Source: a virus
DNA: 64,000 bases
Virus record (IMG/VR): IMGVR_UViG_3300023109_003600
Location: 1 to 64,000 of that record
Reading direction: 5' to 3' (one strand)
In this document: positions 1 to 64,000 of the stretch, piece by piece
Numbering within the stretch: the first letter of the stretch is position 1
Layout: each line of letters begins with the position of its first letter
Translations under genes and position numbers: made by a program
Notes under the pieces: model-generated
Told to the model about the DNA's origin: nothing
The model's database searches: none
What the model saw: the letters and a program-made list of their open reading frames with translations, nothing else

Positions 1-365
1 CACTCACCTGGGGGACCTGGAGGGCCTGGAGGACACTCACCTGGAGGGCCTGGAGGACCTGGAGGAGATTCACCTGGAGGACCTGGAGGACCTGGAGGAC
101 CTTCGGGACATGGAGGACACTCACCTGGAGGACCTGGAGGGCCTGGAGGAGATTCGCCTGGAGGACCTGGAGGACCTGGAGGACCTTCGGGACATGGAGG
201 ACACTCACCTGGAGGACCTGAAGGGCCTGGAGGGCCTTCTGAACCTGGAGGACCATCTGAACCTGGAGGGCCTTCAGGCCCTGGAGGTCCTTCGGGACCT
301 GGAGGGCCTTCGGGACCTGGAGGGCCTGGGGGTCCTGGAGGGCATTCCTCACATGGAGGAGCTAC
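1..365 (-). repeat. Collagen-type Gly-Pro-Pro coding repeat
   Basis: On the minus strand this stretch encodes uninterrupted Gly-X-Y triplets, mainly [12 protein letters not shown] and GPPGES, with Cys-containing breaks such as ECPPCPEG. At DNA level it is a tandem array of 9-base units. A longer unit of about 84 bases recurs: the same 10-base word starts at 101 and at 185. The array continues past the window edge. It is the C-terminal part of the gene starting at 2846, and the GGACCTGGA pattern on the plus strand is only its complement. Confidence 0.9.
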
Positions 366-2846
366 TCCTTCATCGCAACAAGCAGACCTTCCAATGACTA
401 AAGCATTTCTTCCATTCTTGCCCCAATCTTCTACTTCTGCATTTTCATGTTCGTTAGCATAACTTCCGTAAACTTTACAAAGATCGCTTTCTACTAAAAC
501 TGGATCTGCAACCAAAAAATAAGCAGAATATTCTCTTACTTCGTCATTACAACCTTCGCATATTTCACTTTCGCATTCTTCACAATCTTCTTTTCCTCTT
601 GTGCAAGGAGGACTGTCATAACCTTCTTCAATTTTTCCTTTGCTATCTGTGCGAGTAGCATCAAAATAAACCCTTTGAAATCTAACTGGCAAACCTAATC
701 TCGGTGATCCTGGCCATGGGGTTGGTGGATCTCCGCCTCCTGGACCTTCATTATCGCCTTTTTGCCAATAAAGATCTAACGTGCTGAAGTTTAGCAAGTT
801 TTTAGGGGGTACTGCTTCTGGCTTGCATTGATCTTCCCAGTTGTATTCATACCCTGAACTAACAGGACTAGATCTTCCTGGCCCTCCAGAAGGAGAACCT
901 CCTCCTCCTGAAGACGGATTACCTGGGCTTCCTGGAGCAGCAAAAGGTGCTGGATCTTGACCTGAAGGAGCTGGAGTATTTACTCCTCCAGTACTAGTGG
1001 GAAATTGTGGGTCGCCAGAAGTATTAGTATTTGTTTGACCTTCTATTAAATCAATTAGCCAAGTTTTTCCTGTTGTTGTAGTCCCTCCTGAATCTACACC
1101 TGTATAAGCTCCTTGATCACTATCCTCTGTGTCTGCAAGTACGTTAGATGCGAAATTCATTCCTCGACTATCGTTTGTGTATTGCTTTCCGTTGCTTGCA
1201 AAATCAGATAAGAATGAATTTGTATTTTTGAAGTTTTTTAAACCGAATGCTGTACTACTACTTACTTGCCCAGAAACATTAGAAGAAGTTGTTCCATTAA
1301 AAAATTTAGCAATGTATTGGTCTAGCCCAGAGTTTTTGTCCCCTCTTTGATTATCAAACTGATTTTTCATCCAAAGGGTTAAGTGTTTAATACCCAAAGA
1401 TGAAACTTGCTGCTTTATTAAATAATCTAAATATCTTACTGCAATTATTCCTCCAGAGTACTCTATCGTAAAATCCCATTGTCCATCACCTACTTGTCCT
1501 GGTGAAAGCGGATTCTGTCCAGCCCACCTGCCTTGACCTTTTGGACCCACCGAATCAACAAGGGTTTGCACTGGATCTGGATAATTGGCATTTTGAAGCA
1601 TTGAGTAATTGCTTTTTAACCTACTATCTCCTCCACCTAAAAATTCTGCAAGCCCTTCATTAAACCAATTTGCATAAGTCCAATATTGATAACCATTAGG
1701 ATGAATTAATAAATCTCTTCCTAGTACATTTGCGAAGTAAGAATTTTGAGCCTGAAAAAGGTGGACTAGTTCATGTAATATTGTGTGATAAAAATCATGT
1801 TTTTTTCCTGAATTTATTTGTCTTAATGCAGAGGGCATATCTACAGCCATTTCCACTACCTGTCTACTTCCGTCCGCTCTAGACTCTGATAGTACGTATG
1901 CTAGCACTGATTGCATTTTAGGGTCATAAGCACCCATGCCGTTTGCGACAACTATAACGTCGTAAGGGTCTGTAGGGTCAGCTGTAAATCCAAAAGCATT
2001 AAACACAGCTTTTTCTGCCCCTGGAATTATGAGGTTTTGGAGTGAATCGTACATATCCGATTTTTCTTGACTCCAAGGGTTTTCTCCAGCCACATTGGTT
2101 AAGTCTGGGATTGGGCTGTTATATTTTACATTGCCGCCTTCTTTTCCGTTGATTCCAGTTATGCTATTGTTTAAATTAATTTTACAATCTATATAACCGA
2201 GCCTCGGTGCGCAACAACTATCCTCTAAAGATATATGTATATTACTATTTCTTATTCCGTCTGAGTCGAACGCTTCGTCCGTTAAGTAATCTGATAGAAA
2301 ACCTGTATACTTAAAATGCTTATGATCTTCATATGGGACCTCTACTGTTTCGCCTGTGTCAGTATCTACATTGGTTATAGGAAGTTTATTACCAGGAACT
2401 GTTGGTACATTGGGAGGTAATACAATGACGGGCCCGTTTGTAGAATCGCTTCCGCAAGGCTTTCCACCGCAGCATACTCCATCAATATTTGCCTGAGGTC
2501 CACATGTTCCATCTGAGCATTGCCAGTCATATCCATATCCAACTTCACAGTAGCCGTCCTTTGTCATTGCGCTGCCATTTGCTGCGCAAAAATATTGGCC
2601 TCCACAACATATTATTTTAGGTGGTGGTGGCGAACATTCACAATGACTCCATGGTCCGCCTGGCGGGCAGATCGCTTGAACCTTTACTTGAAATAAGGTT
2701 AAAGCCCTATTGTCATCCGCACCATTAATTTGATAACCATCTTCAACTAAAGATTGATCTACTTCAGTAAACTGAACATAAGGACGAAGAACATTAAGTT
2801 CTGTTTCGCCTTCGTCGAAGAATTGGAATGATGGGTTTTGTGCCAT
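1..2846 (-). CDS. Zincin metallopeptidase domain protein with collagen-like tail (C-terminus beyond window)
   Basis: An open frame runs from an ATG at 2846 off the left edge (948 codons visible, no stop). The N-terminal part is Cys-rich (residues about 55-120). HELVH at residues 358-362 is an HExxH zinc site, and NEGLAE at 396-401 supplies a plausible third ligand, E397, as in gluzincin-like (MA clan) peptidases. A low-complexity Gly/Ser/Pro stretch follows. From about residue 828 the chain is collagen-like Gly-X-Y repeat. Collagen-like repeats are common in phage fibres. Combining them with a zinc protease suggests a virion appendage that cuts a host-surface protein, or one that self-processes. 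No signal peptide is visible. Peptidase activity is inferred from the motif pair only. Confidence 0.75.
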
Positions 2847-2922
2847 TTAAGAGATAAAGAAGAGTGCAAACTATTATATACACTTTTCTCGATCCCTAAA
2901 GTCTTATTTTACATAATATAAA

Positions 2923-3741
2923 CTATTTAATTAAACCAAGTAATATTCTTGCTTCTTTAGCTGGAATATCTTCGAATGAAGACCAGTTTTTAATTTCTTC
3001 ATTTCTGTATTTATCTTCTGCCCATAAAGTTCTTAGATAGTCTTTAAAATCGTTGAAATTTGATATGCCTTTATCTCTTTCTAGGTGAGATAATAGCAGG
3101 GAATTTGGGGATAAAGTATTTGATGTTTGGGTACTTGGCGCAAATTGAGTTGAGTTTTTATCTGATTTATCTATCTCATCGTCCCCTACAATGTGAACAT
3201 TAAGGAAATTTCGAACACATCTAACGAAAGCTCTATTACAAGCAATGGTTTCTAGGAATTTAGTTGCAAAACTGCTTGTATTATTTAGTGTTGCGTTTGC
3301 CATATCTTCAAAATATATCTCTTGATTTCCTGTTTCGTAATTAGGTATAAAAGAAATTCCACAAGAAACCGCTACGTGATCTTGTTGACATTTTACAGTT
3401 TGATAGCTAATATTTGTGAATCCCCTTAGTTTTGCTAATTCTTTTATGCCTGAAAGCTTAATCAGGAGTTGATTGTCTCTCAAACCTTTGATCGACTTAG
3501 GCATAGGTTTTTTATACATATCAAAATGAGATTTATTTGGGAAGAGGTGTTCTTCTTTGATCATTGCTCTCCAGTTTATTGAGCCGTCTTCATTGAATTC
3601 GTACTGGACGTTTTTAAGTAAGCCATGCTCATCTCTTTGGTAGGCGGCTGGCCCTTGAGAATTATCTATTCCTACAGGTCCTAGTGGGCCTGATTCTCCT
3701 ACTGGACCTTTAATACCTTCTTTTTCTTTTTTGTTAGTCAT
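2923..3741 (-). CDS. Possible single-strand annealing (Rad52/Erf-like) protein with short collagen-like N-terminus
   Basis: The protein has 272 aa. Residues 9-24 contain a short Gly-X-Y run (GIKGPVGESGPLGPVG). The centre (about 90-195) has a repeated beta pattern ending in a helix, 'ETIACNRAFVRCVRNFLN', which resembles the conserved 'ETRAxxRAL' helix of Erf/Rad52/Sak-type annealing proteins. The C-terminal 60 residues look helical. A recombination role would fit a genome that also carries SSB- and RecA-like genes, but the match is by eye and weak. It overlaps the next gene upstream (3734-4846) by 8 bases, so the two are probably co-transcribed. A virion protein is the alternative reading because of the collagen-like start. 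Confidence 0.4.
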   Translation of the reverse strand: MTNKKEKEGIKGPVGESGPLGPVGIDNSQGPAAYQRDEHGLLKNVQYEFNEDGSINWRAMIKEEHLFPNKSHFDMYKKPMPKSIKGLRDNQLLIKLSGIKELAKLRGFTNISYQTVKCQQDHVAVSCGISFIPNYETGNQEIYFEDMANATLNNTSSFATKFLETIACNRAFVRCVRNFLNVHIVGDDEIDKSDKNSTQFAPSTQTSNTLSPNSLLLSHLERDKGISNFNDFKDYLRTLWAEDKYRNEEIKNWSSFEDIPAKEARILLGLIK

Positions 3742-4846
3742 TTAATTTGAAAAGTTTAAATTCTTCTAATTCGTTTGCAAATTCTTGAGTTGGTTTAATT
3801 TTTTCAAAAGATTTAGACATTGGGATATTTTCTAGCCAATTTGATTCGCTACTGTATTGTTTACCTTTTGACATAATTACTTTAGAAGATTTATAATAAA
3901 CTTCATTATTACATATAGATTTAAGAATGTCAAGGTTTTTCTTTCTATCTTCAAACTCTATAATATAGTCTATATGTTTTAACCTGATTTTCTTGAGGTT
4001 TTTTGTGTCATTTGTTATGAGTTTTACTGGTTTATTAATTGAGGATAATTCTATTAATTGTTCTTTGCTTGTTTCGTTAGATACTTCAAATATAATTGAG
4101 TGTAAATTTTTTGAGATTGTTGGGTTTAGTAGGTATTTAATATCTGGGAGTTTTTTACATTTTAAGATGCAGCTGTTGTTTGCAATTAAGTTCATTATGT
4201 TATTTATACTAAAGTGAATATCAGCTCTGATTGTTAAGAATTGTTTTGCTATTGGATGTTCTCCAAGTTTAAAATCTGGAATACATTCTATTCTTTTGTT
4301 TTCATAATTTAATCCCTTCCTGATAGGTTCTATTCGAGATAATTCAGATTTAATATTAAACTGTTTTATTATTTTTCTGCAAATTAACTCTGGGAAACAA
4401 TATATTCCTTTATTAATAGTGTTCGTTGTTTTATTATGTTTAGTTACGTGCAAGTCGTATAAATCCTCTTGATATAGAAATATGTTTTTAGTGTTTAATT
4501 GGTTTGCTATATGGCAAGCATATGGATTGTTTGTTATTAATAATTCTGAGTACCGTATTAAATTATTAAGTTGCTGTAAGGGTATTTTATTAAGCTGCTT
4601 TGCTTGGAATATTGGCACATCAGTCGGATTAATTTTAAATTGTATAAGTTCAACGTCTATTTGAGATAGATAAGGAAAGATGATAGCAGATAGTTCATCA
4701 GCGCTGTCGTAGGATTTTAACCCTTCTCTTATGTTATTTTCTATGAGTATGTATTTTTTTGCAGGGGGCGGAAAAAACCTTTCGTAAACAAAAGGAGGTT
4801 CGGGTTTTAAACCTGTTGATAGGGATAGTTTTTCTAAAATATTCAT
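3734..4846 (-). CDS. GT-B-like protein, possible C-terminal half of a family 9 glycosyltransferase
   Basis: The protein has 370 aa. Residues about 85-130 (SELLITNNPYACHIANQL, then NIFLY) resemble the nucleotide-sugar binding segment of heptosyltransferase-type GT9 enzymes ('DtGxxHlAaAlgxPvvaly'). No matching N-terminal Rossmann half is present here. A segment that looks like that half lies at the C-terminus of the upstream gene (4846-6747), and the two genes are joined by a TAATG stop/start overlap. The C-terminal 160 residues are not recognised. Activity is uncertain because the usual catalytic Asp region cannot be placed with confidence. Confidence 0.4.
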   Translation of the reverse strand: MNILEKLSLSTGLKPEPPFVYERFFPPPAKKYILIENNIREGLKSYDSADELSAIIFPYLSQIDVELIQFKINPTDVPIFQAKQLNKIPLQQLNNLIRYSELLITNNPYACHIANQLNTKNIFLYQEDLYDLHVTKHNKTTNTINKGIYCFPELICRKIIKQFNIKSELSRIEPIRKGLNYENKRIECIPDFKLGEHPIAKQFLTIRADIHFSINNIMNLIANNSCILKCKKLPDIKYLLNPTISKNLHSIIFEVSNETSKEQLIELSSINKPVKLITNDTKNLKKIRLKHIDYIIEFEDRKKNLDILKSICNNEVYYKSSKVIMSKGKQYSSESNWLENIPMSKSFEKIKPTQEFANELEEFKLFKLND

Positions 4847-6747
4847 TAGAAGTTATTAACTTGAGATAGAATTAACTTTTCTGATTTTTCTGAAACTATA
4901 TTATCTATATTAAAGAAACACTCGAAATTATTTATTAAATCTTTACTAAGTACATTCCTATCTGGGTCTATGATGCATTCTATGTCGGTATTATTTTTTA
5001 AAATATCTTCGTAGGTTTCTGGGCAGAAGAAAATGATTTTTGAGTTTATGTATTTATTTTCTTTTTTGATTGAACTTATTAGACTTGAACCAAGCAATAC
5101 ATTGTATTCATTCTTTATAGCCTGGATTCCTATTACCTTGTTAGACTTAATTAGTTCTTTTATTTTAATTTTATTTTCTGAATTTTTGATTTCCATTGAG
5201 CATATGTCTTTAAATTTTTTAATTAATTGCTCTCTTGGAACCCCTTCTATTAGTTTCTCAAGCCAAAATTGCGCATCTTTATCGTGTTGGGTTTGGTAGA
5301 CCCCTAGCATGTTTTTATATATATCAATTACCCAATCTAGGTCATTTAATCCTTCTTTGGGTTTGTAGTTAATATTTAATTTTCTATCTGGGAAGTTGAA
5401 GTTATATTCTTTTTTAGGCATTTTGCTAATGATTTCTTCTAATTTTTTTCCTATAATTTGAGGAGAATAGTTTTTTATGATGAAATCTCTAGATTTTTTA
5501 CCTAAATTGTCTTTAGTTTTTTTATCCATCTTTAGTACTTTTGTTAAATGCCTACAAATTGAATCTGGGGATGTGCTAGCTTTTATGAATTGAGTCGTCT
5601 GCTCCCTGAATTCAGACCAGTCCAGAGCGAACCCTCCTGAGTCTGGCTTGCACATATCTGTTCCACAGCTATAGTTTGTTGATAAGGTAATTAATTCCGT
5701 GAGTTTTGCTTCCTGTATGGGTATTTCTTGCCCTCCAGATGTAAATGGGTGGCAGTATACATCCATTAAGTTATAAATTTCATTTAATTGTTTTTCTGTT
5801 GGACCGTCTTTTACAGTTATAGTACTTAAAGTTTTTTTTGATTGGCAAAATGGACAATCTTCGTTTTTTGTAGTGAACGGTTTTATAGAATATTGCTTAC
5901 AGCTTTTACAGAAGTAGGTTGTTAATACATCGTTTTGATTTATTCCGTTTTCCATCATTAAGGATGTTATGTCCCACCCTTCGTGCCAGCCAGTGTGAAG
6001 TAGTAGTTTTGGCGGTTGCTTGAATTTGTTTTTGTCTTTAAATAGTTTAAACCCTTTAAGTAGATTGGGTACGCTTTTCCTTAGTTGATTCCTGAACACA
6101 AAACCTATTATGAATTCATCTGAGAGTTGGTGGTTCGACCTTAATGATTGTTTTTTATCGTTCGATAATTTAAAGAAGTTTTTAGTCTCTACTGCGCCAT
6201 GGAGGTGTTTTGCGTGGTTAACCCCTTTATTGATTAATTCATCGCTAGCAAATGAGGCCCAAGTATAGTAATGCTCTATTTGTTTTCCGAGGTTTATAGC
6301 TTCTGGAAAAATGGGTAAACTGTCTAAGGTCGTCCATATCATGCAATTTATTTTATTCCACCAAGGTTTATTTGTTAACTCCATTAGCGCCCAGATATCT
6401 TCAGCTCCGATATATATATCTGGCTTCTCTCGTTTAATTGCTTCATCTATATTGAGTAGCCCATAAGACATTTTTTTACTAAGGTCTGGATCACTATTGT
6501 TTCTTGCAATCTCCTTGGGGTCAGAAGGACCAGAACCTATACATCTCCATGGAAGGCTCTTTAATGTTGGGTCATTTTTCTTATAGGAGTTTGCATACTC
6601 CACGATCTCATACCTTCCCGTTTCACATAAATATTTTAATATGTTTTTGCAGTTTTTTCCAAAGCCTGATAACTGTCTTGAGTGGCAACTGTGAAAGAAG
6701 ATTTTCTTCTTAGAAAGGGGCTGATTCTGCATCTGCGCTTGACTCAT
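4846..6747 (-). CDS. Multidomain glycosyltransferase (GT4-like) with inserted zinc ribbon and DUF4214-like region
   Basis: The protein has 633 aa. Residues about 14-440 form a GT-B glycosyltransferase with the family 4 signature (GGQEIPIQEAKLTE, a long E-x7-E motif). A four-cysteine zinc ribbon (C280, C283, C298, C301) is inserted between the two Rossmann domains, which is unusual for the family. Residues about 475-525 (YQTQHDKDAQFWLEKLIEG) resemble DUF4214, a linker seen in bacterial glycosyltransferases. The last 100 residues look like the N-terminal Rossmann half of a GT9 enzyme. The start overlaps the upstream gene by 38 bases; a Met at residue 6 (6732) is an alternative start. It probably acts on a viral or host-surface glycan. 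Confidence 0.7.
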   Translation of the reverse strand: MSQAQMQNQPLSKKKIFFHSCHSRQLSGFGKNCKNILKYLCETGRYEIVEYANSYKKNDPTLKSLPWRCIGSGPSDPKEIARNNSDPDLSKKMSYGLLNIDEAIKREKPDIYIGAEDIWALMELTNKPWWNKINCMIWTTLDSLPIFPEAINLGKQIEHYYTWASFASDELINKGVNHAKHLHGAVETKNFFKLSNDKKQSLRSNHQLSDEFIIGFVFRNQLRKSVPNLLKGFKLFKDKNKFKQPPKLLLHTGWHEGWDITSLMMENGINQNDVLTTYFCKSCKQYSIKPFTTKNEDCPFCQSKKTLSTITVKDGPTEKQLNEIYNLMDVYCHPFTSGGQEIPIQEAKLTELITLSTNYSCGTDMCKPDSGGFALDWSEFREQTTQFIKASTSPDSICRHLTKVLKMDKKTKDNLGKKSRDFIIKNYSPQIIGKKLEEIISKMPKKEYNFNFPDRKLNINYKPKEGLNDLDWVIDIYKNMLGVYQTQHDKDAQFWLEKLIEGVPREQLIKKFKDICSMEIKNSENKIKIKELIKSNKVIGIQAIKNEYNVLLGSSLISSIKKENKYINSKIIFFCPETYEDILKNNTDIECIIDPDRNVLSKDLINNFECFFNIDNIVSEKSEKLILSQVNNF

Positions 6748-7294
6748 TTTTGCTGTAGTCTTGATTTTTCATTTTTTGCATTTCGACCGCGTTTCTTTCT
6801 GAAAATATTTTCTGTAAGATAAATCTCATGAACTCTAATAAACATTGTGATTCGCCTGGTTCTAGACCAATACCAAACAGTTGATTACCGTTTCTAGTAA
6901 AACTTATGGAGAATGCATCAACTGTAATCCATTTTTCCTCCCACTGCCCTGAGTCTGAATTTTTGAAAGATTTTTTTGCTTTCTTATCCCAAGGACTTAA
7001 TTTTATTACAGTTTTATCTTCTCCGAAACTATGAAACGTAGAGTATTCTTTCCTGTTTTTTATGGCATGAATAATTTCGCCACACTCAAACTCGTTAAAT
7101 TTTATAATTATATTCTTTTCTGGATTCTTTGAGTTTTGCGCGAAGTAGCCTTGTTTCTTTCCGCTGTCCCACGAATGCTGCTTAATCGCTTTAGCGTATA
7201 AAGTTGTCTGATTGTTCTTTTTATCTAACCCAGCCTGAAAGCTGAATCCGCAACCCGTATTTTTTGAGTTTGGTTTGTATAGTGATAGGCTCAT
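6710..7294 (-). CDS. Putative ssDNA-binding protein with two PC4/whirly-like segments
   Basis: The protein has 194 aa and two similar beta-sheet-plus-helix segments, about residues 8-85 and 120-165. The first contains 'KFNEFECGEIIHAIKNRKEYSTFHSF' split over its helix, and the second 'FSISFTRNGNQLFGIGLEPGE' followed by a helix. This layout resembles PC4/whirly-fold proteins that bind single-stranded DNA. The C-terminus is acidic and ends in F, as in many SSBs. The identification rests on overall pattern only. It is the first gene of a leftward group and is divergent from the fibre-like gene at 7350. Confidence 0.35.
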   Translation of the reverse strand: MSLSLYKPNSKNTGCGFSFQAGLDKKNNQTTLYAKAIKQHSWDSGKKQGYFAQNSKNPEKNIIIKFNEFECGEIIHAIKNRKEYSTFHSFGEDKTVIKLSPWDKKAKKSFKNSDSGQWEEKWITVDAFSISFTRNGNQLFGIGLEPGESQCLLEFMRFILQKIFSERNAVEMQKMKNQDYSKNESSADAESAPF

Positions 7295-7349
7295 ACAGAT
7301 AATATTATTATGAATATATAAATCTAGTTTTTTGTGTATAATATAGGGT

Positions 7350-8387
7350 ATGAATTTAATTCAAATAAAACAAATTGACGGATTAACTACAACCTTGAAT
7401 TCTTTAGCAAAGGGGTTGTTTGATTTAGAGGAAGAAGTTTCTGGTCAGTTTGAGTGGACTAATAGAATTTATGACTACGTGGAATTAATTCCTGGTAATG
7501 GAACTGGGATTTTTGGTCATTATGCTAATTTTTATGGACCAGTTGATGGTGCTTCAGTTCAGTTTGATAACGAGTTAGATTTTGTTAATAATACGGGAGA
7601 TTTTAACAACGTTAAACTAGGTATAGAGCAAGGTAATTTTTTAGTACAGGGCAATATTTATTCAAATGAAATTCATGCAAATAAAATTTTCGCAGATATT
7701 ACTGGTAATAATGTAGAAACGAATGATATGACTTCCTATTCTTACACTTATAAGGATAGGACTACGGGTAGAACTATGGATGTGATGGAAGAGATATCTC
7801 CTGGCGTTGAGTATTATCCCGCTAGCACTAACTTTCCTGTATATATTGGTGATCAAGAATATTTATCGGTTTTTGATAACGAGGGTGCAGGGGGATACGA
7901 GTTTGATATTATCCTACCAAGTAATCCTAAAGCTGGCCAGAAAGTAATGATTAAAACAATGGGTACTGGAATTGGTCAATTTCCTAAAGGTTTAAATTCA
8001 TATCATGTTTCTCCCAGTTACGAGTTTGAAACTATTGATGGCAATAGAAATTGGTCTATAACAGGAAACTATGGTTATGTTGAGTTATTATACAATGGAG
8101 TGCTTGGTAAAGAATGGAGTTTATTGCGGGCTAGCCCAGGAATGTATGATTATAAGCATGGGGTTGAGCCAGATAAGCAATTATTAAATACTCCTTTTGA
8201 AATGTTATCCCCAAGAATAGATCACACTCTAGCACAATTTGAAATACTTAGCCAAGAATTTGCCACTCTTAGTGGGATCGTTAATCAAAACAGCTTACTT
8301 TCTGAGCAGAATAGAATCCTGAGCGAGCAGAATCAATATTTATCAGAGATTAATTCGGGACTTATATACGAAATACAAAACCCTTAA
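7350..8387 (+). CDS. Fibre- or baseplate-like virion protein
   Basis: The protein has 345 aa and is rich in Gly, Asn, Tyr and short beta-strand patterns. An N-terminal helical segment (residues 1-35) is followed by beta-rich repeats. From about residue 285 there is a C-terminal coiled-coil-like stretch containing repeated 'LSEQN' units. Such proteins typically form trimeric phage fibres. It stands alone on the plus strand between leftward genes. A TATAAT box at 7337-7342 lies 7 bases before the ATG, with no good -35. The virion role is inferred from composition; I recognise no named family. Confidence 0.5.
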   Translation: MNLIQIKQIDGLTTTLNSLAKGLFDLEEEVSGQFEWTNRIYDYVELIPGNGTGIFGHYANFYGPVDGASVQFDNELDFVNNTGDFNNVKLGIEQGNFLVQGNIYSNEIHANKIFADITGNNVETNDMTSYSYTYKDRTTGRTMDVMEEISPGVEYYPASTNFPVYIGDQEYLSVFDNEGAGGYEFDIILPSNPKAGQKVMIKTMGTGIGQFPKGLNSYHVSPSYEFETIDGNRNWSITGNYGYVELLYNGVLGKEWSLLRASPGMYDYKHGVEPDKQLLNTPFEMLSPRIDHTLAQFEILSQEFATLSGIVNQNSLLSEQNRILSEQNQYLSEINSGLIYEIQNP

Positions 8388-8405
8388 CTTAGGGTTTAGT
8401 TTTTT
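8378..8405. terminator. Shared bidirectional terminator between convergent genes
   Basis: AAACCCT at 8378-8384 pairs with AGGGTTT at 8391-8397 around a 6-base loop. It is followed by a T-run on the plus strand (8400-8405) and by TTTTG on the minus strand. The stop codon of the rightward gene (8385-8387) and that of the leftward gene (8389-8391) both fall within the loop and stem. Confidence 0.7.
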
Positions 8406-8760
8406 CGCAGGATCCAGAGGTGATTAATGTAGAGCATTCGTCTGGATTAGAATTATCATTATAGGACTTACAGCATCCTCTAGAGAGCATTACATTCATT
8501 GTTTCTAGAGAATGGTCTAGTCTAAAATTAGTGTTCAGCATTAATTTTATTAAGAGTTTTTTCGTGCATTTTACTGAGAGAGCGTCCCATGTCTCAATAG
8601 CTTTCCTGATCGCAATAAGTTCGTATTTATCTAACTCCTCTTCTTCTAGATGAGATCCGTCGAGTAAGCTAATTATCTTATCATTGTCTTCTTCGTTATC
8701 CTCCATGAGATCCACTAAAGTTTTAGTATCTCCTGGAGCGTTTGAAATTTTATTAGCCAT
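8389..8760 (-). CDS. Hypothetical protein, acidic N-terminus and Cys-rich C-terminus
   Basis: The protein has 123 aa and is not recognised. The first 45 residues are acidic and helical. Residues 48-92 are mostly helical, and the last 30 carry five cysteines, including a CC pair. It follows the FmdB-like gene with a 1-base stop/start overlap, so it belongs to the same leftward operon as the protease genes. Its stop lies in the shared terminator hairpin. No function can be assigned. Confidence 0.6.
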   Translation of the reverse strand: MANKISNAPGDTKTLVDLMEDNEEDNDKIISLLDGSHLEEEELDKYELIAIRKAIETWDALSVKCTKKLLIKLMLNTNFRLDHSLETMNVMLSRGCCKSYNDNSNPDECSTLITSGSCEKTKP

Positions 8761-9152
8761 TAATCAAGTTTAATTTTTACATGTTTATTTTCAAAAACTT
8801 TTTTACCTGCATTCTTTGTTGGGTCCTGCATTCCTCCTCTAGTCTTACTGTAATCAGAATGCATTTTTTCTTTTACAGGGTCTATCCCTCCATTTTGTCT
8901 AGCTCTCATTTCTGACATTTCTGCGCTTTTGTCCATCATATCTCCAACGCTACCTTTCATATTTTTTGTTTGATTAACAAAGTCTGCATTATTCCAAGGA
9001 TCGCAAATTTTATTAGAAGAAATTTGGGATGTGCAAAAGACCCTTTTCCATTCTGTATTTCTTTCGTCTACGTAAACGTGATCTTCATTCATGGTTTGCA
9101 CAACTTCTATCACTTCTTCTGTTTCGGGATGCATATACATGTAAATTGGCAT
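8760..9152 (-). CDS. FmdB-like small protein without zinc cysteines (copy 1)
   Basis: The protein has 130 aa. The first 45 residues (MPIYMYMHPETEEVIEVVQ, then a WKRVF strand) follow the beta-hairpin pattern of FmdB-type small regulatory proteins, which are frequent in phages, but the CxxC zinc ligands of that family are absent. The same domain occurs in the 81-aa protein at 10333-10578, with shared spacing MPxY, HP, QxM, EHxYxDE and WxRVF. The remaining 85 residues are hydrophilic and low-complexity. It lies directly downstream of the subtilisin-like gene at 9155-10336, mirroring the second protease/FmdB pair. The name reflects the fold pattern, not a demonstrated function. Confidence 0.5.
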   Translation of the reverse strand: MPIYMYMHPETEEVIEVVQTMNEDHVYVDERNTEWKRVFCTSQISSNKICDPWNNADFVNQTKNMKGSVGDMMDKSAEMSEMRARQNGGIDPVKEKMHSDYSKTRGGMQDPTKNAGKKVFENKHVKIKLD

Positions 9153-9154
9153 AT

Positions 9155-10336
9155 CTATTTACTTTCTAATTCTTTATCTAATTTTTTATCCCAATCAACA
9201 TTTCCATTTTCATCAATATAGGGTACATAAACCTCTGTCTTGCTTTGTATTAAAGAAGCGAGGTAAAATATTAAGGCGATAATTATAAAAGTTCCGCAAG
9301 CTAACCAAGCTATATTCCTCTTAAACCAATTATCCTTAAGCTCTGGCTCTGGCTCTGGTTTAGGGTCTGGCTCTGGCTCTGGTTTAGGGTCTGGTTTAGG
9401 GTCTGGTTTAGGGTCTGGTTTTATTTCTATCAAGGTTTTAGAGTCTATTAATCCGTAACCGTAACTTGAGTCCTTACCCATTTCTCCGTAATCTACAGCA
9501 CATCTTTTTAAGTGGTTATAGATCTGTTCTGGAGTCTTGCAGTCGTTAGCCTTTCCTTGTAATTCTTGTTTTTTGTGTTTACTTAGCATTAAGGCAACCA
9601 AGCCAACAATGAACGGGCAAGCCATTGATGTACCACTTAATTTGGCATAAGATTGGTTTAGGTATGTACTTGTTATTTTTACGCCTGGCCCAGCAAAGTC
9701 TACTTCTTCGCCTTTGGAGGAGAAGTATGCAATATTTGTCTGTTCGTCGTGAGCAGAAATTGCTATTGCGTTTTTGTATTTCGCTGGATATGAAACACCT
9801 CCGTCCCCTGAATTTCCTGCTGCGCATATTACTGTCTTATTTGCTTGAGTTAGTTCATTAATAATGTCTTGAAACTTCTCAAGTCTTTTGGTGCCTCCAA
9901 GACTCATGGATATTATGTCTACATCCATGTTTAAGGCTAATTTTAGTGCAGCCATTACTGATTCGAAGTCACCGCTACCATTTTTATTTAATACTTTACA
10001 TACCGTAACATGGGCTTTTGGGGCCACGCCTGTTATTTTTCCATTTATGATTCCGTTGCAATGAGTTTGATGTCCATTTAAATCCTGATTAGTAATTTCT
10101 TTAGAGAAATTACCAGAAAAACTTGTATTACTCGCTAAGTCTTTATGATCTGGCATTCCTGTGTCTAGTACAAGGATCTTAATGCCTTCTCCTTGGGTTT
10201 GGCTCCAGTATTCTGGGATATTATATTGATCTAAGTGCCAATAGGAAGATTGGTTTTGTAAATTGTCTAATATTTCTTCTTCCCTAAAAGGGGGGAGTTT
10301 AATATTTTCTTGTAATTGCGACTTTTTAATTCTCAT
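9155..10336 (-). CDS. Subtilisin-like serine protease (S8) with proline-rich linker and C-terminal membrane anchor
   Basis: The protein has 393 aa. The full subtilase catalytic set is visible: D58 in LVLDTG, H89 in GHQTHCNG, oxyanion N175 in AAGNSG and S237 in SGTSMACP. Residues about 308-335 are a repetitive Pro-Asp/Glu-Lys linker (PDPKPDPKPEPEP), encoded by tandem GGTTTAGGGTCT-type DNA repeats near 9345-9420. One hydrophobic helix follows (about 342-362), then a charged 30-residue tail. There is no N-terminal signal peptide or obvious cleavable propeptide. It is flanked on both sides by FmdB-like genes, with an ATGA-type overlap to the one upstream. It could process virion proteins or act at the host membrane. 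Confidence 0.85.
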   Translation of the reverse strand: MRIKKSQLQENIKLPPFREEEILDNLQNQSSYWHLDQYNIPEYWSQTQGEGIKILVLDTGMPDHKDLASNTSFSGNFSKEITNQDLNGHQTHCNGIINGKITGVAPKAHVTVCKVLNKNGSGDFESVMAALKLALNMDVDIISMSLGGTKRLEKFQDIINELTQANKTVICAAGNSGDGGVSYPAKYKNAIAISAHDEQTNIAYFSSKGEEVDFAGPGVKITSTYLNQSYAKLSGTSMACPFIVGLVALMLSKHKKQELQGKANDCKTPEQIYNHLKRCAVDYGEMGKDSSYGYGLIDSKTLIEIKPDPKPDPKPDPKPEPEPDPKPEPEPELKDNWFKRNIAWLACGTFIIIALIFYLASLIQSKTEVYVPYIDENGNVDWDKKLDKELESK

Positions 10337-10578
10337 TTTTTATTTTTATTTTTATTTTTATTCGCAGAATATCTTTTGCTATAAATAGTATCCCATTTTT
10401 CTTTATCTTTTTTATTCCTAAAATCCAAGCTAGTGCCTTTAATGGAGTTTGTTGGAGCGCTAAAAACCCTGTTCCACTTCAGTCCATTTTCATCTATATA
10501 AATATGCTCTTCGCTCATTGATTGTGATATTTCTATAATGGTGTTGTTTTGCGGATGTTGAAAAATGTAAGTTGGCAT
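10333..10578 (-). CDS. FmdB-like small protein without zinc cysteines (copy 2)
   Basis: The protein has 81 aa and is homologous over its first 45 residues to the protein at 8760-9152 (MPTYIFQHPQ, SQSMSEEHIYIDE, WNRVF). It lacks the cysteines of the FmdB zinc ribbon and ends in a Lys/Asn-rich tail. It overlaps the protease-like gene upstream by 1 base and the active protease gene downstream by 4 bases, so translation of all three is probably coupled. Its recurrence after each subtilase suggests a partner, chaperone or inhibitor role, which is inference. Confidence 0.55.
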   Translation of the reverse strand: MPTYIFQHPQNNTIIEISQSMSEEHIYIDENGLKWNRVFSAPTNSIKGTSLDFRNKKDKEKWDTIYSKRYSANKNKNKNKK

Positions 10579-11666
10579 TATTTTTTTCTGAAAAAGCTAA
10601 ACGCTTTCTTTATTAAATCTAGAGGTTTGAATTTTTTCTTTATCGACTGAGTTTCCTCTTCTTTCTTCGGCTCTTCTTCTAGTTCCTCTTCTGGTTCCTG
10701 TTCTTGTTCCTGTTCTTGTTTAAGATTAGTTAAAAATTTATCTGGATCTATGAATCCATAGTAATCTTGCCCACGATCTCCAAACTTTAAATCCTCGAAA
10801 CCGCTGTTCTTGAATATTTGCCACATTTCTTCGATAGTATTAAACTCGGATTCTCCGCATATTTTTATAATTTTTTTATTTTTAGAAATAAGTAGGGAGA
10901 GTGTAGCTGCCAGGAAGGGTACAGATGTTGATAGGCTTGAATACTCTAAATATTTGTTATCTGTAAACGTAGATGTTACTTGTTGGGGGGAAATTTTATT
11001 AGCCTTATAGTTAATTAAATTATTATCACTATTGAATGTTCCACAAGCTATGGAATATTTGGATGAGGCTGGGTAGCTTATATTAGAATAATCAAAACTG
11101 CCCGCACAACATAGAAAAGGTATATTTTTCTCTTTTAGTAGTTTTAATTGATTATCTACACCCGCATCAAAACTATCTGATGCTAGATTTGTTATTACAA
11201 TATCTAAGTCTAGTTCAAGACATTTACTTAATCCTCTTGCGAAATCTTCGTTTTTGATTTTCATAGGATCGACGCCTACGGATATAGGTTGAATTTGGCA
11301 TCTTGGTGCAATTCCTACCATTCCTGAATGGGAATTCTGAGAGCAGATTATACCACAATCTAAAGTTGCTAAACCGTCTTCTTCAGTGTAGCCATTTATG
11401 TCTATAACTTTCTGCGAATTAACTGGGCTAATATGATAAAGGCTTTTTTCAGATTTCCATTCTAGTATTTTGCAGGGGTTTATATCAAAATGATTAACTC
11501 CACCGACGCATATCAATCCTATTGTTACTGATTCTCCCTCTGAGATTAACCAAGAATGAGGTAGATTAGATTGTATTGCTGACCAACCTATGGTTTTTTT
11601 AACCGTATCCTTTGTGTAAGACTCAAGAGTCTGAGTAATATTTAAATCTGAACGCTCTGAAAACAT
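10578..11666 (-). CDS. Degenerate subtilisin-like protein (pseudo-protease)
   Basis: The protein has 362 aa and aligns along its length with the S8 protease at 9155-10336. The Asp position reads LICVGG (Val for Asp), the His position reads GLATLDCG (Leu for His), and the oxyanion Asn position reads CAGSFD (Ser for Asn). The Ser position is kept (SLSTSVP). Structural landmarks such as GIAPRCQI, ISYPASSKYSIACGT and YYGFIDPDKF are conserved. The C-terminus replaces the membrane helix with a Glu-rich linker and a basic amphipathic tail. Loss of two catalytic residues and the oxyanion Asn in an otherwise intact frame points to a retained non-enzymatic role, for example as partner or regulator of the active copy. 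Confidence 0.75.
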   Translation of the reverse strand: MFSERSDLNITQTLESYTKDTVKKTIGWSAIQSNLPHSWLISEGESVTIGLICVGGVNHFDINPCKILEWKSEKSLYHISPVNSQKVIDINGYTEEDGLATLDCGIICSQNSHSGMVGIAPRCQIQPISVGVDPMKIKNEDFARGLSKCLELDLDIVITNLASDSFDAGVDNQLKLLKEKNIPFLCCAGSFDYSNISYPASSKYSIACGTFNSDNNLINYKANKISPQQVTSTFTDNKYLEYSSLSTSVPFLAATLSLLISKNKKIIKICGESEFNTIEEMWQIFKNSGFEDLKFGDRGQDYYGFIDPDKFLTNLKQEQEQEQEPEEELEEEPKKEEETQSIKKKFKPLDLIKKAFSFFRKK

Positions 11667-11668
11667 TA

Positions 11669-12754
11669 CTAATTATATATAATATCTAGTATTGATTCAA
11701 TACTTTTTTTATAATTAAACTTATTAATTAATTCCAATCCAGTGGTATTTATTTTTTTCGATTTTTCTATAGCTATATTAAATGCATTATTGATTGATTC
11801 TTTTGATATGGAGTTAAAATCTCCTTGATTAAATCCCGAGCCTTCCTTAAAAAAGATTCCATCATCAGAATTGAATGTCCCTTCTGGCTCAACTAATACA
11901 CAGTTGCTCTCATTGGCCCAGTCTTTATGACTAGTGCAGTTCGTTACACAACTCCATTTCCCTAGGCATGTAGAAGTAAACGCTGGAATATTCCAACCTT
12001 CTCCGCCGCTAAGTCCAGTTAAGTCTATGTCTATTGAGTTTATTAATGTATTTACATCGCTATTTTTAGGCAAAAAAGGTAGGAAGTTTATATTTGAATA
12101 AGTTTTACCTCCTAATGCGGAACCAATTAACTGATTAAGTTTACTTGAGTCAATAAATCTATTAATAACTGCACAAGAAAGCTGGAAATCTGGATTATTA
12201 CCAAACCTTTCTGCCCATGTTTCTAAAATTACTGATGTGTTTTTTCTTTTTTCGAATTTACCCATTAAGCCAAAATGCTTTACATTCTTGCTGAATTTTC
12301 TATCTTTAATATTGAAACATTTATCTAAACCTAAAGGAACTGCTTCGCAGTTTTTTACGCCTATGGATGAGAATAAATCTTTAGAGAATTTGCTAGAAAA
12401 AATAATCCCATCATGAAGATTGCATATATTTTTTTCGCTCAGTGTTGGTTTACTAGTTTCATGGAAGGTATATAGAAAGCTATTCTTGGATATTCTTTTT
12501 TCTGAACCATTAATATGCCAGACTTGTAGCGATGGGGTGTCTTTCTTTAAAAATTTAAACCTATTTTCGAAGGAGTTTTTCATCCAGTTCACGAAACCCT
12601 GATCTAAGTCATCATAAACATCTATATTTACTAAATCAGAAACTGGAAATAAGGATATGTTAATATCTAGTTCGTGCAGCTCCCTTAAGAATGCTACTGA
12701 TACATTTCCAATACTAGTGTCATTTATTGGTACTTGTACTATTAAGTCTTTCAT
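11669..12754 (-). CDS. GT-B glycosyltransferase (family 4-like)
   Basis: The protein has 361 aa. Typical landmarks of a GT4-like fold are present: a Rossmann N-terminus (DLIVQVPINDTSIGNVSV), 'SKFSKDLF...VPLGLD' at the domain junction, 'KHFGLMGKFEKRKNTSVILETW' opening the C-terminal domain, and a GGEGWNIPAFTSTCLG sugar-nucleotide binding segment. The gene starts right at the stop of ssb and ends 2 bases before the degenerate protease gene. Sugar donor and acceptor are unknown. It may act on virion or host glycans, as the other transferases here may. Confidence 0.7.
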   Translation of the reverse strand: MKDLIVQVPINDTSIGNVSVAFLRELHELDINISLFPVSDLVNIDVYDDLDQGFVNWMKNSFENRFKFLKKDTPSLQVWHINGSEKRISKNSFLYTFHETSKPTLSEKNICNLHDGIIFSSKFSKDLFSSIGVKNCEAVPLGLDKCFNIKDRKFSKNVKHFGLMGKFEKRKNTSVILETWAERFGNNPDFQLSCAVINRFIDSSKLNQLIGSALGGKTYSNINFLPFLPKNSDVNTLINSIDIDLTGLSGGEGWNIPAFTSTCLGKWSCVTNCTSHKDWANESNCVLVEPEGTFNSDDGIFFKEGSGFNQGDFNSISKESINNAFNIAIEKSKKINTTGLELINKFNYKKSIESILDIIYN

Positions 12755-13167
12755 TAAAATGGGACATCTTCCAGTCCTTCATCGTAAGACGGTTCGCTAC
12801 TTTCTTGATTGGTTTCAGTAGGAGGTTGATTGTTTTCTTTTGATTTTTTTGAGCTAGATTGGTCTGCATTTAAAAATCTTACAGCATCCCCCTTGCAGAA
12901 AAACTTTTGCCTTTTGTTTCCATCTTTATCATCCCACGAATTTATAGCCATCTTGCCTTCTACAAAAACTTGTCTTCCCTTCTTTAGATACTTACTACAA
13001 TTCTTTGCAATGTTATCCCAGTATTGTACGTCTACGTAGAAGGGGTTTTTGTCGTCCTTGCCTTGATTTATCGCGATTGATAGAATGCAAACTGCTTTAT
13101 CGTTTTGAAGTTCTTTATATTGAGGGTCTTTTGTTAGGTTCCCTATTCCTATGAATTTATTTAACAT
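12754..13167 (-). CDS. ssb: Single-stranded DNA-binding protein
   Basis: The protein has 137 aa. It has a bacterial-type OB-fold SSB domain (MLNKFIGIGNLTKDP, then YVDVQYWDNIAKNCSKYLKKG and VFVEGKM). A Ser/Asn/Gln-rich linker is followed by an acidic tip, EDVPF, of the kind that recruits replication and repair partners. It coats ssDNA during replication and recombination. It overlaps the upstream sigma-like gene and the downstream glycosyltransferase by 1 base each. Confidence 0.92.
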   Translation of the reverse strand: MLNKFIGIGNLTKDPQYKELQNDKAVCILSIAINQGKDDKNPFYVDVQYWDNIAKNCSKYLKKGRQVFVEGKMAINSWDDKDGNKRQKFFCKGDAVRFLNADQSSSKKSKENNQPPTETNQESSEPSYDEGLEDVPF

Positions 13168-13745
13168 TACTTTATTTTTGTTTGTAGGTTCTTGATTATT
13201 GAGTTATGTATATTTATACAACCTTGTATACTCATATCTAACTCTTTTGATATTTTTTTCCAAGGCATGAGTTTATTTTTATCTCCCTGGATGTATCTCA
13301 TTGTAAAGATTTTTTTTACTCTTGGGTCTGGATGCTTACTTATGAATTTAATAATATTCTTGTAAGCTTCCTTCCTTAGCGAAAGTTTGTGTGGTTCCTC
13401 ACTTATATCTTTATCAAAATCTTTATCGGAAGATGCTATAGATATCCTGTTTTTATTCTTATTATAAGTATTTAAGCATAGCCACTTTGCTTCATTACCT
13501 AAGTGGGTGCTGAATTTAGTACCTCTTTCCTTGTCGTATTTCATAACAGCTTTATAGATATAAAAACTCTTATCTGAAATCATGTCGTCTTTATTGCAAT
13601 AAATATTATTACAAGGTACATATTGATTAATGATATCTATAAATATGCCGCTGTGCCTATCTATGATTTCACTCATAGCGTCTGAAGAATCTTCTGTTCC
13701 AGTTTGGATCCTTTTTATTAAATCGATATCGTTAAGACTTATCAT
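13167..13745 (-). CDS. RNA polymerase sigma factor (sigma70 family, small)
   Basis: The protein has 192 aa. Residues about 25-95 resemble sigma region 2, including the 2.3/2.4 pattern 'YKAVMKYDKERGTKFSTHLGN'. Residues about 120-190 resemble region 4, with a helix-turn-helix at 'PWKKISKELDMSIQGC'. This layout fits small phage or group 3/4 sigma factors that redirect host RNA polymerase to viral promoters. It overlaps the dNMP kinase gene upstream by 14 bases. Which promoters it reads is not evident: the promoters I can recognise look like host sigma70 sites. Confidence 0.7.
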   Translation of the reverse strand: MISLNDIDLIKRIQTGTEDSSDAMSEIIDRHSGIFIDIINQYVPCNNIYCNKDDMISDKSFYIYKAVMKYDKERGTKFSTHLGNEAKWLCLNTYNKNKNRISIASSDKDFDKDISEEPHKLSLRKEAYKNIIKFISKHPDPRVKKIFTMRYIQGDKNKLMPWKKISKELDMSIQGCINIHNSIIKNLQTKIK

Positions 13746-14316
13746 CTATTTGAAGCTTACCTAAGGCTCTTGTAACTTTACTGGAAAGCTTCTTCTCTAT
13801 TAGCTCTTCGCCTACGTGATCCCATTTCACTAGGAGGTCGCACTCTGCTTTTATTAAAGGGTCATTAATTTCTTCCTGTTCGTTAGCTGGCAGAGCTCCC
13901 TCTTTCTCTATATGTACCATGACTCCTCCTTGCTTTTTAACCCATTCCACTTCATTGGGATATCTCACGTCAGTAATAAATGCTACCGCTTCTACCTGCA
14001 TTGCGGCTTTTATAGTTAGGTCTAATCTCTTAATCCAGTACTCTTCATCTACCTTCCTCATCAAGTTGGTTCCGTAAGCAACTAATAGCGGCCTAATGAG
14101 CTCTTTCTCCTTATCTATATTAGTGTAAGCTGATAACCCAGCTTTCTTTATTAATAATTGATGAAGATCAGCTTTCACGTTATCCGCAAAAGCGCATCTC
14201 ATGGCTGCTTGTTTGCTCTTGTTTAACCTCTTTGCTGAAAGCAGGCAGAAAGTATCTTTGCCAGACCTAGCAACACCCGATATACCTATTAATTTAGGAA
14301 GTTTTAGTTTTTTCAT
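13732..14316 (-). CDS. Deoxynucleoside monophosphate kinase
   Basis: The protein has 194 aa. A P-loop lies at residues 11-22 (GISGVARSGKDT), with 'YWIKRLD' and 'ITDVRYPNEVEWVKKQGG' in the pattern of T4 gp1-like dNMP kinases, which phosphorylate viral dNMPs on the way to dNTPs. It overlaps both neighbours (22 bases upstream, 14 bases downstream), so it is part of the leftward early-type operon with the sigma factor and ssb. It complements NrdA/NrdB further right. Confidence 0.8.
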   Translation of the reverse strand: MKKLKLPKLIGISGVARSGKDTFCLLSAKRLNKSKQAAMRCAFADNVKADLHQLLIKKAGLSAYTNIDKEKELIRPLLVAYGTNLMRKVDEEYWIKRLDLTIKAAMQVEAVAFITDVRYPNEVEWVKKQGGVMVHIEKEGALPANEQEEINDPLIKAECDLLVKWDHVGEELIEKKLSSKVTRALGKLQIDDKS

Positions 14317-14593
14317 TTATTAATTCTGTGAAGTTTTTGGCTGTTTCATGAAAGCCAGCGTTAGATAATATTTTGGGACAGTATATAAATTCTCTGTATT
14401 GCTCTAACTCTAATTCTTCCTCCAAGTCAGATAAACATAAAGATTCAATAACTGGTGAAATTGGTAACTGATCTCCTTGAGCTTTTACCATTTTCTCTAT
14501 AGCTAGGGTAGATGCTTCCTCTGAGTTTCTACCCCCAGAAACTACAGACCAGCCCCCACACGATATGACGTATTTCTTTTTTGGTTTTTCCAT
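14294..14593 (-). CDS. Hypothetical protein, first gene of the leftward operon
   Basis: The protein has about 99 aa and is not recognised. It has a short beta-rich N-terminus (KKKYVISCGGWSVVSGG), then helices. I place the start at the ATG at 14593, because the upstream ATG at 14614 lies inside the spacer of a strong promoter (TTGACT at 14628-14633, TAAAAT at 14605-14610). With transcription starting about 7 bases after the -10, only a few bases of leader remain. The gene overlaps the dNMP kinase by 22 bases. Confidence 0.6.
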   Translation of the reverse strand: MEKPKKKYVISCGGWSVVSGGRNSEEASTLAIEKMVKAQGDQLPISPVIESLCLSDLEEELELEQYREFIYCPKILSNAGFHETAKNFTELINEKTKTS

Positions 14594-14604
14594 ATTTAAA
14601 TTAA

Positions 14605-14633
14605 ATTTTAACATTTAAATTGAGATAAGTCAA
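14605..14633 (-). promoter_or_regulatory. Sigma70-type promoter of the leftward operon
   Basis: Read on the minus strand, TTGACT (14633-14628), a 17-base spacer and TAAAAT (14610-14605) match the sigma70 consensus closely. The preferred start codon of the first gene (14593) is 11 bases past the -10. Confidence 0.75.
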
Positions 14634-14651
14634 GTACTTTATTTCTTTTTC

Positions 14652-14682
14652 CAGACCTATTGCTTGCAATAGGTCTGTTTTT
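14652..14682. promoter_or_regulatory. Perfect 11-bp inverted repeat in the divergent control region
   Basis: CAGACCTATTG (14652-14662) pairs exactly with 14667-14677 around a 4-base loop, and a T-run follows on the plus strand (14678-14682). It looks like a plus-strand intrinsic terminator, yet no plus-strand gene precedes it. It may instead be an operator, or the end of a short transcript. It sits just upstream of the leftward promoter. Between it and the rightward promoter lie further short GTAG/CTAC inverted repeats (14719-14745). Confidence 0.55.
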
Positions 14683-14749
14683 ATTAATTATCTATGTTTA
14701 CCTATAGCCTATATGGCGTAGTATATATCTACTAGGTGGGTAGTACTTT

Positions 14750-14778
14750 TTTACTTGATTGATTATCCTTAGTATGAT
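14750..14778 (+). promoter_or_regulatory. Probable promoter of the rightward carbohydrate operon
   Basis: TTTACT (14750-14755), a 17-base spacer and TATGAT (14773-14778) are followed 12 bases later by the ATG at 14791. The spacing is ideal and the -35 is imperfect. Confidence 0.5.
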
Positions 14779-14790
14779 AACTTATTAAAA

Positions 14791-15084
14791 ATGTCCTTGA
14801 AATTTATACAAGTTCCAGTTAAGATCTTAGAAGATGTAGAAAACGGCAAGTTAATACCATCAGATATACATACTTATACTTATCTAGTTAAAACTACAAT
14901 AACGAGTGGAGGAAAATTTATAATCAAAACAGAATCAGAGATAGCTAGCGAACTTATTGTGTCAAATAAGGGTAGCTCGCTCAGTAAAGTCACTAAGTCT
15001 TTAAGGAGGCTAAGGGAAGCGGGACACATAAACAGGGAAAGTTCGTTCAGGTCTTCCAAAACAACAGTTTTGACAAAAGTATGA
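14791..15084 (+). CDS. Small winged-helix-like DNA-binding protein
   Basis: The protein has 97 aa. Residues about 18-90 (a helix, 'TESEIASELIVSNKGSSLSKVTKSLRRLREAGHI', then two strands) match the winged helix-turn-helix layout of small phage regulators and plasmid replication initiators. As the first gene of the rightward operon beside a palindrome-rich divergent region, it is a plausible regulator of both promoters. It overlaps the next gene by 4 bases (ATGA). Confidence 0.5.
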   Translation: MSLKFIQVPVKILEDVENGKLIPSDIHTYTYLVKTTITSGGKFIIKTESEIASELIVSNKGSSLSKVTKSLRRLREAGHINRESSFRSSKTTVLTKV

Positions 15085-15779
15085 AAGCGTCAATTATAAC
15101 TTCAGTCTATAAAGGCGAAAAATACATAAATCATTTCCTTAATGATATAACAAAACAAACAATCTTCAATCAATGCGAACTTGTTATAATTAATGCAGCC
15201 TCTCCAGAAAACGAAGAACAGTACATAAATCCTTTCTTAAGAAAATATGAGAACATAAAATACTTTAGACTTCAAGTAGACCCAGGGATTTATGCAGTAT
15301 GGAATCTAGCAATAGAAAACTCCACGTCTCCATATATCACTAATGCAAACTTAGATGATAGCAAGGCGCATTGGTGCATAGAGGAACAAGCTTTTACTCT
15401 TGATCAAAACCCAGACGTAGACTTAGTTTACGGAGAAACTTTAGAAACATTTAAAGAGCTAGAAACTTTTAACAAAAATTCCGCAACCCAGATTTTCCCC
15501 TGTTTAGATTTTTCGTTGGAAAATTTACTCAAAGTAAACTCCCCACACTCTTCGCCTATGTGGAGGAGAACTATGCACGATAAGTATGGACACTTCAACT
15601 CAACTTACAAATATTGCGGAGATTATGAAATGTGGGTAAGGGCAGCAAGACAACAATCAAAATTTAAAAAAATCAACTCTAAACTATCATTATATTATAG
15701 AAATAACGATGGACTCAGCACAAAAGAATCAAACTTAAACTCGGCCTTAAAAGAAATAGAAAAAATAAAAAATGGATAA
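15081..15779 (+). CDS. Family 2 glycosyltransferase (GT-A)
   Basis: The protein has 232 aa. The N-terminus has the family 2 start (ASIITSVYKGEKYINHFLNDI), then 'ELVIINAASPEN', the metal-binding region as 'ANLDDSKAHWC', and an acceptor-side segment 'YCGDYEMWVRAA'. No membrane segments are seen, so it acts as a soluble transferase. It overlaps both neighbours by 4-8 bases. Donor and acceptor are unknown. Confidence 0.8.
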   Translation: MKASIITSVYKGEKYINHFLNDITKQTIFNQCELVIINAASPENEEQYINPFLRKYENIKYFRLQVDPGIYAVWNLAIENSTSPYITNANLDDSKAHWCIEEQAFTLDQNPDVDLVYGETLETFKELETFNKNSATQIFPCLDFSLENLLKVNSPHSSPMWRRTMHDKYGHFNSTYKYCGDYEMWVRAARQQSKFKKINSKLSLYYRNNDGLSTKESNLNSALKEIEKIKNG

Positions 15780-16773
15780 TATACTAATCACTCACTTCAA
15801 AGTCGATAAAAACCAAACGAGAAATAATGAAATTCTTGACTGTATAAAATCTAATCTTAAGCTAAATTTTTTTGACGAAGCTCGACTTCTCATTGAAGGG
15901 GGCCTTACGCCAGAGTTTTCAAGAGAACTTAATAACACCAAAACAGACACCAAGCTAACCATAGAGTCAACCTCAAAAAGATTAACATATAAAGAAATTT
16001 TTAAAATCTGCAACCATGAACCCAATAAAACCTTTTACTTAACAAATGCTGATATTGTATTTAATAAATCCTTAAGAAAAATGTCAGACTTCGAGGAATG
16101 TCTAAATTCAGGAGTCGTACTTGCGCAACATAGGTACAACTTAATACCAGGAACAGATGATATCGTCTTCGAAAAGACCCCTCCTATTAGCGGCGAATAT
16201 TACAGCGGCTCAGCAGATGCATTCATATTTAACACGCCTATAGAATTTTCCCACGAATTTAACTTCTTTGGAGGAACATCTTATTGTGATCAGCACCTAT
16301 CCTCTCTTTTAAGTAAGTCTGGCAGGCTATGTATATCCATAAGTGATATAATTTGCGAACACAGGCATGCATCAAAAATAAACAATGACGGCACAGTACA
16401 GGATGAAGATTACAAATGCACAACGAACAACAATTGCAAAGACAACCTTACAAACGAAGACATAAAATACAACCCTATACTCGAAGCAGATGAAGTGCTC
16501 TTTATATTTAATTCATTCCAATCAATAAAAGATTCCAACCTTAAAAATTTAGAATTTTTATGTCAAACTTTCTTAAAGCACAAACACGGAACGCCTGGTT
16601 CTATAAAAAAGAACCCTGAACAAGAAATACTTTTAGAGATAAGCAAAGTAAGAAATACAAAAATTTCACCAGAAGAGTTTGCAAAAATAATACAACCCAA
16701 GCAAGCATTTAAATGGCATGGCTTCCCAAATCCAAAATTTATACTTGAAAGCATTTTTGAACATGAAAAATAA
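15772..16773 (+). CDS. Probable glycosyltransferase of unknown family
   Basis: The protein has 333 aa. 'KTFYLTNADIVFNKSL' resembles the nucleotide-sugar/metal site strand of GT-A folds, and 'YYSGSADAFIFNTP' followed by 'GGTSYCDQHL' resembles the acceptor-side loops of such enzymes. The C-terminal 100 residues are not recognised. It lies between a GT2 gene and further transferases, with overlapping ends. Assignment is from fold pattern and context. Confidence 0.5.
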   Translation: MDNILITHFKVDKNQTRNNEILDCIKSNLKLNFFDEARLLIEGGLTPEFSRELNNTKTDTKLTIESTSKRLTYKEIFKICNHEPNKTFYLTNADIVFNKSLRKMSDFEECLNSGVVLAQHRYNLIPGTDDIVFEKTPPISGEYYSGSADAFIFNTPIEFSHEFNFFGGTSYCDQHLSSLLSKSGRLCISISDIICEHRHASKINNDGTVQDEDYKCTTNNNCKDNLTNEDIKYNPILEADEVLFIFNSFQSIKDSNLKNLEFLCQTFLKHKHGTPGSIKKNPEQEILLEISKVRNTKISPEEFAKIIQPKQAFKWHGFPNPKFILESIFEHEK

Positions 16774-17257
16774 AGATTTATCAGTACAAGATATTATTGA
16801 AATAAGAAGGGAAGATTTTAATCCTAACACAATACTTAAAAATGCTTATGAAAATAAAATAACAATATGCAAGCCCGATGATTATAAAATTAAAAAAGAA
16901 GGCTACAAAGATATACTTAGATACAAAAATACAACCATCCTATCAGTAACGCCTCCACCTAATTTATTACTAGGAGATTTGACAGTATTCTTTCCAAGAA
17001 TAGACAACCTCCTTCTCTTTTTTTCTATGATGAGATCAAAAGCAGTAACCCAAGAGTTATTAAAAATAGTAAACATAAAATATCTCAGTCCAGAAAAGTT
17101 CCCGTGCTCCTTTTTTATAGGTCATATGCCAGAGTTAAATATTTGGCATAATTTCAAAGAGGAATCGTTTTTAGGTTACCCCGAAAGAGAACTACACCTC
17201 AACCTTTATTGTTCTCAGAAAAAATTCAAATTCGATACGAAAGAGATAACGGAATGA
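16763..17257 (+). CDS. Hypothetical protein of the carbohydrate operon
   Basis: The protein has about 164 aa and is not recognised. I prefer the ATG at 16763 (11-base overlap with the previous gene) over one at 16718. It has mixed alpha/beta content, with 'LLLGDLTVFFPRIDNLLLFFSMM' near its middle, and could be a partial or divergent transferase. The end overlaps the next start by 4 bases (ATGA), indicating coupled translation. Confidence 0.5.
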   Translation: MKNKDLSVQDIIEIRREDFNPNTILKNAYENKITICKPDDYKIKKEGYKDILRYKNTTILSVTPPPNLLLGDLTVFFPRIDNLLLFFSMMRSKAVTQELLKIVNIKYLSPEKFPCSFFIGHMPELNIWHNFKEESFLGYPERELHLNLYCSQKKFKFDTKEITE

Positions 17258-17916
17258 AAAGCGAAGACCCATTCTTTTTTTCTGTAGTATCGCATATAAA
17301 CGAAGACTACAAGAAGATGTTGTTTATGTTCCAGGATTCAATTAAAACGAGCGGCATCAAATTAAAACACAACCTATTAGAAACAGGAATGCAAGGAGGA
17401 GATTGGCAAAGCGAAACTTACTTAAAAAACGTCTACCAAAAACTCGTGATTACTCATACAAAACTAAAAGAAGGTAAAAGAGTAGTCTGCTCAGACGTAG
17501 ATATAATATTCTACAGAGATTTTGTCCCCTTGATCGAGAAAAACAACGATCTAGATATAATCTTTTCCGTAGACCATCAGTTTTTTTGCACAGGATTCTT
17601 TTATGTGAGGCCGACACCTGAAACGATAAAGCTCTTTGACTATACAATGCCAATTAAAAAATGGACTGGAGACCAAGGAGACCAAGGCTACATCAACTAC
17701 AAGCTTGCAGACATGCAAGATGAATTTAAAGATTTAAAAATCGGATTCATGCACCCAAGCGTCGCCCCCTACGGGAAGTATATTTTTGACGAAGAAAAAG
17801 AAATTAAAAACCCATATCTTGCGCACTTCAACTGGACCGTAGGCACTAAAGAAAAAATACAAAAAATGGAAAAATACAAAAATACCTACAGACATGAAAT
17901 ATGTACACTACAATAA
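17254..17916 (+). CDS. Nucleotide-diphospho-sugar transferase (Nucleotid_trans/GT77-like)
   Basis: The protein has 220 aa counted from the ATG at 17254, whose ATGA overlap with the previous stop decides the start. 'GKRVVCSDVDIIFYRDF' contains the DxD metal site typical of this family. 'FFCTGFFYVRPTPET' and 'GDQGDQGYIN' match the following conserved blocks. The family transfers pyranose sugars in a metal-dependent GT-A fold. Acceptor unknown. Confidence 0.75.
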   Translation: MKSEDPFFFSVVSHINEDYKKMLFMFQDSIKTSGIKLKHNLLETGMQGGDWQSETYLKNVYQKLVITHTKLKEGKRVVCSDVDIIFYRDFVPLIEKNNDLDIIFSVDHQFFCTGFFYVRPTPETIKLFDYTMPIKKWTGDQGDQGYINYKLADMQDEFKDLKIGFMHPSVAPYGKYIFDEEKEIKNPYLAHFNWTVGTKEKIQKMEKYKNTYRHEICTLQ

Positions 17917-18769
17917 TCGCGGGGGCTGCGGATTCGGCAACCAAATGCGTTCGTTCGCAGGGGCATTAACTTTAGCAAAGTTAACAAACAGGAAGCTGGT
18001 CGTAACAGACCAATACCTCACGACAGCATTTAAATGCCCACACATAATTTCAAATACAGACCCTATATTAAATAAAACACAAAGACAGTTCACTCCATCA
18101 GGAATCCCACATGAACAACACATGAAATCACAGGCGCTGAATGATGATTTAAATTTCCCTGAAGAAATAATAAAATGCGGAGACGGAACAGATATGGCGG
18201 GAAATTACTTAATCAAAAACCCTCATTACAAAGAAAAGTATAACAATTTATTAAAAGCAATAAATGGAAGCAGTTATTACGATTACCTAACTAAATATTT
18301 GCCCCCATCAGTTGGAGAACCTAGTAATGAACTAGCAAATCTTGCCAAAAAAAATATAGATTACGAAAACAATGAATACTTCAGCGTTCAATTCAGAGCA
18401 TTCTACGACGCTAATAATAAGTTCCTGCAACACCTTCATAATTTTTCAAACAAAATGCTAAACGTCCTCGAAGAGCAGGGAGCAAAAGAAGGAAAAATAT
18501 TCGTAACCTCAGACAGGGAAGACGTAACAGAAACGATTGCAAGTAAACTCACAAACTTTGATGTGATAAAAAGCGTATACCCATTCAGACACTCTCAAGA
18601 TTTTAGCCTAGAATCTATAGCAGACTGGCTAACAATAGCAAAATCTAAATTTTCATTTTCAACAGGAACATCCTACGCAACAACTGCAGCAGTATACACA
18701 AATAAACCTATGTATATTTTTGATGGAAAAAAAGATGGTTACATAAATAAAGTATTTTATCAATTTTAA
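17894..18769 (+). CDS. Fucosyltransferase-like glycosyltransferase (GT11/GT23-type fold)
   Basis: The protein has 291 aa. The N-terminal 'GGCGFGNQMRSFAGALTLA' is the 'GxLGNQMFxxAxAxALA' motif of alpha-fucosyltransferases. A C-terminal segment 'IFVTSDREDV' and 'FSFSTGTSYATTAAV' match their GDP-fucose binding blocks. GDP-fucose synthesis genes (25561-27559) lie in the same operon, which supports fucose as donor. It overlaps the previous gene by 23 bases. Confidence 0.7.
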   Translation: MKYVHYNNRGGCGFGNQMRSFAGALTLAKLTNRKLVVTDQYLTTAFKCPHIISNTDPILNKTQRQFTPSGIPHEQHMKSQALNDDLNFPEEIIKCGDGTDMAGNYLIKNPHYKEKYNNLLKAINGSSYYDYLTKYLPPSVGEPSNELANLAKKNIDYENNEYFSVQFRAFYDANNKFLQHLHNFSNKMLNVLEEQGAKEGKIFVTSDREDVTETIASKLTNFDVIKSVYPFRHSQDFSLESIADWLTIAKSKFSFSTGTSYATTAAVYTNKPMYIFDGKKDGYINKVFYQF

Positions 18770-18774
18770 CCAAT

Positions 18775-19665
18775 ATGAAAATCAACGTATATAACGAAGG
18801 AAAATTTAACGCGAGCCTCAAGAGGAAAAATCCTTGGCTCAAAGATCAGTCAAGCTGGATAGAAAACCATAAATACTTTTCTGAATCAAATCTAGATTCT
18901 TCAGACTTTATTCTATACCACACGCAAGGAGGAGGAACAGTAATACCTCAACAAGTCCAAACACTAAGAGATAAATACTCCTCGAAAAAACCAATTTTAT
19001 TTATAATTATAGATGATTACCCACAAATCACACCACTAGAAGACGAAGGTAACATCTACATCACAACGGCATTCAACACAAAGTCACAAGCAAAACATCA
19101 ACACTGGGGAGCCTATCCCATGGGAAGGATACATGAAGACTGGGATAGACCAAGAAGTCTTTTAGCAAACTTTGTAGGGAGCAGCATAACTTACCCCCCT
19201 AGAAAACTTCTTAAAAACATTGAAAGTAAGAATATTAAAATAGACTTAATGGAAAAAAATTGGTGGAAAATAGAGTCCAGAGAAGAAGTTGAAAATAGAA
19301 GACAAATATTTACCCAAGCTATGCAGGAATCACTTTTTTGTCTATGCCCCAGGGGCAACGGCCCAACAAGTATTAGACTAGTAGAGTCTATACTGAAAGG
19401 CTGTATACCCGTCATGCTAGATGATTACACTAAAGTCCTAGATGATGATTTAGATTTTTGTATACGAAAGTCCATGCAAGACATACACACACTAGAAGAA
19501 GAACTATTAAGCATAGCAAACAATAAAAGAGAAATAGAAACAAGGCTCGCAAAAATGAATAATTTTGTTACATCTAAATTAGACACAAACCCCGAACAAG
19601 GCAACGAGTTAAATTACGGAGATTTTATATATAATATCTGTAAAGAATATAAAAAAAGCAAATAA
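18775..19665 (+). CDS. Exostosin-family glycosyltransferase (GT47-like)
   Basis: The protein has 296 aa. The strong signature is 'LFCLCPRGNGPTSIRLVESI' followed by 'KGCIPVMLDD', the conserved nucleotide-sugar binding segment of exostosin proteins. The N-terminal half has the expected first Rossmann-like domain ('ILFIIIDDYP'). No membrane anchor is present. Exostosin-like enzymes transfer sugars such as glucuronic acid, xylose or galactose; the donor here is unknown. Confidence 0.8.
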   Translation: MKINVYNEGKFNASLKRKNPWLKDQSSWIENHKYFSESNLDSSDFILYHTQGGGTVIPQQVQTLRDKYSSKKPILFIIIDDYPQITPLEDEGNIYITTAFNTKSQAKHQHWGAYPMGRIHEDWDRPRSLLANFVGSSITYPPRKLLKNIESKNIKIDLMEKNWWKIESREEVENRRQIFTQAMQESLFCLCPRGNGPTSIRLVESILKGCIPVMLDDYTKVLDDDLDFCIRKSMQDIHTLEEELLSIANNKREIETRLAKMNNFVTSKLDTNPEQGNELNYGDFIYNICKEYKKSK

Positions 19666-19693
19666 TCTAAGCAGGCTTAGTGTAAAATTGCTT

Positions 19694-20293
19694 ATGACAG
19701 AACAAAACGAAACATTAACAGAGTATATTACCGCCAATAAAGAAATTCTCATCTCTAAACCATTCGCAAATCACCCCACAACAATTGGAGGTTATATTAA
19801 TGTAGGACAATCCACTAAAAACCTTATGGAATGCTCCGATATCCTTGATAAGTTCAACATTAAATACGTACCCCTGTGGGGTACTCTTTTAGGTATGTAT
19901 AGAGACGGCGCCTTAATTGCGCACGACACTGACGTAGACGTATCAATCGTACTTGACGAAGGGGATGAAAGTAAACTAATAGCAGCACTCCCCTCGTTTG
20001 AAAAAGCTGGCCTCTTACTAACAAGATATTGGAGAGAGGTTATACTTAGCCTTACTCGGGGTGGAGACTATATAGACCTCTACCTACACAGAGATGCAGG
20101 AGGTAGAAAATTCCAAGGACCAAGCTACACTCTCACAGACCCAGACTTCTCAGGCGAAAACACAATAAAATTTCAAGGTAAATCTTTTTGCATGATTCAA
20201 GACCCAGAAGCTTTCTTTAGAAAATTTTACGGTAGCGACTGGAAGACTCCTATAAAAGACTTGCACGGCTCACCAGCAAATGAAACAAGATAA
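19694..20293 (+). CDS. LicD-family phosphotransferase (copy 1)
   Basis: The protein has 199 aa. 'LWGTLLGMYRDGALIAHDTD' followed by VDV is the LicD nucleotidyltransferase-fold motif, with acidic metal ligands D78, D80 and D82. LicD proteins transfer phosphocholine (or related phospho groups from a CDP/CMP carrier) onto surface glycans. It is followed after one gene by a PntC/LicC-like cytidylyltransferase fusion that could make the activated donor. A TTG at 19688 is an alternative start; the ATG at 19694 is preferred. Confidence 0.8.
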   Translation: MTEQNETLTEYITANKEILISKPFANHPTTIGGYINVGQSTKNLMECSDILDKFNIKYVPLWGTLLGMYRDGALIAHDTDVDVSIVLDEGDESKLIAALPSFEKAGLLLTRYWREVILSLTRGGDYIDLYLHRDAGGRKFQGPSYTLTDPDFSGENTIKFQGKSFCMIQDPEAFFRKFYGSDWKTPIKDLHGSPANETR

Positions 20294-21419
20294 ATATGAT
20301 ATAACTATTTTAGGATTCGGAATTTCATCATTTTGTTTTTTATTATATTTATACAACAATAATCTATTAAGCAAATACAATATATTAATACTCGAAAAAC
20401 ACAAAGAGCCATGCCTCAAATCCCTTGATTATAAAAATGTAAACAGCAACTCAACCCTAGGGTCCCTAATTGAACCATTTAGGGTTAATATATTCAATGA
20501 AATTATATCCCAAATAGATAAAGATCATGACTTAAATAAATATATTAACCTAAAAGCCTATAGCAAAATAATAAGATCCATAGCCAATACCTTCCTGAGG
20601 CACTTAGAAAGCCTCAACAATATAACAGTTAAATTAGACCACAATATCACTAATATTAGCCACAGTAATCATAATATCAATATTGACCAACACCAAACAA
20701 AAACTTGCATAATTAGCTTAGGAGCAGAACAAGACTTATCTTATATCCAAAGCCAAGATACAGAAAACATACTACATAATAAAACAAGTAAATGCATTTT
20801 ACCAGAAGAAATATTTAACAGAGACAATTTTAAACTCTTTAATGGAAAAAAAATTGCCATAATAGGATCATCCCACTCCAGTATATCTATAGCGGACGCT
20901 CTAATATCAAACAAAGTAAATTATGAAAAAATCTCCCTACTTTGCAGAAACAAAATTAAAGTATTTTTTGAAAGTCGTGAATCAGCCACTGAAAACGGAT
21001 TCCCCTTTAAAGAGGATGAAGTATGCACAGAGACTCAGACAGTTAACCGTTTTGATGGACTAAGGGAAAACTCTAAATATATCTACATGAACTTAAATAA
21101 GTTTCGCATAGATGAGATATGCAACAAAAAAATCTCTTGCGAGGATTATGATATTATAGTGCCCTGCTGGGGTTATCGCAAGCGAATACCAAAAATCAAC
21201 AACACAAAACACAGCGAACATATTGATAGTAATAAAAATTTCGAGTTAACAATAAAAGAAAAAGAATATAAAAACATTTTCCTTTTTGGTATCAGCTCTA
21301 AACCTAAGATTGAGATTACCCAAAAAAGCTTCACTAAAAGCGTTGATGGCGTGTGGCTGTACTATAACCTTCTCAGTGAGCAGCTTTATAAAAATATCTT
21401 AAACGGTATTAAAACTTGA
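20280..21419 (+). CDS. FAD/NAD(P)-binding oxidoreductase-like protein
   Basis: The protein has 379 aa. Two dinucleotide-binding segments are visible: 'ITILGFGISSFCFLLYL' at residues 8-24, and 'KKIAIIGSSHSSISIADAL' at about 188-206, the layout of flavoprotein monooxygenases and reductases with FAD and NAD(P)H sites. The first GxGxxS motif is diverged. The substrate is unknown; its position between LicD and the PntC-like gene suggests modification of a sugar or phospho headgroup. It overlaps the LicD gene by 14 bases. Confidence 0.55.
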   Translation: MKQDKYDITILGFGISSFCFLLYLYNNNLLSKYNILILEKHKEPCLKSLDYKNVNSNSTLGSLIEPFRVNIFNEIISQIDKDHDLNKYINLKAYSKIIRSIANTFLRHLESLNNITVKLDHNITNISHSNHNINIDQHQTKTCIISLGAEQDLSYIQSQDTENILHNKTSKCILPEEIFNRDNFKLFNGKKIAIIGSSHSSISIADALISNKVNYEKISLLCRNKIKVFFESRESATENGFPFKEDEVCTETQTVNRFDGLRENSKYIYMNLNKFRIDEICNKKISCEDYDIIVPCWGYRKRIPKINNTKHSEHIDSNKNFELTIKEKEYKNIFLFGISSKPKIEITQKSFTKSVDGVWLYYNLLSEQLYKNILNGIKT

Positions 21420-21444
21420 CTTTCTATATCTAATGGTTTAATAT
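21416..21444 (+). promoter_or_regulatory. Internal sigma70-type promoter before the PntC-like gene
   Basis: TTGACT (21416-21421), a 17-base spacer and TAATAT (21439-21444) are followed by the ATG 9 bases later at 21454. The -35 overlaps the stop codon of the previous gene. Confidence 0.75.
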
Positions 21445-21453
21445 AACAGAACT

Positions 21454-23253
21454 ATGCAAGCAATAATTTTAGCAGCAGGTCGAGGAAGCAGGTTAGGCTC
21501 ATTAACAGACTCAAACACTAAATGCATGGTTGAGGTTTGCAAAATACCCTTAATAGAGAGGTCAATAAAATCAATCCTTGACGCTGGAATTAATAAGATT
21601 ATTATCGTAGTTGGATATAAAAAAGAAGGCCTAAAGAAATATATAAAAGAAAAATTCCCCAATACAAATATTAAATTTATCTTTAATAAAGACTACTATC
21701 GAACAAACAACATATACTCACTTTTTATTGCTAGCGAAGAATTACTAAAAGATGACACCATACTATTAGAAAGCGATTTAATCTTCGACACTGACATCTT
21801 AAAAAAACTAATTTCTGATACAAGAAAAAATCTAGCTGTCGTGGATAGATATAAAAATTGGCACGACGGAACCGTAGTTAAACTAAATGCCAAACAGGAG
21901 ATTCAATCATTTATACCTAAATCCGAATTCAAATTTAAGGATTTATTGCAATACTACAAGACTGTCAATATTTATAAGTTTTCAAAAAAGTTTTCAAAAG
22001 AAAGCTACCTACCCTTCCTAAAAGCCTATTGCGAAGCTTTTGGTAGAAGCGAATATTATGAAGACGTACTACGTGTAATAGCATTAATTAAAACCAAAAG
22101 CCTAGAAGCTCTAACCCTAACAGGTCAAAGCTGGTATGAAATAGACACCCCAGAGGATAGAGAGGTCGCAGAGATTATTTTCTCAAATCCAAGTGAAAAA
22201 TACGAACTATTAACTAAAACCTACGGAGGATACTGGAGGTTTAGTAGCTTGATTGATTTTTGCTATTTAGTAAACCCCTTTTTTCCACCCTCTGAATTAA
22301 ACGATGAGATTAATTTTAATCTACCAAAACTAATTCAATCTTATCCATCTGGATCAAGCACTCAATCTAGATTGGCAGGCCAAATGTTTAACGTTGACTC
22401 TTCTCATATAGTTACAGGTAATGGCTCGGCAGAACTAATTAAACTTGCATCCAAAATTCTAAAAAAAAGATTTGGACTATACCGACCAACCTTCGACGAA
22501 TATACTTCAACATTCAAACATGCAAATATTAAACCTTTATCCACCAAAGGCTTTCGTTACGGCAAAGAGGAGATTTTAAGCCTAGCAGAAGACAATGATG
22601 GAGTCATACTAATTAACCCAGACAACCCTTCTGGTAATTTCATCCCTCATAAAGATATACTTGATATATTAAATGAATTCAAAAGTAACAATAAAACGCT
22701 TATTCTAGATGAATCATTCTTAGATTTTGCCGAAGAAGGATTTCACTCTTCCTGTTGTGATAACAAAATATTAAATAATTTTCCTAATTTAATAGTCATT
22801 AAAAGCATTGGCAAAAGCTACGGCGTGGGAGGTTTGCGGCTAGGAGTTCTGCTTAGCTCAAACACCGATCTAATAAATGAACTTAAATCACGAATCCCAA
22901 TATGGAACATTAATTCAATTGCAGAGTTTTACCTACAAATAATACTTAAATACAAGTCCGATTACATCAAAAGCTGTAAAAAACTAATCGAAACCCGTAA
23001 GTCACTACAACTCGAGCTTAACAAAATTCCTTACATTGAGTGCTATGACTCTCAAGCTAATTATTTTTTATGTAAATTAATTGGAAAAAATTCTCGCGAT
23101 TTAGCTATTAATCTCTGTGATAAACATTCCCTTTTTATAAAGGACTGTTCTCATAAGTGTAACAACAGTAAAGACCAATACATTCGTGTAGCGGTAAGAA
23201 GTCCAGAAGATAATAAAAAACTAATCAACGCATTAAAGAATTACGAAATATGA
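21454..23253 (+). CDS. Cytidylyltransferase-aminotransferase fusion (PntC-like)
   Basis: The protein has 599 aa and two domains. Residues 1-245 are a sugar-phosphate/phosphocholine nucleotidyltransferase (LAAGRGSRLG, NTKCMVEV, ESDLIFD), LicC-like. Residues about 255-599 are a fold-type I PLP aminotransferase of the HisC/CobD type (NPDNPSG at 388-394, D419, PLP lysine K454 in KSIGKSYGVGGLRLG). This architecture is known from PntC, which activates 2-aminoethylphosphonate as CMP-AEP and carries a transaminase domain. PEP mutase and phosphonopyruvate decarboxylase are not in the window, so the substrate (AEP or phosphocholine) is open. It is followed directly by a LicD-like gene. Confidence 0.8.
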   Translation: MQAIILAAGRGSRLGSLTDSNTKCMVEVCKIPLIERSIKSILDAGINKIIIVVGYKKEGLKKYIKEKFPNTNIKFIFNKDYYRTNNIYSLFIASEELLKDDTILLESDLIFDTDILKKLISDTRKNLAVVDRYKNWHDGTVVKLNAKQEIQSFIPKSEFKFKDLLQYYKTVNIYKFSKKFSKESYLPFLKAYCEAFGRSEYYEDVLRVIALIKTKSLEALTLTGQSWYEIDTPEDREVAEIIFSNPSEKYELLTKTYGGYWRFSSLIDFCYLVNPFFPPSELNDEINFNLPKLIQSYPSGSSTQSRLAGQMFNVDSSHIVTGNGSAELIKLASKILKKRFGLYRPTFDEYTSTFKHANIKPLSTKGFRYGKEEILSLAEDNDGVILINPDNPSGNFIPHKDILDILNEFKSNNKTLILDESFLDFAEEGFHSSCCDNKILNNFPNLIVIKSIGKSYGVGGLRLGVLLSSNTDLINELKSRIPIWNINSIAEFYLQIILKYKSDYIKSCKKLIETRKSLQLELNKIPYIECYDSQANYFLCKLIGKNSRDLAINLCDKHSLFIKDCSHKCNNSKDQYIRVAVRSPEDNKKLINALKNYEI

Positions 23254-24023
23254 CAAAAGAAAATTTACCAACCCCTCAAGCAGCACAAGCCCTGATAGAA
23301 CTATCAGAGCTTTGTGATAAAAATAATGTTTACATACTTCCTCGTAACGGGTTACTATTAGGCATAATTCGCCACAATAAATTCCTACCCAACGAGTCGC
23401 TTGATTCAGACATTATAGCTCATGAGGATGATATCGAAAAAATAAAAGAATCCAATTGGGGTTCATTTGAAATAGAAGTTCGAGATTACCTAGGAAGAGA
23501 TAAAGAAACAGCGCCTGGAAGAATTGGTAATCAATTTTTTGATGGCAACCACCCTGTATCTGGCGAAAGACATGAATATGGAAGCATATACATAAGATGC
23601 AAAGAACGAGGAATTAGCGTAGGATCAGGCTCGCTTCTATTTAATTATAAACCAGGGTACTTGTACCAGCCGTGGTGGGTGGGCGAAAAAAACTATAAGT
23701 CAGAACTTGACTTACATATATTTTATCATGAAAAATTTAACTTTAAAACTGGAGCTAAAGTATTAGGTAATACCGAGGTACCCCTCAGTCATGAATTCCT
23801 AAATATTAAAAAAGAAGATCCGCAATGGGGGAATGTAGGAAAAATGTACAAGTCATCCGATTGGTTCCCCACAAAAAAAGTGGAGTTTTACGATGGCCTT
23901 ATAAATGTTCCAGGAAACGCCGAAGAAATCCTAAAAGAAGATTACGGAGACGATTGTCTGGACGTAATGATAACAAAAAAAGAGGTAACAACATTTACTA
24001 GAGAACTTATAAACAAACAATAA
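23250..24023 (+). CDS. LicD-like protein (copy 2)
   Basis: The protein has 257 aa. 'YILPRNGLLLGIIRHNKFLP' followed by 'ESLDSDI' is a LicD/fukutin-type motif with D52 and D54 as likely metal ligands. It is more divergent than the copy at 19694. It overlaps the PntC-like gene by 4 bases (ATGA), so the enzyme that would make the activated headgroup and its likely transferase are translated together. Donor and acceptor are inferred from this coupling. Confidence 0.7.
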   Translation: MTKENLPTPQAAQALIELSELCDKNNVYILPRNGLLLGIIRHNKFLPNESLDSDIIAHEDDIEKIKESNWGSFEIEVRDYLGRDKETAPGRIGNQFFDGNHPVSGERHEYGSIYIRCKERGISVGSGSLLFNYKPGYLYQPWWVGEKNYKSELDLHIFYHEKFNFKTGAKVLGNTEVPLSHEFLNIKKEDPQWGNVGKMYKSSDWFPTKKVEFYDGLINVPGNAEEILKEDYGDDCLDVMITKKEVTTFTRELINKQ

Positions 24024-24027
24024 AACA

Positions 24028-24738
24028 ATGAGAAGTAAAAAATGGTTAGAAATTTGGGAAAAAAAAGGATCCTGCAAAAACGAGGAACAGCACGTCATAG
24101 ACGGATGGGACTTAAACAGCGAAGAAGAGTATAGAAAGATTGCATATTCCTGCCTTCTCGGTAGTGAACATATCCTATCTCAATCAAATCTAAAAATGGT
24201 TGAACTTGGTTGCGGTGCAGGAGCTTTCATTTCAGCATTAAAAAGTAAATTCCCCGACGCTCAAATTGAGGGATCAGATTATTCCAGCTCGCTAATTAAG
24301 GCAGCTCAAACAAAAACCAACGGAGTACATTTTAGTGTTTTAGACATGAACAGTTCACTTAGTCACTGGCAAAAGACATTAAGTAGCAAAACCTACGATG
24401 TTATTTTTAGTTTTGGAACTTTCTTATATCTAAGCTCCAAAGATGAGGTTATTCAAGTTTTACACAAAATGAACTCAATGCTATCGCAGGGCGGTTTAAT
24501 TATTTTAGGAGAAATAAATGACAGCGAACTCAAAAAAGAGTCTTCAGCAATAAGAGAAGAAGCATTTAAAGATCGAAAAGAAAAAAGTTCAAACGAAGAA
24601 GTTGACCACCTTTATATCTCAAGGCAACTTTTTAAAGACTTTACTACTGAAGCTGGCTTGGAATTAAAATTTTTATCCCTACCTAGTTGGTACCCAGCGA
24701 GTAGATATAGATACCATGTCGTTATTCGAAAACGATAA
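24028..24738 (+). CDS. Class I SAM-dependent methyltransferase
   Basis: The protein has 236 aa. Motif I is VELGCGAG at residues 58-65, an acidic residue follows at the end of strand 2 (EGSDYS), and 'DVIFSFGTFLYL' and 'GGLIILGEIND' match motifs II and III. It could methylate a sugar or an amino headgroup (for example aminoethyl to a choline-like group), given its place after PntC-like and LicD genes. That substrate is a guess. Confidence 0.8.
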   Translation: MRSKKWLEIWEKKGSCKNEEQHVIDGWDLNSEEEYRKIAYSCLLGSEHILSQSNLKMVELGCGAGAFISALKSKFPDAQIEGSDYSSSLIKAAQTKTNGVHFSVLDMNSSLSHWQKTLSSKTYDVIFSFGTFLYLSSKDEVIQVLHKMNSMLSQGGLIILGEINDSELKKESSAIREEAFKDRKEKSSNEEVDHLYISRQLFKDFTTEAGLELKFLSLPSWYPASRYRYHVVIRKR

Positions 24739-24907
24739 CAAATATGAACAGGGGTTTAATTACAATTGATTACTGGAGAAAAAAATCAAGGAAAGAATAG
24801 CTATAAATAAAAAAGATTTAAATAGTTAGCTTACTATAGGCTTTTTTACTTAAATCAAATCTACGAATCGAACAACATAATAAGGCTTCTGCAATTATAC
24901 ACATAAA

Positions 24908-25576
24908 ATGAATACTTGTTTTTTAATCAGTCTCATCAACGAATCGGGTGTTAGTCCGTCGGTAACAACATTCATAAATGATAAAAGTTTTCTTAATATA
25001 TGTATTGAGAAAATAAGAAAATGCAATTTCACAAATACTGTATTATTAACTAACTGCAAGCACTCGCAGCTAATAGCAGTAGAGCAGTCTATAGAATGTA
25101 CAAAAATTACAGAAACATCCATGGATAAAATCATGTACAATTCAGCAATAGATTACATGTATGAATACGGCTTTTTCATGAATTCGAATTTTCCACTAAT
25201 AGAGAACAATTCTATAATGAAATATTTAAAAAAAATACAGCTAGGCGAATTTGATTCGGGGTTTTCATCCAATTCTCACAAAGAATTACCCTTATGGAAA
25301 AATGGGCAACCAATAAATTTCTCTCTCAGCGAAAGAAATTCATTTATCCAGCAAGAATGCTCTTTAGAGAATGGCGCTTTTTACATTAGGACAAGAGACT
25401 CGATTTTATCTGCAAAAAATTTATATTCAGGTGTAATAAAAAACTTAGACATAACCTTCCAAGAATCAATAAATCACCAAAATTACTTAAGTGATATTAA
25501 AAAAACAAAAAAACAACCTATAATAGAAAACGACTTTCAAAAAATTCTTAAAAAAACATCATGGTTAAAAAAGTAA
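24908..25576 (+). CDS. Divergent CMP-sugar synthetase (NeuA)-like protein
   Basis: The protein has 222 aa. Its layout follows acylneuraminate cytidylyltransferases: strand 1, a helix 'DKSFLNICIEKIRKC', 'NTVLLTNCKHSQLIAVE', and the late block 'LENGAFYIRTRDSI'. The N-terminal CTP-binding signature of active enzymes (ARGGSKxxxxKN) is replaced by 'INESGVSPSVTTFIND', so catalysis is doubtful. A gap of 169 bases with no clear promoter precedes it. It overlaps gmd by 16 bases. Confidence 0.45.
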   Translation: MNTCFLISLINESGVSPSVTTFINDKSFLNICIEKIRKCNFTNTVLLTNCKHSQLIAVEQSIECTKITETSMDKIMYNSAIDYMYEYGFFMNSNFPLIENNSIMKYLKKIQLGEFDSGFSSNSHKELPLWKNGQPINFSLSERNSFIQQECSLENGAFYIRTRDSILSAKNLYSGVIKNLDITFQESINHQNYLSDIKKTKKQPIIENDFQKILKKTSWLKK

Positions 25577-26622
25577 AAAATATTATTATCACGGGCGTCA
25601 CAGGCCAGGACGGTAGCCATATGGCGGATTACCTACTAAACTTATTAAGGCTTGAATTAGGACAAACAGCATTCAAAATATATGGAGCAGTACGCAGGCT
25701 TAGTGTAAAAAATCACGAAAATATTTCCCACCTAGAAAATGACCCAAATTTTGAATTAATCGATATGGATCTTAATGATGCGCACAGCATTAGAGATATC
25801 ATTCTAGACATTCAGCCAGATTATTTTATTAATTTTGCAGCTCAGTCTTTTGTAGCAGGAAGCTGGAAATATCCAATTCAGACGTGGGATACAGATGCTA
25901 ATGCAGTACTACATATCCTTGAGTCAATCAGAAGGTTTTCGCCAGATTGTAGATTTTATAACGCTGGATCATCGGAAGAATTTGGAGACGTAATCACATC
26001 ACCTCAATCAGAAGATCATCCACTCAGACCTCAATCTCCTTATGGAGCAGCTAAGTGCGCAGCAAGGCATCTAGTTAGAGTGTATAGAGAATCTTACGAT
26101 CTATTTGCCATACAGGGCTGGTTATTTAACCATGAAGGAACAAGAAGAGGTTTAGATTTTGTAACTAGAAAAATTTCAGACGGAATTGCGAAAATCAAAG
26201 TGGCTATAGATAAAGGTTTAGAACCTCCTACATTAAAATTAGGAAACCTAGATGCCAGGCGAGATTGGACAGACGCAGAAGACTTTATGTCTGGAGTATG
26301 GTTGATGTTAAATAATTCAGAACCCGAAGAATATGTATTAGCCAGCGGAAAAATGCATACTGTTAGGGAATTCATTCAACATGCCCTATTTTTTGCAGAG
26401 ATCAACTACAAGAAAGAAGGCGAGGGAATTGAAGAAAAATTCTATACAGATACAGGACACTTAATCATTTCGGTAGATGAAAAATTCTACAGACCAGCAG
26501 AAGTAGACGAACTATTAGGAGACCCAACTAAAATTGAGTCAGAATTAAATTGGAAAAGAAAAACTGACTTTACTGGGTTGGTTAAAAAAATGATTGAAAA
26601 TGACGTCAGACTTCAAAGATAA
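25561..26622 (+). CDS. gmd: GDP-mannose 4,6-dehydratase
   Basis: The protein has 353 aa, the usual size. It is an extended short-chain dehydrogenase: NAD(P)-binding GVTGQDGSHMADYLL at residues 12-26, active site YGAAK, and 'NHEGTRRGLDFVTRKI', which is characteristic of Gmd. It converts GDP-mannose to GDP-4-keto-6-deoxymannose. The next gene makes GDP-L-fucose from it. It overlaps both neighbours. Confidence 0.93.
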   Translation: MVKKVKNIIITGVTGQDGSHMADYLLNLLRLELGQTAFKIYGAVRRLSVKNHENISHLENDPNFELIDMDLNDAHSIRDIILDIQPDYFINFAAQSFVAGSWKYPIQTWDTDANAVLHILESIRRFSPDCRFYNAGSSEEFGDVITSPQSEDHPLRPQSPYGAAKCAARHLVRVYRESYDLFAIQGWLFNHEGTRRGLDFVTRKISDGIAKIKVAIDKGLEPPTLKLGNLDARRDWTDAEDFMSGVWLMLNNSEPEEYVLASGKMHTVREFIQHALFFAEINYKKEGEGIEEKFYTDTGHLIISVDEKFYRPAEVDELLGDPTKIESELNWKRKTDFTGLVKKMIENDVRLQR

Positions 26623-27559
26623 AAAAGTATACATAGCTGGCCACAAAGGAATGGTTGGCAGTGCTCTACTGAGTAGACTATCATCTCAGGGCTACGAAAA
26701 TCTAGTTGTATCCGATCGAAAAAAAGTAGATCTAACTAGTCAATCCCAAACTAATGATTTCATAATACAAGAAAGACCAAATGTGGTAGTAATTTGCGCA
26801 GCAAAAGTAGGAGGAATACATGCAAATAACACCTTTAAAGGCCAATTCTTATACAATAATTTAGCTATAGCAAGTAATATAATTCACGCTTGCCATGCAG
26901 TAGGTGTGGACAAATTAATATTCCTAGGCTCTTCATGTATTTACCCTAAAGAATGCCCTCAACCAATCAAAGAAGAGTACTTGCTTACTGGCCCACTAGA
27001 AAAAACCAATGAACCATATGCTATTGCAAAAATAGCTGGCGTAAAAATGTGTGAAAGTTATTTTAGCGAGTACAATAGCAACTTTTATTCAGTTATGCCC
27101 TGCAATTTATTTGGAGAAAATGATAACTTTGATCTACAAACATCTCACGTACTACCTGCTTTAATAAGAAAAGCTCATGAAGCAAAAATTAGTAACGCTA
27201 AATCGATAGAAGTATGGGGATCTGGCACACCATTAAGAGAATTTCTATATGTCCAAGATTTAGCTCGAGCACTTCAAATGTGCATAGAACAGGTCGAAGC
27301 TAAAGATATTTACAAAAAAAATATAAGCCATATAAATATTGGTTCTGACGACGAAGTATGTATTAAGGAATTAACTGAAACAATATTTAAGGTTGTCGGT
27401 TTCAAGGGTAGTTTAAAATTCGACCCATCCAAACCAGACGGAACAATGAGAAAAAAAATGGATAATACCATAATTAAAGAATTAGGATTTAAGCAAAAAT
27501 ATTCACTAGAAGAAGCTTTACTTCGAACATATAATCATATAAAACAAAGATGGCTATAA
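26600..27559 (+). CDS. fcl: GDP-L-fucose synthase
   Basis: The protein has 319 aa from the ATG at 26600. An SDR Rossmann motif (VYIAGHKGMVGSAL), 'AAKVGGIHAN', 'GSSCIYPKECPQPI' and the catalytic YAIAK are all typical of the epimerase-reductase that turns the Gmd product into GDP-L-fucose with NADPH. It overlaps gmd by 23 bases and the cupin gene by 10 bases. A start 2 codons upstream (26594) is also possible. Confidence 0.93.
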   Translation: MTSDFKDKKVYIAGHKGMVGSALLSRLSSQGYENLVVSDRKKVDLTSQSQTNDFIIQERPNVVVICAAKVGGIHANNTFKGQFLYNNLAIASNIIHACHAVGVDKLIFLGSSCIYPKECPQPIKEEYLLTGPLEKTNEPYAIAKIAGVKMCESYFSEYNSNFYSVMPCNLFGENDNFDLQTSHVLPALIRKAHEAKISNAKSIEVWGSGTPLREFLYVQDLARALQMCIEQVEAKDIYKKNISHINIGSDDEVCIKELTETIFKVVGFKGSLKFDPSKPDGTMRKKMDNTIIKELGFKQKYSLEEALLRTYNHIKQRWL

Positions 27560-27954
27560 TAGATAACTCAAATCCAAATGGCCCAATTAGACCTTGGGGA
27601 AGGTACGAAATCCTATTCGAATCAGAAACTTGCAAGGTTAAGAGAATAATTGTAAAACCTAAACAACGACTAAGTTACCAATACCATTTTAAGCGTCAAG
27701 AAGCTTGGACAATCATTAAAGGGGTTGCAACGATCACATTAAATGACGAAATCAAAGATTACCAACAGGGCACAACCGCACTAATTGCATGTAAAGATAA
27801 ACATAGAGTCGAAAATAAAGACTCTAAAAATGATTTAATTTTTATTGAGGTTCAAACAGGCACCTACTTTGGCGAAGATGATATCATCAGAATAGAGGAT
27901 GACTATAATCGACCCGAAAAGTTTCAAAGTAGAGACGACACATTATTCCTTTAG
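27550..27954 (+). CDS. Cupin, mannose-6-phosphate isomerase type II-like
   Basis: The protein has 134 aa and corresponds to the C-terminal isomerase domain of bifunctional ManC/AlgA proteins: 'RPWGRYEILFE', 'QRLSYQYHFKRQEAWTIIKG', a cupin metal-site pattern with H and E, and 'IEVQTGTYFGEDDIIRIEDDY' across its end. It would convert fructose-6-phosphate to mannose-6-phosphate, feeding GDP-mannose to Gmd. The guanylyltransferase half is absent, so the host must supply that step. Confidence 0.8.
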   Translation: MAIIDNSNPNGPIRPWGRYEILFESETCKVKRIIVKPKQRLSYQYHFKRQEAWTIIKGVATITLNDEIKDYQQGTTALIACKDKHRVENKDSKNDLIFIEVQTGTYFGEDDIIRIEDDYNRPEKFQSRDDTLFL

Positions 27955-27979
27955 ATTCTATTAAAGTGTAGTATTAAAT

Positions 27980-29323
27980 ATGATACTATCAATAATAACA
28001 GTCATAACAGCCTTATGTATTTCCATTACGGCTGCATATTTTAGCATAATCGGCCTAGCAACCATGTTCCCTGGAGCAGAAGGAGCCATAATACTAATGG
28101 GTTCAGTGCTAGAAATAGGAAAAATCATTGCTGCGCTATGGCTTCATGGAAAATGGGACTCGTTATCCAAGGTAGTAAGATTATACCTAATAGCTTCAGT
28201 ATTCGTATTGATGTTTATAACCAGTATGGGAATATTTGGATTCTTAAGTAAAGCCTATGTCGTTCATGAAGCTAAGGCAGATAAAGAAGCCGCTAAATTA
28301 AGTCAAATAGAGAATAAAATCGAAAGGCAACAATTTATTATCGCTGACGCGCAAAAAATTATTGATTCTCGAAGAGATCAATCAGAAAACACCACAGATA
28401 AAATAGCCGTTTTCATAAAGCAAGAAGAAGAAAGAATCTCAAAATTAAATAATATCTCAAAAGAATCTATCATACAAGAAGAATCAAACATAAAGAGATG
28501 GAGAACAGAATTCCAAACATTAAATAAAAAAATATCTGACTTAGAAAGTAAAAACGGTTTATTCTCTAATAACAAAAAGAAGATAGAGGCAGAGAAAATA
28601 ATCCAAGCGCCAATAATAGAAGAATTAAATAAAAAAATATCATCAGCAGAAGACTCTATTCAGGAAATAAAAACCACAAACCAAAGCAATATAAAAGAAA
28701 TTACAGATAAAATCAAAGAACTTCAAAATTCAATCATAGAAAGAACAACAGGTCAAGGCGAAGACATTAATAAAGCTCAGCAAAAAATAGATAATGCCCA
28801 AGAAGCAATTGACAAATTATCATTAGATAAGTTTGACTATGAAAATTCATCCAGAGAACTAGAGGTTGAAGTTGGGCCAGTAAAATACATTGTAGAAATG
28901 ATAGGTGATTTTTTCGACAAAACTGTATCTCTCGGAACAGCAATAAGGTTTGTAATAATATGTTTAATCTTTGTATTCGATCCTCTAGCTGTAGTACTTA
29001 TAGTAATCTCTGTTCACGGACTAACATCCTCCTACGGAAAAATTAAAAAAGCAACAGCATTAGAACAAGAGATAGAGCGGGCAGAAGAAAAATTAAAATC
29101 TCTAGAGCTAGATTATAAAAAACACATCGATCAAGCAAGCGACTATATGACCGAGCAAAATGAAAACTTGAAATCTACGCAACATAAAGAACTTGATCAA
29201 ATCGAGAAAGATATAATCAAAAGAAAAAACAAGCTCGAACAAGAAATTAAAAAACTAAAAGAATTAAACAAAAAATCGGATACATCAAAAAAAGGTGCGG
29301 GAAGAAACCATTGGAATCAGTAA
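27980..29323 (+). CDS. Membrane-anchored long coiled-coil protein
   Basis: The protein has 447 aa. Three N-terminal hydrophobic helices (about 2-24, 34-54 and 67-90) are followed by about 220 residues of heptad-rich coiled coil. A fourth membrane segment (about 318-345, 'FVIICLIFVFDPLAVVLIVI') precedes a second coiled coil of about 90 residues and a basic tail. Topology predicts a large charged loop between membrane segments. I recognise no family with confidence. Possible roles include membrane-associated replication, exclusion of other phages or lysis timing. Confidence 0.6.
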   Translation: MILSIITVITALCISITAAYFSIIGLATMFPGAEGAIILMGSVLEIGKIIAALWLHGKWDSLSKVVRLYLIASVFVLMFITSMGIFGFLSKAYVVHEAKADKEAAKLSQIENKIERQQFIIADAQKIIDSRRDQSENTTDKIAVFIKQEEERISKLNNISKESIIQEESNIKRWRTEFQTLNKKISDLESKNGLFSNNKKKIEAEKIIQAPIIEELNKKISSAEDSIQEIKTTNQSNIKEITDKIKELQNSIIERTTGQGEDINKAQQKIDNAQEAIDKLSLDKFDYENSSRELEVEVGPVKYIVEMIGDFFDKTVSLGTAIRFVIICLIFVFDPLAVVLIVISVHGLTSSYGKIKKATALEQEIERAEEKLKSLELDYKKHIDQASDYMTEQNENLKSTQHKELDQIEKDIIKRKNKLEQEIKKLKELNKKSDTSKKGAGRNHWNQ

Positions 29324-29330
29324 TAACTTC

Positions 29331-29359
29331 TTGACATTGCGCGCAATTTACCCTATATT
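29331..29359 (+). promoter_or_regulatory. Consensus sigma70 promoter of the replication operon
   Basis: TTGACA (29331-29336), a 17-base spacer and TATATT (29354-29359) form a near-perfect match. The GTG start codon at 29366 is only 6 bases past the -10, so the transcript would begin at or near the start codon. Confidence 0.85.
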
Positions 29360-29365
29360 ATTAGG

Positions 29366-29695
29366 GTGAAGTTGAATAAAAAAAATATTATTACTAACCT
29401 AGTTATAGTACCCAAAGCGCAAAAAAGACCTTTTTGGGCAAGAGAAATGAAAATGCTCAACAACTTATTAATTGAGTTTAATAATGATAGCTTTTGGGAA
29501 ACTCTATCCTTCCAAACTAAATACGATAGCCTAGCATTTTTTATTTCAGAATATGGAAAAAAAATCTTAAAAAAAAGATTCAACGAGTATAATTATAAAG
29601 TACCAAATAAACCAAAACCAAAAATGGGAGACAAGGTAGGAGAGGATAAGAGCTTCGACGAACCTCCTTTAACAATAAGACAATTTTTAAAATGA
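29366..29695 (+). CDS. Hypothetical protein preceding recA
   Basis: The protein has 109 aa, with a GTG start fixed by the promoter 6 bases upstream. It is basic, with a central helical segment and a Lys/Pro-rich tail (VPNKPKPKMGDK). Not recognised. It ends 4 bases into recA (ATGA overlap), which suggests a replication or recombination accessory role. Confidence 0.6.
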   Translation: MKLNKKNIITNLVIVPKAQKRPFWAREMKMLNNLLIEFNNDSFWETLSFQTKYDSLAFFISEYGKKILKKRFNEYNYKVPNKPKPKMGDKVGEDKSFDEPPLTIRQFLK

Positions 29696-30783
29696 GCGGA
29701 ACAATAGAACTAATAGACGATTTTTTAAACGCGAAAGAAAATAAAAAATTCCACTTCAATCATCACGAAGAATTAAATTATAAGATTCCTAGTGGGAGCT
29801 TAAACTTAGACCTAGCGCTCGACGGAGGTTTGCCTGCTGGGGTTCATAGATTTACAGGGATTAACGAAGGTGGAAAAACCAGTTGCGCTATGATGTTTGC
29901 CAGAAACTTTCAAAAACTATTCCCAAAGGATGGCATGGTTGTTTACATCAGAAGTGAGGGTAGGCTCTCCCCAGAGTCGCTTAAGCGCTCAGGTATAGAC
30001 ATTAGTAAAGAAAAGTTTTTCGTGTTTGATTGTAATGTGTTCGAGAAGGTGTTTGAGTTAATTAGAATGCTTGTCTCGGAAAATAAAGATAATAAAAAAT
30101 TCTTTTTTATCATAGATAGCGTCGATGCTTTATGCAGGGAAAACGATTACCACAAACCTTTCGTAGAGAGCGAGCAAGTAGCAGGAGGAGCTTTAATTAC
30201 TTCTGTATTTTTAAAGAAAATGGTTTTACCTATCATGAAGTCAAACCACGTCATGATCTTAACCTCTCAAGTCAGGATTGAAGTATCCTCTAACCCTTAC
30301 GCATCAAGAGGTGGACCAAAAACAAAGCAAGCGGGGGGAAATGCAGTAAAGCATTATGCTAATTATATCCTAGAGTTTGAAGAAAGATATACTAATGATA
30401 TAATTTGGGAAAATCCATCTGCATCAAGAATAGATGAAAAAGGAAACCCAATAGGTCATATATGTAAAATTAAATTTAGGAAAAGTATTAACGAAAAAAC
30501 AAATGCATCAGTTAGGTACCCAATTAGATATGGCATGACAGACGGAAAGAGCATATGGGTAGAGAAAGAACTGCTTGACATGCTAAGAATATGGGGTCTG
30601 ATAGAACAAAAAGGTTCTTGGATAAACCTTGATAAAGATTTATTAGTCGCAGCTAAAGATAAAAAAATTGAACTTCCAGAAAAAATACAGGGAGAACAAA
30701 AATTAGTAAACCTTATAGAAGAAGACAATAAAGTACAAGACTTCTTGCTTAAATTTATAAATAATTTAATTTCAAGCATTTAA
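29692..30783 (+). CDS. recA: RecA/UvsX-type recombinase
   Basis: The protein has 363 aa. Walker A is GINEGGKT at residues 56-63, preceded by 'SGSLNLDLALDGGLPAG', a classic RecA entry. Walker B is 'FFFIIDSVDAL', then 'SQVRIEVSSNPYASRGGPK' and 'KQAGGNAVKHYANYIL' correspond to the L1/L2 region. It catalyses strand exchange in recombination-dependent replication and repair. It overlaps the nuclease gene downstream by 1 base. Confidence 0.88.
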   Translation: MSGTIELIDDFLNAKENKKFHFNHHEELNYKIPSGSLNLDLALDGGLPAGVHRFTGINEGGKTSCAMMFARNFQKLFPKDGMVVYIRSEGRLSPESLKRSGIDISKEKFFVFDCNVFEKVFELIRMLVSENKDNKKFFFIIDSVDALCRENDYHKPFVESEQVAGGALITSVFLKKMVLPIMKSNHVMILTSQVRIEVSSNPYASRGGPKTKQAGGNAVKHYANYILEFEERYTNDIIWENPSASRIDEKGNPIGHICKIKFRKSINEKTNASVRYPIRYGMTDGKSIWVEKELLDMLRIWGLIEQKGSWINLDKDLLVAAKDKKIELPEKIQGEQKLVNLIEEDNKVQDFLLKFINNLISSI

Positions 30784-31196
30784 TGAAGTTTAAGACTATT
30801 CATGGCGCAATAAGATCTGTTAAAAAACCTCAAAAGTATTTAATTGAATGGGAAGGAAAAAGCTTGAGCAAGTTTCAGTTTTCCGTCAAAGAGTTCTTGT
30901 ATTCATTCTGGAACTCTCATGTAGTTTTTGAGGAATTTCCAATAGCGGGAACAAAATTAAGTCTTGACTTCTTTAATGCTTCTAAGAATATAGCAATAGA
31001 AGTGCAAGGGCAACAACATACAAAATACACCCCGTTCTTTCATAATAATAACAAAGCAAATTTTATTTCTCAACTAAAAAGAGATAAAGACAAACTATTT
31101 TTCTGCGAAATCAACGATATAAAATTAATCGAAATCTATCCAGAAGACAAAATAAATAAACAACTATTTAAAAAACAAGGTGTAATATTAATATGA
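30783..31196 (+). CDS. PD-(D/E)XK-type endonuclease (VSR/resolvase-like)
   Basis: The protein has 137 aa. 'LSLDFFNASKNIAIEVQGQQH' carries D62, E73 and Q75 of a restriction-endonuclease-like active site, and 'LKRDKDKLFFCEINDIKLIEI' matches the following helix and strand of VSR/DUF559-type nucleases. Placement between recA and the helicase suggests cleavage of branched or mismatched DNA. A Holliday-junction role is inference. Confidence 0.7.
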   Translation: MKFKTIHGAIRSVKKPQKYLIEWEGKSLSKFQFSVKEFLYSFWNSHVVFEEFPIAGTKLSLDFFNASKNIAIEVQGQQHTKYTPFFHNNNKANFISQLKRDKDKLFFCEINDIKLIEIYPEDKINKQLFKKQGVILI

Positions 31197-31462
31197 GTAA
31201 AGATAATTTTGACCCAGACGAATTTGATCCAGAAAAAATTGAAGAATTTGCAATACCTACAAGCTTGCTTGAAAGGTTGTACGACTTCACAGGATCAAGC
31301 ACAAAAGACCGAGGATTTTGCTTATCATATGTAACCCAAGGCGGAGAAGTCATGGTTATACATAAAGCAGATAGCCAAATCATAGACCTAGGATTAAGAA
31401 AAGGTCTAGAAAGATACCTTATAGATTTAGAAGAAAGCGAAGGTGGGGGTCTAGAAGGTTAA
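31193..31462 (+). CDS. Hypothetical small acidic protein
   Basis: The protein has 89 aa. An acidic start (DEFDPEKIEEF) is followed by a beta-hairpin-like middle ('FCLSYVTQGGEVMVIHKA'). Not recognised. It overlaps the nuclease gene by 4 bases and precedes the helicase promoter. Confidence 0.6.
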   Translation: MSKDNFDPDEFDPEKIEEFAIPTSLLERLYDFTGSSTKDRGFCLSYVTQGGEVMVIHKADSQIIDLGLRKGLERYLIDLEESEGGGLEG

Positions 31463-31469
31463 TATACCC

Positions 31470-31498
31470 TTGACTTTTTAAGAAGTATTTGGTATATT
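31470..31498 (+). promoter_or_regulatory. Sigma70 promoter of the helicase gene
   Basis: TTGACT (31470-31475), a 17-base spacer and TATATT (31493-31498) are followed by the ATG at 31507, 8 bases past the -10. An in-frame TTG at 31489 lies inside the promoter and is therefore rejected as the start. Confidence 0.85.
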
Positions 31499-31506
31499 AC
31501 TTCTTA

Positions 31507-33021
31507 ATGATATTTTCACACGAACTCGAGCAACATTTATTAGCGGGTATACTTAAATACCCAGACAGTTTTTTTCAAATATCTAATTTCATACAAGAAG
31601 ATGACTTTAGAGCTAGCGACGAAGGACTGAACAAAACAATCTTCAAGATACTAAAGCAATGTATCGAAGCTGGAGATGCGGTTGATGACATACTAATCGC
31701 CCAAAGAGTAAAGGACTTAAAGATTAGTTTCGCAAACAAGATTAATCCTACAGACTTCATAAAATCTTTATCCATGAGGAAAATATCGGAATCATCCATC
31801 GTGGACATAGCGAAAGACCTGAAAAAATTCACAGTTAGGAATGAAATACTCAATTCGGCGCTAAATGTGGCGAACTCCATGAAGAAGATAAGCACTTCTT
31901 CAACATTCGATGACATTATTGATACTGCAGATTCGAAATATAACTCCAGAATAGATTTATATTTTAGAAAAAGTCAGACTCCAGAGAATATCTTCGATAA
32001 AATGGAGCAAATAATAGAAGAGAGAGGTAATAACCCTCAGACCGAATTCGGATTAATGGGTCCACACAAGAGTATCAATAACCTATATGGGTCCCTATTA
32101 AGGCCAGGAAATATCACTGTTATAGTTTCTAGATCTGGAGTAGGGAAAACCACGTTCTGTTTGGATTACTGCACTAAGGTTTCACTCAAATATGATAACG
32201 TTCCAGTTCTTCATTTTGATAATGGAGAAATGAGCGAAGAAGAAATAATGATGAGGCAGTGCGCTGCCCTATCTGGAGTGCCAATGCATTATCTTGAGAC
32301 TGGCTCTTGGAGACAGAATCCAGAATTTGTAGATAAAGTAAGGAAAGTTTGGCCTCAAGTAAAGAATATGAAATTATATTATTACAACGTAGCAGGCCAG
32401 TCGGTCGACCAAATGATAAATACAATGCGTAGATTCTATTTTTCTAAAGTGGGCAGGGGAAATAAAATGATATTTAGTTTCGATTACATAAAAACAACAT
32501 CAGAGCAAAACAGCAACAACTTGTCGCACTGGCAGTTAGTAGGAGATATGGTAACAAAATTTAAAAATTTCATTCAAGACGAAATAGTATTTGAAGATGG
32601 TCCAGTAATAGGAATGCTCACTAGCGTCCAATCAAATAGGTTGGGTATAACCAATAATAGGAATTCAGAAAATGTTGTTGACGACGAAAGCATAGTTTCG
32701 CTTTCAGATCAAATCACTCAATTCAGCTCTCACTTATTTTCCTTAAGAAAAAAGACAATTGATGAACTAGCAGAAGATCCAGAGGGTTTTGGCACACACA
32801 AATTAATATGCTTTAAGAATAGGTTTTTAGGGGAGGACGCACAAAGAGCTTTAAACGAAGTAGAGCTTCCTGACGGAAGAAAAAAGAAGAACTATATCAA
32901 CCTAGAGCTTAATAATTTTGACATTAAAGACGTAGGAGATCTGAAGGATATGGTAGACTATCAAAATTCTAGCAATGTATCATTAGCTTCTAACGACGAA
33001 GAGTTTTCTCTCGACTTATGA
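31507..33021 (+). CDS. dnaB: Replicative DNA helicase, DnaB-like
   Basis: The protein has 504 aa. The N-terminal helical domain (about 1-110, starting 'ELEQHLLAGILKYPD') is joined by a linker to a RecA-fold ATPase. Walker A is SRSGVGKTT at 208-216, Walker B-type 'MIFSFDYIKTTS', then 'GMLTSVQSNR'. This is the DnaB architecture at usual length. It is the 5'-3' helicase at the fork. The primase gene starts 4 bases before its stop. Confidence 0.9.
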   Translation: MIFSHELEQHLLAGILKYPDSFFQISNFIQEDDFRASDEGLNKTIFKILKQCIEAGDAVDDILIAQRVKDLKISFANKINPTDFIKSLSMRKISESSIVDIAKDLKKFTVRNEILNSALNVANSMKKISTSSTFDDIIDTADSKYNSRIDLYFRKSQTPENIFDKMEQIIEERGNNPQTEFGLMGPHKSINNLYGSLLRPGNITVIVSRSGVGKTTFCLDYCTKVSLKYDNVPVLHFDNGEMSEEEIMMRQCAALSGVPMHYLETGSWRQNPEFVDKVRKVWPQVKNMKLYYYNVAGQSVDQMINTMRRFYFSKVGRGNKMIFSFDYIKTTSEQNSNNLSHWQLVGDMVTKFKNFIQDEIVFEDGPVIGMLTSVQSNRLGITNNRNSENVVDDESIVSLSDQITQFSSHLFSLRKKTIDELAEDPEGFGTHKLICFKNRFLGEDAQRALNEVELPDGRKKKNYINLELNNFDIKDVGDLKDMVDYQNSSNVSLASNDEEFSLDL

Positions 33022-34040
33022 GTTCAGAGAAAACAGATGTAGATTTTGAATCAATTCTTGAAACACTTGGTTATAACTTAAACGATAGGGGTGAATACTG
33101 GCAAACTTCAGCTCTCTTTAGAGATGGAGATAACCCTACAGCTATACAAATTTATAAAAACTCAGGGGTATGGAAAGATTATGTAGAAGATTCAGGTTTT
33201 TTGCCATTCTCGGCCTTAGTTAAAAAAAGCAATCATGATTTATCCCAAGAAGAGTTAAAATCCATACTCAACAACGAAGAAACCAATGAAGCATTCATTA
33301 ATAAGCAAATATCTTCTTTCTCTTTTGAAGATATTTATAGCGACCTATGTCTTAATGACCTATTACCTCATTATAAATTTTATGAATCAAAAGGAGTTTC
33401 AAAAGATTTATTACAAGAAATTAGCTCAGGGCTGGCAACCAAAGGGCAAATGTATCAGAGATATGTATTCCCAATTAGAAATGAATACAAACAGATTCAT
33501 GGTTTCGCAGGAAGAGATATGTCAAATAAAGATGGTAGACCTAAATGGAAACACGTGGGGAAAAAAAGCAATTGGATTTACCCGCATTTTAATCTAAAAA
33601 ACAAAGGCTACTCTCAAGTTTTACTAGTAGAGAGCGTGGGAGATATGTTATCAATAAAAACTAATTCGAGTCATGATTGCCTAGTGACTTTCGGCTTGGA
33701 TGTCTCTCCAGCATTAATAACTTTTTTAATTTCAATAAACCCGCAAAAGATTATTCTTTCATTCAATAATGACTCTGAGTCTTCCAGCAATAGAGGTCTG
33801 CACGGCTCAATTAAAAATTACCTCAAATTATTATCCTACTTCGATCAATCTAAAATTAAAATTTGCTTACCAACAAAAAATGACTTCGGAGACATGGACA
33901 AAGAAGACTACAATAGCTTTAATAATAAGCTCGAAAACATTTTTGATAAAGATCAAAGACCTTATATAATTAAGTACTGCAAGAACAATAGCGGTTTCTC
34001 AAAAGCGTTGCTAAATAATTTAAAAAAAACTTTAACATGA
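33018..34040 (+). CDS. DnaG-type primase with TOPRIM domain
   Basis: The protein has 340 aa. The N-terminal segment 'GEYWQTSALFRDGDNPTAIQIY...GVWKDY' follows the CHC2 zinc-domain layout but lacks its Cys/His ligands. The core includes 'YQRYVFPIRNEYKQIHGFAGR' and TOPRIM motifs 'VLLVESVGDM' (E205) and 'ILSFNNDSES' (N250/D252 in place of the usual DxD). It makes primers for the replisome. The C-terminal helicase-binding domain is short. Coupled to dnaB by a 4-base overlap. Confidence 0.82.
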   Translation: MSSEKTDVDFESILETLGYNLNDRGEYWQTSALFRDGDNPTAIQIYKNSGVWKDYVEDSGFLPFSALVKKSNHDLSQEELKSILNNEETNEAFINKQISSFSFEDIYSDLCLNDLLPHYKFYESKGVSKDLLQEISSGLATKGQMYQRYVFPIRNEYKQIHGFAGRDMSNKDGRPKWKHVGKKSNWIYPHFNLKNKGYSQVLLVESVGDMLSIKTNSSHDCLVTFGLDVSPALITFLISINPQKIILSFNNDSESSSNRGLHGSIKNYLKLLSYFDQSKIKICLPTKNDFGDMDKEDYNSFNNKLENIFDKDQRPYIIKYCKNNSGFSKALLNNLKKTLT

Positions 34041-35092
34041 AAAAAGAAATGTCTCCACTCTCAGCGAGCAAAATTAAAACTTTACAAAGTTGTTCTTGGT
34101 CCTACTGGTGCAACTACCACTTAAAACTTCCAGACATTTCCAACGATGGAGCTTCAAGAGGAACAGTCTGTCACCAACTTTTTGAATGCTTAGGTAATCC
34201 AAGGCACAAAAAACACTATAACTCTATAATTAAAAGCGGAACAATTTGGAAGAATAAAGCGATAAGTAGATACATTAAAACTTTATCTAAGTCGCTAGAT
34301 GTAGATGATGAAGAAAATTTAACCTTAATTAACGATATGATTTTAAACGGATTAAGGTATGATTTTTTTGGAGATACAAGCAAAAAACCGTCAGAAGCAA
34401 TCTCAGAGAAATCTTTTTTAATAAAAGAAGATTCAGAAAACTTCAAGTATTCTATTAGAGGTTTTATCGATAAATTATTTTTGTATAAAAAGCAATCTCT
34501 GGCAATAATAAGAGACTTTAAAACAAGTAAAAAAGTTTTTGTAGGAAAGGATATTACCGATAACCTTCAAGCTTTAATGTATACTCTTGCTGTAAGTAAG
34601 TTGTACCCCAAAATTAAAAACAGAGACGCTGAGTTCTTATTTCTGAAATTCAACTTAGATAATGATATGCTAGGAGAAACTGGAGAAGGGGTTGTTAATA
34701 TATCAAACATTAGAGAAGCGGAACTCAAAGGTTTTGAATTTTTCTTGACTGAAATCCAGCAGGTAGTAGATAATTTTACGGAGGAAAATGCGAAATCCAA
34801 CCTTGCAGCAAAACAAGATTACCCTTCTGATGGAAGTTTTGGAGGCCCCCTATCTTGTGGATTCGCTAAAAAACCAGGGCAACTAAAGAAAGATGGAACA
34901 AAGATGTGGCACTGCCCTTATAAATTTCCGTATAATTATTTTGAATTAACTAACGAGAAAGGAGACTTAATTAAAACATCTATGGAAGAATCAAATCTTA
35001 ATGAATTAAAGAGAGACTCTGATACAATAGTTAAGAAGCACTATAAAGGCTGCCCCCATTGGACCAAACAGCAAGATGAATTTGATTTATGA
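34037..35092 (+). CDS. RecB/AddB-like PD-(D/E)XK nuclease with probable iron-sulfur cluster
   Basis: The protein has 351 aa. The motif order of PDDEXK_1 nucleases is clear: 'LSASKIKTLQSCSWSYW', 'RGTVCHQLFE', 'RGFIDKLFLY', 'IIRDFKTSKK' and 'NLQALMYTLA'. One Cys near the N-terminus (C19) and several near the C-terminus (LSCGF, WHCPY, KGCPH) match the four-cysteine cluster arrangement of AddB/Cas4-type nucleases. It is probably an exonuclease in recombination or DNA-end processing. No cas1/cas2 or CRISPR array is nearby. Confidence 0.8.
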   Translation: MKKEMSPLSASKIKTLQSCSWSYWCNYHLKLPDISNDGASRGTVCHQLFECLGNPRHKKHYNSIIKSGTIWKNKAISRYIKTLSKSLDVDDEENLTLINDMILNGLRYDFFGDTSKKPSEAISEKSFLIKEDSENFKYSIRGFIDKLFLYKKQSLAIIRDFKTSKKVFVGKDITDNLQALMYTLAVSKLYPKIKNRDAEFLFLKFNLDNDMLGETGEGVVNISNIREAELKGFEFFLTEIQQVVDNFTEENAKSNLAAKQDYPSDGSFGGPLSCGFAKKPGQLKKDGTKMWHCPYKFPYNYFELTNEKGDLIKTSMEESNLNELKRDSDTIVKKHYKGCPHWTKQQDEFDL

Positions 35093-36093
35093 AGGTTAAT
35101 ATCATAGGTTGTGGTCTTTCTGGAGTCACTGCAGCTATCAAACTAAAAGAAAAAGGTCATAAAGTAGAAATTTTTGAGACAAGAAATCATATAGGAGGAA
35201 ATTGTTACGACCATGAACTTGAAGGGGTTATGGTTCATGAGTATGGATGCCACATTTTTCACACTAGTAACGAAAAAGTATGGGAATTCGTAAATAGATA
35301 CTCTGAATTTAATAATTATGTACATAAAACACGAGCGAATACTAAAGAAGGTTTAATCTCTATACCTTTTAGCAAAAAAACAATAGATCAAATAGGTAAA
35401 GATTTAAATAGCAAAGAAATTATAGATTTAATTTTTAAAGACTATTCAGAAAGACACTGGGGAATACCTTGGGAAAACCTCCCTAAATCAATATCAGGTA
35501 GGATAGCGAATAAAAGAAATAATTATGATGATAGGTATTTTACATCAAAGTACCAAGGCATACCTATAAACGGTTATAGCTCAATGTTTAATGCCATGCT
35601 TGATGGAATTAAAGTAAATTTATCTGTAGACAGGGATGCGTGGAAAAACCTTAAAGGAGATTTAACTATCTGGACCGCACCAATATCTCAATACTTTGAC
35701 TCTCAACTAGGTGAATTACCATATCGATCCTTAAGATTTGTACATAAAAAATCAAAAAGAGATAATGATAAATTTTCTTTTGATCTCGGTGGAGTAATTA
35801 ATGAATGTAATAAAAAACCATTTAATAGAACTTCTGATTCCTCTGTGTTCTTAGATCAACGTCCTGAGTATACTATACTCACAAAAGACTACCCAGAAGA
35901 ATACGTTCCAGGAAAAAATGAGCCCATTTATCCTAAAAATTTCACAGAAGGCGCCGAGCTATATCAAAAATACAAACAGCTCGCTAAAAACAAAAAAGAT
36001 GTGATATTTCTAGGTAGATTAGCAACTTATAAATATATAGATATGCATCAAGCTATAGGCGCAGCATTACAAGTTATTAACAAAATAAATTAG
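35089..36093 (+). CDS. glf: UDP-galactopyranose mutase
   Basis: The protein has 334 aa. FAD-binding 'NIIGCGLSGVTAAIKLKEKG' is followed by 'GGNCYD', 'HEYGCHIFHTSNEKVW' and 'RHWGIPWENLP', all diagnostic of UGM, and it ends with 'LGRLATYKYIDMHQAI'. It interconverts UDP-galactopyranose and UDP-galactofuranose. It sits, oddly, inside the replication operon, overlapping the nuclease gene by 4 bases. It implies galactofuranose in a viral or modified host glycan. Confidence 0.92.
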   Translation: MKVNIIGCGLSGVTAAIKLKEKGHKVEIFETRNHIGGNCYDHELEGVMVHEYGCHIFHTSNEKVWEFVNRYSEFNNYVHKTRANTKEGLISIPFSKKTIDQIGKDLNSKEIIDLIFKDYSERHWGIPWENLPKSISGRIANKRNNYDDRYFTSKYQGIPINGYSSMFNAMLDGIKVNLSVDRDAWKNLKGDLTIWTAPISQYFDSQLGELPYRSLRFVHKKSKRDNDKFSFDLGGVINECNKKPFNRTSDSSVFLDQRPEYTILTKDYPEEYVPGKNEPIYPKNFTEGAELYQKYKQLAKNKKDVIFLGRLATYKYIDMHQAIGAALQVINKIN

Positions 36094-36096
36094 AAC

Positions 36097-36125
36097 TTGC
36101 AGTACACAAAAATAAGTGTTATACT
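36097..36125 (+). promoter_or_regulatory. Probable promoter of nrdA
   Basis: TTGCAG (36097-36102), a 17-base spacer and TATACT (36120-36125). Unlike most promoters here it leaves a leader of about 60 bases before the ATG at 36188. Confidence 0.55.
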
Positions 36126-36187
36126 TATTTCTTTTAACAAATTTAGCAACAAAAAACACAACACAAAATGACCGTGTACAAAGATAA

Positions 36188-38614
36188 ATGACCACCCCCA
36201 TGAACGTAAAAAAAAGAAACGGAAGATTAGAAGATTTTAATGTAGAAAAAATTAATGCATGCGCGCAAAGAGCATGCGAAGGCATAGATCACGTATCAGC
36301 TAGCGAAGTAGTTTTAGATGCCCAATTACAGTTATTTGATAAGATAAAAACTTCTGATATAGATAAAGCATTAATTCTTTCTGCTAGAGAAAAAATAGAA
36401 AAAGAACCAAATTATTCTTTCGCGGCAGCAAGCTTGCTTTTAAACACAGTATACAAGAAAGTATTTAAAGAAGGTGTTGATTCAGACACCTTTAAACTTC
36501 AATACAGAAAAAGCTTTATCCAGAATATTAAAAAACTAGTAAAAGAAGGTTTCTTAAATCCAAAATTATTAGATTACGATTTAGTTAAACTCTCAGAAGC
36601 GTTAAAAATAAGAAGAGATAAGTCTTTTAAATATCTAGGCATACAGATACTTACAGATAGATATTTTATCAGACAAAATGGAAAAATTATGGAAGCTCCA
36701 CAAAGCTTCTGGATGCGTGTATCTATGGGATTAGCTCTTAATGAAGAAAATAAAGAAGAGTGGGCGATAAAATATTACAATCTATTTAGTCAATTTTTAT
36801 ATACCTCATCAACCCCAACCCTTTTCAACAGTGGAACCACACATTCACAACTTAGTTCCTGTTATCTTAATACTTTTGATGACAGTATTGACGGTATCTT
36901 TGACGGAGCTTGGCAAGAAGCTAGAAAATCAAAGTTTGCTGGTGGTCTTGGTCTTGATGTTACCCCTTTTCGTTCTACAGGTTCTCATATTCAGGGAACT
37001 AATGGTATCTCTAGCGGTCTTGTTCCTTGGCTCAAAATATACAACGATCTCTTAGTTGCAGTTAATCAAGGAGGAAAGCGCCCAGGAGCAGGTTGTGCAT
37101 ATCTAGAACCTTGGCACTTAGACTTTGAAGACTTCTTAAACTTAAGAAGAAATACGGGGGATGATCGATTAAGATGCCACGATATGAATACAGCATCTTG
37201 GATTCCTGACGAATTCATGAGGAGAGTAAAAAACCAGCAAGATTGGTATTTCTTCGATCCAAAAGACTCAAAACTACATGATCTATTTGGCAAAGAATTC
37301 GACCATGCTTACAACGAGTTGATAGATTTAGCTGAAAATGGGCGCGTAGATAACTGGCGCAAAATACCAGCAAAAGAACTTTGGAAAAAAATGTTAAAAG
37401 TTCTCTTCGAAACCTCCCACCCTTGGAATACTTTTAAAGACCCGTGCAATATTAGATATACAAACCAACACGAAGGAGTAGTGCATAGTAGTAATCTATG
37501 CACCGAAATTACCCTCCATACAAAAGCATCAAAATATAAAGAAGGTAAAAAAATTAAAACAGGTGAGACGGCTGTCTGTAATTTAGGATCGTTAAACATA
37601 TTAAACCACCTAAAAGAAGATAATACCCTAGATTACGAAAAATTAAAATCAACAATACATACAGCGATCAGGGCTTTAGACAGCGTAGTAGACTTAAATT
37701 TTTACCCTACGGAAGAAGCTGAAAACAGCAATCTTCAGCACAGGCCAATAGGTTTAGGTCTAATGGCATTTCATGATGTCTGTCATAAAATGAACATTAA
37801 CATAGATAGCGAAGAAGCAATTCAGTTTAACGATAAACTTTTTGAATTCTATTCTTACCATGCTATTCTTGCAAGTTCTAAATTAGCAAAAGAAAAAGGT
37901 AAATACCAAACTTTTGAAGGTTCTTTATGGAGTCAAGATAAACTACCTATAGATTCTTACGCAGACTTAATGAAGTATAAGCGCAAAGATTTCGAAACAA
38001 AGACTTCGCTAGACTGGGATGTAGTTCGCAAGAGCATTGCAGAAAATGGAATGCGAAATAGTAATGTTATGGCAATCGCTCCAACAGCTACAATTGGTTA
38101 TATTAATGGAGTTGAACAAAGCATTGAACCAAACTTCTCAGTATTATTTGTATATGAAAACAAAAGTGGAAACTTTTACATCACAAACCCTCATTTCGTT
38201 CAAGATATGAAAGATGCAGGACTCTGGTCTCCTGAAGTTTCTGCCATGGTAAAAAATGCAGATGGAGATTTATCCTTGCTTGGCGAAGTAATACCAGAAA
38301 ACATTATAGATAAGTATAAAACAGCATTCGACAGAGACATGCTTAAATTAATTAAAGCAAACGGAGTTCGCCAAAAATGGATCGACCAAGCGGTAAGTTT
38401 TAATCTTTATAATAAATCTACATCCCTTAAATACTTAAATGACATATATATAGCATGCTGGGAAGAAGGATTAAAAACAACTTATTACCTAAGAAATAGA
38501 GCTGCATCTAAGGTTGAAAAATCCAACACTGATAGTTCGCCTAAAAGCAAAGAAGCTACAGCTTGCAGTATTGAGGCTATGAAAAATGGCGGCGAATGTG
38601 AGAGCTGTCAATGA
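36188..38614 (+). CDS. nrdA: Class I ribonucleotide reductase large subunit
   Basis: The protein has 808 aa. An N-terminal ATP-cone (residues about 5-95, 'VKKRNGRLEDFNVEKI') is followed by the 10-stranded barrel with catalytic C225 (SSCYL), thiyl-radical C438 (NLCTEI) and C464 (AVCNLGS). A 'TTYYLR' pair of radical-transfer tyrosines and a C-terminal CESCQ redox pair are present. It reduces ribonucleotides to deoxyribonucleotides together with NrdB (38953-39966). The cone implies dATP/ATP activity control. A Met at residue 5 (36200) is an alternative start. Confidence 0.95.
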   Translation: MTTPMNVKKRNGRLEDFNVEKINACAQRACEGIDHVSASEVVLDAQLQLFDKIKTSDIDKALILSAREKIEKEPNYSFAAASLLLNTVYKKVFKEGVDSDTFKLQYRKSFIQNIKKLVKEGFLNPKLLDYDLVKLSEALKIRRDKSFKYLGIQILTDRYFIRQNGKIMEAPQSFWMRVSMGLALNEENKEEWAIKYYNLFSQFLYTSSTPTLFNSGTTHSQLSSCYLNTFDDSIDGIFDGAWQEARKSKFAGGLGLDVTPFRSTGSHIQGTNGISSGLVPWLKIYNDLLVAVNQGGKRPGAGCAYLEPWHLDFEDFLNLRRNTGDDRLRCHDMNTASWIPDEFMRRVKNQQDWYFFDPKDSKLHDLFGKEFDHAYNELIDLAENGRVDNWRKIPAKELWKKMLKVLFETSHPWNTFKDPCNIRYTNQHEGVVHSSNLCTEITLHTKASKYKEGKKIKTGETAVCNLGSLNILNHLKEDNTLDYEKLKSTIHTAIRALDSVVDLNFYPTEEAENSNLQHRPIGLGLMAFHDVCHKMNINIDSEEAIQFNDKLFEFYSYHAILASSKLAKEKGKYQTFEGSLWSQDKLPIDSYADLMKYKRKDFETKTSLDWDVVRKSIAENGMRNSNVMAIAPTATIGYINGVEQSIEPNFSVLFVYENKSGNFYITNPHFVQDMKDAGLWSPEVSAMVKNADGDLSLLGEVIPENIIDKYKTAFDRDMLKLIKANGVRQKWIDQAVSFNLYNKSTSLKYLNDIYIACWEEGLKTTYYLRNRAASKVEKSNTDSSPKSKEATACSIEAMKNGGECESCQ

Positions 38615-38639
38615 GTAAAAATTCGTGTATATATAATAC

Positions 38640-38900
38640 ATGGATCTAGTCGAATTAAATAATAGAATACATTCTGCAACAAAATCAGAGTTACAATCTA
38701 ATTTATCTACATGGATAAGTAATATAAAAAGCATTCTTTCAGCAAATCGAACTGAAGACGAGCTTTATTATAAAAATCATACGGGCAGAGAATTATTTAG
38801 CAAGTTGTATAATTTCGGAATGACTTCTGAATTAACTACAATTAACGATACCTATGACGTAGGCTTTAGACCCACAACCGTAACAGGAATTAAAGTTTAA
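38640..38900 (+). CDS. Hypothetical protein between nrdA and nrdB
   Basis: The protein has 86 aa and is not recognised. It is helical in the first 60 residues. A TATAAT box lies 2 bases before the ATG, without a clear -35. Position suggests a small RNR-linked protein, but it has no glutaredoxin CxxC and no cysteines at all. Confidence 0.55.
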   Translation: MDLVELNNRIHSATKSELQSNLSTWISNIKSILSANRTEDELYYKNHTGRELFSKLYNFGMTSELTTINDTYDVGFRPTTVTGIKV

Positions 38901-38909
38901 TTTTTTTTC

Positions 38910-38938
38910 TTGTTATTGGTCTTTAATCGTGTTATAAT
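38910..38938 (+). promoter_or_regulatory. Probable promoter of nrdB
   Basis: TTGTTA (38910-38915), a 17-base spacer and a perfect TATAAT (38933-38938) are followed 14 bases later by the ATG at 38953. Confidence 0.65.
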
Positions 38939-38952
38939 CGTTATATATTAAT

Positions 38953-39966
38953 ATGAAAGAAAAAACTGGTGAAATTTTAGGTAAAGAACTTGGAGGCGTT
39001 AATCAAATACTTCCCCACAAACATAAGTATGTATGGGATTTATTTTTAAAAAGCTGTGCAAACAACTGGATGCCTACAGAAATATCTATGCAAAACGATA
39101 TTAAACAATGGAAAAATAATGAAATTACAGATGATGAAAAACTACTTGTTAAACGCTGTCTCGGATTTTTTGCTGGATCTGAGTCTCTGGTTGGCAATAA
39201 TCTTTTTACTGTGGCCGCTAGATTTATTACTGACCCTGAGTGCGGTCAGTACATCATGCGTCAAGGCTTTGAGGAAAGCCTTCACAACCACACGATAGTT
39301 TATATATGTGATAGCTTAGATCTAGACGTTAAAGAGGTTTACGAAGCTTATCAAAATATTGAAAGCATAAAAGCCAAGGATGATTTCTTAATGAATATTA
39401 CGACGGACGTTAATAGACAAGGCTTTAATCATGCAACAAAAGAGGGCAAGCAAGAGCTACTAAGAAATTTTTTAACCTACTGGATTGTATGCGAAGGAAC
39501 CTTTTTCTTTAGTGGTTTTGCTATGCTTCTAGCATTAGGTCGCCAAAATAAACTTCAAGGCATTTCAGATCAAATAAAATATACATTAAGAGACGAAACA
39601 AATCATATAGCTTTTGGAACATATGTTATTAAGAAAATCATCGAACAAGATCCTTCTATATGGACTCAAAAAATGCAAGACGAGTTCGTTGAACATATTA
39701 AAAAAGCAGTAGAGCTAGAAATTGCCTATGCGCACGACGTTCTTCCTACTGGAATACTTGGATTAAATGCTGACATGTTTGTAGACTATATGCACTTTAT
39801 CGGCAATAGAAGGCTAGAATCAATTGGTTTAGATTTTAGGTTCCCAAGCGACAATAATCCATTTCCTTGGCTCGGAGAAGTAGTAGACGTTCAAGCAATG
39901 GGTAATTTTTTCGAGAGAAGAGTTAGAGAATATCAGCAGAGCGGATCTTTAGAAGACGACTTTTAA
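38953..39966 (+). CDS. nrdB: Ribonucleotide reductase small subunit, class Ic-like without radical tyrosine
   Basis: The protein has 337 aa. Metal ligands are E77 (GSESLVGNN), E108 and H111 (EESLH), E181 (CEGTFFF), and E215 and H218 (RDETNH). The radical tyrosine position is I115 (LHNHTIVY). Together with Glu rather than Asp as the first ligand, this matches the class Ic type first described in Chlamydia trachomatis, where Phe stands at that site and a Mn/Fe cofactor replaces the tyrosyl radical. Y117 matches the position of chlamydial Y129. Many other stretches (CANNWMPTEI, GILGLNADMFVDY) also resemble the chlamydial protein as I recall it. It overlaps the Nudix gene by 1 base. Confidence 0.92.
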   Translation: MKEKTGEILGKELGGVNQILPHKHKYVWDLFLKSCANNWMPTEISMQNDIKQWKNNEITDDEKLLVKRCLGFFAGSESLVGNNLFTVAARFITDPECGQYIMRQGFEESLHNHTIVYICDSLDLDVKEVYEAYQNIESIKAKDDFLMNITTDVNRQGFNHATKEGKQELLRNFLTYWIVCEGTFFFSGFAMLLALGRQNKLQGISDQIKYTLRDETNHIAFGTYVIKKIIEQDPSIWTQKMQDEFVEHIKKAVELEIAYAHDVLPTGILGLNADMFVDYMHFIGNRRLESIGLDFRFPSDNNPFPWLGEVVDVQAMGNFFERRVREYQQSGSLEDDF

Positions 39967-40376
39967 TGAGCGCTGCGGGGGTAGTTCTAATTTCTGACAA
40001 TTTAGTTCTGTTATGTAAGAGAATTTATTTCTGGGAAGGAATAAAAGTAAGTTACGGAGGTTACTGGTCTCCTTTCGCGGGATCAATAGAAGTTGGAGAA
40101 AGTCCAGAAGAAACAGCTAGAAGAGAACTAATTGAAGAATCTGGAATCGAATTACCCATAGAAATGTTTAAATTCAAAAAAGTTATTAACACAGATATTG
40201 AGTTTCATCTTTTTGTTATTGAATTAAACTCAATCCCACAAGTTAATCTATGCCAAGAACATACAGAACAAGGAATATTTAAAATAGAATTATTACACAC
40301 TTTAGAACCTGTAGATAGACAAGTAATACAAACAATTAAAGAATTTAAAAATAGAAATTTACAAGCGCTAGTCTAG
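39966..40376 (+). CDS. Nudix hydrolase
   Basis: The protein has 136 aa. A perfect Nudix box occupies residues 39-61 (G39, E45, R53-E54, E57-E58, G60). Nudix enzymes cleave nucleoside diphosphates linked to another group, such as oxidised dNTPs, NADH or nucleotide sugars. The stop/start overlap with nrdB suggests dNTP housecleaning, but sugar nucleotides are also possible here. Confidence 0.88.
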   Translation: MSAAGVVLISDNLVLLCKRIYFWEGIKVSYGGYWSPFAGSIEVGESPEETARRELIEESGIELPIEMFKFKKVINTDIEFHLFVIELNSIPQVNLCQEHTEQGIFKIELLHTLEPVDRQVIQTIKEFKNRNLQALV

Positions 40377-40395
40377 AATATACTTTATTTTTATT

Positions 40396-41046
40396 ATGAA
40401 AACAAAAATCACTATACTTACGGCCTTTTTGGCCTTGATTTCTAACGTATGCCTGTTTGGAGCAGGAGCAGCTTCTCTGGGTTACTCCTCGGATTATGTA
40501 CGAAGAGGAGCTCTTGTTTCAGCAGAAGCTCTTCAAGCGTCTGCAGGTTATTCGGCAAGTGTTTCTGGTCTTGAGTTAAGCGGGTCCGTTTTCTCTAATC
40601 AGCCAACTGGCGTGGAAGAGGATACATATCTCATCAAAGGAGGCGCAGGAGTACAATTAGGAGAACTTCTTAACCTGTACGTCGGACTTGAGCATTTTGA
40701 AGCTCTTAATGGAGACGCAGATTTAGACGTAGCTGTAGAAGCTGGATTTAGCTCTGTTTTAAATCCTAACCTATACATTGCAAGAGATACTGACGACGAC
40801 CTTTATACTTTTGAAGGTTCCGTATCTCACGATGTCACCCTGCAAGACCTTACCGTGAGCCTTGGAGCTTTATATGGCTATACAGACCTGACAGAAACAA
40901 CGGATGAGACTTACTATGTTCTTAGCGCAGGAACATCTGTTAGCATTTCTGAATCAGCAGATATTGAGTTAACATATGACTATGTTGATTCTGATTTATC
41001 TCTTGAAGATAATGTATTTGGAATCGCTCTTAACGTAAACTTTTAA
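40396..41046 (+). CDS. Outer-membrane beta-barrel protein (Gcw_chp/TIGR02001-like)
   Basis: The protein has 216 aa. A signal peptide (MKTKITILTAFLALISNVCLFG, split at about residue 22-26) is followed by 'GYSSDYVRRGALVS', resembling the 'SDYVFRG' entry of the TIGR02001 barrel family. Alternating polar/hydrophobic strands follow, with a C-terminal NVNF typical of outer-membrane barrels. A TATACT box lies 11 bases before the ATG. In a virus it could change the host surface, for example by blocking re-infection or altering uptake. The host must then be diderm. Confidence 0.7.
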   Translation: MKTKITILTAFLALISNVCLFGAGAASLGYSSDYVRRGALVSAEALQASAGYSASVSGLELSGSVFSNQPTGVEEDTYLIKGGAGVQLGELLNLYVGLEHFEALNGDADLDVAVEAGFSSVLNPNLYIARDTDDDLYTFEGSVSHDVTLQDLTVSLGALYGYTDLTETTDETYYVLSAGTSVSISESADIELTYDYVDSDLSLEDNVFGIALNVNF

Positions 41047-41064
41047 TTACTAATTAATAATATT

Positions 41065-41307
41065 ATGGAAAACATCATCAAAACACTCAAGACTGCAATT
41101 AGTGGTCTTTTCGGATTACTAGTATCAATCGTAGGCTTGCTTATTGTAGCTCAAGTCGTCTTCGGAGAAGCTGCAGGAATGAACGTCATCGGAAACCTAC
41201 AGGCAATTGTCTCTGGTTTTGTCGGTCCAGGAGCTAGCCTCGCTGGATTAGTTACCCTCTTATTAATTGTAGGGTTACTAAACAACAACTGTTGTAAAAA
41301 AGATTAA
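41065..41307 (+). CDS. Small two-helix membrane protein
   Basis: The protein has 80 aa. Hydrophobic helices lie at about 12-34 and 56-73, separated by a Gly-rich loop, and the tail is short and charged (NNNCCKKD). Size and topology resemble class II holins, but no lysin gene is adjacent. It follows the barrel gene by 18 bases and is closed by a strong terminator, so the two probably form one transcript. Confidence 0.6.
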   Translation: MENIIKTLKTAISGLFGLLVSIVGLLIVAQVVFGEAAGMNVIGNLQAIVSGFVGPGASLAGLVTLLLIVGLLNNNCCKKD

Positions 41308-41322
41308 TTAAAATTTAATCAT

Positions 41323-41349
41323 AAAAAGCCGCCATTTGGCGGCTTTTTT
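41323..41349 (+). terminator. Intrinsic terminator after the membrane gene pair
   Basis: AAAAAGCCGCC (41323-41333), a 4-base loop, then GGCGGCTTTTTT (41338-41349): a GC-rich stem ending in a T-run. It is the clearest terminator in the window. It also reads as a terminator on the minus strand because of the upstream A-run. Confidence 0.92.
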
Positions 41350-41366
41350 GTGTAAACATATAAGAT

Positions 41367-42185
41367 ATGGAATTAGATTTCTCACAACAGATTAAATATA
41401 TGGAATGTTACGCCTGCGAAACCGAGGGTTCAGAGGAAGTAATAACCATGGAGGCGTGGGCAGAAGAAAAAAACAAAGGTAAGTCACTAAATAAACCTTT
41501 TAGAACTTCTGGGGGACCAAAAAAGTTTTCGGTTTACGTTAAAAACGAAAAAGGTAACGTAGTCAAGGTAAACTTCGGAGACCCTAATATGTCTATAAAG
41601 CGAGACAATCCAGCAAGAAAAAAATCCTTTAGAGCTAGGCATAATTGCAGCAATCCTGGGCCAAAATGGAAGGCTAGATATTGGAGCTGCAGGATGTGGT
41701 CAGGAAAAAGCGTTAACAAGATTACAAAAGGTTCCGACATGACGGATGATGAAGTTATTACGTTCTTAGATGAATCAGAAGCAGAACTCTCAGAAAAGCA
41801 AAAAAAATTGCCACCCGCAATACAAAAAAAGATCCTAAAAAACCAAGGCAAAAACAAAAAACCCGACAACAAGAAAGAGTCAGGTAAAAAATCTGAAGAA
41901 AAAAAAGAAGAATCAGAAGCTAAGCGCGGACTATGGGATAATATAAGAGATAAGAAAAAAAGAATGGGTAAAAAATATAAAGCAGCAAAACCAGGAGATA
42001 AAGACAGGCCAGATTCTAAATCCTGGAAAAAAGCTCAAGAGAAAAAAGAAGAATCAAAAGCGGAAGAAGGATTCAAAGAGTGTAAAATGTATAATAAAGA
42101 GGGAAAAGCTTATACAGCCAAGACAAAGGCTGAGCACGATAAGATGAAAAAAATGGGGTATACAAAATCTAAACAATATAAATAA
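41367..42185 (+). CDS. Lys/Glu-rich phage protein with conserved Cys-containing basic domain
   Basis: The protein has 272 aa. Residues about 48-115 form a compact basic domain ('VVKVNFGDPNMSIKRDNPARK', 'SFRARHNCSNPGPKWKARYW', then SC), a pattern I recall from many myovirus proteins of unknown or virion-assembly role. Residues 140-250 are low-complexity Lys/Glu repeats (EKKEESEAK, QEKKEESKAE), as in scaffold-like or packaged internal proteins. The tail (YNKEGKAYTAKTKAEHDKMKKM) is basic. The start may instead be the Met at 41400. Confidence 0.55.
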   Translation: MELDFSQQIKYMECYACETEGSEEVITMEAWAEEKNKGKSLNKPFRTSGGPKKFSVYVKNEKGNVVKVNFGDPNMSIKRDNPARKKSFRARHNCSNPGPKWKARYWSCRMWSGKSVNKITKGSDMTDDEVITFLDESEAELSEKQKKLPPAIQKKILKNQGKNKKPDNKKESGKKSEEKKEESEAKRGLWDNIRDKKKRMGKKYKAAKPGDKDRPDSKSWKKAQEKKEESKAEEGFKECKMYNKEGKAYTAKTKAEHDKMKKMGYTKSKQYK

Positions 42186-42210
42186 CATTTAACAATAAAC
42201 CATAAAAACT

Positions 42211-42639
42211 ATGCCAAGTATTTACGATATTACAGGACTATTTCCAGGGCCAAACGGAGTTGGAACTACAGAAATCAATTCTCACCCAGCAACATTTATT
42301 AGTGGCTCAAGTAGTATTACTTTAGGCTCTAACGAATCAGGAATTTATATTCCTTTAGCAAATTTCACACATTCCCCAGAAGCCCTAAATCCATTAGAAG
42401 ATAATTATGATGTCAGATACTTGATATGGAATCTAGTAGAGCGATGCTCTGACTATATCGGATTCGAACAGCCAGAATTTAGATCTATTTCGGTAGCAGA
42501 GACAAATTTATTTACATTTCAAGGAGTAGCTGGAGATTTAAGAAGAAAAGATTATACAGTATCTTTATGGTTTAGACCCTTACAACAACTAGAATTAGAG
42601 CAAAATCTCGAATGGGATATTGGAAAAACCTACGAGTAA
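42211..42639 (+). CDS. Probable virion protein, paralogue of the protein at 62758
   Basis: The protein has 142 aa with a beta-rich pattern. The segment 'GIYIPLANF' followed by 'DVRYLIWNLVE' and a 'FTFQG...RRKDYTVSLWF' block aligns with 'GIFLPLSTL', 'DHRKVAWGILE' and 'LSFTGEASSRRTYTISFQY' in the protein at 62758-63144. A tail-tube or decoration role is possible from this type of sequence, but I recognise no named family. Confidence 0.5.
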   Translation: MPSIYDITGLFPGPNGVGTTEINSHPATFISGSSSITLGSNESGIYIPLANFTHSPEALNPLEDNYDVRYLIWNLVERCSDYIGFEQPEFRSISVAETNLFTFQGVAGDLRRKDYTVSLWFRPLQQLELEQNLEWDIGKTYE

Positions 42640-42961
42640 AATTGCCAAGTTGATTATAGATGCTTACCTAAGTGAGCCCCCTAGCAAAATCTATTGCTTT
42701 AGAGACTTAACATTGTATGCAAAATGCTTTGTATTTGAAAGTGTTCTATTAAAATGCAACAAAGGAACAAGAACTTTTTATAGAGACTGGTTGAAAAACT
42801 ATGGAGCATATGATTTCATAGACGATCTAATTTTATTAGAAGAAAAGGAATACGGATTTACGATAGGCAATCAAGGATGCAATATTAATACGAAAAGTAT
42901 AGACTATAATAATTTATCGTGCTTAATTTCTTCAATCAAGAATTGTAAAAATAAATTTTAA
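42620..42961 (+). CDS. Hypothetical protein (TTG start)
   Basis: The protein has 113 aa. It begins at a TTG at 42620 inside the end of the previous gene (20-base overlap). It contains six cysteines and helical stretches. Not recognised. The promoter for the next gene lies over its last codons. Confidence 0.5.
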   Translation: MEKPTSKIAKLIIDAYLSEPPSKIYCFRDLTLYAKCFVFESVLLKCNKGTRTFYRDWLKNYGAYDFIDDLILLEEKEYGFTIGNQGCNINTKSIDYNNLSCLISSIKNCKNKF

Positions 42962-42971
42962 CACATATAAT
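42943..42971 (+). promoter_or_regulatory. Probable promoter of the second glycan block
   Basis: TTGTAA (42943-42948), a 17-base spacer and a perfect TATAAT (42966-42971) sit 4 bases before the GTG start at 42976. With so little room, transcription would begin at or just inside the start codon. Confidence 0.55.
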
Positions 42972-42975
42972 ATAT

Positions 42976-45426
42976 GTGAACCATACAAAACAATTAGCTG
43001 TATTCGATCCCTGTACCGACTTTGAACATAAGAATGGAGATTTGCACAAGCTCCTAGAAAGCTACTTATCAATAGTTCCCTCTCAAGATTTTAAATTTGA
43101 CTGGTTTTTCTGTTTCAACAAGGGTCCAATTGAAAATTATGAAGATTTATTAATTTATGAATCTCACCCAAATATAAATAAAATTTACTTAATTGATGAA
43201 AAAATACCCGAAGAGGAAGATGTATATATACGTCAACACTTAATTAAATTTGAAAAAGGTTCAATAAAATATAAAGAATCAGAAAAACCAGAAAACCTAC
43301 CTATACTCGGAGGTGCTTCTGGGCCAAATTTAGGTTTCTACAGAGCAATAGATTTAATCTTTAACAATCATGATCACGAGTTCTTTTTTATGGTTGAGCA
43401 CGACAGTCATCCAATAAAAAAACATTGGTTTGACTACATGATTGAATACATTAATAAAGAAAAATTTTTAATAGCTGGAAGTAAATATAAAGGGCACCAG
43501 CCATGGCACTACGTATTAAATTACAAAGACCACCTAAATGGAATTGCAATTTATAAAAACGATAAAATGCTAATAGACTTCGTTAAAGAGTGCGAGAATT
43601 ATAACGAAAGATCAATAGATGAAAAAAATTGGTGCATAAATTTTGACATACTTTTGAGCGAATTTTCTAAAACAAACCAAGGAAAGAACATTATTAAACA
43701 TGATTCTCCTTTTTTGAATACTGATTTCATTACAAACATTAGTGACCCAAATGATTACCACATATCCCACGAAGACCTATTGAGGCATCATCCCAACACA
43801 ATTATAATTCATCAAAAAGAATATAAAGAACTAGAGTCATTCAGAGAAAGGTACCAAGCTGGAGAATTTAATTATCTTACTGATAAAAAAAGAATGGACA
43901 AATCTTGTATGTTCCTATTAAGACAACCAAGAACTGCAGGAAATTGGCTCATTAAATCTATTACATCAACACTATCAATAGAAAACAACCCAATAAACCT
44001 TGAGTACCCTATACCTTACTGCTTAAAAATAAAACTCCCTCAAGAAGAAGAAGGATCTTTTATAACTTGCGACTTTTTCTTTTTGTCTAAAAAATTAATT
44101 AAAAACTTTAAGAGAGGGTTTAAAAAAACAAAAGCAACCATAGAAGCAAAAGATTTTAAAACTGTATATAAAGATATTAAGCATTTCATCAGGCCAATAT
44201 TGATTAGTAACGACCCATTTGACTACAATAGTAACGCAAGATCAATCTTAAGTTACTTTAATGATTTTGATTACAACTTAGATTGCTATACTGTTTTAAG
44301 GAATCCATTCGACAAGACAAAATCTCTATATACAGAAAACTTAAAATCTGGAACGAATTCAAAAGATTCATTTATAGATTTCTTAAACTCCAACAAGATT
44401 CCAGACAGTTTCATAATTCGCTCTCTAACAAACCTAAAGCTATCAGAAGAGGTGGAGTTTTTTCACTATGAAGAAGCTTTACAAATCTTGAAACAGTTTG
44501 ATGTTTTCGACTTATCTCAAGCAAACGATATGTTGATACATAGTTTTAATAAAACCTTTAATTTAGATTACGAAACAAGAGACTTTCATATAGATAATTC
44601 TTACGCATTAAACTCTCAGCATTTAGTTACGCTACAAGAGGAAGATTTAAAAAATTACAAATACAAATTAAACAATTCGATCAATATGTTAGAATTCATT
44701 AAAGGAAGAACCTTCTTTGACCAATTAACTTATGATAGTTTAATAAAACAAACAGAAGATATAAGCTTTTTTTATAAAAACAAGTCGGTTAAAAACAATT
44801 TGTTTGATTTTGAACTTGCAAAAAGAGACCTAACTATTGCAACATTTATTCCTGCTCACAATCAAAGCAAAAAGCTTTTAGATGATTGGCGGACTTCTTG
44901 GCTGGCAAAAGGATTCAAAATATCAATAGGTTCGGAAGAAGAAATAAAGAATTCACAACTTTTATCAACTATTAAACATAATTTTCTCGAAGAGCTTTGT
45001 GCTGGCAGGGAAATCTTAGGCGAAGAACTAGAATCATTCAAAAAGCTTGTATTTATTGCAGAGCTAAACACCAAAGAACCTTTATATTTTTCAGATATTT
45101 ACCTTCTCAATAAATCCTTTGAACTGTGGGAGCCAGATTCTATTTTTCACCTAATGAATAAATCTTTATTTTCTTTTTTTAGCTCAAACTCTAGCCAAGC
45201 TCGAAATCTTATAGAGCTTTTATTAACTAAGAAGCATAAAATAAAAAATCTAACAGCATCAAATAAAAATTTTATGTTTACATTAAGCAACGTATGCAAT
45301 ATTTTAATTGACGACTTAAGAATTACAAGTTGGATAAGAACTACAGACCTTGATACCTTAAATCTTAATTTTATAAACGATGTAAGATCGACCCTCAATC
45401 AAGCGGACCACCAAATTGATAATTAA
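42976..45426 (+). CDS. Three-part glycosyltransferase-sulfotransferase protein
   Basis: The protein has 816 aa with a GTG start. Residues 1-300 are a GT-A-like domain with 'FFFMVEHDSHPIKKHWFDYM' and 'LIAGSKYKG', homologous to the stand-alone protein at 47768-48676. Residues about 310-560 resemble a sulfotransferase: 'FLLRQPRTAGNWLIKSI' at 313-329 fits the PAPS 5'-phosphosulfate loop and 'CYTVLRNPFDKTKSLY' at about 436 the 3'-phosphate motif. Residues 560-816 are not recognised. It may add and sulfate a sugar on one acceptor. The end overlaps the convergent gene by 32 bases. Confidence 0.6.
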   Translation: MNHTKQLAVFDPCTDFEHKNGDLHKLLESYLSIVPSQDFKFDWFFCFNKGPIENYEDLLIYESHPNINKIYLIDEKIPEEEDVYIRQHLIKFEKGSIKYKESEKPENLPILGGASGPNLGFYRAIDLIFNNHDHEFFFMVEHDSHPIKKHWFDYMIEYINKEKFLIAGSKYKGHQPWHYVLNYKDHLNGIAIYKNDKMLIDFVKECENYNERSIDEKNWCINFDILLSEFSKTNQGKNIIKHDSPFLNTDFITNISDPNDYHISHEDLLRHHPNTIIIHQKEYKELESFRERYQAGEFNYLTDKKRMDKSCMFLLRQPRTAGNWLIKSITSTLSIENNPINLEYPIPYCLKIKLPQEEEGSFITCDFFFLSKKLIKNFKRGFKKTKATIEAKDFKTVYKDIKHFIRPILISNDPFDYNSNARSILSYFNDFDYNLDCYTVLRNPFDKTKSLYTENLKSGTNSKDSFIDFLNSNKIPDSFIIRSLTNLKLSEEVEFFHYEEALQILKQFDVFDLSQANDMLIHSFNKTFNLDYETRDFHIDNSYALNSQHLVTLQEEDLKNYKYKLNNSINMLEFIKGRTFFDQLTYDSLIKQTEDISFFYKNKSVKNNLFDFELAKRDLTIATFIPAHNQSKKLLDDWRTSWLAKGFKISIGSEEEIKNSQLLSTIKHNFLEELCAGREILGEELESFKKLVFIAELNTKEPLYFSDIYLLNKSFELWEPDSIFHLMNKSLFSFFSSNSSQARNLIELLLTKKHKIKNLTASNKNFMFTLSNVCNILIDDLRITSWIRTTDLDTLNLNFINDVRSTLNQADHQIDN

Positions 45427-46099
45427 ACATACGAATGTCTTGCTGGAATTTATCTTCTACAATTTCCTTAGTCTGCTTATCGTAATATAACCAATAAGGT
45501 TTCAATATCTTTTGTTTTATTTTTTGAGTTTGATTAACTGTAGGTATTTTATAATCCTGATCAATTTCAAGTATACGAAAAACCTTTTTAAGATCTTCTT
45601 CAAAATTTTCAAACCGACCAAGAAAATCTACAGATATTTTTTTTTGGGAGTTGCAGACAAACTGCCATTGAGGGGCAACATGATTCCTCCAACTGCACTT
45701 GAAATTTTTCAATATATACTCGTTAAAAGTTCTAGGAATTCTTCTTATATTTCCCCTACAACCGCAGCCACTATTTTTTTTAACATATAGATATTCACTA
45801 ACCATTCTATCCCACGGATTTCTCACGAATGCGAATTTAAAGTAAGAGCTTAAGTCAGCAATATTTCTATAGGAAGCGATCTCATTAAGGGTAAAATGCT
45901 GAGTCCATTTTTTGTCAAGGCTGTGAATTTTTTCTCTTTCTTTTTTTAAATCAAAGTTCTCATCATTAAAATCTTCAAAATAATTACCCAGCAATACATT
46001 TTCTACAGAACCTCCCCCTGTCTTAGGAACATGAATAAAAATTACATTTTTTTTGTTTAAATTATTGAGTATCACTTTGAAAATATTTGCCCAAGTCAT
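45395..46099 (-). CDS. Sulfotransferase (Sulfotransfer_2 family)
   Basis: The protein has 234 aa. 'IFIHVPKTGGGSVENVLL' is the PAPS-binding 5' loop and 'FAFVRNPWDRMVSEYLY' the 3'-phosphate site, both close to family consensus. It transfers sulfate from PAPS to a carbohydrate hydroxyl or amine. It is the only leftward gene in this block. On the minus strand a TATAAT sequence abuts its ATG, and the same bases serve the divergent gene at 46111. Confidence 0.85.
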   Translation of the reverse strand: MTWANIFKVILNNLNKKNVIFIHVPKTGGGSVENVLLGNYFEDFNDENFDLKKEREKIHSLDKKWTQHFTLNEIASYRNIADLSSYFKFAFVRNPWDRMVSEYLYVKKNSGCGCRGNIRRIPRTFNEYILKNFKCSWRNHVAPQWQFVCNSQKKISVDFLGRFENFEEDLKKVFRILEIDQDYKIPTVNQTQKIKQKILKPYWLYYDKQTKEIVEDKFQQDIRMFNYQFGGPLD

Positions 46100-46104
46100 A
46101 TTAT
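46077..46104 (+). promoter_or_regulatory. Promoter of the GT gene at 46111, sharing its -10 with a divergent start
   Basis: TTGAAA (46077-46082), a 16-base spacer and TATTAT (46099-46104) lie 6 bases before the ATG at 46111. On the opposite strand TATAAT (46105-46100) abuts the sulfotransferase start at 46099. Confidence 0.5.
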
Positions 46105-46110
46105 AGCATA

Positions 46111-47784
46111 ATGATTAAAAATCTAATTACAGTGGTTTGCGCAACAAGCCCTCATAGATTTAATGAAAATAATTCTATGATTTTATTTAATTACTCTGTA
46201 ATAAAAACGTCTCAATTCAAAGACTGCAGGTTCATTATATGTGCAGATGGAATTAACCCTAAATCAGACTTCAATTTAGACCATAAAAAGTCTTGGTACT
46301 ATGAGTACCTAGATTCCCTGGACGATGATCTACCAGAAGCAGAGATAATAAAATCAGATAATCATATAGGTCTAACAAAAAACTATCTACAAGCGTGGGA
46401 TAACAAAAAGGTTACGACACCATTTGTTCTATTAATCAATCATGATACTGTTTTTACAGATAAAATATTAAATATAAATATCCTAGATTTGCTTAAAAAT
46501 TTCCCAAACTTCGTAAACATTTTAATGTTTCCAAGGTTAACTAAAGACGATATGAATACTGAATGGTGGAGAAACATACCAATTCAGAGCCACAAAGATT
46601 ATAAAAGCGGTAGCTCTTGGGACGAATGTAGAATTTCTTTTGGGAATCAAGATAATTGCTGTATCACTAAAACTGATAAGTTTCAAAGTTTAGTTAATGA
46701 TTTCTATCAGCCAGAAATTACTCACTTCCTGGAAGACTCCATTCAGGCTGAATTGTTAAAAATTTCAGAGAACGATATTAAGTCTTGGGAAAAATTTGGA
46801 GGTTGTATCTTTCCCTGTAGAAACAATATTCATCTAGATGGACAAAGCAAAGCTGGCCCATGGAGACAAGAAAATTGTAGAGGAGGAGAAAATGTTTGGT
46901 CTGACGGAAAATTCAGACAACAAGACGAAAAACTTTTTCAAGACTTATTTAAAATAAACAAAAACCTACAATCAATATATCACAGTTTTTTAAAAAATTT
47001 ATTGCAAGATTATAAAGAAAAATGCATGGAAGAATTCAGAGGTTTAATCTCTACGGCTTCTCACATATTAGACCTTAGAAACTTTTTATACAAAGACTTG
47101 TCTGTAAACGAGCATGCGAACGCCTCAAGAGGGCTATTGCCATTACAGGAATCCGAATTACTATTTCATTTAAAAACTCAACCATTTAAGTCTGAGATTT
47201 TCTGGGAAGATAATAGAGAAGGTAAAGTGGATAACTCAAATCTCATATTAAAAATCACAGCAAACCCCAACACTAAAGAAGAAAGAATAATTCAAAATGG
47301 GGGGCACCCAAAAGGTTCTTGCGAGATTAATATGGAAAACCTAGGTATACAACCAACAGATTTATTAAAAATTAACATCCTTGAATTCTCTGGAAGAAAC
47401 CCAACCCAATCACCTGACATATTTGAAAATGAATTTAATCTGTCTTTTTGCGAGTTTACTAAAGATAAAATATTATTATCTGCAGGAGCATTAGAGAAAG
47501 AAAATGAGGAGGTAACACTAAATGTTAAAAAAAATAACGGATCAAACATTAACTATGAAAAAGTTAACGGAATTTACGAGATTAAATTATCAGAACTCAA
47601 AGATTGTTCAAGTATTATAGGGTTCTTTTGCACAAAAGACGCAAATGAAAATTATAAAACATCTTGGACTTTTGAGTGCGAGCCTTTTTCAGGAAACCCA
47701 AAATATTTAAACAACCTAAGGAATGCATACGATTCTTTTGTAAATTATTCCTTCGAAGATATTAAAGATGAATCATCAAAATAA
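46111..47784 (+). CDS. Glycosyltransferase-like protein with C-terminal beta-rich region
   Basis: The protein has 557 aa counted from the ATG at 46111; the ATG at 46087 is upstream of the -10 and is rejected. Residues 1-200 have a GT-A layout: 'ITVVCATSPHRFNEN', 'CRFIICADGI', and 'FVLLINHDTVFTD', where the metal-binding acidic site would be. Residues about 370-540 are beta-rich and may bind carbohydrate. Substrate unknown. It overlaps the next gene by 17 bases. Confidence 0.55.
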   Translation: MIKNLITVVCATSPHRFNENNSMILFNYSVIKTSQFKDCRFIICADGINPKSDFNLDHKKSWYYEYLDSLDDDLPEAEIIKSDNHIGLTKNYLQAWDNKKVTTPFVLLINHDTVFTDKILNINILDLLKNFPNFVNILMFPRLTKDDMNTEWWRNIPIQSHKDYKSGSSWDECRISFGNQDNCCITKTDKFQSLVNDFYQPEITHFLEDSIQAELLKISENDIKSWEKFGGCIFPCRNNIHLDGQSKAGPWRQENCRGGENVWSDGKFRQQDEKLFQDLFKINKNLQSIYHSFLKNLLQDYKEKCMEEFRGLISTASHILDLRNFLYKDLSVNEHANASRGLLPLQESELLFHLKTQPFKSEIFWEDNREGKVDNSNLILKITANPNTKEERIIQNGGHPKGSCEINMENLGIQPTDLLKINILEFSGRNPTQSPDIFENEFNLSFCEFTKDKILLSAGALEKENEEVTLNVKKNNGSNINYEKVNGIYEIKLSELKDCSSIIGFFCTKDANENYKTSWTFECEPFSGNPKYLNNLRNAYDSFVNYSFEDIKDESSK

Positions 47785-48676
47785 CTTTGCGCTAGTTTAC
47801 TTAGTAACACACAAAGAATATACAAGTGGTCGTATATCAGAATCTATTCAAAAACTCTTCTTAGAAAAAAAACCTAGTAGAGATAGCAGTTTTACTATAT
47901 ATTTTATTTTTAATAATTTTTTTCATTTCGACACGTCTGAATTATCAGAGCTAGTACCAAAAGATATTTCTCACAAGATAAGGTTTCATTTTTTAAAAAT
48001 AGACAGCAAAGATGACGGATACTCCAGCAGGGGGAAATCAGAAGCGATTAGTAATTTAGGATTAAGCGCAGGACCTAACGCCTTATTTTTTGGAGCTGTA
48101 AATTTCATGAAGAAACTTCCACATGATTATTTTTTAATTCTAGAAACAGATGTTTTGCCACTTAAGAAATATTGGTTAGATGGATTGGTTTCATTCTCAA
48201 AATCGAATAACTTCTTAATAGCGGGCAGTACATACAAAGGTTTAAATCTTTATTGCTCAGAAACGAAGTGGGAACACATTAATGGAGTAGCAATATATCA
48301 AAACAATAAATTACTTCACAATCTAATAAAGTCTGTAAAAATTTATCTAATTAAAAAAATTGCAGAAAAAAGAATGCGAGCAAATAATATGGGAGAAAAG
48401 TCATGGAGTTTAGTCAATAAACCTAGCCAGGTTCAAGACTGGTTTAAAAAGCAAAATAATAATAAAAAAAGAAACTCTCTAATTATGAATTATGATGTAG
48501 CAATCTACAAGTATTGCAAAGAAATAGGTCCAGACCTCTTCTCGCTACAGAATACAAAAAACAAAATCATAGATACCGATCTAGTTTTAGATCTATCATT
48601 ATCAGTAGATAAAAAAACTTCTATCTCGGATGTCAAAAAAAGATTTCCTAAAGGTTTAATATGTCACAAAAAATAA
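47768..48676 (+). CDS. GT-A-like glycosyltransferase, homologue of the N-terminus of the 816-aa protein
   Basis: The protein has 302 aa. 'YFLILETDVLPLKKYWLDGL' (TDV in place of a DxD), 'FLIAGSTYKGLN' and 'HINGVAIYQNNKL' match the corresponding blocks at residues 136-196 of the protein at 42976. The shared 'GASGPNLGF'/'SAGPNALFFGA' region also aligns. The two copies probably act on related acceptors. Confidence 0.6.
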   Translation: MNHQNNFALVYLVTHKEYTSGRISESIQKLFLEKKPSRDSSFTIYFIFNNFFHFDTSELSELVPKDISHKIRFHFLKIDSKDDGYSSRGKSEAISNLGLSAGPNALFFGAVNFMKKLPHDYFLILETDVLPLKKYWLDGLVSFSKSNNFLIAGSTYKGLNLYCSETKWEHINGVAIYQNNKLLHNLIKSVKIYLIKKIAEKRMRANNMGEKSWSLVNKPSQVQDWFKKQNNNKKRNSLIMNYDVAIYKYCKEIGPDLFSLQNTKNKIIDTDLVLDLSLSVDKKTSISDVKKRFPKGLICHKK

Positions 48677-49557
48677 CAGCAACAAGAACAGACCAGTTAG
48701 GAATGCAAGTATATTCAAGAATATACGCAATGGCTTATTGTCAATTAAACAATCTAGACTACATACATACCCCACTGCCAAAAAAATATTCGCATTTTGA
48801 AGACTTTTTCAATTTAGGATTTGATAAACGCTCGCGAAAACAGGACGAAGAAGGAGTTTTAGATATAGGAGAATCGGTTATACCATCTTTTTTAGCAAGA
48901 AATTCTGGAGCCTTCCGATCTATAAAATTTGATAAAACCTTTTTGGCGAAATTAAGGTATAAATATTATATGGGAGAAAAAGAAAATTCGAAAAGCTTCT
49001 CTTCAACAAAGGGTATTAAGGCATGCATACATATACGAAAATGCGCAAAAGAAAGAAGTAAAAAAAACCCACATAAAAAACATTTAATAACTAAGTCTGG
49101 AATAACTGAAAGAGCTCAAGAGAAAGCTATGTGGGGCATCAGAGAACCTCCATCTGCTTTTATGCCTGCATGTTTTAGAAAGTTAAATAAAATTAAGGCA
49201 GATAGAATCAATGTAAATATCTATTCAAATGAAGAGCTTGACTTAGATTTTAGCGATGAACTATTTCAAGATCCAAAATTCCAAATATGTACTCATTATG
49301 ACACAAAAATTGAACACGTGATACACGATCTAATATCTTGTGATATTTTATTCAGATATGGAGTCTCTTCTTTTAGCGGGATTTGCAGTATATACAATAG
49401 AAACCTTTCTGTTTTTGCCTTACCTCCAGGAAAAAGATATTTATCAAATTCCTACATCAGTGACAATTGTTGCTACATGCAAGCTCCTATAAAATTTCAA
49501 GAGCTACCAACATTCGACGAGGTTGCTTTAGATAATTTTTTGTGTAATCAAGTTTAA
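48661..49557 (+). CDS. Fucosyltransferase-like protein (GT23/NodZ-type pattern)
   Basis: The protein has 298 aa. 'TDQLGMQVYSRIYAMAYCQL' resembles the 'GNQ...R...A' start of fucosyltransferase-fold enzymes. 'KACIHIRKCAKE' matches the 'vgvHiRrgD' block and 'DILFRYGVSSFSGICSIYN' the late nucleotide-binding segment. The donor may be GDP-fucose made by gmd/fcl. It overlaps the previous gene by 16 bases and the next by 1. Confidence 0.55.
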   Translation: MSQKITATRTDQLGMQVYSRIYAMAYCQLNNLDYIHTPLPKKYSHFEDFFNLGFDKRSRKQDEEGVLDIGESVIPSFLARNSGAFRSIKFDKTFLAKLRYKYYMGEKENSKSFSSTKGIKACIHIRKCAKERSKKNPHKKHLITKSGITERAQEKAMWGIREPPSAFMPACFRKLNKIKADRINVNIYSNEELDLDFSDELFQDPKFQICTHYDTKIEHVIHDLISCDILFRYGVSSFSGICSIYNRNLSVFALPPGKRYLSNSYISDNCCYMQAPIKFQELPTFDEVALDNFLCNQV

Positions 49558-49781
49558 TGCTAAACACGAAACAAAAAAACGCCATAGAAAATCTTTTAAT
49601 TATAGCAGATTATATAAAAGAACATTCTATTTATAGTGGAGAAATGAAAACAATCATTGATAAGTCGATAGAGCATGCAGAACAACTTATAGGTAGGCAG
49701 GTAAACCCAAAAGAAGAGAACGACTCTAAAGATTCTGTGGCAAAAATTATTTTAGACAAGTTTAATTCGGATAATCCTTGA
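49557..49781 (+). CDS. Hypothetical small helical protein
   Basis: The protein has 74 aa and is predominantly helical, with an acidic C-terminus. Not recognised. It overlaps the previous gene by 1 base. Its last codons contain the -35 of the polymerase promoter. Confidence 0.55.
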   Translation: MLNTKQKNAIENLLIIADYIKEHSIYSGEMKTIIDKSIEHAEQLIGRQVNPKEENDSKDSVAKIILDKFNSDNP

Positions 49782-49806
49782 CAAAATATGGGTCTCATGA
49801 TACGAT
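49778..49806 (+). promoter_or_regulatory. Sigma70 promoter of the DNA polymerase III gene group
   Basis: TTGACA (49778-49783), a 17-base spacer and TACGAT (49801-49806). The ATG at 49816 lies 9 bases past the -10. An earlier in-frame ATG at 49807 abuts the -10 and is unlikely to be transcribed as a start. Confidence 0.8.
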
Positions 49807-49815
49807 ATGTATCAT

Positions 49816-50550
49816 ATGATTCCTTTATTTAAATCTCACTATAGTATTGGCAAAAGCATCCTTAGGCTAGGTGGAGGACAAGGTATATTCGACATAGCAA
49901 AAGATTTAAATTTAAAAAAAGTAGTGCTAGTAGAAGATAGCTTAACAGGATTCCTTGAAACCGCAAAAGTCAGCAAGGAGTATAAAATAGACTTTATATT
50001 TGGGTTAAGAATCTCCTTATGCGAATCAGATCTTTCGGCAGAAACAAATGATTGTCATAAAATTATAGTTTTTGCAAAAAACGGAGAAGGTTGCAAGCTA
50101 TTAAATAAGATCTACACAAAAGCTTTCTCTAATGGCAATCAAAGTATTTTAATCAAAGATCTAAAAAAACTATGGAATGAAAAATTATTAAAACTTTCAA
50201 TCCCTTTTTATGATTCTTTTATTTTTAACAATACATTATTATTTTCAAAATGCATGCCCTCTTTTGATTTTACAGAACCCACTTTTTTCTTAGAAGAAAA
50301 CGGATTACCATTTGATAACATCATCAAAGAAGAGGTTAAAGAATTTTGCAAAAAACAAAGCATGAAAATGGAAAACGCTAAAACAATTTACTACACAAAA
50401 AGAGAAGACTTCTCAGCTTTTCAAACTTATAAACTAATATGTAATAGGTCAGGATGGAGGGCAAAATCGACTTCGCTAGAGTGCCCGAACCTAGACCACT
50501 TCGGCAGCCAAGATTTCTGCGTAGAGAGCTTTGAACTTGCAACATTATAA
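49816..50550 (+). CDS. Stand-alone PHP domain of DNA polymerase III alpha, metal site degenerate
   Basis: The protein has 244 aa and matches the N-terminal PHP domain of DnaE: 'FKSHYSIGKSIL', 'IFDIAKDLNLKKVVLVEDS', 'HKIIVFAKNGEGCKLLNKI'. Metal-binding positions are mostly lost: only one His of HxH remains in SHYS, the TDH position reads VEDS, and the GxE position reads GLRI. It probably keeps only a structural role in the polymerase. It is followed by the exonuclease gene after 5 bases and then by the polymerase gene, so the usual single chain is split over three genes. Confidence 0.7.
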   Translation: MIPLFKSHYSIGKSILRLGGGQGIFDIAKDLNLKKVVLVEDSLTGFLETAKVSKEYKIDFIFGLRISLCESDLSAETNDCHKIIVFAKNGEGCKLLNKIYTKAFSNGNQSILIKDLKKLWNEKLLKLSIPFYDSFIFNNTLLFSKCMPSFDFTEPTFFLEENGLPFDNIIKEEVKEFCKKQSMKMENAKTIYYTKREDFSAFQTYKLICNRSGWRAKSTSLECPNLDHFGSQDFCVESFELATL

Positions 50551-50555
50551 AAAAA

Positions 50556-51197
50556 ATGAACAATAACTTATTAAGATTCAACTCTCAACAAAAATATATT
50601 ATATTTGATTACGAAACCTGTAATTTAAATCTTGGTAGTACAGAAAATAAACCTTGGCAACTTTCATTTATCGTAGCTTCTAATAATAAAATTCACGAAA
50701 CTCATGATTACTATTTGCGCTGGGAAGACTTAAATATTTCTAAAGATGCTGCGAAGATTACTGGTTTCTCAAAATCAAAATACGACAAGCTTGCTGTATG
50801 CCCCAGAAAAGCTTTAGATCACTTTGAATCTTTCTTATATAATAAAAATTATATTCCAGTGGGCCACAACATATTAGGCTTTGATGTTTACATTCATAAT
50901 ATACATAGAAAACTCTTAAACAAGAAACCTGATTACAGCTATATCAATAGAGCTATAGATACAAATTGCCTAGCCAAGGGAATTGCTAAACAATTAACTA
51001 AGCCTCAAAGCAAAAGCACAATTGCTTGGCAGTATAGCTTAAATCAAATCATAGAAAGGGGGCTAAAAACAAGTTTGCAAATGTGTGCGAAAAAATACAA
51101 GATAGATTTTGACCCAACTAAGCTTCATGATGCACTGTATGATATTAAAATTAATCACCAAGTACTTAACAAACAGTTATGGGAGGTAGAAGTATGA
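50556..51197 (+). CDS. DnaQ-type 3'-5' proofreading exonuclease
   Basis: The protein has 213 aa. The DEDDh catalytic set is complete: D18 and E20 (FDYET), D110 (HNILGFD), and H191 and D196 (HDALYD). It acts as the proofreading subunit for the polymerase encoded next. Position between the PHP and polymerase genes parallels the exonuclease insertion in the PHP domain of PolC, although the sequence is of general DnaQ type. The stop overlaps the polymerase ATG (ATGA). Confidence 0.85.
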   Translation: MNNNLLRFNSQQKYIIFDYETCNLNLGSTENKPWQLSFIVASNNKIHETHDYYLRWEDLNISKDAAKITGFSKSKYDKLAVCPRKALDHFESFLYNKNYIPVGHNILGFDVYIHNIHRKLLNKKPDYSYINRAIDTNCLAKGIAKQLTKPQSKSTIAWQYSLNQIIERGLKTSLQMCAKKYKIDFDPTKLHDALYDIKINHQVLNKQLWEVEV

Positions 51198-53749
51198 GTT
51201 TCCTTGAAGAATTTGAAACGTATAAGGATTTTTCTCCTCCTGGAGTACGTTTACCAGAAATCATAATTGAAAAAGAGAGGTATAAATCTTTAGGCCTCAA
51301 AGAAGACTCAACCAATTTTCAATTTTTAACTTCGCTATGCTCAGCAGGCTTAAAGGATAAAGCTATAGATGCCAATAAGCTTAAATTATATAAATCAAGA
51401 GTAAAAGAAGAATTACTGATCCTTAAAGATTTAGGTTTTATTGATTACATTTTACTCAACTGGGATGTTCTTAATTTTTGTCATGAAAATAACATACCTA
51501 CTGGCCCAGGAAGAGGTTCTGCAGCAGGTAGTTTGGTTTTATATTTAATAAGGGTGACGCAAGTAGACCCAATAAAAAACGATTTGTTTTTTGAGAGATT
51601 TGTATCAAAAAGCAGAGCCAAGAAAACAGAACACAATGGAATCACCTATTTAGACGGAAGTTTACTAGCGGATGTAGATAATGATATCGCATACGAACAT
51701 AGACAAACAGTAATAAAATATATCGAAGATAAATATCCAGCAAGGACATGTAAAATTCTAACACTAAATACCTTAAGCTCTAAATTATGCATCAAGGAGT
51801 GCGGCAAACTAGTAGGTAATTTAACAGAGCAAGAGGTGAACGAAGTAAGCGATTTTATTCCGAAGAAATTTGGCAAAGTTCTTTCAATAGATGAATCAAT
51901 AATTGAAAGTGAAAAATTTAAAGATTGGTCAGAAAAAAATAATAATATTATTAACATAGCTAGAAAAATTCACGGTTTAAACAAAAATACTGGAGTACAT
52001 CCGAGCGGAATAGCAATATCTCATCAAAAACTTGAAGACATTTGCCCGCTACAAACTAATTCAGAAGGAGATGTGATAAGCGGTTATGATATGAATTGGG
52101 TTGCAGAATTAACAGTTAAGTTTGATATTCTTGGTCTAAGAACCTTAAGTGTAATATATAACACTTGTAAGTCTTTAGGGATTGATCCCCAAGATATAAA
52201 AATGGATGATAAAATCATTTATGATAGCCTGCAAGACCTAATTTCCCCACAAGGAATTTTTCAAATTGAAGCTGACACAGACTTTAGAGTATGCAAAAAA
52301 ATCAAACCAAGGAATCTTGAAGAGCTTAGCGCAGTAATTGCCATAGCAAGACCTGGAGCTCTTGATTTTTTAAGTAATTATACTGACTACAGGGAGACAG
52401 GTCAAAGTCAAAGTGTGCATCAAGTATTTGATGAAATCCTTCAAACAACAGCAGGAATACCATTATATCAAGAACAGCTTATGCAAATGGCCGTTAAGAT
52501 CGGTTTTACCTTAGACGAATCAGAGCAGTTGCGTAGAATTGTAGGAAAGAAAAAGACAGAATTAATGCCAGAATGGCAAGAAAAAATTAAAGACAAGATA
52601 AAAGAAAATAACTTGCCCGCAGAAGCAGGAGAAATCCTATGGAGGGTGGCGGAAGATAGCGCGAATTATTCGTTTAACAAGTCGCACAGTATTAGTTATG
52701 CAATTCTTTCTGCTTGGACAGTTTACTTAAAATTCAAACATCCCCAAGAATTTTTCTTATCTTTACTTAAAATGAGCAAATTTGAACCATCCCCTCAAGA
52801 AGAGATTAATAAAGTTAGTCAAGAGCTATCTAGATTTAAATTCTCCCTACTACCTCCTGATTTAGCTAGGTCTGATATAGACTTTTCTATAGAAGGAAAA
52901 GATATTAGATTTGGATTAAACAGCATAAAAGGGGTTAGTGAAAAATCCTTTAAATCCTTACAAAGCTTTCGAGATTCAGACACCCCTAATAAATATGATA
53001 TTTTTATTGCGGCAAAACAGGCTGGTTTAAATATAGGAGCGCTCTCATCTTTAATTCAAGCAGGAGCCCTATCTAGCTATAAAACAAATAGATCGCTACT
53101 GGTCTTAGAGGCTCAATCATTTAATTTATTAACAGAGAGGGAGAAGCGAAACTTTTATCAATTAGGGGAAAAATATAACTTTAGTTTGCTCAAGGCTATT
53201 TCAGACGCTAAAAAAGGAATACTTATGTCGGACGATGGCAAGAGGCTAATGACAGAAAAGCGATTCCAGACATTTAAGAAAAAGTTTGATTCTTATAAAA
53301 AAATCTACGACAAGAATAAATCTCACGAGCTCTTTGCGAACTGGTACTTTGAGAATAAACTATTAGGTTATTCCTACACATGTAAGCTAAACTCAATATT
53401 TAAGTCTAACAATCACACCATAAAAGACACTCAAGATTTTAGAGAGCTAGCTAAAGATCAGTCAGATGTCTTTGTTGGAACTGTTTTTGATATTATTAAA
53501 AGAAAATCCAGAAACGGAAATGAATATATTAAAGCTACAATTATAGACGAAGTAGGATCAATGGATATTATGATGGGTGACTTTGGCAACAGAAAAGCTT
53601 TATCAAAATACACAGAATCAGGAGGAATTATTCCTCAAAAAGGAAATATTATAACAACAACAGGTAGAAAAGGAGACGACATTTTATTCGCAAACAATAT
53701 AAATATACTAGATCACAAAATTTATATGAAACTCAGTGATATAGATTAG
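51194..53749 (+). CDS. dnaE: DNA polymerase III alpha catalytic subunit lacking the PHP domain
   Basis: The protein has 851 aa. The ATG at 51194 is chosen for its ATGA overlap and a GGGAGG ribosome-binding site. 'GPGRGSAAGS' (104-113), catalytic D160 and D162 (LADVDND) and D311 (VKFDILGL) form the active site. Helix-hairpin-helix-type and fingers segments follow ('EQLRRIVGKKK', 'NYSFNKSHSISYA'), and there is an OB-type region near 750-810 ('VFVGTVFDIIKRKSRNG'). The length equals a DnaE minus its PHP domain, which is encoded separately at 49816-50550. Confidence 0.92.
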   Translation: MSFLEEFETYKDFSPPGVRLPEIIIEKERYKSLGLKEDSTNFQFLTSLCSAGLKDKAIDANKLKLYKSRVKEELLILKDLGFIDYILLNWDVLNFCHENNIPTGPGRGSAAGSLVLYLIRVTQVDPIKNDLFFERFVSKSRAKKTEHNGITYLDGSLLADVDNDIAYEHRQTVIKYIEDKYPARTCKILTLNTLSSKLCIKECGKLVGNLTEQEVNEVSDFIPKKFGKVLSIDESIIESEKFKDWSEKNNNIINIARKIHGLNKNTGVHPSGIAISHQKLEDICPLQTNSEGDVISGYDMNWVAELTVKFDILGLRTLSVIYNTCKSLGIDPQDIKMDDKIIYDSLQDLISPQGIFQIEADTDFRVCKKIKPRNLEELSAVIAIARPGALDFLSNYTDYRETGQSQSVHQVFDEILQTTAGIPLYQEQLMQMAVKIGFTLDESEQLRRIVGKKKTELMPEWQEKIKDKIKENNLPAEAGEILWRVAEDSANYSFNKSHSISYAILSAWTVYLKFKHPQEFFLSLLKMSKFEPSPQEEINKVSQELSRFKFSLLPPDLARSDIDFSIEGKDIRFGLNSIKGVSEKSFKSLQSFRDSDTPNKYDIFIAAKQAGLNIGALSSLIQAGALSSYKTNRSLLVLEAQSFNLLTEREKRNFYQLGEKYNFSLLKAISDAKKGILMSDDGKRLMTEKRFQTFKKKFDSYKKIYDKNKSHELFANWYFENKLLGYSYTCKLNSIFKSNNHTIKDTQDFRELAKDQSDVFVGTVFDIIKRKSRNGNEYIKATIIDEVGSMDIMMGDFGNRKALSKYTESGGIIPQKGNIITTTGRKGDDILFANNINILDHKIYMKLSDID

Positions 53750-53760
53750 TGTATCTCATT

Positions 53761-56202
53761 ATGAATATGGAACTTAAACCCAACTTTACACCCCGAGCGC
53801 AAGAAGTTATTGCAGCTTCAAGAAAGCTAGCTTTAAACTATAATAAAAGAGTAGTTAACGAAGAACATTTATTTCTTGCTTTAGCGAAAGTAGATACTCA
53901 ATCGCTAGAAACTCTCTTTTCGGCATTTGATCTAGAAAGAAAAAATCTTATACTTTTTATATCCAAAAAGCTTAAAAAAAATACATCAGCGCCAACAAAA
54001 AAAAATTACTTCTCAGGAGAATTTAAATCAATCCTAGGGGGAGCGGTATTAGAAGCCGAAAAACACGAGCATGACTACATAGGAGTACAACATATACTAC
54101 TTTCAGTGTTCAAAAAACAAGACAATACAATTTGTCTTTTTTTTATAGAAAACGGAATCAGTGTCGAGTCATGCATATTAACAATTAGATCTCAATTTTT
54201 AATTAGTTCTTCTTCTGAAACTTTAGAGTCTAGCAGGCTATCCTCAGAATCAAATTATATCCCTAAAATAGAAGAAGAATATAAAGAAGGTCTAAAGTCT
54301 AATTTCTTTCATTGCATGAACACAAAAGCAATGCAAGGAAAATATGACGAAGTTATTGGTAGAGATCAAGAAATTAAAGATATTTCGGAAGTATTATGCA
54401 GGAGAAGTAAAAATAATCCTATACTCCTAGGGGATGCAGGAGTTGGAAAAACTGCAGTTGTAGAAGGTTTATCTCAAAAAATAGTAGAAGGTTCTGTAAC
54501 AGAATTTCTGTACAAAAAAAGAATTTATTCGCTAGATATGGCAAGCATGATTGCTGGCACAAAATATAGAGGGCAATTTGAAGAAAGGCTCAAAAATACT
54601 ATGGAAGAAATCCAGAAAGATAAAGACGCGATTATTTTTATAGACGAAATTCACTCAATTGTAGGCGCGGGAAGCGCTGAGGGAACTATGGACGCAGCAA
54701 ATATACTAAAACCAATGCTAGCAAGGGGCGATATCATGTGCATAGGAGCGACCACGCAAGAAGAATACAGAAAAACTATATTAAAAGATGGAGCATTAGA
54801 TAGAAGATTTCAACCGATCCATATTAAAGAGCCAACGCCTTCGGAATGTAAAGAAATATTAAACGGTCTCAAAGAAAAATATGAATCATTTCATCAAGTT
54901 AAGTATGAGGAAAATGTTGTAGAAAATTCCATCAAACTGTCCTCAAGGTTTATCTTAGATAGACAGCTTCCAGATAAAGCCATAGACTTACTAGATCAAG
55001 CTGGATCCAAAGCTAAAATTTCAGCATTTAAGCGTCCTGAAGAAGCGTTACAAATAGAAGAAGAGTTAAACGGTCTATACGAAATAGAGTCTACTTCTAG
55101 CGAACCTAATGTAATTATGAAGAAAAGAGATGCCTTAATGAAAAAATATCAAAATATAATTGAAGGTTGGGCAGAACAATCCACTTTAAAGAAAATTTTT
55201 GTAACAAATAAAGAATTATTTCAAGTAGTATCCCAAAAAACTGGGGTACCTATCGAAGATATCTCGAGCTCTGATACAGACAAATTTCTAAATTTAGAAA
55301 ACTCCTTAAAAAATGTCATCATCGGCCAAGACCCAGCAATTGAATCTATTTCAGAAACACTTATAAGGAACAAAGCAGGCTTAAGGGATGAACAAAAGCC
55401 TATAGGTAGTTTTTTATTTTTGGGTAGTAGCGGTGTAGGTAAAACTTACCTAGCAAAACAGGTGGCGAGTTTAGCGTTCGGAGACTCTAGTGATTTAATA
55501 CATATAGATATGTCAGAGTTTTCAGAGCAAGCTTCAACGGCTAAATTTGTAGGGGCATCGCCAGGATATATAGGTTTTGAGTCATCTGGAGCAATTACAG
55601 AAAGAGTAAGAAAGAAACCTTATTCAGTTTTATTGTTTGATGAGGTAGAAAAAGCTCACGAAGACGTGACGAACTTGCTACTACAGATACTAGAAGAAGG
55701 TAGGCTAACAGATAGTTCAGGAAGAACAATTTCCTTTAGAAATGTAATCGTAATCATAACAGGAAATATTGGGTCAAATTTCATGCAAAAGAATAATTCA
55801 GTAGGATTTATGCCTTCAAATTCGGAAGAAGACATTAATCAAAAGGTTATCGCAGAAGCAAGAAAAAAACTAAAACCAGAGCTCATCAATAGGATAGAGT
55901 CTATAATAAACTTCAAGAATTTCGAAGAAGCTCATTTGAAAAAAATCTCTGGACTGGAATTAGAAAAAAGCATGTCAAGAATAGAGGGCTCTATGGATAA
56001 AATTAATATAAAACCTTCGGTTTTTTCTTACATTGCTCAAAAAGCGCTAGAGCTCAATGATGGAGCGAGGCCAATCAAAAATATAATTAAAAAAGAAGTA
56101 GAGAACCCTTTGGCAAAATTAATTCTTCAAAACAAATCCTACGAGTCTAAAACACTAAGTATATCCGTAGTAAAAAATTGCATAAAAGTTTTATTGACTT
56201 AG
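53761..56202 (+). CDS. clpC: ClpC-type AAA+ protein unfoldase
   Basis: The protein has 813 aa. A Clp N-domain (about 5-145) with two repeats is followed by a first AAA+ module (Walker A GDAGVGKT at 224-231, 'IIFIDEIHSIVGAG'), a short middle segment, and a second AAA+ module (GSSGVGKT at 555-562, 'LLFDEVEKAH'). 'NSVGF' (VGF at 681-683) fits the ClpP-docking loop position, so it could feed host ClpP; no ClpP gene is in the window. The tmRNA gene starts 44 bases after its stop. An in-frame GTG at 53749 is a less likely start. Confidence 0.92.
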   Translation: MNMELKPNFTPRAQEVIAASRKLALNYNKRVVNEEHLFLALAKVDTQSLETLFSAFDLERKNLILFISKKLKKNTSAPTKKNYFSGEFKSILGGAVLEAEKHEHDYIGVQHILLSVFKKQDNTICLFFIENGISVESCILTIRSQFLISSSSETLESSRLSSESNYIPKIEEEYKEGLKSNFFHCMNTKAMQGKYDEVIGRDQEIKDISEVLCRRSKNNPILLGDAGVGKTAVVEGLSQKIVEGSVTEFLYKKRIYSLDMASMIAGTKYRGQFEERLKNTMEEIQKDKDAIIFIDEIHSIVGAGSAEGTMDAANILKPMLARGDIMCIGATTQEEYRKTILKDGALDRRFQPIHIKEPTPSECKEILNGLKEKYESFHQVKYEENVVENSIKLSSRFILDRQLPDKAIDLLDQAGSKAKISAFKRPEEALQIEEELNGLYEIESTSSEPNVIMKKRDALMKKYQNIIEGWAEQSTLKKIFVTNKELFQVVSQKTGVPIEDISSSDTDKFLNLENSLKNVIIGQDPAIESISETLIRNKAGLRDEQKPIGSFLFLGSSGVGKTYLAKQVASLAFGDSSDLIHIDMSEFSEQASTAKFVGASPGYIGFESSGAITERVRKKPYSVLLFDEVEKAHEDVTNLLLQILEEGRLTDSSGRTISFRNVIVIITGNIGSNFMQKNNSVGFMPSNSEEDINQKVIAEARKKLKPELINRIESIINFKNFEEAHLKKISGLELEKSMSRIEGSMDKINIKPSVFSYIAQKALELNDGARPIKNIIKKEVENPLAKLILQNKSYESKTLSISVVKNCIKVLLT

Positions 56203-56222
56203 CGCGTATATAGGTGTACTAT
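56194..56222 (+). promoter_or_regulatory. Promoter of the tmRNA gene
   Basis: TTGACT (56194-56199, within the last codons of clpC), a 17-base spacer and TACTAT (56217-56222). TATACT at 56220 with a longer spacer is an alternative -10. The mature tmRNA begins 24 bases later. Confidence 0.65.
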
Positions 56223-56246
56223 ACTTATAGTTCTTTAACAGTTTAT

Positions 56247-56680
56247 GGGGGTGTTCTGGATTCGACTGAAGTTGAATTCTAACACCGCAAGAGGGAGATT
56301 GCACTACGGCTCCCCCATCAATGTGCAAAAGCTTTACATGGCTCTAAAAAACATGTTAGAGCTCTCGGCTTCAAAAATCGTATCGCTGCAAAGCGCTTCG
56401 GTTATAAGAGCCGTAAGCTCGCCCTAGCAGCATAGGCTGCTAGCCTCTTACTTCTTGACGCAGATACAGAGGTAAAGAGGTCATCAATCTGCAAAACAGA
56501 AAAAGTTTATCTGTATCAAAAACTGTACCGCTGAGTATTCGGAGGCCCTAGTTCTAGGTGAATAATTGAAACAGAGGGTTGGATGTTAATATCAAAACCA
56601 TAAAAAAAATTAACTATACTTGTAGACGTGTTAGCTTGAAGGCTATCAGGACGCGGGTTCAACTCCCGCCACCTCCACCA
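56247..56680 (+). ncRNA. ssrA: tmRNA (transfer-messenger RNA)
   Basis: The RNA has 434 nt. The 5' end GGGGGUG pairs with CACCUCC before ACCA at the 3' end, and the CCA is encoded. 'CTGGATTCGACTG' near the 5' end and 'GGGTTCAACTCCC' at 56655-56667 are the hallmark D-region and T-arm sequences. An H-type pseudoknot PK1 is visible: GGGAG 56293-56297 with CTCCC 56310-56314, and TGCAC 56300-56304 with GTGCA 56323-56327. The tag frame ends KSRKLALAA with stop TAG at 56433-56435, set in a CTAGCAGC/GCTGCTAG stem. The resume codon is probably GGC at 56340 (31-residue tag). A T-run follows the gene. It rescues stalled ribosomes and marks products for proteolysis. Confidence 0.95.
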
Positions 56681-56721
56681 TTTTTTAATCATAAAACCAC
56701 AAACAAGTGGTATTATATAAT

Positions 56722-59004
56722 ATGAAAATATTATTTACCATAATTTTTATTGCTGCATCAAGCCTTGCAGGCGCAACCGTACCGACCCTCTTCTTCCAAG
56801 ACGGCAGATCCTTGGAAGCTAATATCATTGAAGCAAATTTCACACACGCCTTGATTGAAAGACGAAGAGATTTGCAGCGCTTTAGAATTGCGATCAACTC
56901 TTTAACAGAAGATAATCAAGCGTTTATAAAAAATAATTTTACACCCAGTCACCAAGCTTTACCCAAATTTAAAAAACCCTTAAACGAAAAAGATCTGCTT
57001 AGTCACTCTAGATATATAGATACTTTAATCGAAAGAAAACTTAGATCATATAATCTACAGCCAAACAAAGAAGCGGAAGACGAAGTTTTTCTGCGAAGAA
57101 CCTATCTTAAGATTATAGGCAGAACACCCTCCCTTTTAGAAGTTAAAGGGTTTGAAGAAAATAGAAGCAAAAACAAAAGGCGAGAGCTTATAGATTCTCT
57201 TTTAGGTAGCGAGGGTTATGTTAGCCATTGGTTTAATTTTTGGGCAGATATTTTAAGAATAAAAGATAGATTAAACAATAGAGTATCAGGCATACCTTAT
57301 AAAAATTATGTCAAGAAGTTTGTATCCAACAATCAACCTTATGACGAATGGGTAAGGGAATTGCTTTCTTCTTCTGGGCCTCTATGGAAAGAAGGTAGCG
57401 AAGGAGTAAGTTATTTTGCAAGAGATGTCAATATGCCTCTTGATAACATGTCAAACACTGTTAGAATTTTCTTAGGAACAAGTCTGGAATGCGCGCAATG
57501 CCATGATCATCCTTTTGACAGATGGACGCAAAAACAGTTTTATGAAATGGCTGCATTTACAAGCGGGTCAACAAATCTTAGGAGAAAAAACGTACCAAAC
57601 TTGGGCAAATTCAATCAATTAGTCCGTGAAGAACAGAAAAGGTTAGAGCAAGAAGGAGATCCAAATAAATCTAGAAGATTAAGGGATGCATCACGATCAG
57701 TGCAAGACATCCTACAAACAGGATTAGATAGTTTAGGTTCGGGAAAAATTAATTTACCGAAAGATTATCAATATGATAATGCGAAACCAAATGAGCAACT
57801 ATCAGGCAAAACTATTTTTGGATTAGATGTAGAGATTAAAACTAAAGCTCCAGAATCAGGCACTAGAGAAATCTACGCCAACTGGTTAGCTTCAGAATCT
57901 AACCCTAGATTTACAGCGGTAATAGTTAATAGACTATGGAAGGAAGTTTTTGGGTTGGCATTAATTGAGCCGCTAGATAATATGTTTGATGACACGATAC
58001 CTACAGATATAAAACTACAGCTACACCTCGAAAAAGTTATGATTGCCTTAAATTATGATTTAAAAGAATTTTTAAGAATATTATATAATACAAAAACTTT
58101 TCAGAGAGCTTCTGTTATTAGAGATGTTATACCGCGAGATGAAAAAGATACAGTCATGCCTATAGAAGTAAAGTGGATTATAGCGGGGCCAAATACTGAA
58201 AAGCAATCTCAAAATGCTGTACCATTCTTCTACCAAGGGCCTTTAGTTGAAAGGATGAGTGGCGAACAAATTTGGGACTCTTTAGTTAATTTAACTTTTA
58301 ATAATATAGATTCAAGAAAATTACAGCAGAACACAAAAGGATATGAAGACTTCGATAGATTCTCAAGCATGACTGGAGAAGAGCTTTTTGAAAATATTAT
58401 GAATAAACTCAACAACAAAGAAAATGCAGGGTCAAAAATAGCGACAAAATTTACAGAACCTATTAATACAGAATGCCCTATAAAACCAGGCAGGGAAATC
58501 GACCCAACCTTATTAGCCTTAAATGAAGATGGTCAGACAGTAGCGTTTTGTTGTGAATCTTGCCTAGACAAATTCAAATCTCAAAAGAAACAAAAAAAAG
58601 ATGACTACAAACAAAACTACACTAAGGACAGGAATTCAGTCAGGGCGTCCGAACTAAGCTCTCCAGCACCCATAGGGCACCTCATAAGGGAGTTTGGCGG
58701 CTCAGACAGAGAACAGATAGAAAACTCGCACAAACAAGCTTCAGCAACCCAAGTACTTAATTTATTAAATGGTTTTGTAGAAACAAGGTTATTAAAAAAC
58801 AAAAATTCAGAGATAGTAAAGCAAATCAAATCACAAAAAAATTTAGAAGACAAAATTAAAGTTGCGTTCAAATCAATCCTAAATAGAGAAGCTTCAATAT
58901 CAGAATTAAAATTATTTAAATCGTCACTTAAACAGGGTAAAGAGGTATATAAAGAGATAGTATGGACGCTGGTAAACAGTCACGAATTTATATTTATTAA
59001 ATAA
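56722..59004 (+). CDS. Secreted SHD1-DUF1549-DUF1553 protein with CxxCH motif and YHS-like insert
   Basis: The protein has 760 aa from the ATG at 56722. A signal peptide (1-18) is followed by an SHD1-like domain (about 20-72, FFQDGRSLEANIIEA). DUF1549 lies at about 95-300 ('VFLRRTYLKIIGRTPSLLE', 'HWFNFWADILRI') with CAQCHDHPFDRW holding CxxCH at 257-261. DUF1553 begins near 390 ('NPRFTAVIVNRLWKEVFG') and continues towards the end. Between its parts, residues about 583-620 form a YHS-like metal domain (C585; C610, C611, C614). This domain set is typical of Planctomycetota and Verrucomicrobiota chromosomes, where its function is unknown. It looks acquired from a host. Confidence 0.85.
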   Translation: MKILFTIIFIAASSLAGATVPTLFFQDGRSLEANIIEANFTHALIERRRDLQRFRIAINSLTEDNQAFIKNNFTPSHQALPKFKKPLNEKDLLSHSRYIDTLIERKLRSYNLQPNKEAEDEVFLRRTYLKIIGRTPSLLEVKGFEENRSKNKRRELIDSLLGSEGYVSHWFNFWADILRIKDRLNNRVSGIPYKNYVKKFVSNNQPYDEWVRELLSSSGPLWKEGSEGVSYFARDVNMPLDNMSNTVRIFLGTSLECAQCHDHPFDRWTQKQFYEMAAFTSGSTNLRRKNVPNLGKFNQLVREEQKRLEQEGDPNKSRRLRDASRSVQDILQTGLDSLGSGKINLPKDYQYDNAKPNEQLSGKTIFGLDVEIKTKAPESGTREIYANWLASESNPRFTAVIVNRLWKEVFGLALIEPLDNMFDDTIPTDIKLQLHLEKVMIALNYDLKEFLRILYNTKTFQRASVIRDVIPRDEKDTVMPIEVKWIIAGPNTEKQSQNAVPFFYQGPLVERMSGEQIWDSLVNLTFNNIDSRKLQQNTKGYEDFDRFSSMTGEELFENIMNKLNNKENAGSKIATKFTEPINTECPIKPGREIDPTLLALNEDGQTVAFCCESCLDKFKSQKKQKKDDYKQNYTKDRNSVRASELSSPAPIGHLIREFGGSDREQIENSHKQASATQVLNLLNGFVETRLLKNKNSEIVKQIKSQKNLEDKIKVAFKSILNREASISELKLFKSSLKQGKEVYKEIVWTLVNSHEFIFIK

Positions 59005-59016
59005 AAAAAAAGAAAA

Positions 59017-60300
59017 ATGAACATAAACGAATTAGGAAGAAGAGAATTTATAGCTCAAGCAGCAAAAAGTTGCTTGGGAGTAGGCTTGATGCCAATGGCA
59101 GGAGCTTATATACATAATAGCGTCGAGGCACTACAGCCAGGAGTTAGACCAGCAACAGCCCGTCATGTTATATATTTAAATATGGCAGGAGCAATGTCAC
59201 ACCTAGACACCTTTGGTCCAAAACCAGAAGTCCCAGATATTCAAGGTCCGACAAAATCAATCGCAACTACAGCAGATGGAATTCTATTATCGGAAAACTT
59301 ACCGAATACTGCGCAGTTTATGCATAAAGCTTCCGTCATTAAAACTATGGTATCTAGCCAGGGAGCGCACGAACAAGCTAGCTATCTCATGCACACTAGC
59401 TATCTCAAGAGAGGTACAATTGTTCATCCTACTTTTGGAAGTTGGGTTTCAAAGCTGGCAGGCTCAATCAATACTACCGTACCTGCAAATATTAAAATTG
59501 GAGGTGGAGGAGGAGGAGCTGGTTTTCTTGAATCAAAATATGGTGCTCTGCCAATAAATAATCCTCGCTCTGGTTTGGCTAATAGTAAAATGGCTTCTTA
59601 TTTAGATTTAGAAACCTTTCAAGGCAGAATTTCTTTGGCAGAGAAATTAAATCAAAACTTTTCTACAGATTTTCAATTAAAACAAGTAAGAGCTTATTCT
59701 GATTTATACAGGGATGCAGTTAAGCTAATGAATAGCGATGACTTAAATGCTTTTGATATAACTAAAGAGTCGCAGCAAACAAGCGAACTTTATGGTGCTA
59801 CTAATTTTGGGCAAGGTTGCCTTTTAGCAAGAAGGTTAGTTGAAAATGGCGTTCGTTACGTTGAAGTTACAAGAGGTGGATGGGATACGCATGATAATAA
59901 CTTTGAAAGAGTTGCGGCAAATTGCGCGGATATTGATCAAGCTTTAAGCGGTTTGCTTTACGATTTAGATAGACGAGGACTTTTAAGCGAAACGCTTGTA
60001 GTGTTGACTTCTGAATTTGGAAGGACTCCAAACATCAACGGTAGAGACGGAAGAGATCATTGGCCATATTGCTTTACGGCTTTTATGGCGGGAGGAGGAA
60101 TCAAAGAAGGCTTCTCTTACGGAGAAAGTGACAAGGCAGGTCGAAGCCCAGTGGAAGGAAAAGGCATTAAGCCAGAAGACTTAAATGCTACTATAGCATA
60201 CGCCTTAGGGTTGTCAATAAATAGTCAGCAGTACTCCCCCTCAGGAAGACCTTTTACGATAGCGAATAAGGGAGAACCTTTACTTGACGTTATTTCTTAA
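59017..60300 (+). CDS. DUF1501 family protein with Tat-type signal
   Basis: The protein has 427 aa. The N-terminal 'GRREFIAQAAKSCLGVGLM' is a twin-arginine export signal. 'HVIYLNMAGAMSHLDTFGPKP' is the DUF1501 entry motif, followed by 'RYVEVTRGGWDTHDNNFE' and 'LVVLTSEFGRTPNINGRDGRDHW', the metal-site-like blocks of this alkaline-phosphatase-superfamily-related group. It partners the upstream gene exactly as in planctomycetal and verrucomicrobial genomes. Both proteins are predicted to be exported. Confidence 0.88.
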   Translation: MNINELGRREFIAQAAKSCLGVGLMPMAGAYIHNSVEALQPGVRPATARHVIYLNMAGAMSHLDTFGPKPEVPDIQGPTKSIATTADGILLSENLPNTAQFMHKASVIKTMVSSQGAHEQASYLMHTSYLKRGTIVHPTFGSWVSKLAGSINTTVPANIKIGGGGGGAGFLESKYGALPINNPRSGLANSKMASYLDLETFQGRISLAEKLNQNFSTDFQLKQVRAYSDLYRDAVKLMNSDDLNAFDITKESQQTSELYGATNFGQGCLLARRLVENGVRYVEVTRGGWDTHDNNFERVAANCADIDQALSGLLYDLDRRGLLSETLVVLTSEFGRTPNINGRDGRDHWPYCFTAFMAGGGIKEGFSYGESDKAGRSPVEGKGIKPEDLNATIAYALGLSINSQQYSPSGRPFTIANKGEPLLDVIS

Positions 60301-60311
60301 CTTATAATTAT

Positions 60312-61118
60312 TCATTCTGGGCGCTTACCCAAAGGTTTCCCATCTTGACCAATTTGCCCATCTCTAATTTTTGTAGCAGAGACTTCTTGCAATTCTTTAC
60401 TTAGTTCCAATTGTTCGATATTGTAACCAACACCTCTTCCATAAAATACGTCCATAATATTTGGAAGCTCTACGACTTTAATTTTATTTCCAAACTCGAT
60501 ACAAGCAGAATGTATCTCTGCTTTTACCTTTTCAAAATTGTAGGGATTACTATCATTAATTCCACCAACATCTCTTAATGCTATGCAACACTGACCTGTT
60601 CTTTTTATGGCTTCGGCAACAAGACTCTTGTGTCCAATGTGGAATGGTTGGTATCTACCTATTAGTAGTGCGGTAGGCGCCTGATTATCCCACACTTCGC
60701 TTTCGTTTAATTTTTCAATAACTTTATCGACCCACTCTTCTGGAGTTCCATCAGTAAGTCTTACATCATAATTCATAGGACTTTCAAACAATTTGTTCGT
60801 ATCTTCGTATCTACCCTCCAAGATTCTATCTACCCAAATTACAAAATCTGCATTAAAAGATTCTCTTGTTTTTTGAGTTGGGCAGATAAAGTCTGCGATA
60901 ACATAACACCCTCCCATTTTCGCCCAATCACAAAGTTTGCCCATTCTCTTGGCATGAGACAATCTATCTTCAGGAGAAAAACCAAGTTCAGAATATATAT
61001 CTTGCCTAACAGCATCAGCATTAAACCATGCAGCTTGCAATTTTGGAACGAGCTTTTCAGCTAAAGTTGTCTTGCCAGAACCTGGCAGACCCATAATTAA
61101 TATTTTTCTTTTCGTCAT
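60312..61118 (-). CDS. Fusion of APS-kinase-like P-loop kinase and HIGH-type nucleotidylyltransferase
   Basis: The protein has 268 aa from the ATG at 61118; an upstream GTG at 61133 lies over the -10 box TATAAT (61130-61125), which is 6 bases from the chosen ATG. The N-terminal domain has 'ILIMGLPGSGKTTLAEKL' and 'ADFICPTQKTRESFNADFVIWVD', as in adenylylsulfate kinases. The C-terminal domain has 'GRYQPFHIGHKSLV', an HxGH adenylyl/cytidylyltransferase motif closest to NadM. Possible roles are PAPS synthesis for the viral sulfotransferases or NAD salvage. Confidence 0.75.
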   Translation of the reverse strand: MTKRKILIMGLPGSGKTTLAEKLVPKLQAAWFNADAVRQDIYSELGFSPEDRLSHAKRMGKLCDWAKMGGCYVIADFICPTQKTRESFNADFVIWVDRILEGRYEDTNKLFESPMNYDVRLTDGTPEEWVDKVIEKLNESEVWDNQAPTALLIGRYQPFHIGHKSLVAEAIKRTGQCCIALRDVGGINDSNPYNFEKVKAEIHSACIEFGNKIKVVELPNIMDVFYGRGVGYNIEQLELSKELQEVSATKIRDGQIGQDGKPLGKRPE

Positions 61119-61150
61119 AACCCTATTATACACTTTTATTTTTTTTATCC

Positions 61151-61179
61151 TTGACTTATTTTTTTAAAAATAGTAATAT
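61151..61179 (+). promoter_or_regulatory. Sigma70 promoter of the deoxyribosyltransferase-like gene
   Basis: TTGACT (61151-61156), a 17-base spacer and TAATAT (61174-61179) are followed 13 bases later by the ATG at 61193. A reading frame open from the TTG of the -35 box itself is therefore not the start. Confidence 0.75.
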
Positions 61180-61192
61180 ATACTTATATCAA

Positions 61193-61729
61193 ATGAATTT
61201 ACTAGAAAACACAAAAACATATTTAGTAGGACACATGCAATATCTTAGCGGAAGAAATTGGCGCGAAGAAATAACAGGGCAATTAAGCTCCTTAAATATA
61301 ACATGTTTTGATCCATACAAAAAACCATTCATGAAAGATGTTGAAGAAGACGAAGCCTCTAGGCTTGAAATGGAAACATGGATGAAGACCAAACAGTATG
61401 ATCGAGTTACGGATAGAATGAAAACCGTAAGAGCATACGACCTAAACTTAGTTGATCGTTCAGATTTTATTATTGCCCATCTTGTTCCAGATGTAGCTTC
61501 GTGGGGCAGTGCAGAAGAAATAGTTACAGCAGTACGAATGAAAAAACCTATTTTTATTAGCATGGAAGGTGGAAAGTCAAAGACACCTTTATGGATGCTA
61601 GGAATGCTACCTCATAAATATATTTATAATAGTCTTGACGAAGTAGTAGAAATGTTGTATGCTATAGACAATGGAAACAAACCGATAGATTCAGATAGGT
61701 GGAGATTACTACAGAAACAATTCAGATAA
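61193..61729 (+). CDS. Nucleoside 2-deoxyribosyltransferase-like protein
   Basis: The protein has 178 aa. 'KTYLVGHMQYLSGRNWREEI' and 'DLNLVDRSDFIIAHLVPDVASWGSAEEI' (split in two conserved blocks) match the flavodoxin-like fold of this family, with the acidic pair before the helix and the catalytic Glu in SAEEI. Phage members may act in base or nucleotide salvage; signalling-nucleotide hydrolysis by related folds is an alternative. It starts a rightward transcript divergent from the kinase fusion. Confidence 0.7.
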   Translation: MNLLENTKTYLVGHMQYLSGRNWREEITGQLSSLNITCFDPYKKPFMKDVEEDEASRLEMETWMKTKQYDRVTDRMKTVRAYDLNLVDRSDFIIAHLVPDVASWGSAEEIVTAVRMKKPIFISMEGGKSKTPLWMLGMLPHKYIYNSLDEVVEMLYAIDNGNKPIDSDRWRLLQKQFR

Positions 61730-61740
61730 TATAGAAAACA

Positions 61741-61815
61741 ATGACACTAGATTTAATATTATTCATAATTTTTAGTTACTTATTTTACCAAGTTATAGAA
61801 AAAGGAAGATTTTAA
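61741..61815 (+). CDS. Very small single-helix membrane protein
   Basis: The protein has 24 aa, with a hydrophobic helix (LDLILFIIFSYLFY) followed by a short charged tail (QVIEKGRF). It lies 11 bases after the previous stop and 1 base before the next ATG, and its last codons contain a GGAAG ribosome-binding site for that gene. It could be a genuine micro-protein or only a leader; there is no homology to judge by. Confidence 0.35.
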   Translation: MTLDLILFIIFSYLFYQVIEKGRF

Positions 61816-61816
61816 T

Positions 61817-62194
61817 ATGAGCGAAGACAAAAACAATAAAAATAAAAACCCCCTCGAGGGAGCAACAAGAATGGGAGATTCCTTTACTCCCACTCCAGAT
61901 CAACTTAACGCCTTATTGGGAGACGCGATGGGAACTCAAAGAGCAGCCCTACCAACGCAACAATACCTACAGTCAATATTCAATCAGTATGTAGGATTAC
62001 GAGAGCAAAGTTTGGCAGACTTGTCTATGCTATTGCAACATGGAGTTGGAGTTGGAGATCATGCTGATGTAGGAGCAACAATCAAACAGAAAATTGAAGA
62101 GGCTGAGAAATACGACTCTTTAGTTTCTGCAATGGACAAGTGGTTCGCGGCAGGACAAGCGGCAGAACAATTCAAACAAGCAAAGCAAGAGTGA
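61817..62194 (+). CDS. Hypothetical helical protein, possibly virion-associated
   Basis: The protein has 125 aa. A hydrophilic N-terminus (DKNNKNKNP) is followed by helices rich in Gln and Ala, as in phage assembly or chaperone proteins. The AAAGGAAG ribosome-binding site is well placed. It overlaps the next gene by 4 bases (GTGA). Not recognised. Confidence 0.55.
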   Translation: MSEDKNNKNKNPLEGATRMGDSFTPTPDQLNALLGDAMGTQRAALPTQQYLQSIFNQYVGLREQSLADLSMLLQHGVGVGDHADVGATIKQKIEEAEKYDSLVSAMDKWFAAGQAAEQFKQAKQE

Positions 62195-62361
62195 GGGGTA
62201 AGGCATGCAAGAGGTTAAAAACTTTATTTAACCCAAAAGAAGGAGACGAAACAAGTAAAAAAGCTTATCGACTAGCAAAAAAACAATACAAATCATTTAA
62301 CGAAGACGAAAAAAAATCATTTATTAAAAATCTAGAAATTATTCACAATTCAAAACAATAA
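62191..62361 (+). CDS. Hypothetical small basic protein (GTG start)
   Basis: The protein has 56 aa from the GTG at 62191, chosen for its GTGA overlap with the previous stop; an in-frame GTG at 62140 is possible. It is Lys-rich and helical throughout. Not recognised. The short size and position are consistent with a tail-assembly accessory, which is a guess. Confidence 0.45.
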   Translation: MRGKACKRLKTLFNPKEGDETSKKAYRLAKKQYKSFNEDEKKSFIKNLEIIHNSKQ

Positions 62362-62366
62362 AAACT

Positions 62367-62681
62367 ATGGAAAACGAAAATAATCAAACAAACGATTGGA
62401 AAGAACGCGAAATTGGAGCTCTCTGGAGACGCAGTGGCAAAAGTCAAAAGTATCTATCTGGATACATTAGAACTGGAGACGAGCTAGACCCGCAAGAAGT
62501 CAGGCTAGTAGTATTTAGTAATAAGTACAAGAGCGAAAACGAAAAAGCTCCAGATTTTGTAGTCTACAGGTCCGAACCTGCGCAAAAACAAGAAACGGTT
62601 GAAGCAAAATCTTCAAACAAAGCTCCAGCAAAAGCTGAAGAAGATGATTTAGAGCAAGAGCTAGAAGAATTATTAAAATAA
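62367..62681 (+). CDS. Hypothetical protein resembling DUF736-type small phage proteins
   Basis: The protein has 104 aa. 'IGALWRRSGKSQKYLSGYI' with 'LVVFSNKYKSENEKAPDFVVY' follows the beta layout of small DUF736-like proteins. An Ala/Glu-rich acidic tail (EEDDLEQELEELLK) follows. Function unknown. Confidence 0.5.
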   Translation: MENENNQTNDWKEREIGALWRRSGKSQKYLSGYIRTGDELDPQEVRLVVFSNKYKSENEKAPDFVVYRSEPAQKQETVEAKSSNKAPAKAEEDDLEQELEELLK

Positions 62682-62757
62682 TTAAAAGAAATCTAGAAAA
62701 TCTTTTTTTTCTGTGTAATATTGGTTAACTACATTTTAACATTTAACTTTATATATT

Positions 62758-63144
62758 ATGGCAGGCAGAGATTTCGACATTCATCCATCAGGCGTTTTTG
62801 GCGCAGATTATTCAGTATTAACTGGCAGCACACCTTTTACCCCACCAGCAGATGGAATATTTTTACCTCTATCAACGCTAGTGGGTCAATCTGGAGCTCC
62901 AACCGACCACGAGCTTACTAAAGCAGAAGCGGGAGTAGACCACAGAAAAGTAGCTTGGGGCATACTCGAAGCATATTATGCTCATATGTCAGAATTAGAT
63001 GTTGATAGCGCAATAGATAACTTTACTGTTACTAGAGGAGCTTTATCTTTTACTGGAGAAGCATCAAGTCGTAGAACTTATACCATTAGTTTTCAATATG
63101 GTGTGGGATCTATGGATATTGGTGACGAAACTGCAGCTCCTTAA
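62758..63144 (+). CDS. Probable virion protein, paralogue of the protein at 42211
   Basis: The protein has 128 aa and is beta-rich. 'GIFLPLSTL', 'DHRKVAWGILEAYY' and 'LSFTGEASSRRTYTISFQYGV' align with the protein at 42211-42639. A 76-base gap before it contains only AT-rich sequence. The neighbouring small genes resemble a late gene cluster. Tail tube or decoration is possible but unproven. Confidence 0.5.
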   Translation: MAGRDFDIHPSGVFGADYSVLTGSTPFTPPADGIFLPLSTLVGQSGAPTDHELTKAEAGVDHRKVAWGILEAYYAHMSELDVDSAIDNFTVTRGALSFTGEASSRRTYTISFQYGVGSMDIGDETAAP

Positions 63145-63512
63145 TGGAAGTCGAATACGGGCTAATTACTAGCTCGGCGGTACCAGAACAGCTGAGAGCG
63201 TCTAAGTCCTTTATGGAGGTAGACAAAAATCAGTGGTACGATTTAGTGGATTATGCAAAAAGTCTCGACCCAACCAAAGAGTCTGAAAAAGTTATGGTTT
63301 TAGTTGTTGCGCATGGAACTCCCGAAGAAGAAGCGGCAGAGCAAAAACGTCTTGAAAAAGAAGCGGCAGAAGTAGCAAGGTTAAAAGCTGAAGAACAGAA
63401 AAACATCCAACAAAAACAATCTGAACAAGAAAAACAAGAATCGGAGCAGAGGGAACAATCTAGGCTCAGAGCTCGATCAAAAGAAATACTCAATGCCTTA
63501 TACGGAAGATAA
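63144..63512 (+). CDS. Coiled-coil protein, Glu/Gln/Lys-rich
   Basis: The protein has 122 aa. A short globular N-terminal part ends at about residue 62. A long charged helix follows (about 63-118; EEEAAEQKRLEKEAAEVARL and onward), predicted to form a coiled coil. It overlaps the preceding gene by 1 base and the next by 20. Not recognised; scaffold or tail-assembly chaperone roles are possible. Confidence 0.5.
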   Translation: MEVEYGLITSSAVPEQLRASKSFMEVDKNQWYDLVDYAKSLDPTKESEKVMVLVVAHGTPEEEAAEQKRLEKEAAEVARLKAEEQKNIQQKQSEQEKQESEQREQSRLRARSKEILNALYGR

Positions 63513-63810
63513 GCAGTCGGTAATACACAAAGCTAATTTCATTATTAAAGCATGTAAGCTTTTAAAAACCGAGTTGCACTGTGATTTTATAGAAGAGCCC
63601 ATATTTCACTGTGTTATATATAACACAAGAGGTGATATGGCAAGTATATCGCAAGATCATAATTTATTTGAATCGGCAAAGTATGCCCCCGAGTGGTCAG
63701 AATCAATGACGAATTGGGCAAAAGAAGAAGGCTTCTCTGAATCACAGATTAAAACTCAAAACCTTATGCATACAGCAACCTTAAATGAAATCTGCGCGCT
63801 TTTAACATGA
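63493..63810 (+). CDS. Hypothetical protein
   Basis: The protein has 105 aa with mixed alpha/beta content and four cysteines scattered without a motif. Not recognised. The start overlaps the coiled-coil gene by 20 bases and the stop overlaps the next ATG (ATGA at 63807). Confidence 0.5.
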   Translation: MPYTEDKQSVIHKANFIIKACKLLKTELHCDFIEEPIFHCVIYNTRGDMASISQDHNLFESAKYAPEWSESMTNWAKEEGFSESQIKTQNLMHTATLNEICALLT

Positions 63811-64000
63811 TCGAAAAAGGAAAAAATTTACAGTTTTATTCTTGGGTAAGAGAAGGTGAGTCAATTACTGTTGTGGGAACAAGGCTTCCAGAAAAACCCT
63901 TAACGTTTTCTTTTTTTTTAGGTAAAGAACAATTAAACGATACAGACAGCTCGATTGTCACAGACTTTGTAACAGAATTAAAAGAATCAATGTCAAAAAC
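63807..64000 (+). CDS. Partial gene running off the right edge
   Basis: The frame is open from an ATG at 63807 (ATGA overlap with the previous stop) to the window end, 64 codons. It begins MIEKGKNLQFYSWVREGESI with a beta-strand-rich pattern continuing to 'FSFFLGKEQL'. Too short to classify. Confidence 0.55.
   Translation, partial: MIEKGKNLQFYSWVREGESITVVGTRLPEKPLTFSFFLGKEQLNDTDSSIVTDFVTELKESMSK

What the first reader, a model, noticed from the sequence alone, without database searches (positions are those of the whole stretch)
53761..56680. Viral ClpC unfoldase directly beside a complete tmRNA gene
A full tmRNA with encoded CCA, PK1 and an ALAA-ending tag lies 44 bases after a full-length ClpC-type unfoldase. 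Tag addition and tag-directed proteolysis are linked in bacteria, and here both parts are adjacent in what looks like a phage. The pair may reroute stalled or host proteins to degradation, or keep viral translation running in a degraded host. Phage tmRNAs are known in only a few groups; I know of no description of this pairing.
Basis: partly seen in the sequence, partly recalled or inferred. Interest (0 to 1): 0.8.

Follow-up and report, generated by a model that had tools for sequence, protein, structure and literature searches.

The report
Phage ribosome-rescue RNA beside ClpC unfoldase
A marine phage, probably infecting Verrucomicrobiota, carries its own ribosome-rescue RNA with a long, positively charged protein tag unlike its host's; it lies next to a ClpC protein-unfolding machine that is really tied to the phage's DNA polymerase gene, so both parts are genuine but their partnership is unproven.

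Summary
A complete tmRNA (56247-56680) lies 44 bases after a full-length ClpC-type unfoldase (ATG 53761, or 53767; end 56202) in a large lytic-type phage, not a host contig. Independent viral contigs repeat the junction. The tmRNA belongs to a virus-specific family found in 58 viral contigs and in 0 of 384 genomes of the presumed host's class. It shows strong base-pair covariation and an invariant G3-U70 alanine signal. The window copy has a promoter-like site and leader. Its tag is 31 residues, net charge +10, GSKKHVRALGFKNRIAAKRFGYKSRKLALAA; presumed marine Opitutales hosts encode 17-residue tags of net charge -1 to -4. The tag codons look protein-constrained (pN/pS 0.17).

ClpC's fixed neighbour is DNA polymerase III alpha (79 of 80 viral loci; the 80th is truncated), not the tmRNA. 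Both are near-core in this lineage (tmRNA in 14 of 17 records of at least 100 kb), but immediate adjacency occurs in 5 of 37 records, in two separate clades. No SmpB or convincing ClpP was found, so host partners are needed. Most likely: a phage trans-translation RNA with its own tag, plus a replication-operon unfoldase using host ClpP. A dedicated tag-unfoldase pair remains possible and untested.

The parts
56247..56680 (+). tmRNA gene (ssrA), one-piece, with encoded CCA
   Evidence: Rfam RF00023 102.6 bits, full length; covariation across 33 non-redundant viral tmRNAs; fold z-score -4.0
56340..56435 (+). tag reading frame, resume codon GGC, GSKKHVRALGFKNRIAAKRFGYKSRKLALAA then TAG; 31 aa, net charge +10
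   Evidence: Translation; UACAU just upstream of the GGC, as in the U-A...resume consensus (PMC2481249); ARAGORN on close relative L108 reads the same frame; pN/pS 0.17 among six related tags
56293..56328 (+). pseudoknot 1, 11 bases upstream of the resume codon
   Evidence: Read from the sequence: GGGAG/CUCCC and UUGCAC/GUGCAA; the second stem covaries
56194..56222 (+). promoter-like site of the tmRNA, TTGACT-17-TACTAT, its -35 hexamer overlapping the end of clpC
   Evidence: Consensus scan, 9 of 12 matches, no more sites than shuffles give; similar TTGAC...TA-T elements upstream of several relatives and host copies
56230..56246 (+). leader GTTCTTTAACAGTTTAT, boxA-like
   Evidence: GTTCTTT(G/A)A-like leader upstream of most viral and all nine host ssrA genes examined
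53761..56202 (+). ClpC-type AAA+ unfoldase, 813 aa, N-domain, D1, short middle domain, D2 with VGF loop
51179..53749 (+). DNA polymerase III alpha, polymerase part, immediately upstream of clpC
   Evidence: Pfam DNA_pol3_alpha 1.3e-59; adjacent to clpC in 79 of 80 viral loci
50556..51197 (+). DNA polymerase exonuclease subunit, same operon
   Evidence: phrog_192 7.1e-18; conserved upstream of dnaE
49807..50550 (+). PHP-domain part of DNA polymerase III alpha, same operon
   Evidence: Pfam PHP 3.4e-5, just under its cut-off, and phrog_405; conserved

Best explanation
This is a large tailed phage, probably of marine Opitutales (Verrucomicrobiota), that carries two genuine but separately anchored proteostasis genes. 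(1) Its own one-piece tmRNA, probably made from its own promoter, uses the host's AlaRS, EF-Tu, SmpB and ribosomes to free ribosomes stalled on broken mRNAs during infection, and adds a phage-specified, long, strongly basic tag ending in LALAA that marks the product for ClpP-linked degradation. (2) A ClpC unfoldase, encoded with the phage DNA polymerase III alpha, docks host ClpP through its VGF loop and mainly serves the replication programme by remodelling or removing replication or host proteins. Their adjacency here is a layout seen in two subclades; overlap in function, with ClpC as one consumer of tagged proteins, is plausible but not required. Shown: the genes, their conservation, selection on the RNA, codon-level constraint on the tag, conservation of the dnaE-clpC pair. 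Inferred: the host, expression, use of host SmpB and ClpP, the replication role of ClpC, and degradation of tagged products.
For: tmRNA family: 58 viral contigs; 0 of 384 genomes of the presumed host's class; 62 pairs over 33 sequences, 35 with two-sided changes, 98% of cells paired against 35-51% when slid; G3-U70 invariant in 32 of 32; tag pN/pS 0.17. Promoter-like site and leader. tmRNA in 14 of 17 dnaE-lineage records of at least 100 kb against 402 of 18,146 phage genomes in PMC9004378. ClpC: 79 of 80 next to dnaE, mostly 2-47 bases apart; [IVLM]GF loop found in 64 of 75, GTKYRGQFE pore loop in 74 of 75. No SmpB and no convincing ClpP in 22 records. Host: DUF1501 72-80% identical to marine Opitutales genomes; their own tags differ. 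Phage nature: rIIA/rIIB, UvsX, DnaB, PhoH; terminase in 11 of 22 related records.
Against: No expression or biochemical data. The promoter-like site is no more frequent than in shuffled sequence. When both genes are present they are on the same strand in 33 of 37 records and the tmRNA is within 6.2 kb downstream in 19 (uniform expectation about 1.5), so a looser functional link cannot be excluded, although shared descent can explain it. G000 is a fragment, so missing SmpB or ClpP is not proof of absence. The host is inferred from one acquired gene.
Confidence: 0.6

Rival explanations
1. Dedicated tag-unfoldase pair: the viral tag is recoded to be read by viral ClpC, so that stalled or host proteins are routed to ClpC-ClpP under phage control.
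For: The tag differs sharply from that of presumed hosts in length and charge and looks protein-constrained; both genes are near-core in the lineage; immediate adjacency in two clades; tmRNA often downstream of clpC on the same strand.
Against: Tags in the lineage run from -10 to +11 in net charge, all with clpC of the same family; the tmRNA moves independently of clpC; clpC persists in long records where no tmRNA was found (G012, G127, G157); the LALAA end is the usual ClpX/ClpA signal.
Confidence: 0.22
2. Competitor or decoy: the phage tmRNA mainly occupies SmpB and replaces host tmRNA so that host tagging is diverted; the basic tag protects or relocates proteins rather than degrading them.
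For: Abundant competing tmRNA-like molecules titrating SmpB are known (TLD-only RNA in phage DS6A, discussed in PMC4131195); the basic tag is unusual.
Against: The whole mRNA-like domain, frame-setting UA and ALAA end are kept, and the tag codons look constrained; a decoy would not need these.
Confidence: 0.1
3. Chance cargo: an ssrA copy picked up from a host and carried without function.
For: The neighbouring DUF1549 and DUF1501 genes are clearly of host type.
Against: Lineage-wide presence, covariation, tag distinct from the host's, and no such tmRNA in 384 genomes of the presumed host's class.
Confidence: 0.04
4. Assembly chimera joining host DNA to phage DNA at this point.
For: Host-like genes follow directly.
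Against: The same junction with 43-58 base gaps in contigs from other metagenomes (G001, G082), and DUF1501 after the tmRNA again in G001 and in L241.
Confidence: 0.01

Closest known systems
Bacterial and phage one-piece tmRNA (Rfam RF00023); phage examples in marine myophages and many isolates (PMC9004378: 402 of 18,146 phage genomes), Bacillus phage G and mycobacteriophages such as Bxz1 (PMC4131195), huge phages that also carry SmpB (PMC7162821)
   Same: Full TLD with CCA and G3-U70, PK1, resume codon with upstream UA, tag ending ALAA
   Different: Virus-specific family with 20-40-residue tags of extreme charge, distinct from the presumed host's tag; near-core in one dnaE-clpC phage lineage; Melnitz has a two-piece tmRNA; no SmpB found here
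ClpC/MecB of Bacillus subtilis (PDB 3j3s, 7abr)
   Same: Two ATPase modules, N-domain, short middle domain, VGF loop; full-length match
   Different: Encoded with phage DNA polymerase III alpha; no viral ClpP found
PHROG 4871 phage ATP-dependent protease, as in Staphylococcus phage SpP and Sinorhizobium phage Phosso
   Same: Same phage protein family; tblastn relatives at 33-39% identity
   Different: No tmRNA annotated beside it in the two annotated stretches viewed
Sinorhizobium jumbo phage AP-J-162 (PMC11242549)
   Same: One phage genome reported with a tmRNA and six Clp proteins
   Different: Adjacency or functional pairing is not described

Membership tests
tmRNA (RF00023) | tRNA-like domain with CCA and G3-U70 | tested here: met
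   G-U at the third acceptor pair in 32 of 32
tmRNA (RF00023) | PK1 and frame-setting UA upstream of the resume codon | tested here: met
   Sequence and tag table, rules from PMC2481249
tmRNA (RF00023) | Tag frame with stop, degradation-type C terminus | tested here: met
   ...LALAA then TAG; codon constraint
tmRNA (RF00023) | Alanylation, SmpB binding, tagging in cells | not testable with these tools
   Needs an experiment; no SmpB found in the record
ClpC-type Hsp100 | Clp N-domain, two intact Walker A/B modules, pore loops | tested here: met
ClpC-type Hsp100 | ClpP-docking [VIL]GF loop | tested here: met
   NSVGFMP in the window; [IVLM]GF found by a simple pattern in 64 of 75 relatives
ClpC-type Hsp100 | Short middle domain, unlike ClpB | tested here: met
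   Alignment; best full-length match is ClpC in PDB, though NCBIfam, which showed no ClpC model among its matches, scores ClpB and ClpA below their cut-offs
Dedicated clpC-ssrA module | The two genes always travel together | tested here: not met
   5 of 37 immediately adjacent; clpC without a detected tmRNA in 3 of 17 long records

The most novel reading that the evidence does not exclude
A virus-controlled trans-translation pathway: the phage replaces the host's degradation tag with its own long charged tag, which its own ClpC reads, giving the phage private control of what host ClpP destroys.
Probability: 0.2. Interest if true: 0.8.

Novelty: new variant of a known kind. Interest (0 to 1): 0.55.

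Why it matters
Phage tmRNAs are usually treated as oddities or leftovers. Here is a large virus lineage in which a tmRNA is near-core, shows RNA-level and tag-level constraint, and encodes tags unlike those of its presumed hosts. That makes the question 'why do phages carry tmRNA?' testable: swap tags and measure burst size and turnover. It also ties a ClpC unfoldase firmly to a phage replication polymerase. ARAGORN, used in published surveys, misses the window tmRNA and 10 of the 32 related viral tmRNA loci scanned, so phage tmRNAs may be undercounted.

Tried and rejected
A single-sequence ClpC scan of viral contigs found nothing; an alignment query worked. Host-contig or chimera origin: rejected by independent contigs. 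Copy of the host ssrA: rejected by sequence, tag and the class-wide pattern search. A viral ClpP in G153 next to the same operon looked like support for ClpC-ClpP, but it matches head maturation protease families better (phrog_94, 4.6e-50), so it is not counted. No structure prediction was run: ClpC identity was already clear by sequence.

Full report
RF00023 matches the full model at 56247-56680 (102.6 bits), 44 bases after the ClpC stop. ARAGORN misses the window copy but reads the relative L108 with the same frame and almost the same tag. The ClpC is intact: Clp_N, two AAA modules and a D2-small domain, PHROG 4871 at 6e-226, ClpC/MecB as closest solved structure, and the VGF loop of ClpP-binding unfoldases.

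It is a phage. The record is a 121.6-kb linear IMG/VR contig with rIIA/rIIB, UvsX, DnaB, ribonucleotide reductase and PhoH. Records of the same dnaE-clpC lineage that hold both tmRNA and terminase exist, for example G082, whose clpC-tmRNA gap is 58 bases. The DUF1501 gene after the tmRNA is 72-80% identical to marine Opitutales genomes, which points to the host group; this is inference from one acquired gene.

The tmRNA is not a host copy. Nine host ssrA genes from genomes reached through DUF1501 encode 17-residue tags such as GENNIVNFEPELEALAA, net charge -1 to -4; the window tag is 31 residues, +10. A pattern for the viral type hits 58 viral contigs and none of 384 genomes of the presumed host's class. 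Across 33 non-redundant viral tmRNAs, 35 of 62 predicted pairs change on both sides and 98% of cells pair, against 35-51% when partners are slid. Because the structure was predicted from the same alignment, the cells-paired figure is favoured; the two-sided changes are the stronger evidence. The 31-residue tags show pN/pS 0.17 over six sequences; pairs are not independent and RNA structure may add constraint. A promoter-like site TTGACT-17-TACTAT and a boxA-like leader precede the RNA; the site count is not above shuffles, but similar elements recur upstream of several relatives.

What is ClpC tied to? In a scan with the phage DnaE, 79 of 80 loci have clpC directly after dnaE, and the 80th ends 94 bases after dnaE. 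The tmRNA occurs in 14 of 17 of these records of at least 100 kb, against 402 of 18,146 phage genomes in a published survey (PMC9004378; that survey used ARAGORN, so the two rates are not strictly comparable). In 37 records with both genes, the tmRNA is within 153 bases in 5, within about 1.4 kb in 11 and within 6.2 kb downstream in 19 (uniform expectations 0.07, 0.46 and 1.49; records are related, so this is not a test of independence). In the three roughly 1.3-kb cases opened, one gene of about 430-440 aa lies between. A DnaE tree puts the immediate layout in two separate clades.

Missing partners: no SmpB in 22 records; one ClpP-like protein, in G153, better matched by head maturation proteases. 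So trans-translation would need host SmpB, and ClpC would need host ClpP.

Most likely working: the phage supplies a rescue RNA with its own tag, on host machinery, and separately a polymerase-linked ClpC that can dock host ClpP. Whether ClpC reads the tag is open. In the papers searched, phage tmRNA (PMC9004378, PMC4131195, PMC7162821, PMC12656738) and a phage with both tmRNA and Clp proteins (PMC11242549) are described; a clpC-ssrA pairing is not. Tag lengths of 8-35 are known (PMC8012679), so 31 is long but within range; some relatives read as 38-40.

Noticed in passing
window 56707-60300: Host-type DUF1549/DUF1553 and DUF1501 genes, families mostly seen here in Planctomycetes and Verrucomicrobiota, follow the tmRNA; DUF1501 also follows it in G001 and L241, and both genes in L243 and L283. 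Phage use unknown.
   Followed up: partly
window 61151-61729: A nucleoside deoxyribosyltransferase-like protein, 73-94% identical across the phage relatives that match, among the most conserved proteins near the tmRNA.
   Followed up: partly
L103, L104, L259, L270: A subset of the viral tmRNAs encodes long acidic tags (34-40 aa, net charge -9 to -10, ending EMVA or PMAA) instead of basic ones.
   Followed up: partly
L246, L248, L282, L283, L096 and window tag: The 31-32-residue basic tag looks like an internal duplication (RALGFKNR-IAAKRFGYKSR-KLALAA) of the 20-residue tag of relatives.
   Followed up: no
G153 162921-163409 (L371): A ClpP-like protein, probably a head maturation protease, sits directly upstream of the PHP-exo-dnaE-clpC operon.
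   Followed up: partly
G000 71000-106000: A long run of glycosyltransferase, sulfotransferase-like and nucleotide-sugar genes, judged mostly from sequence starts and cross-matches.
   Followed up: no
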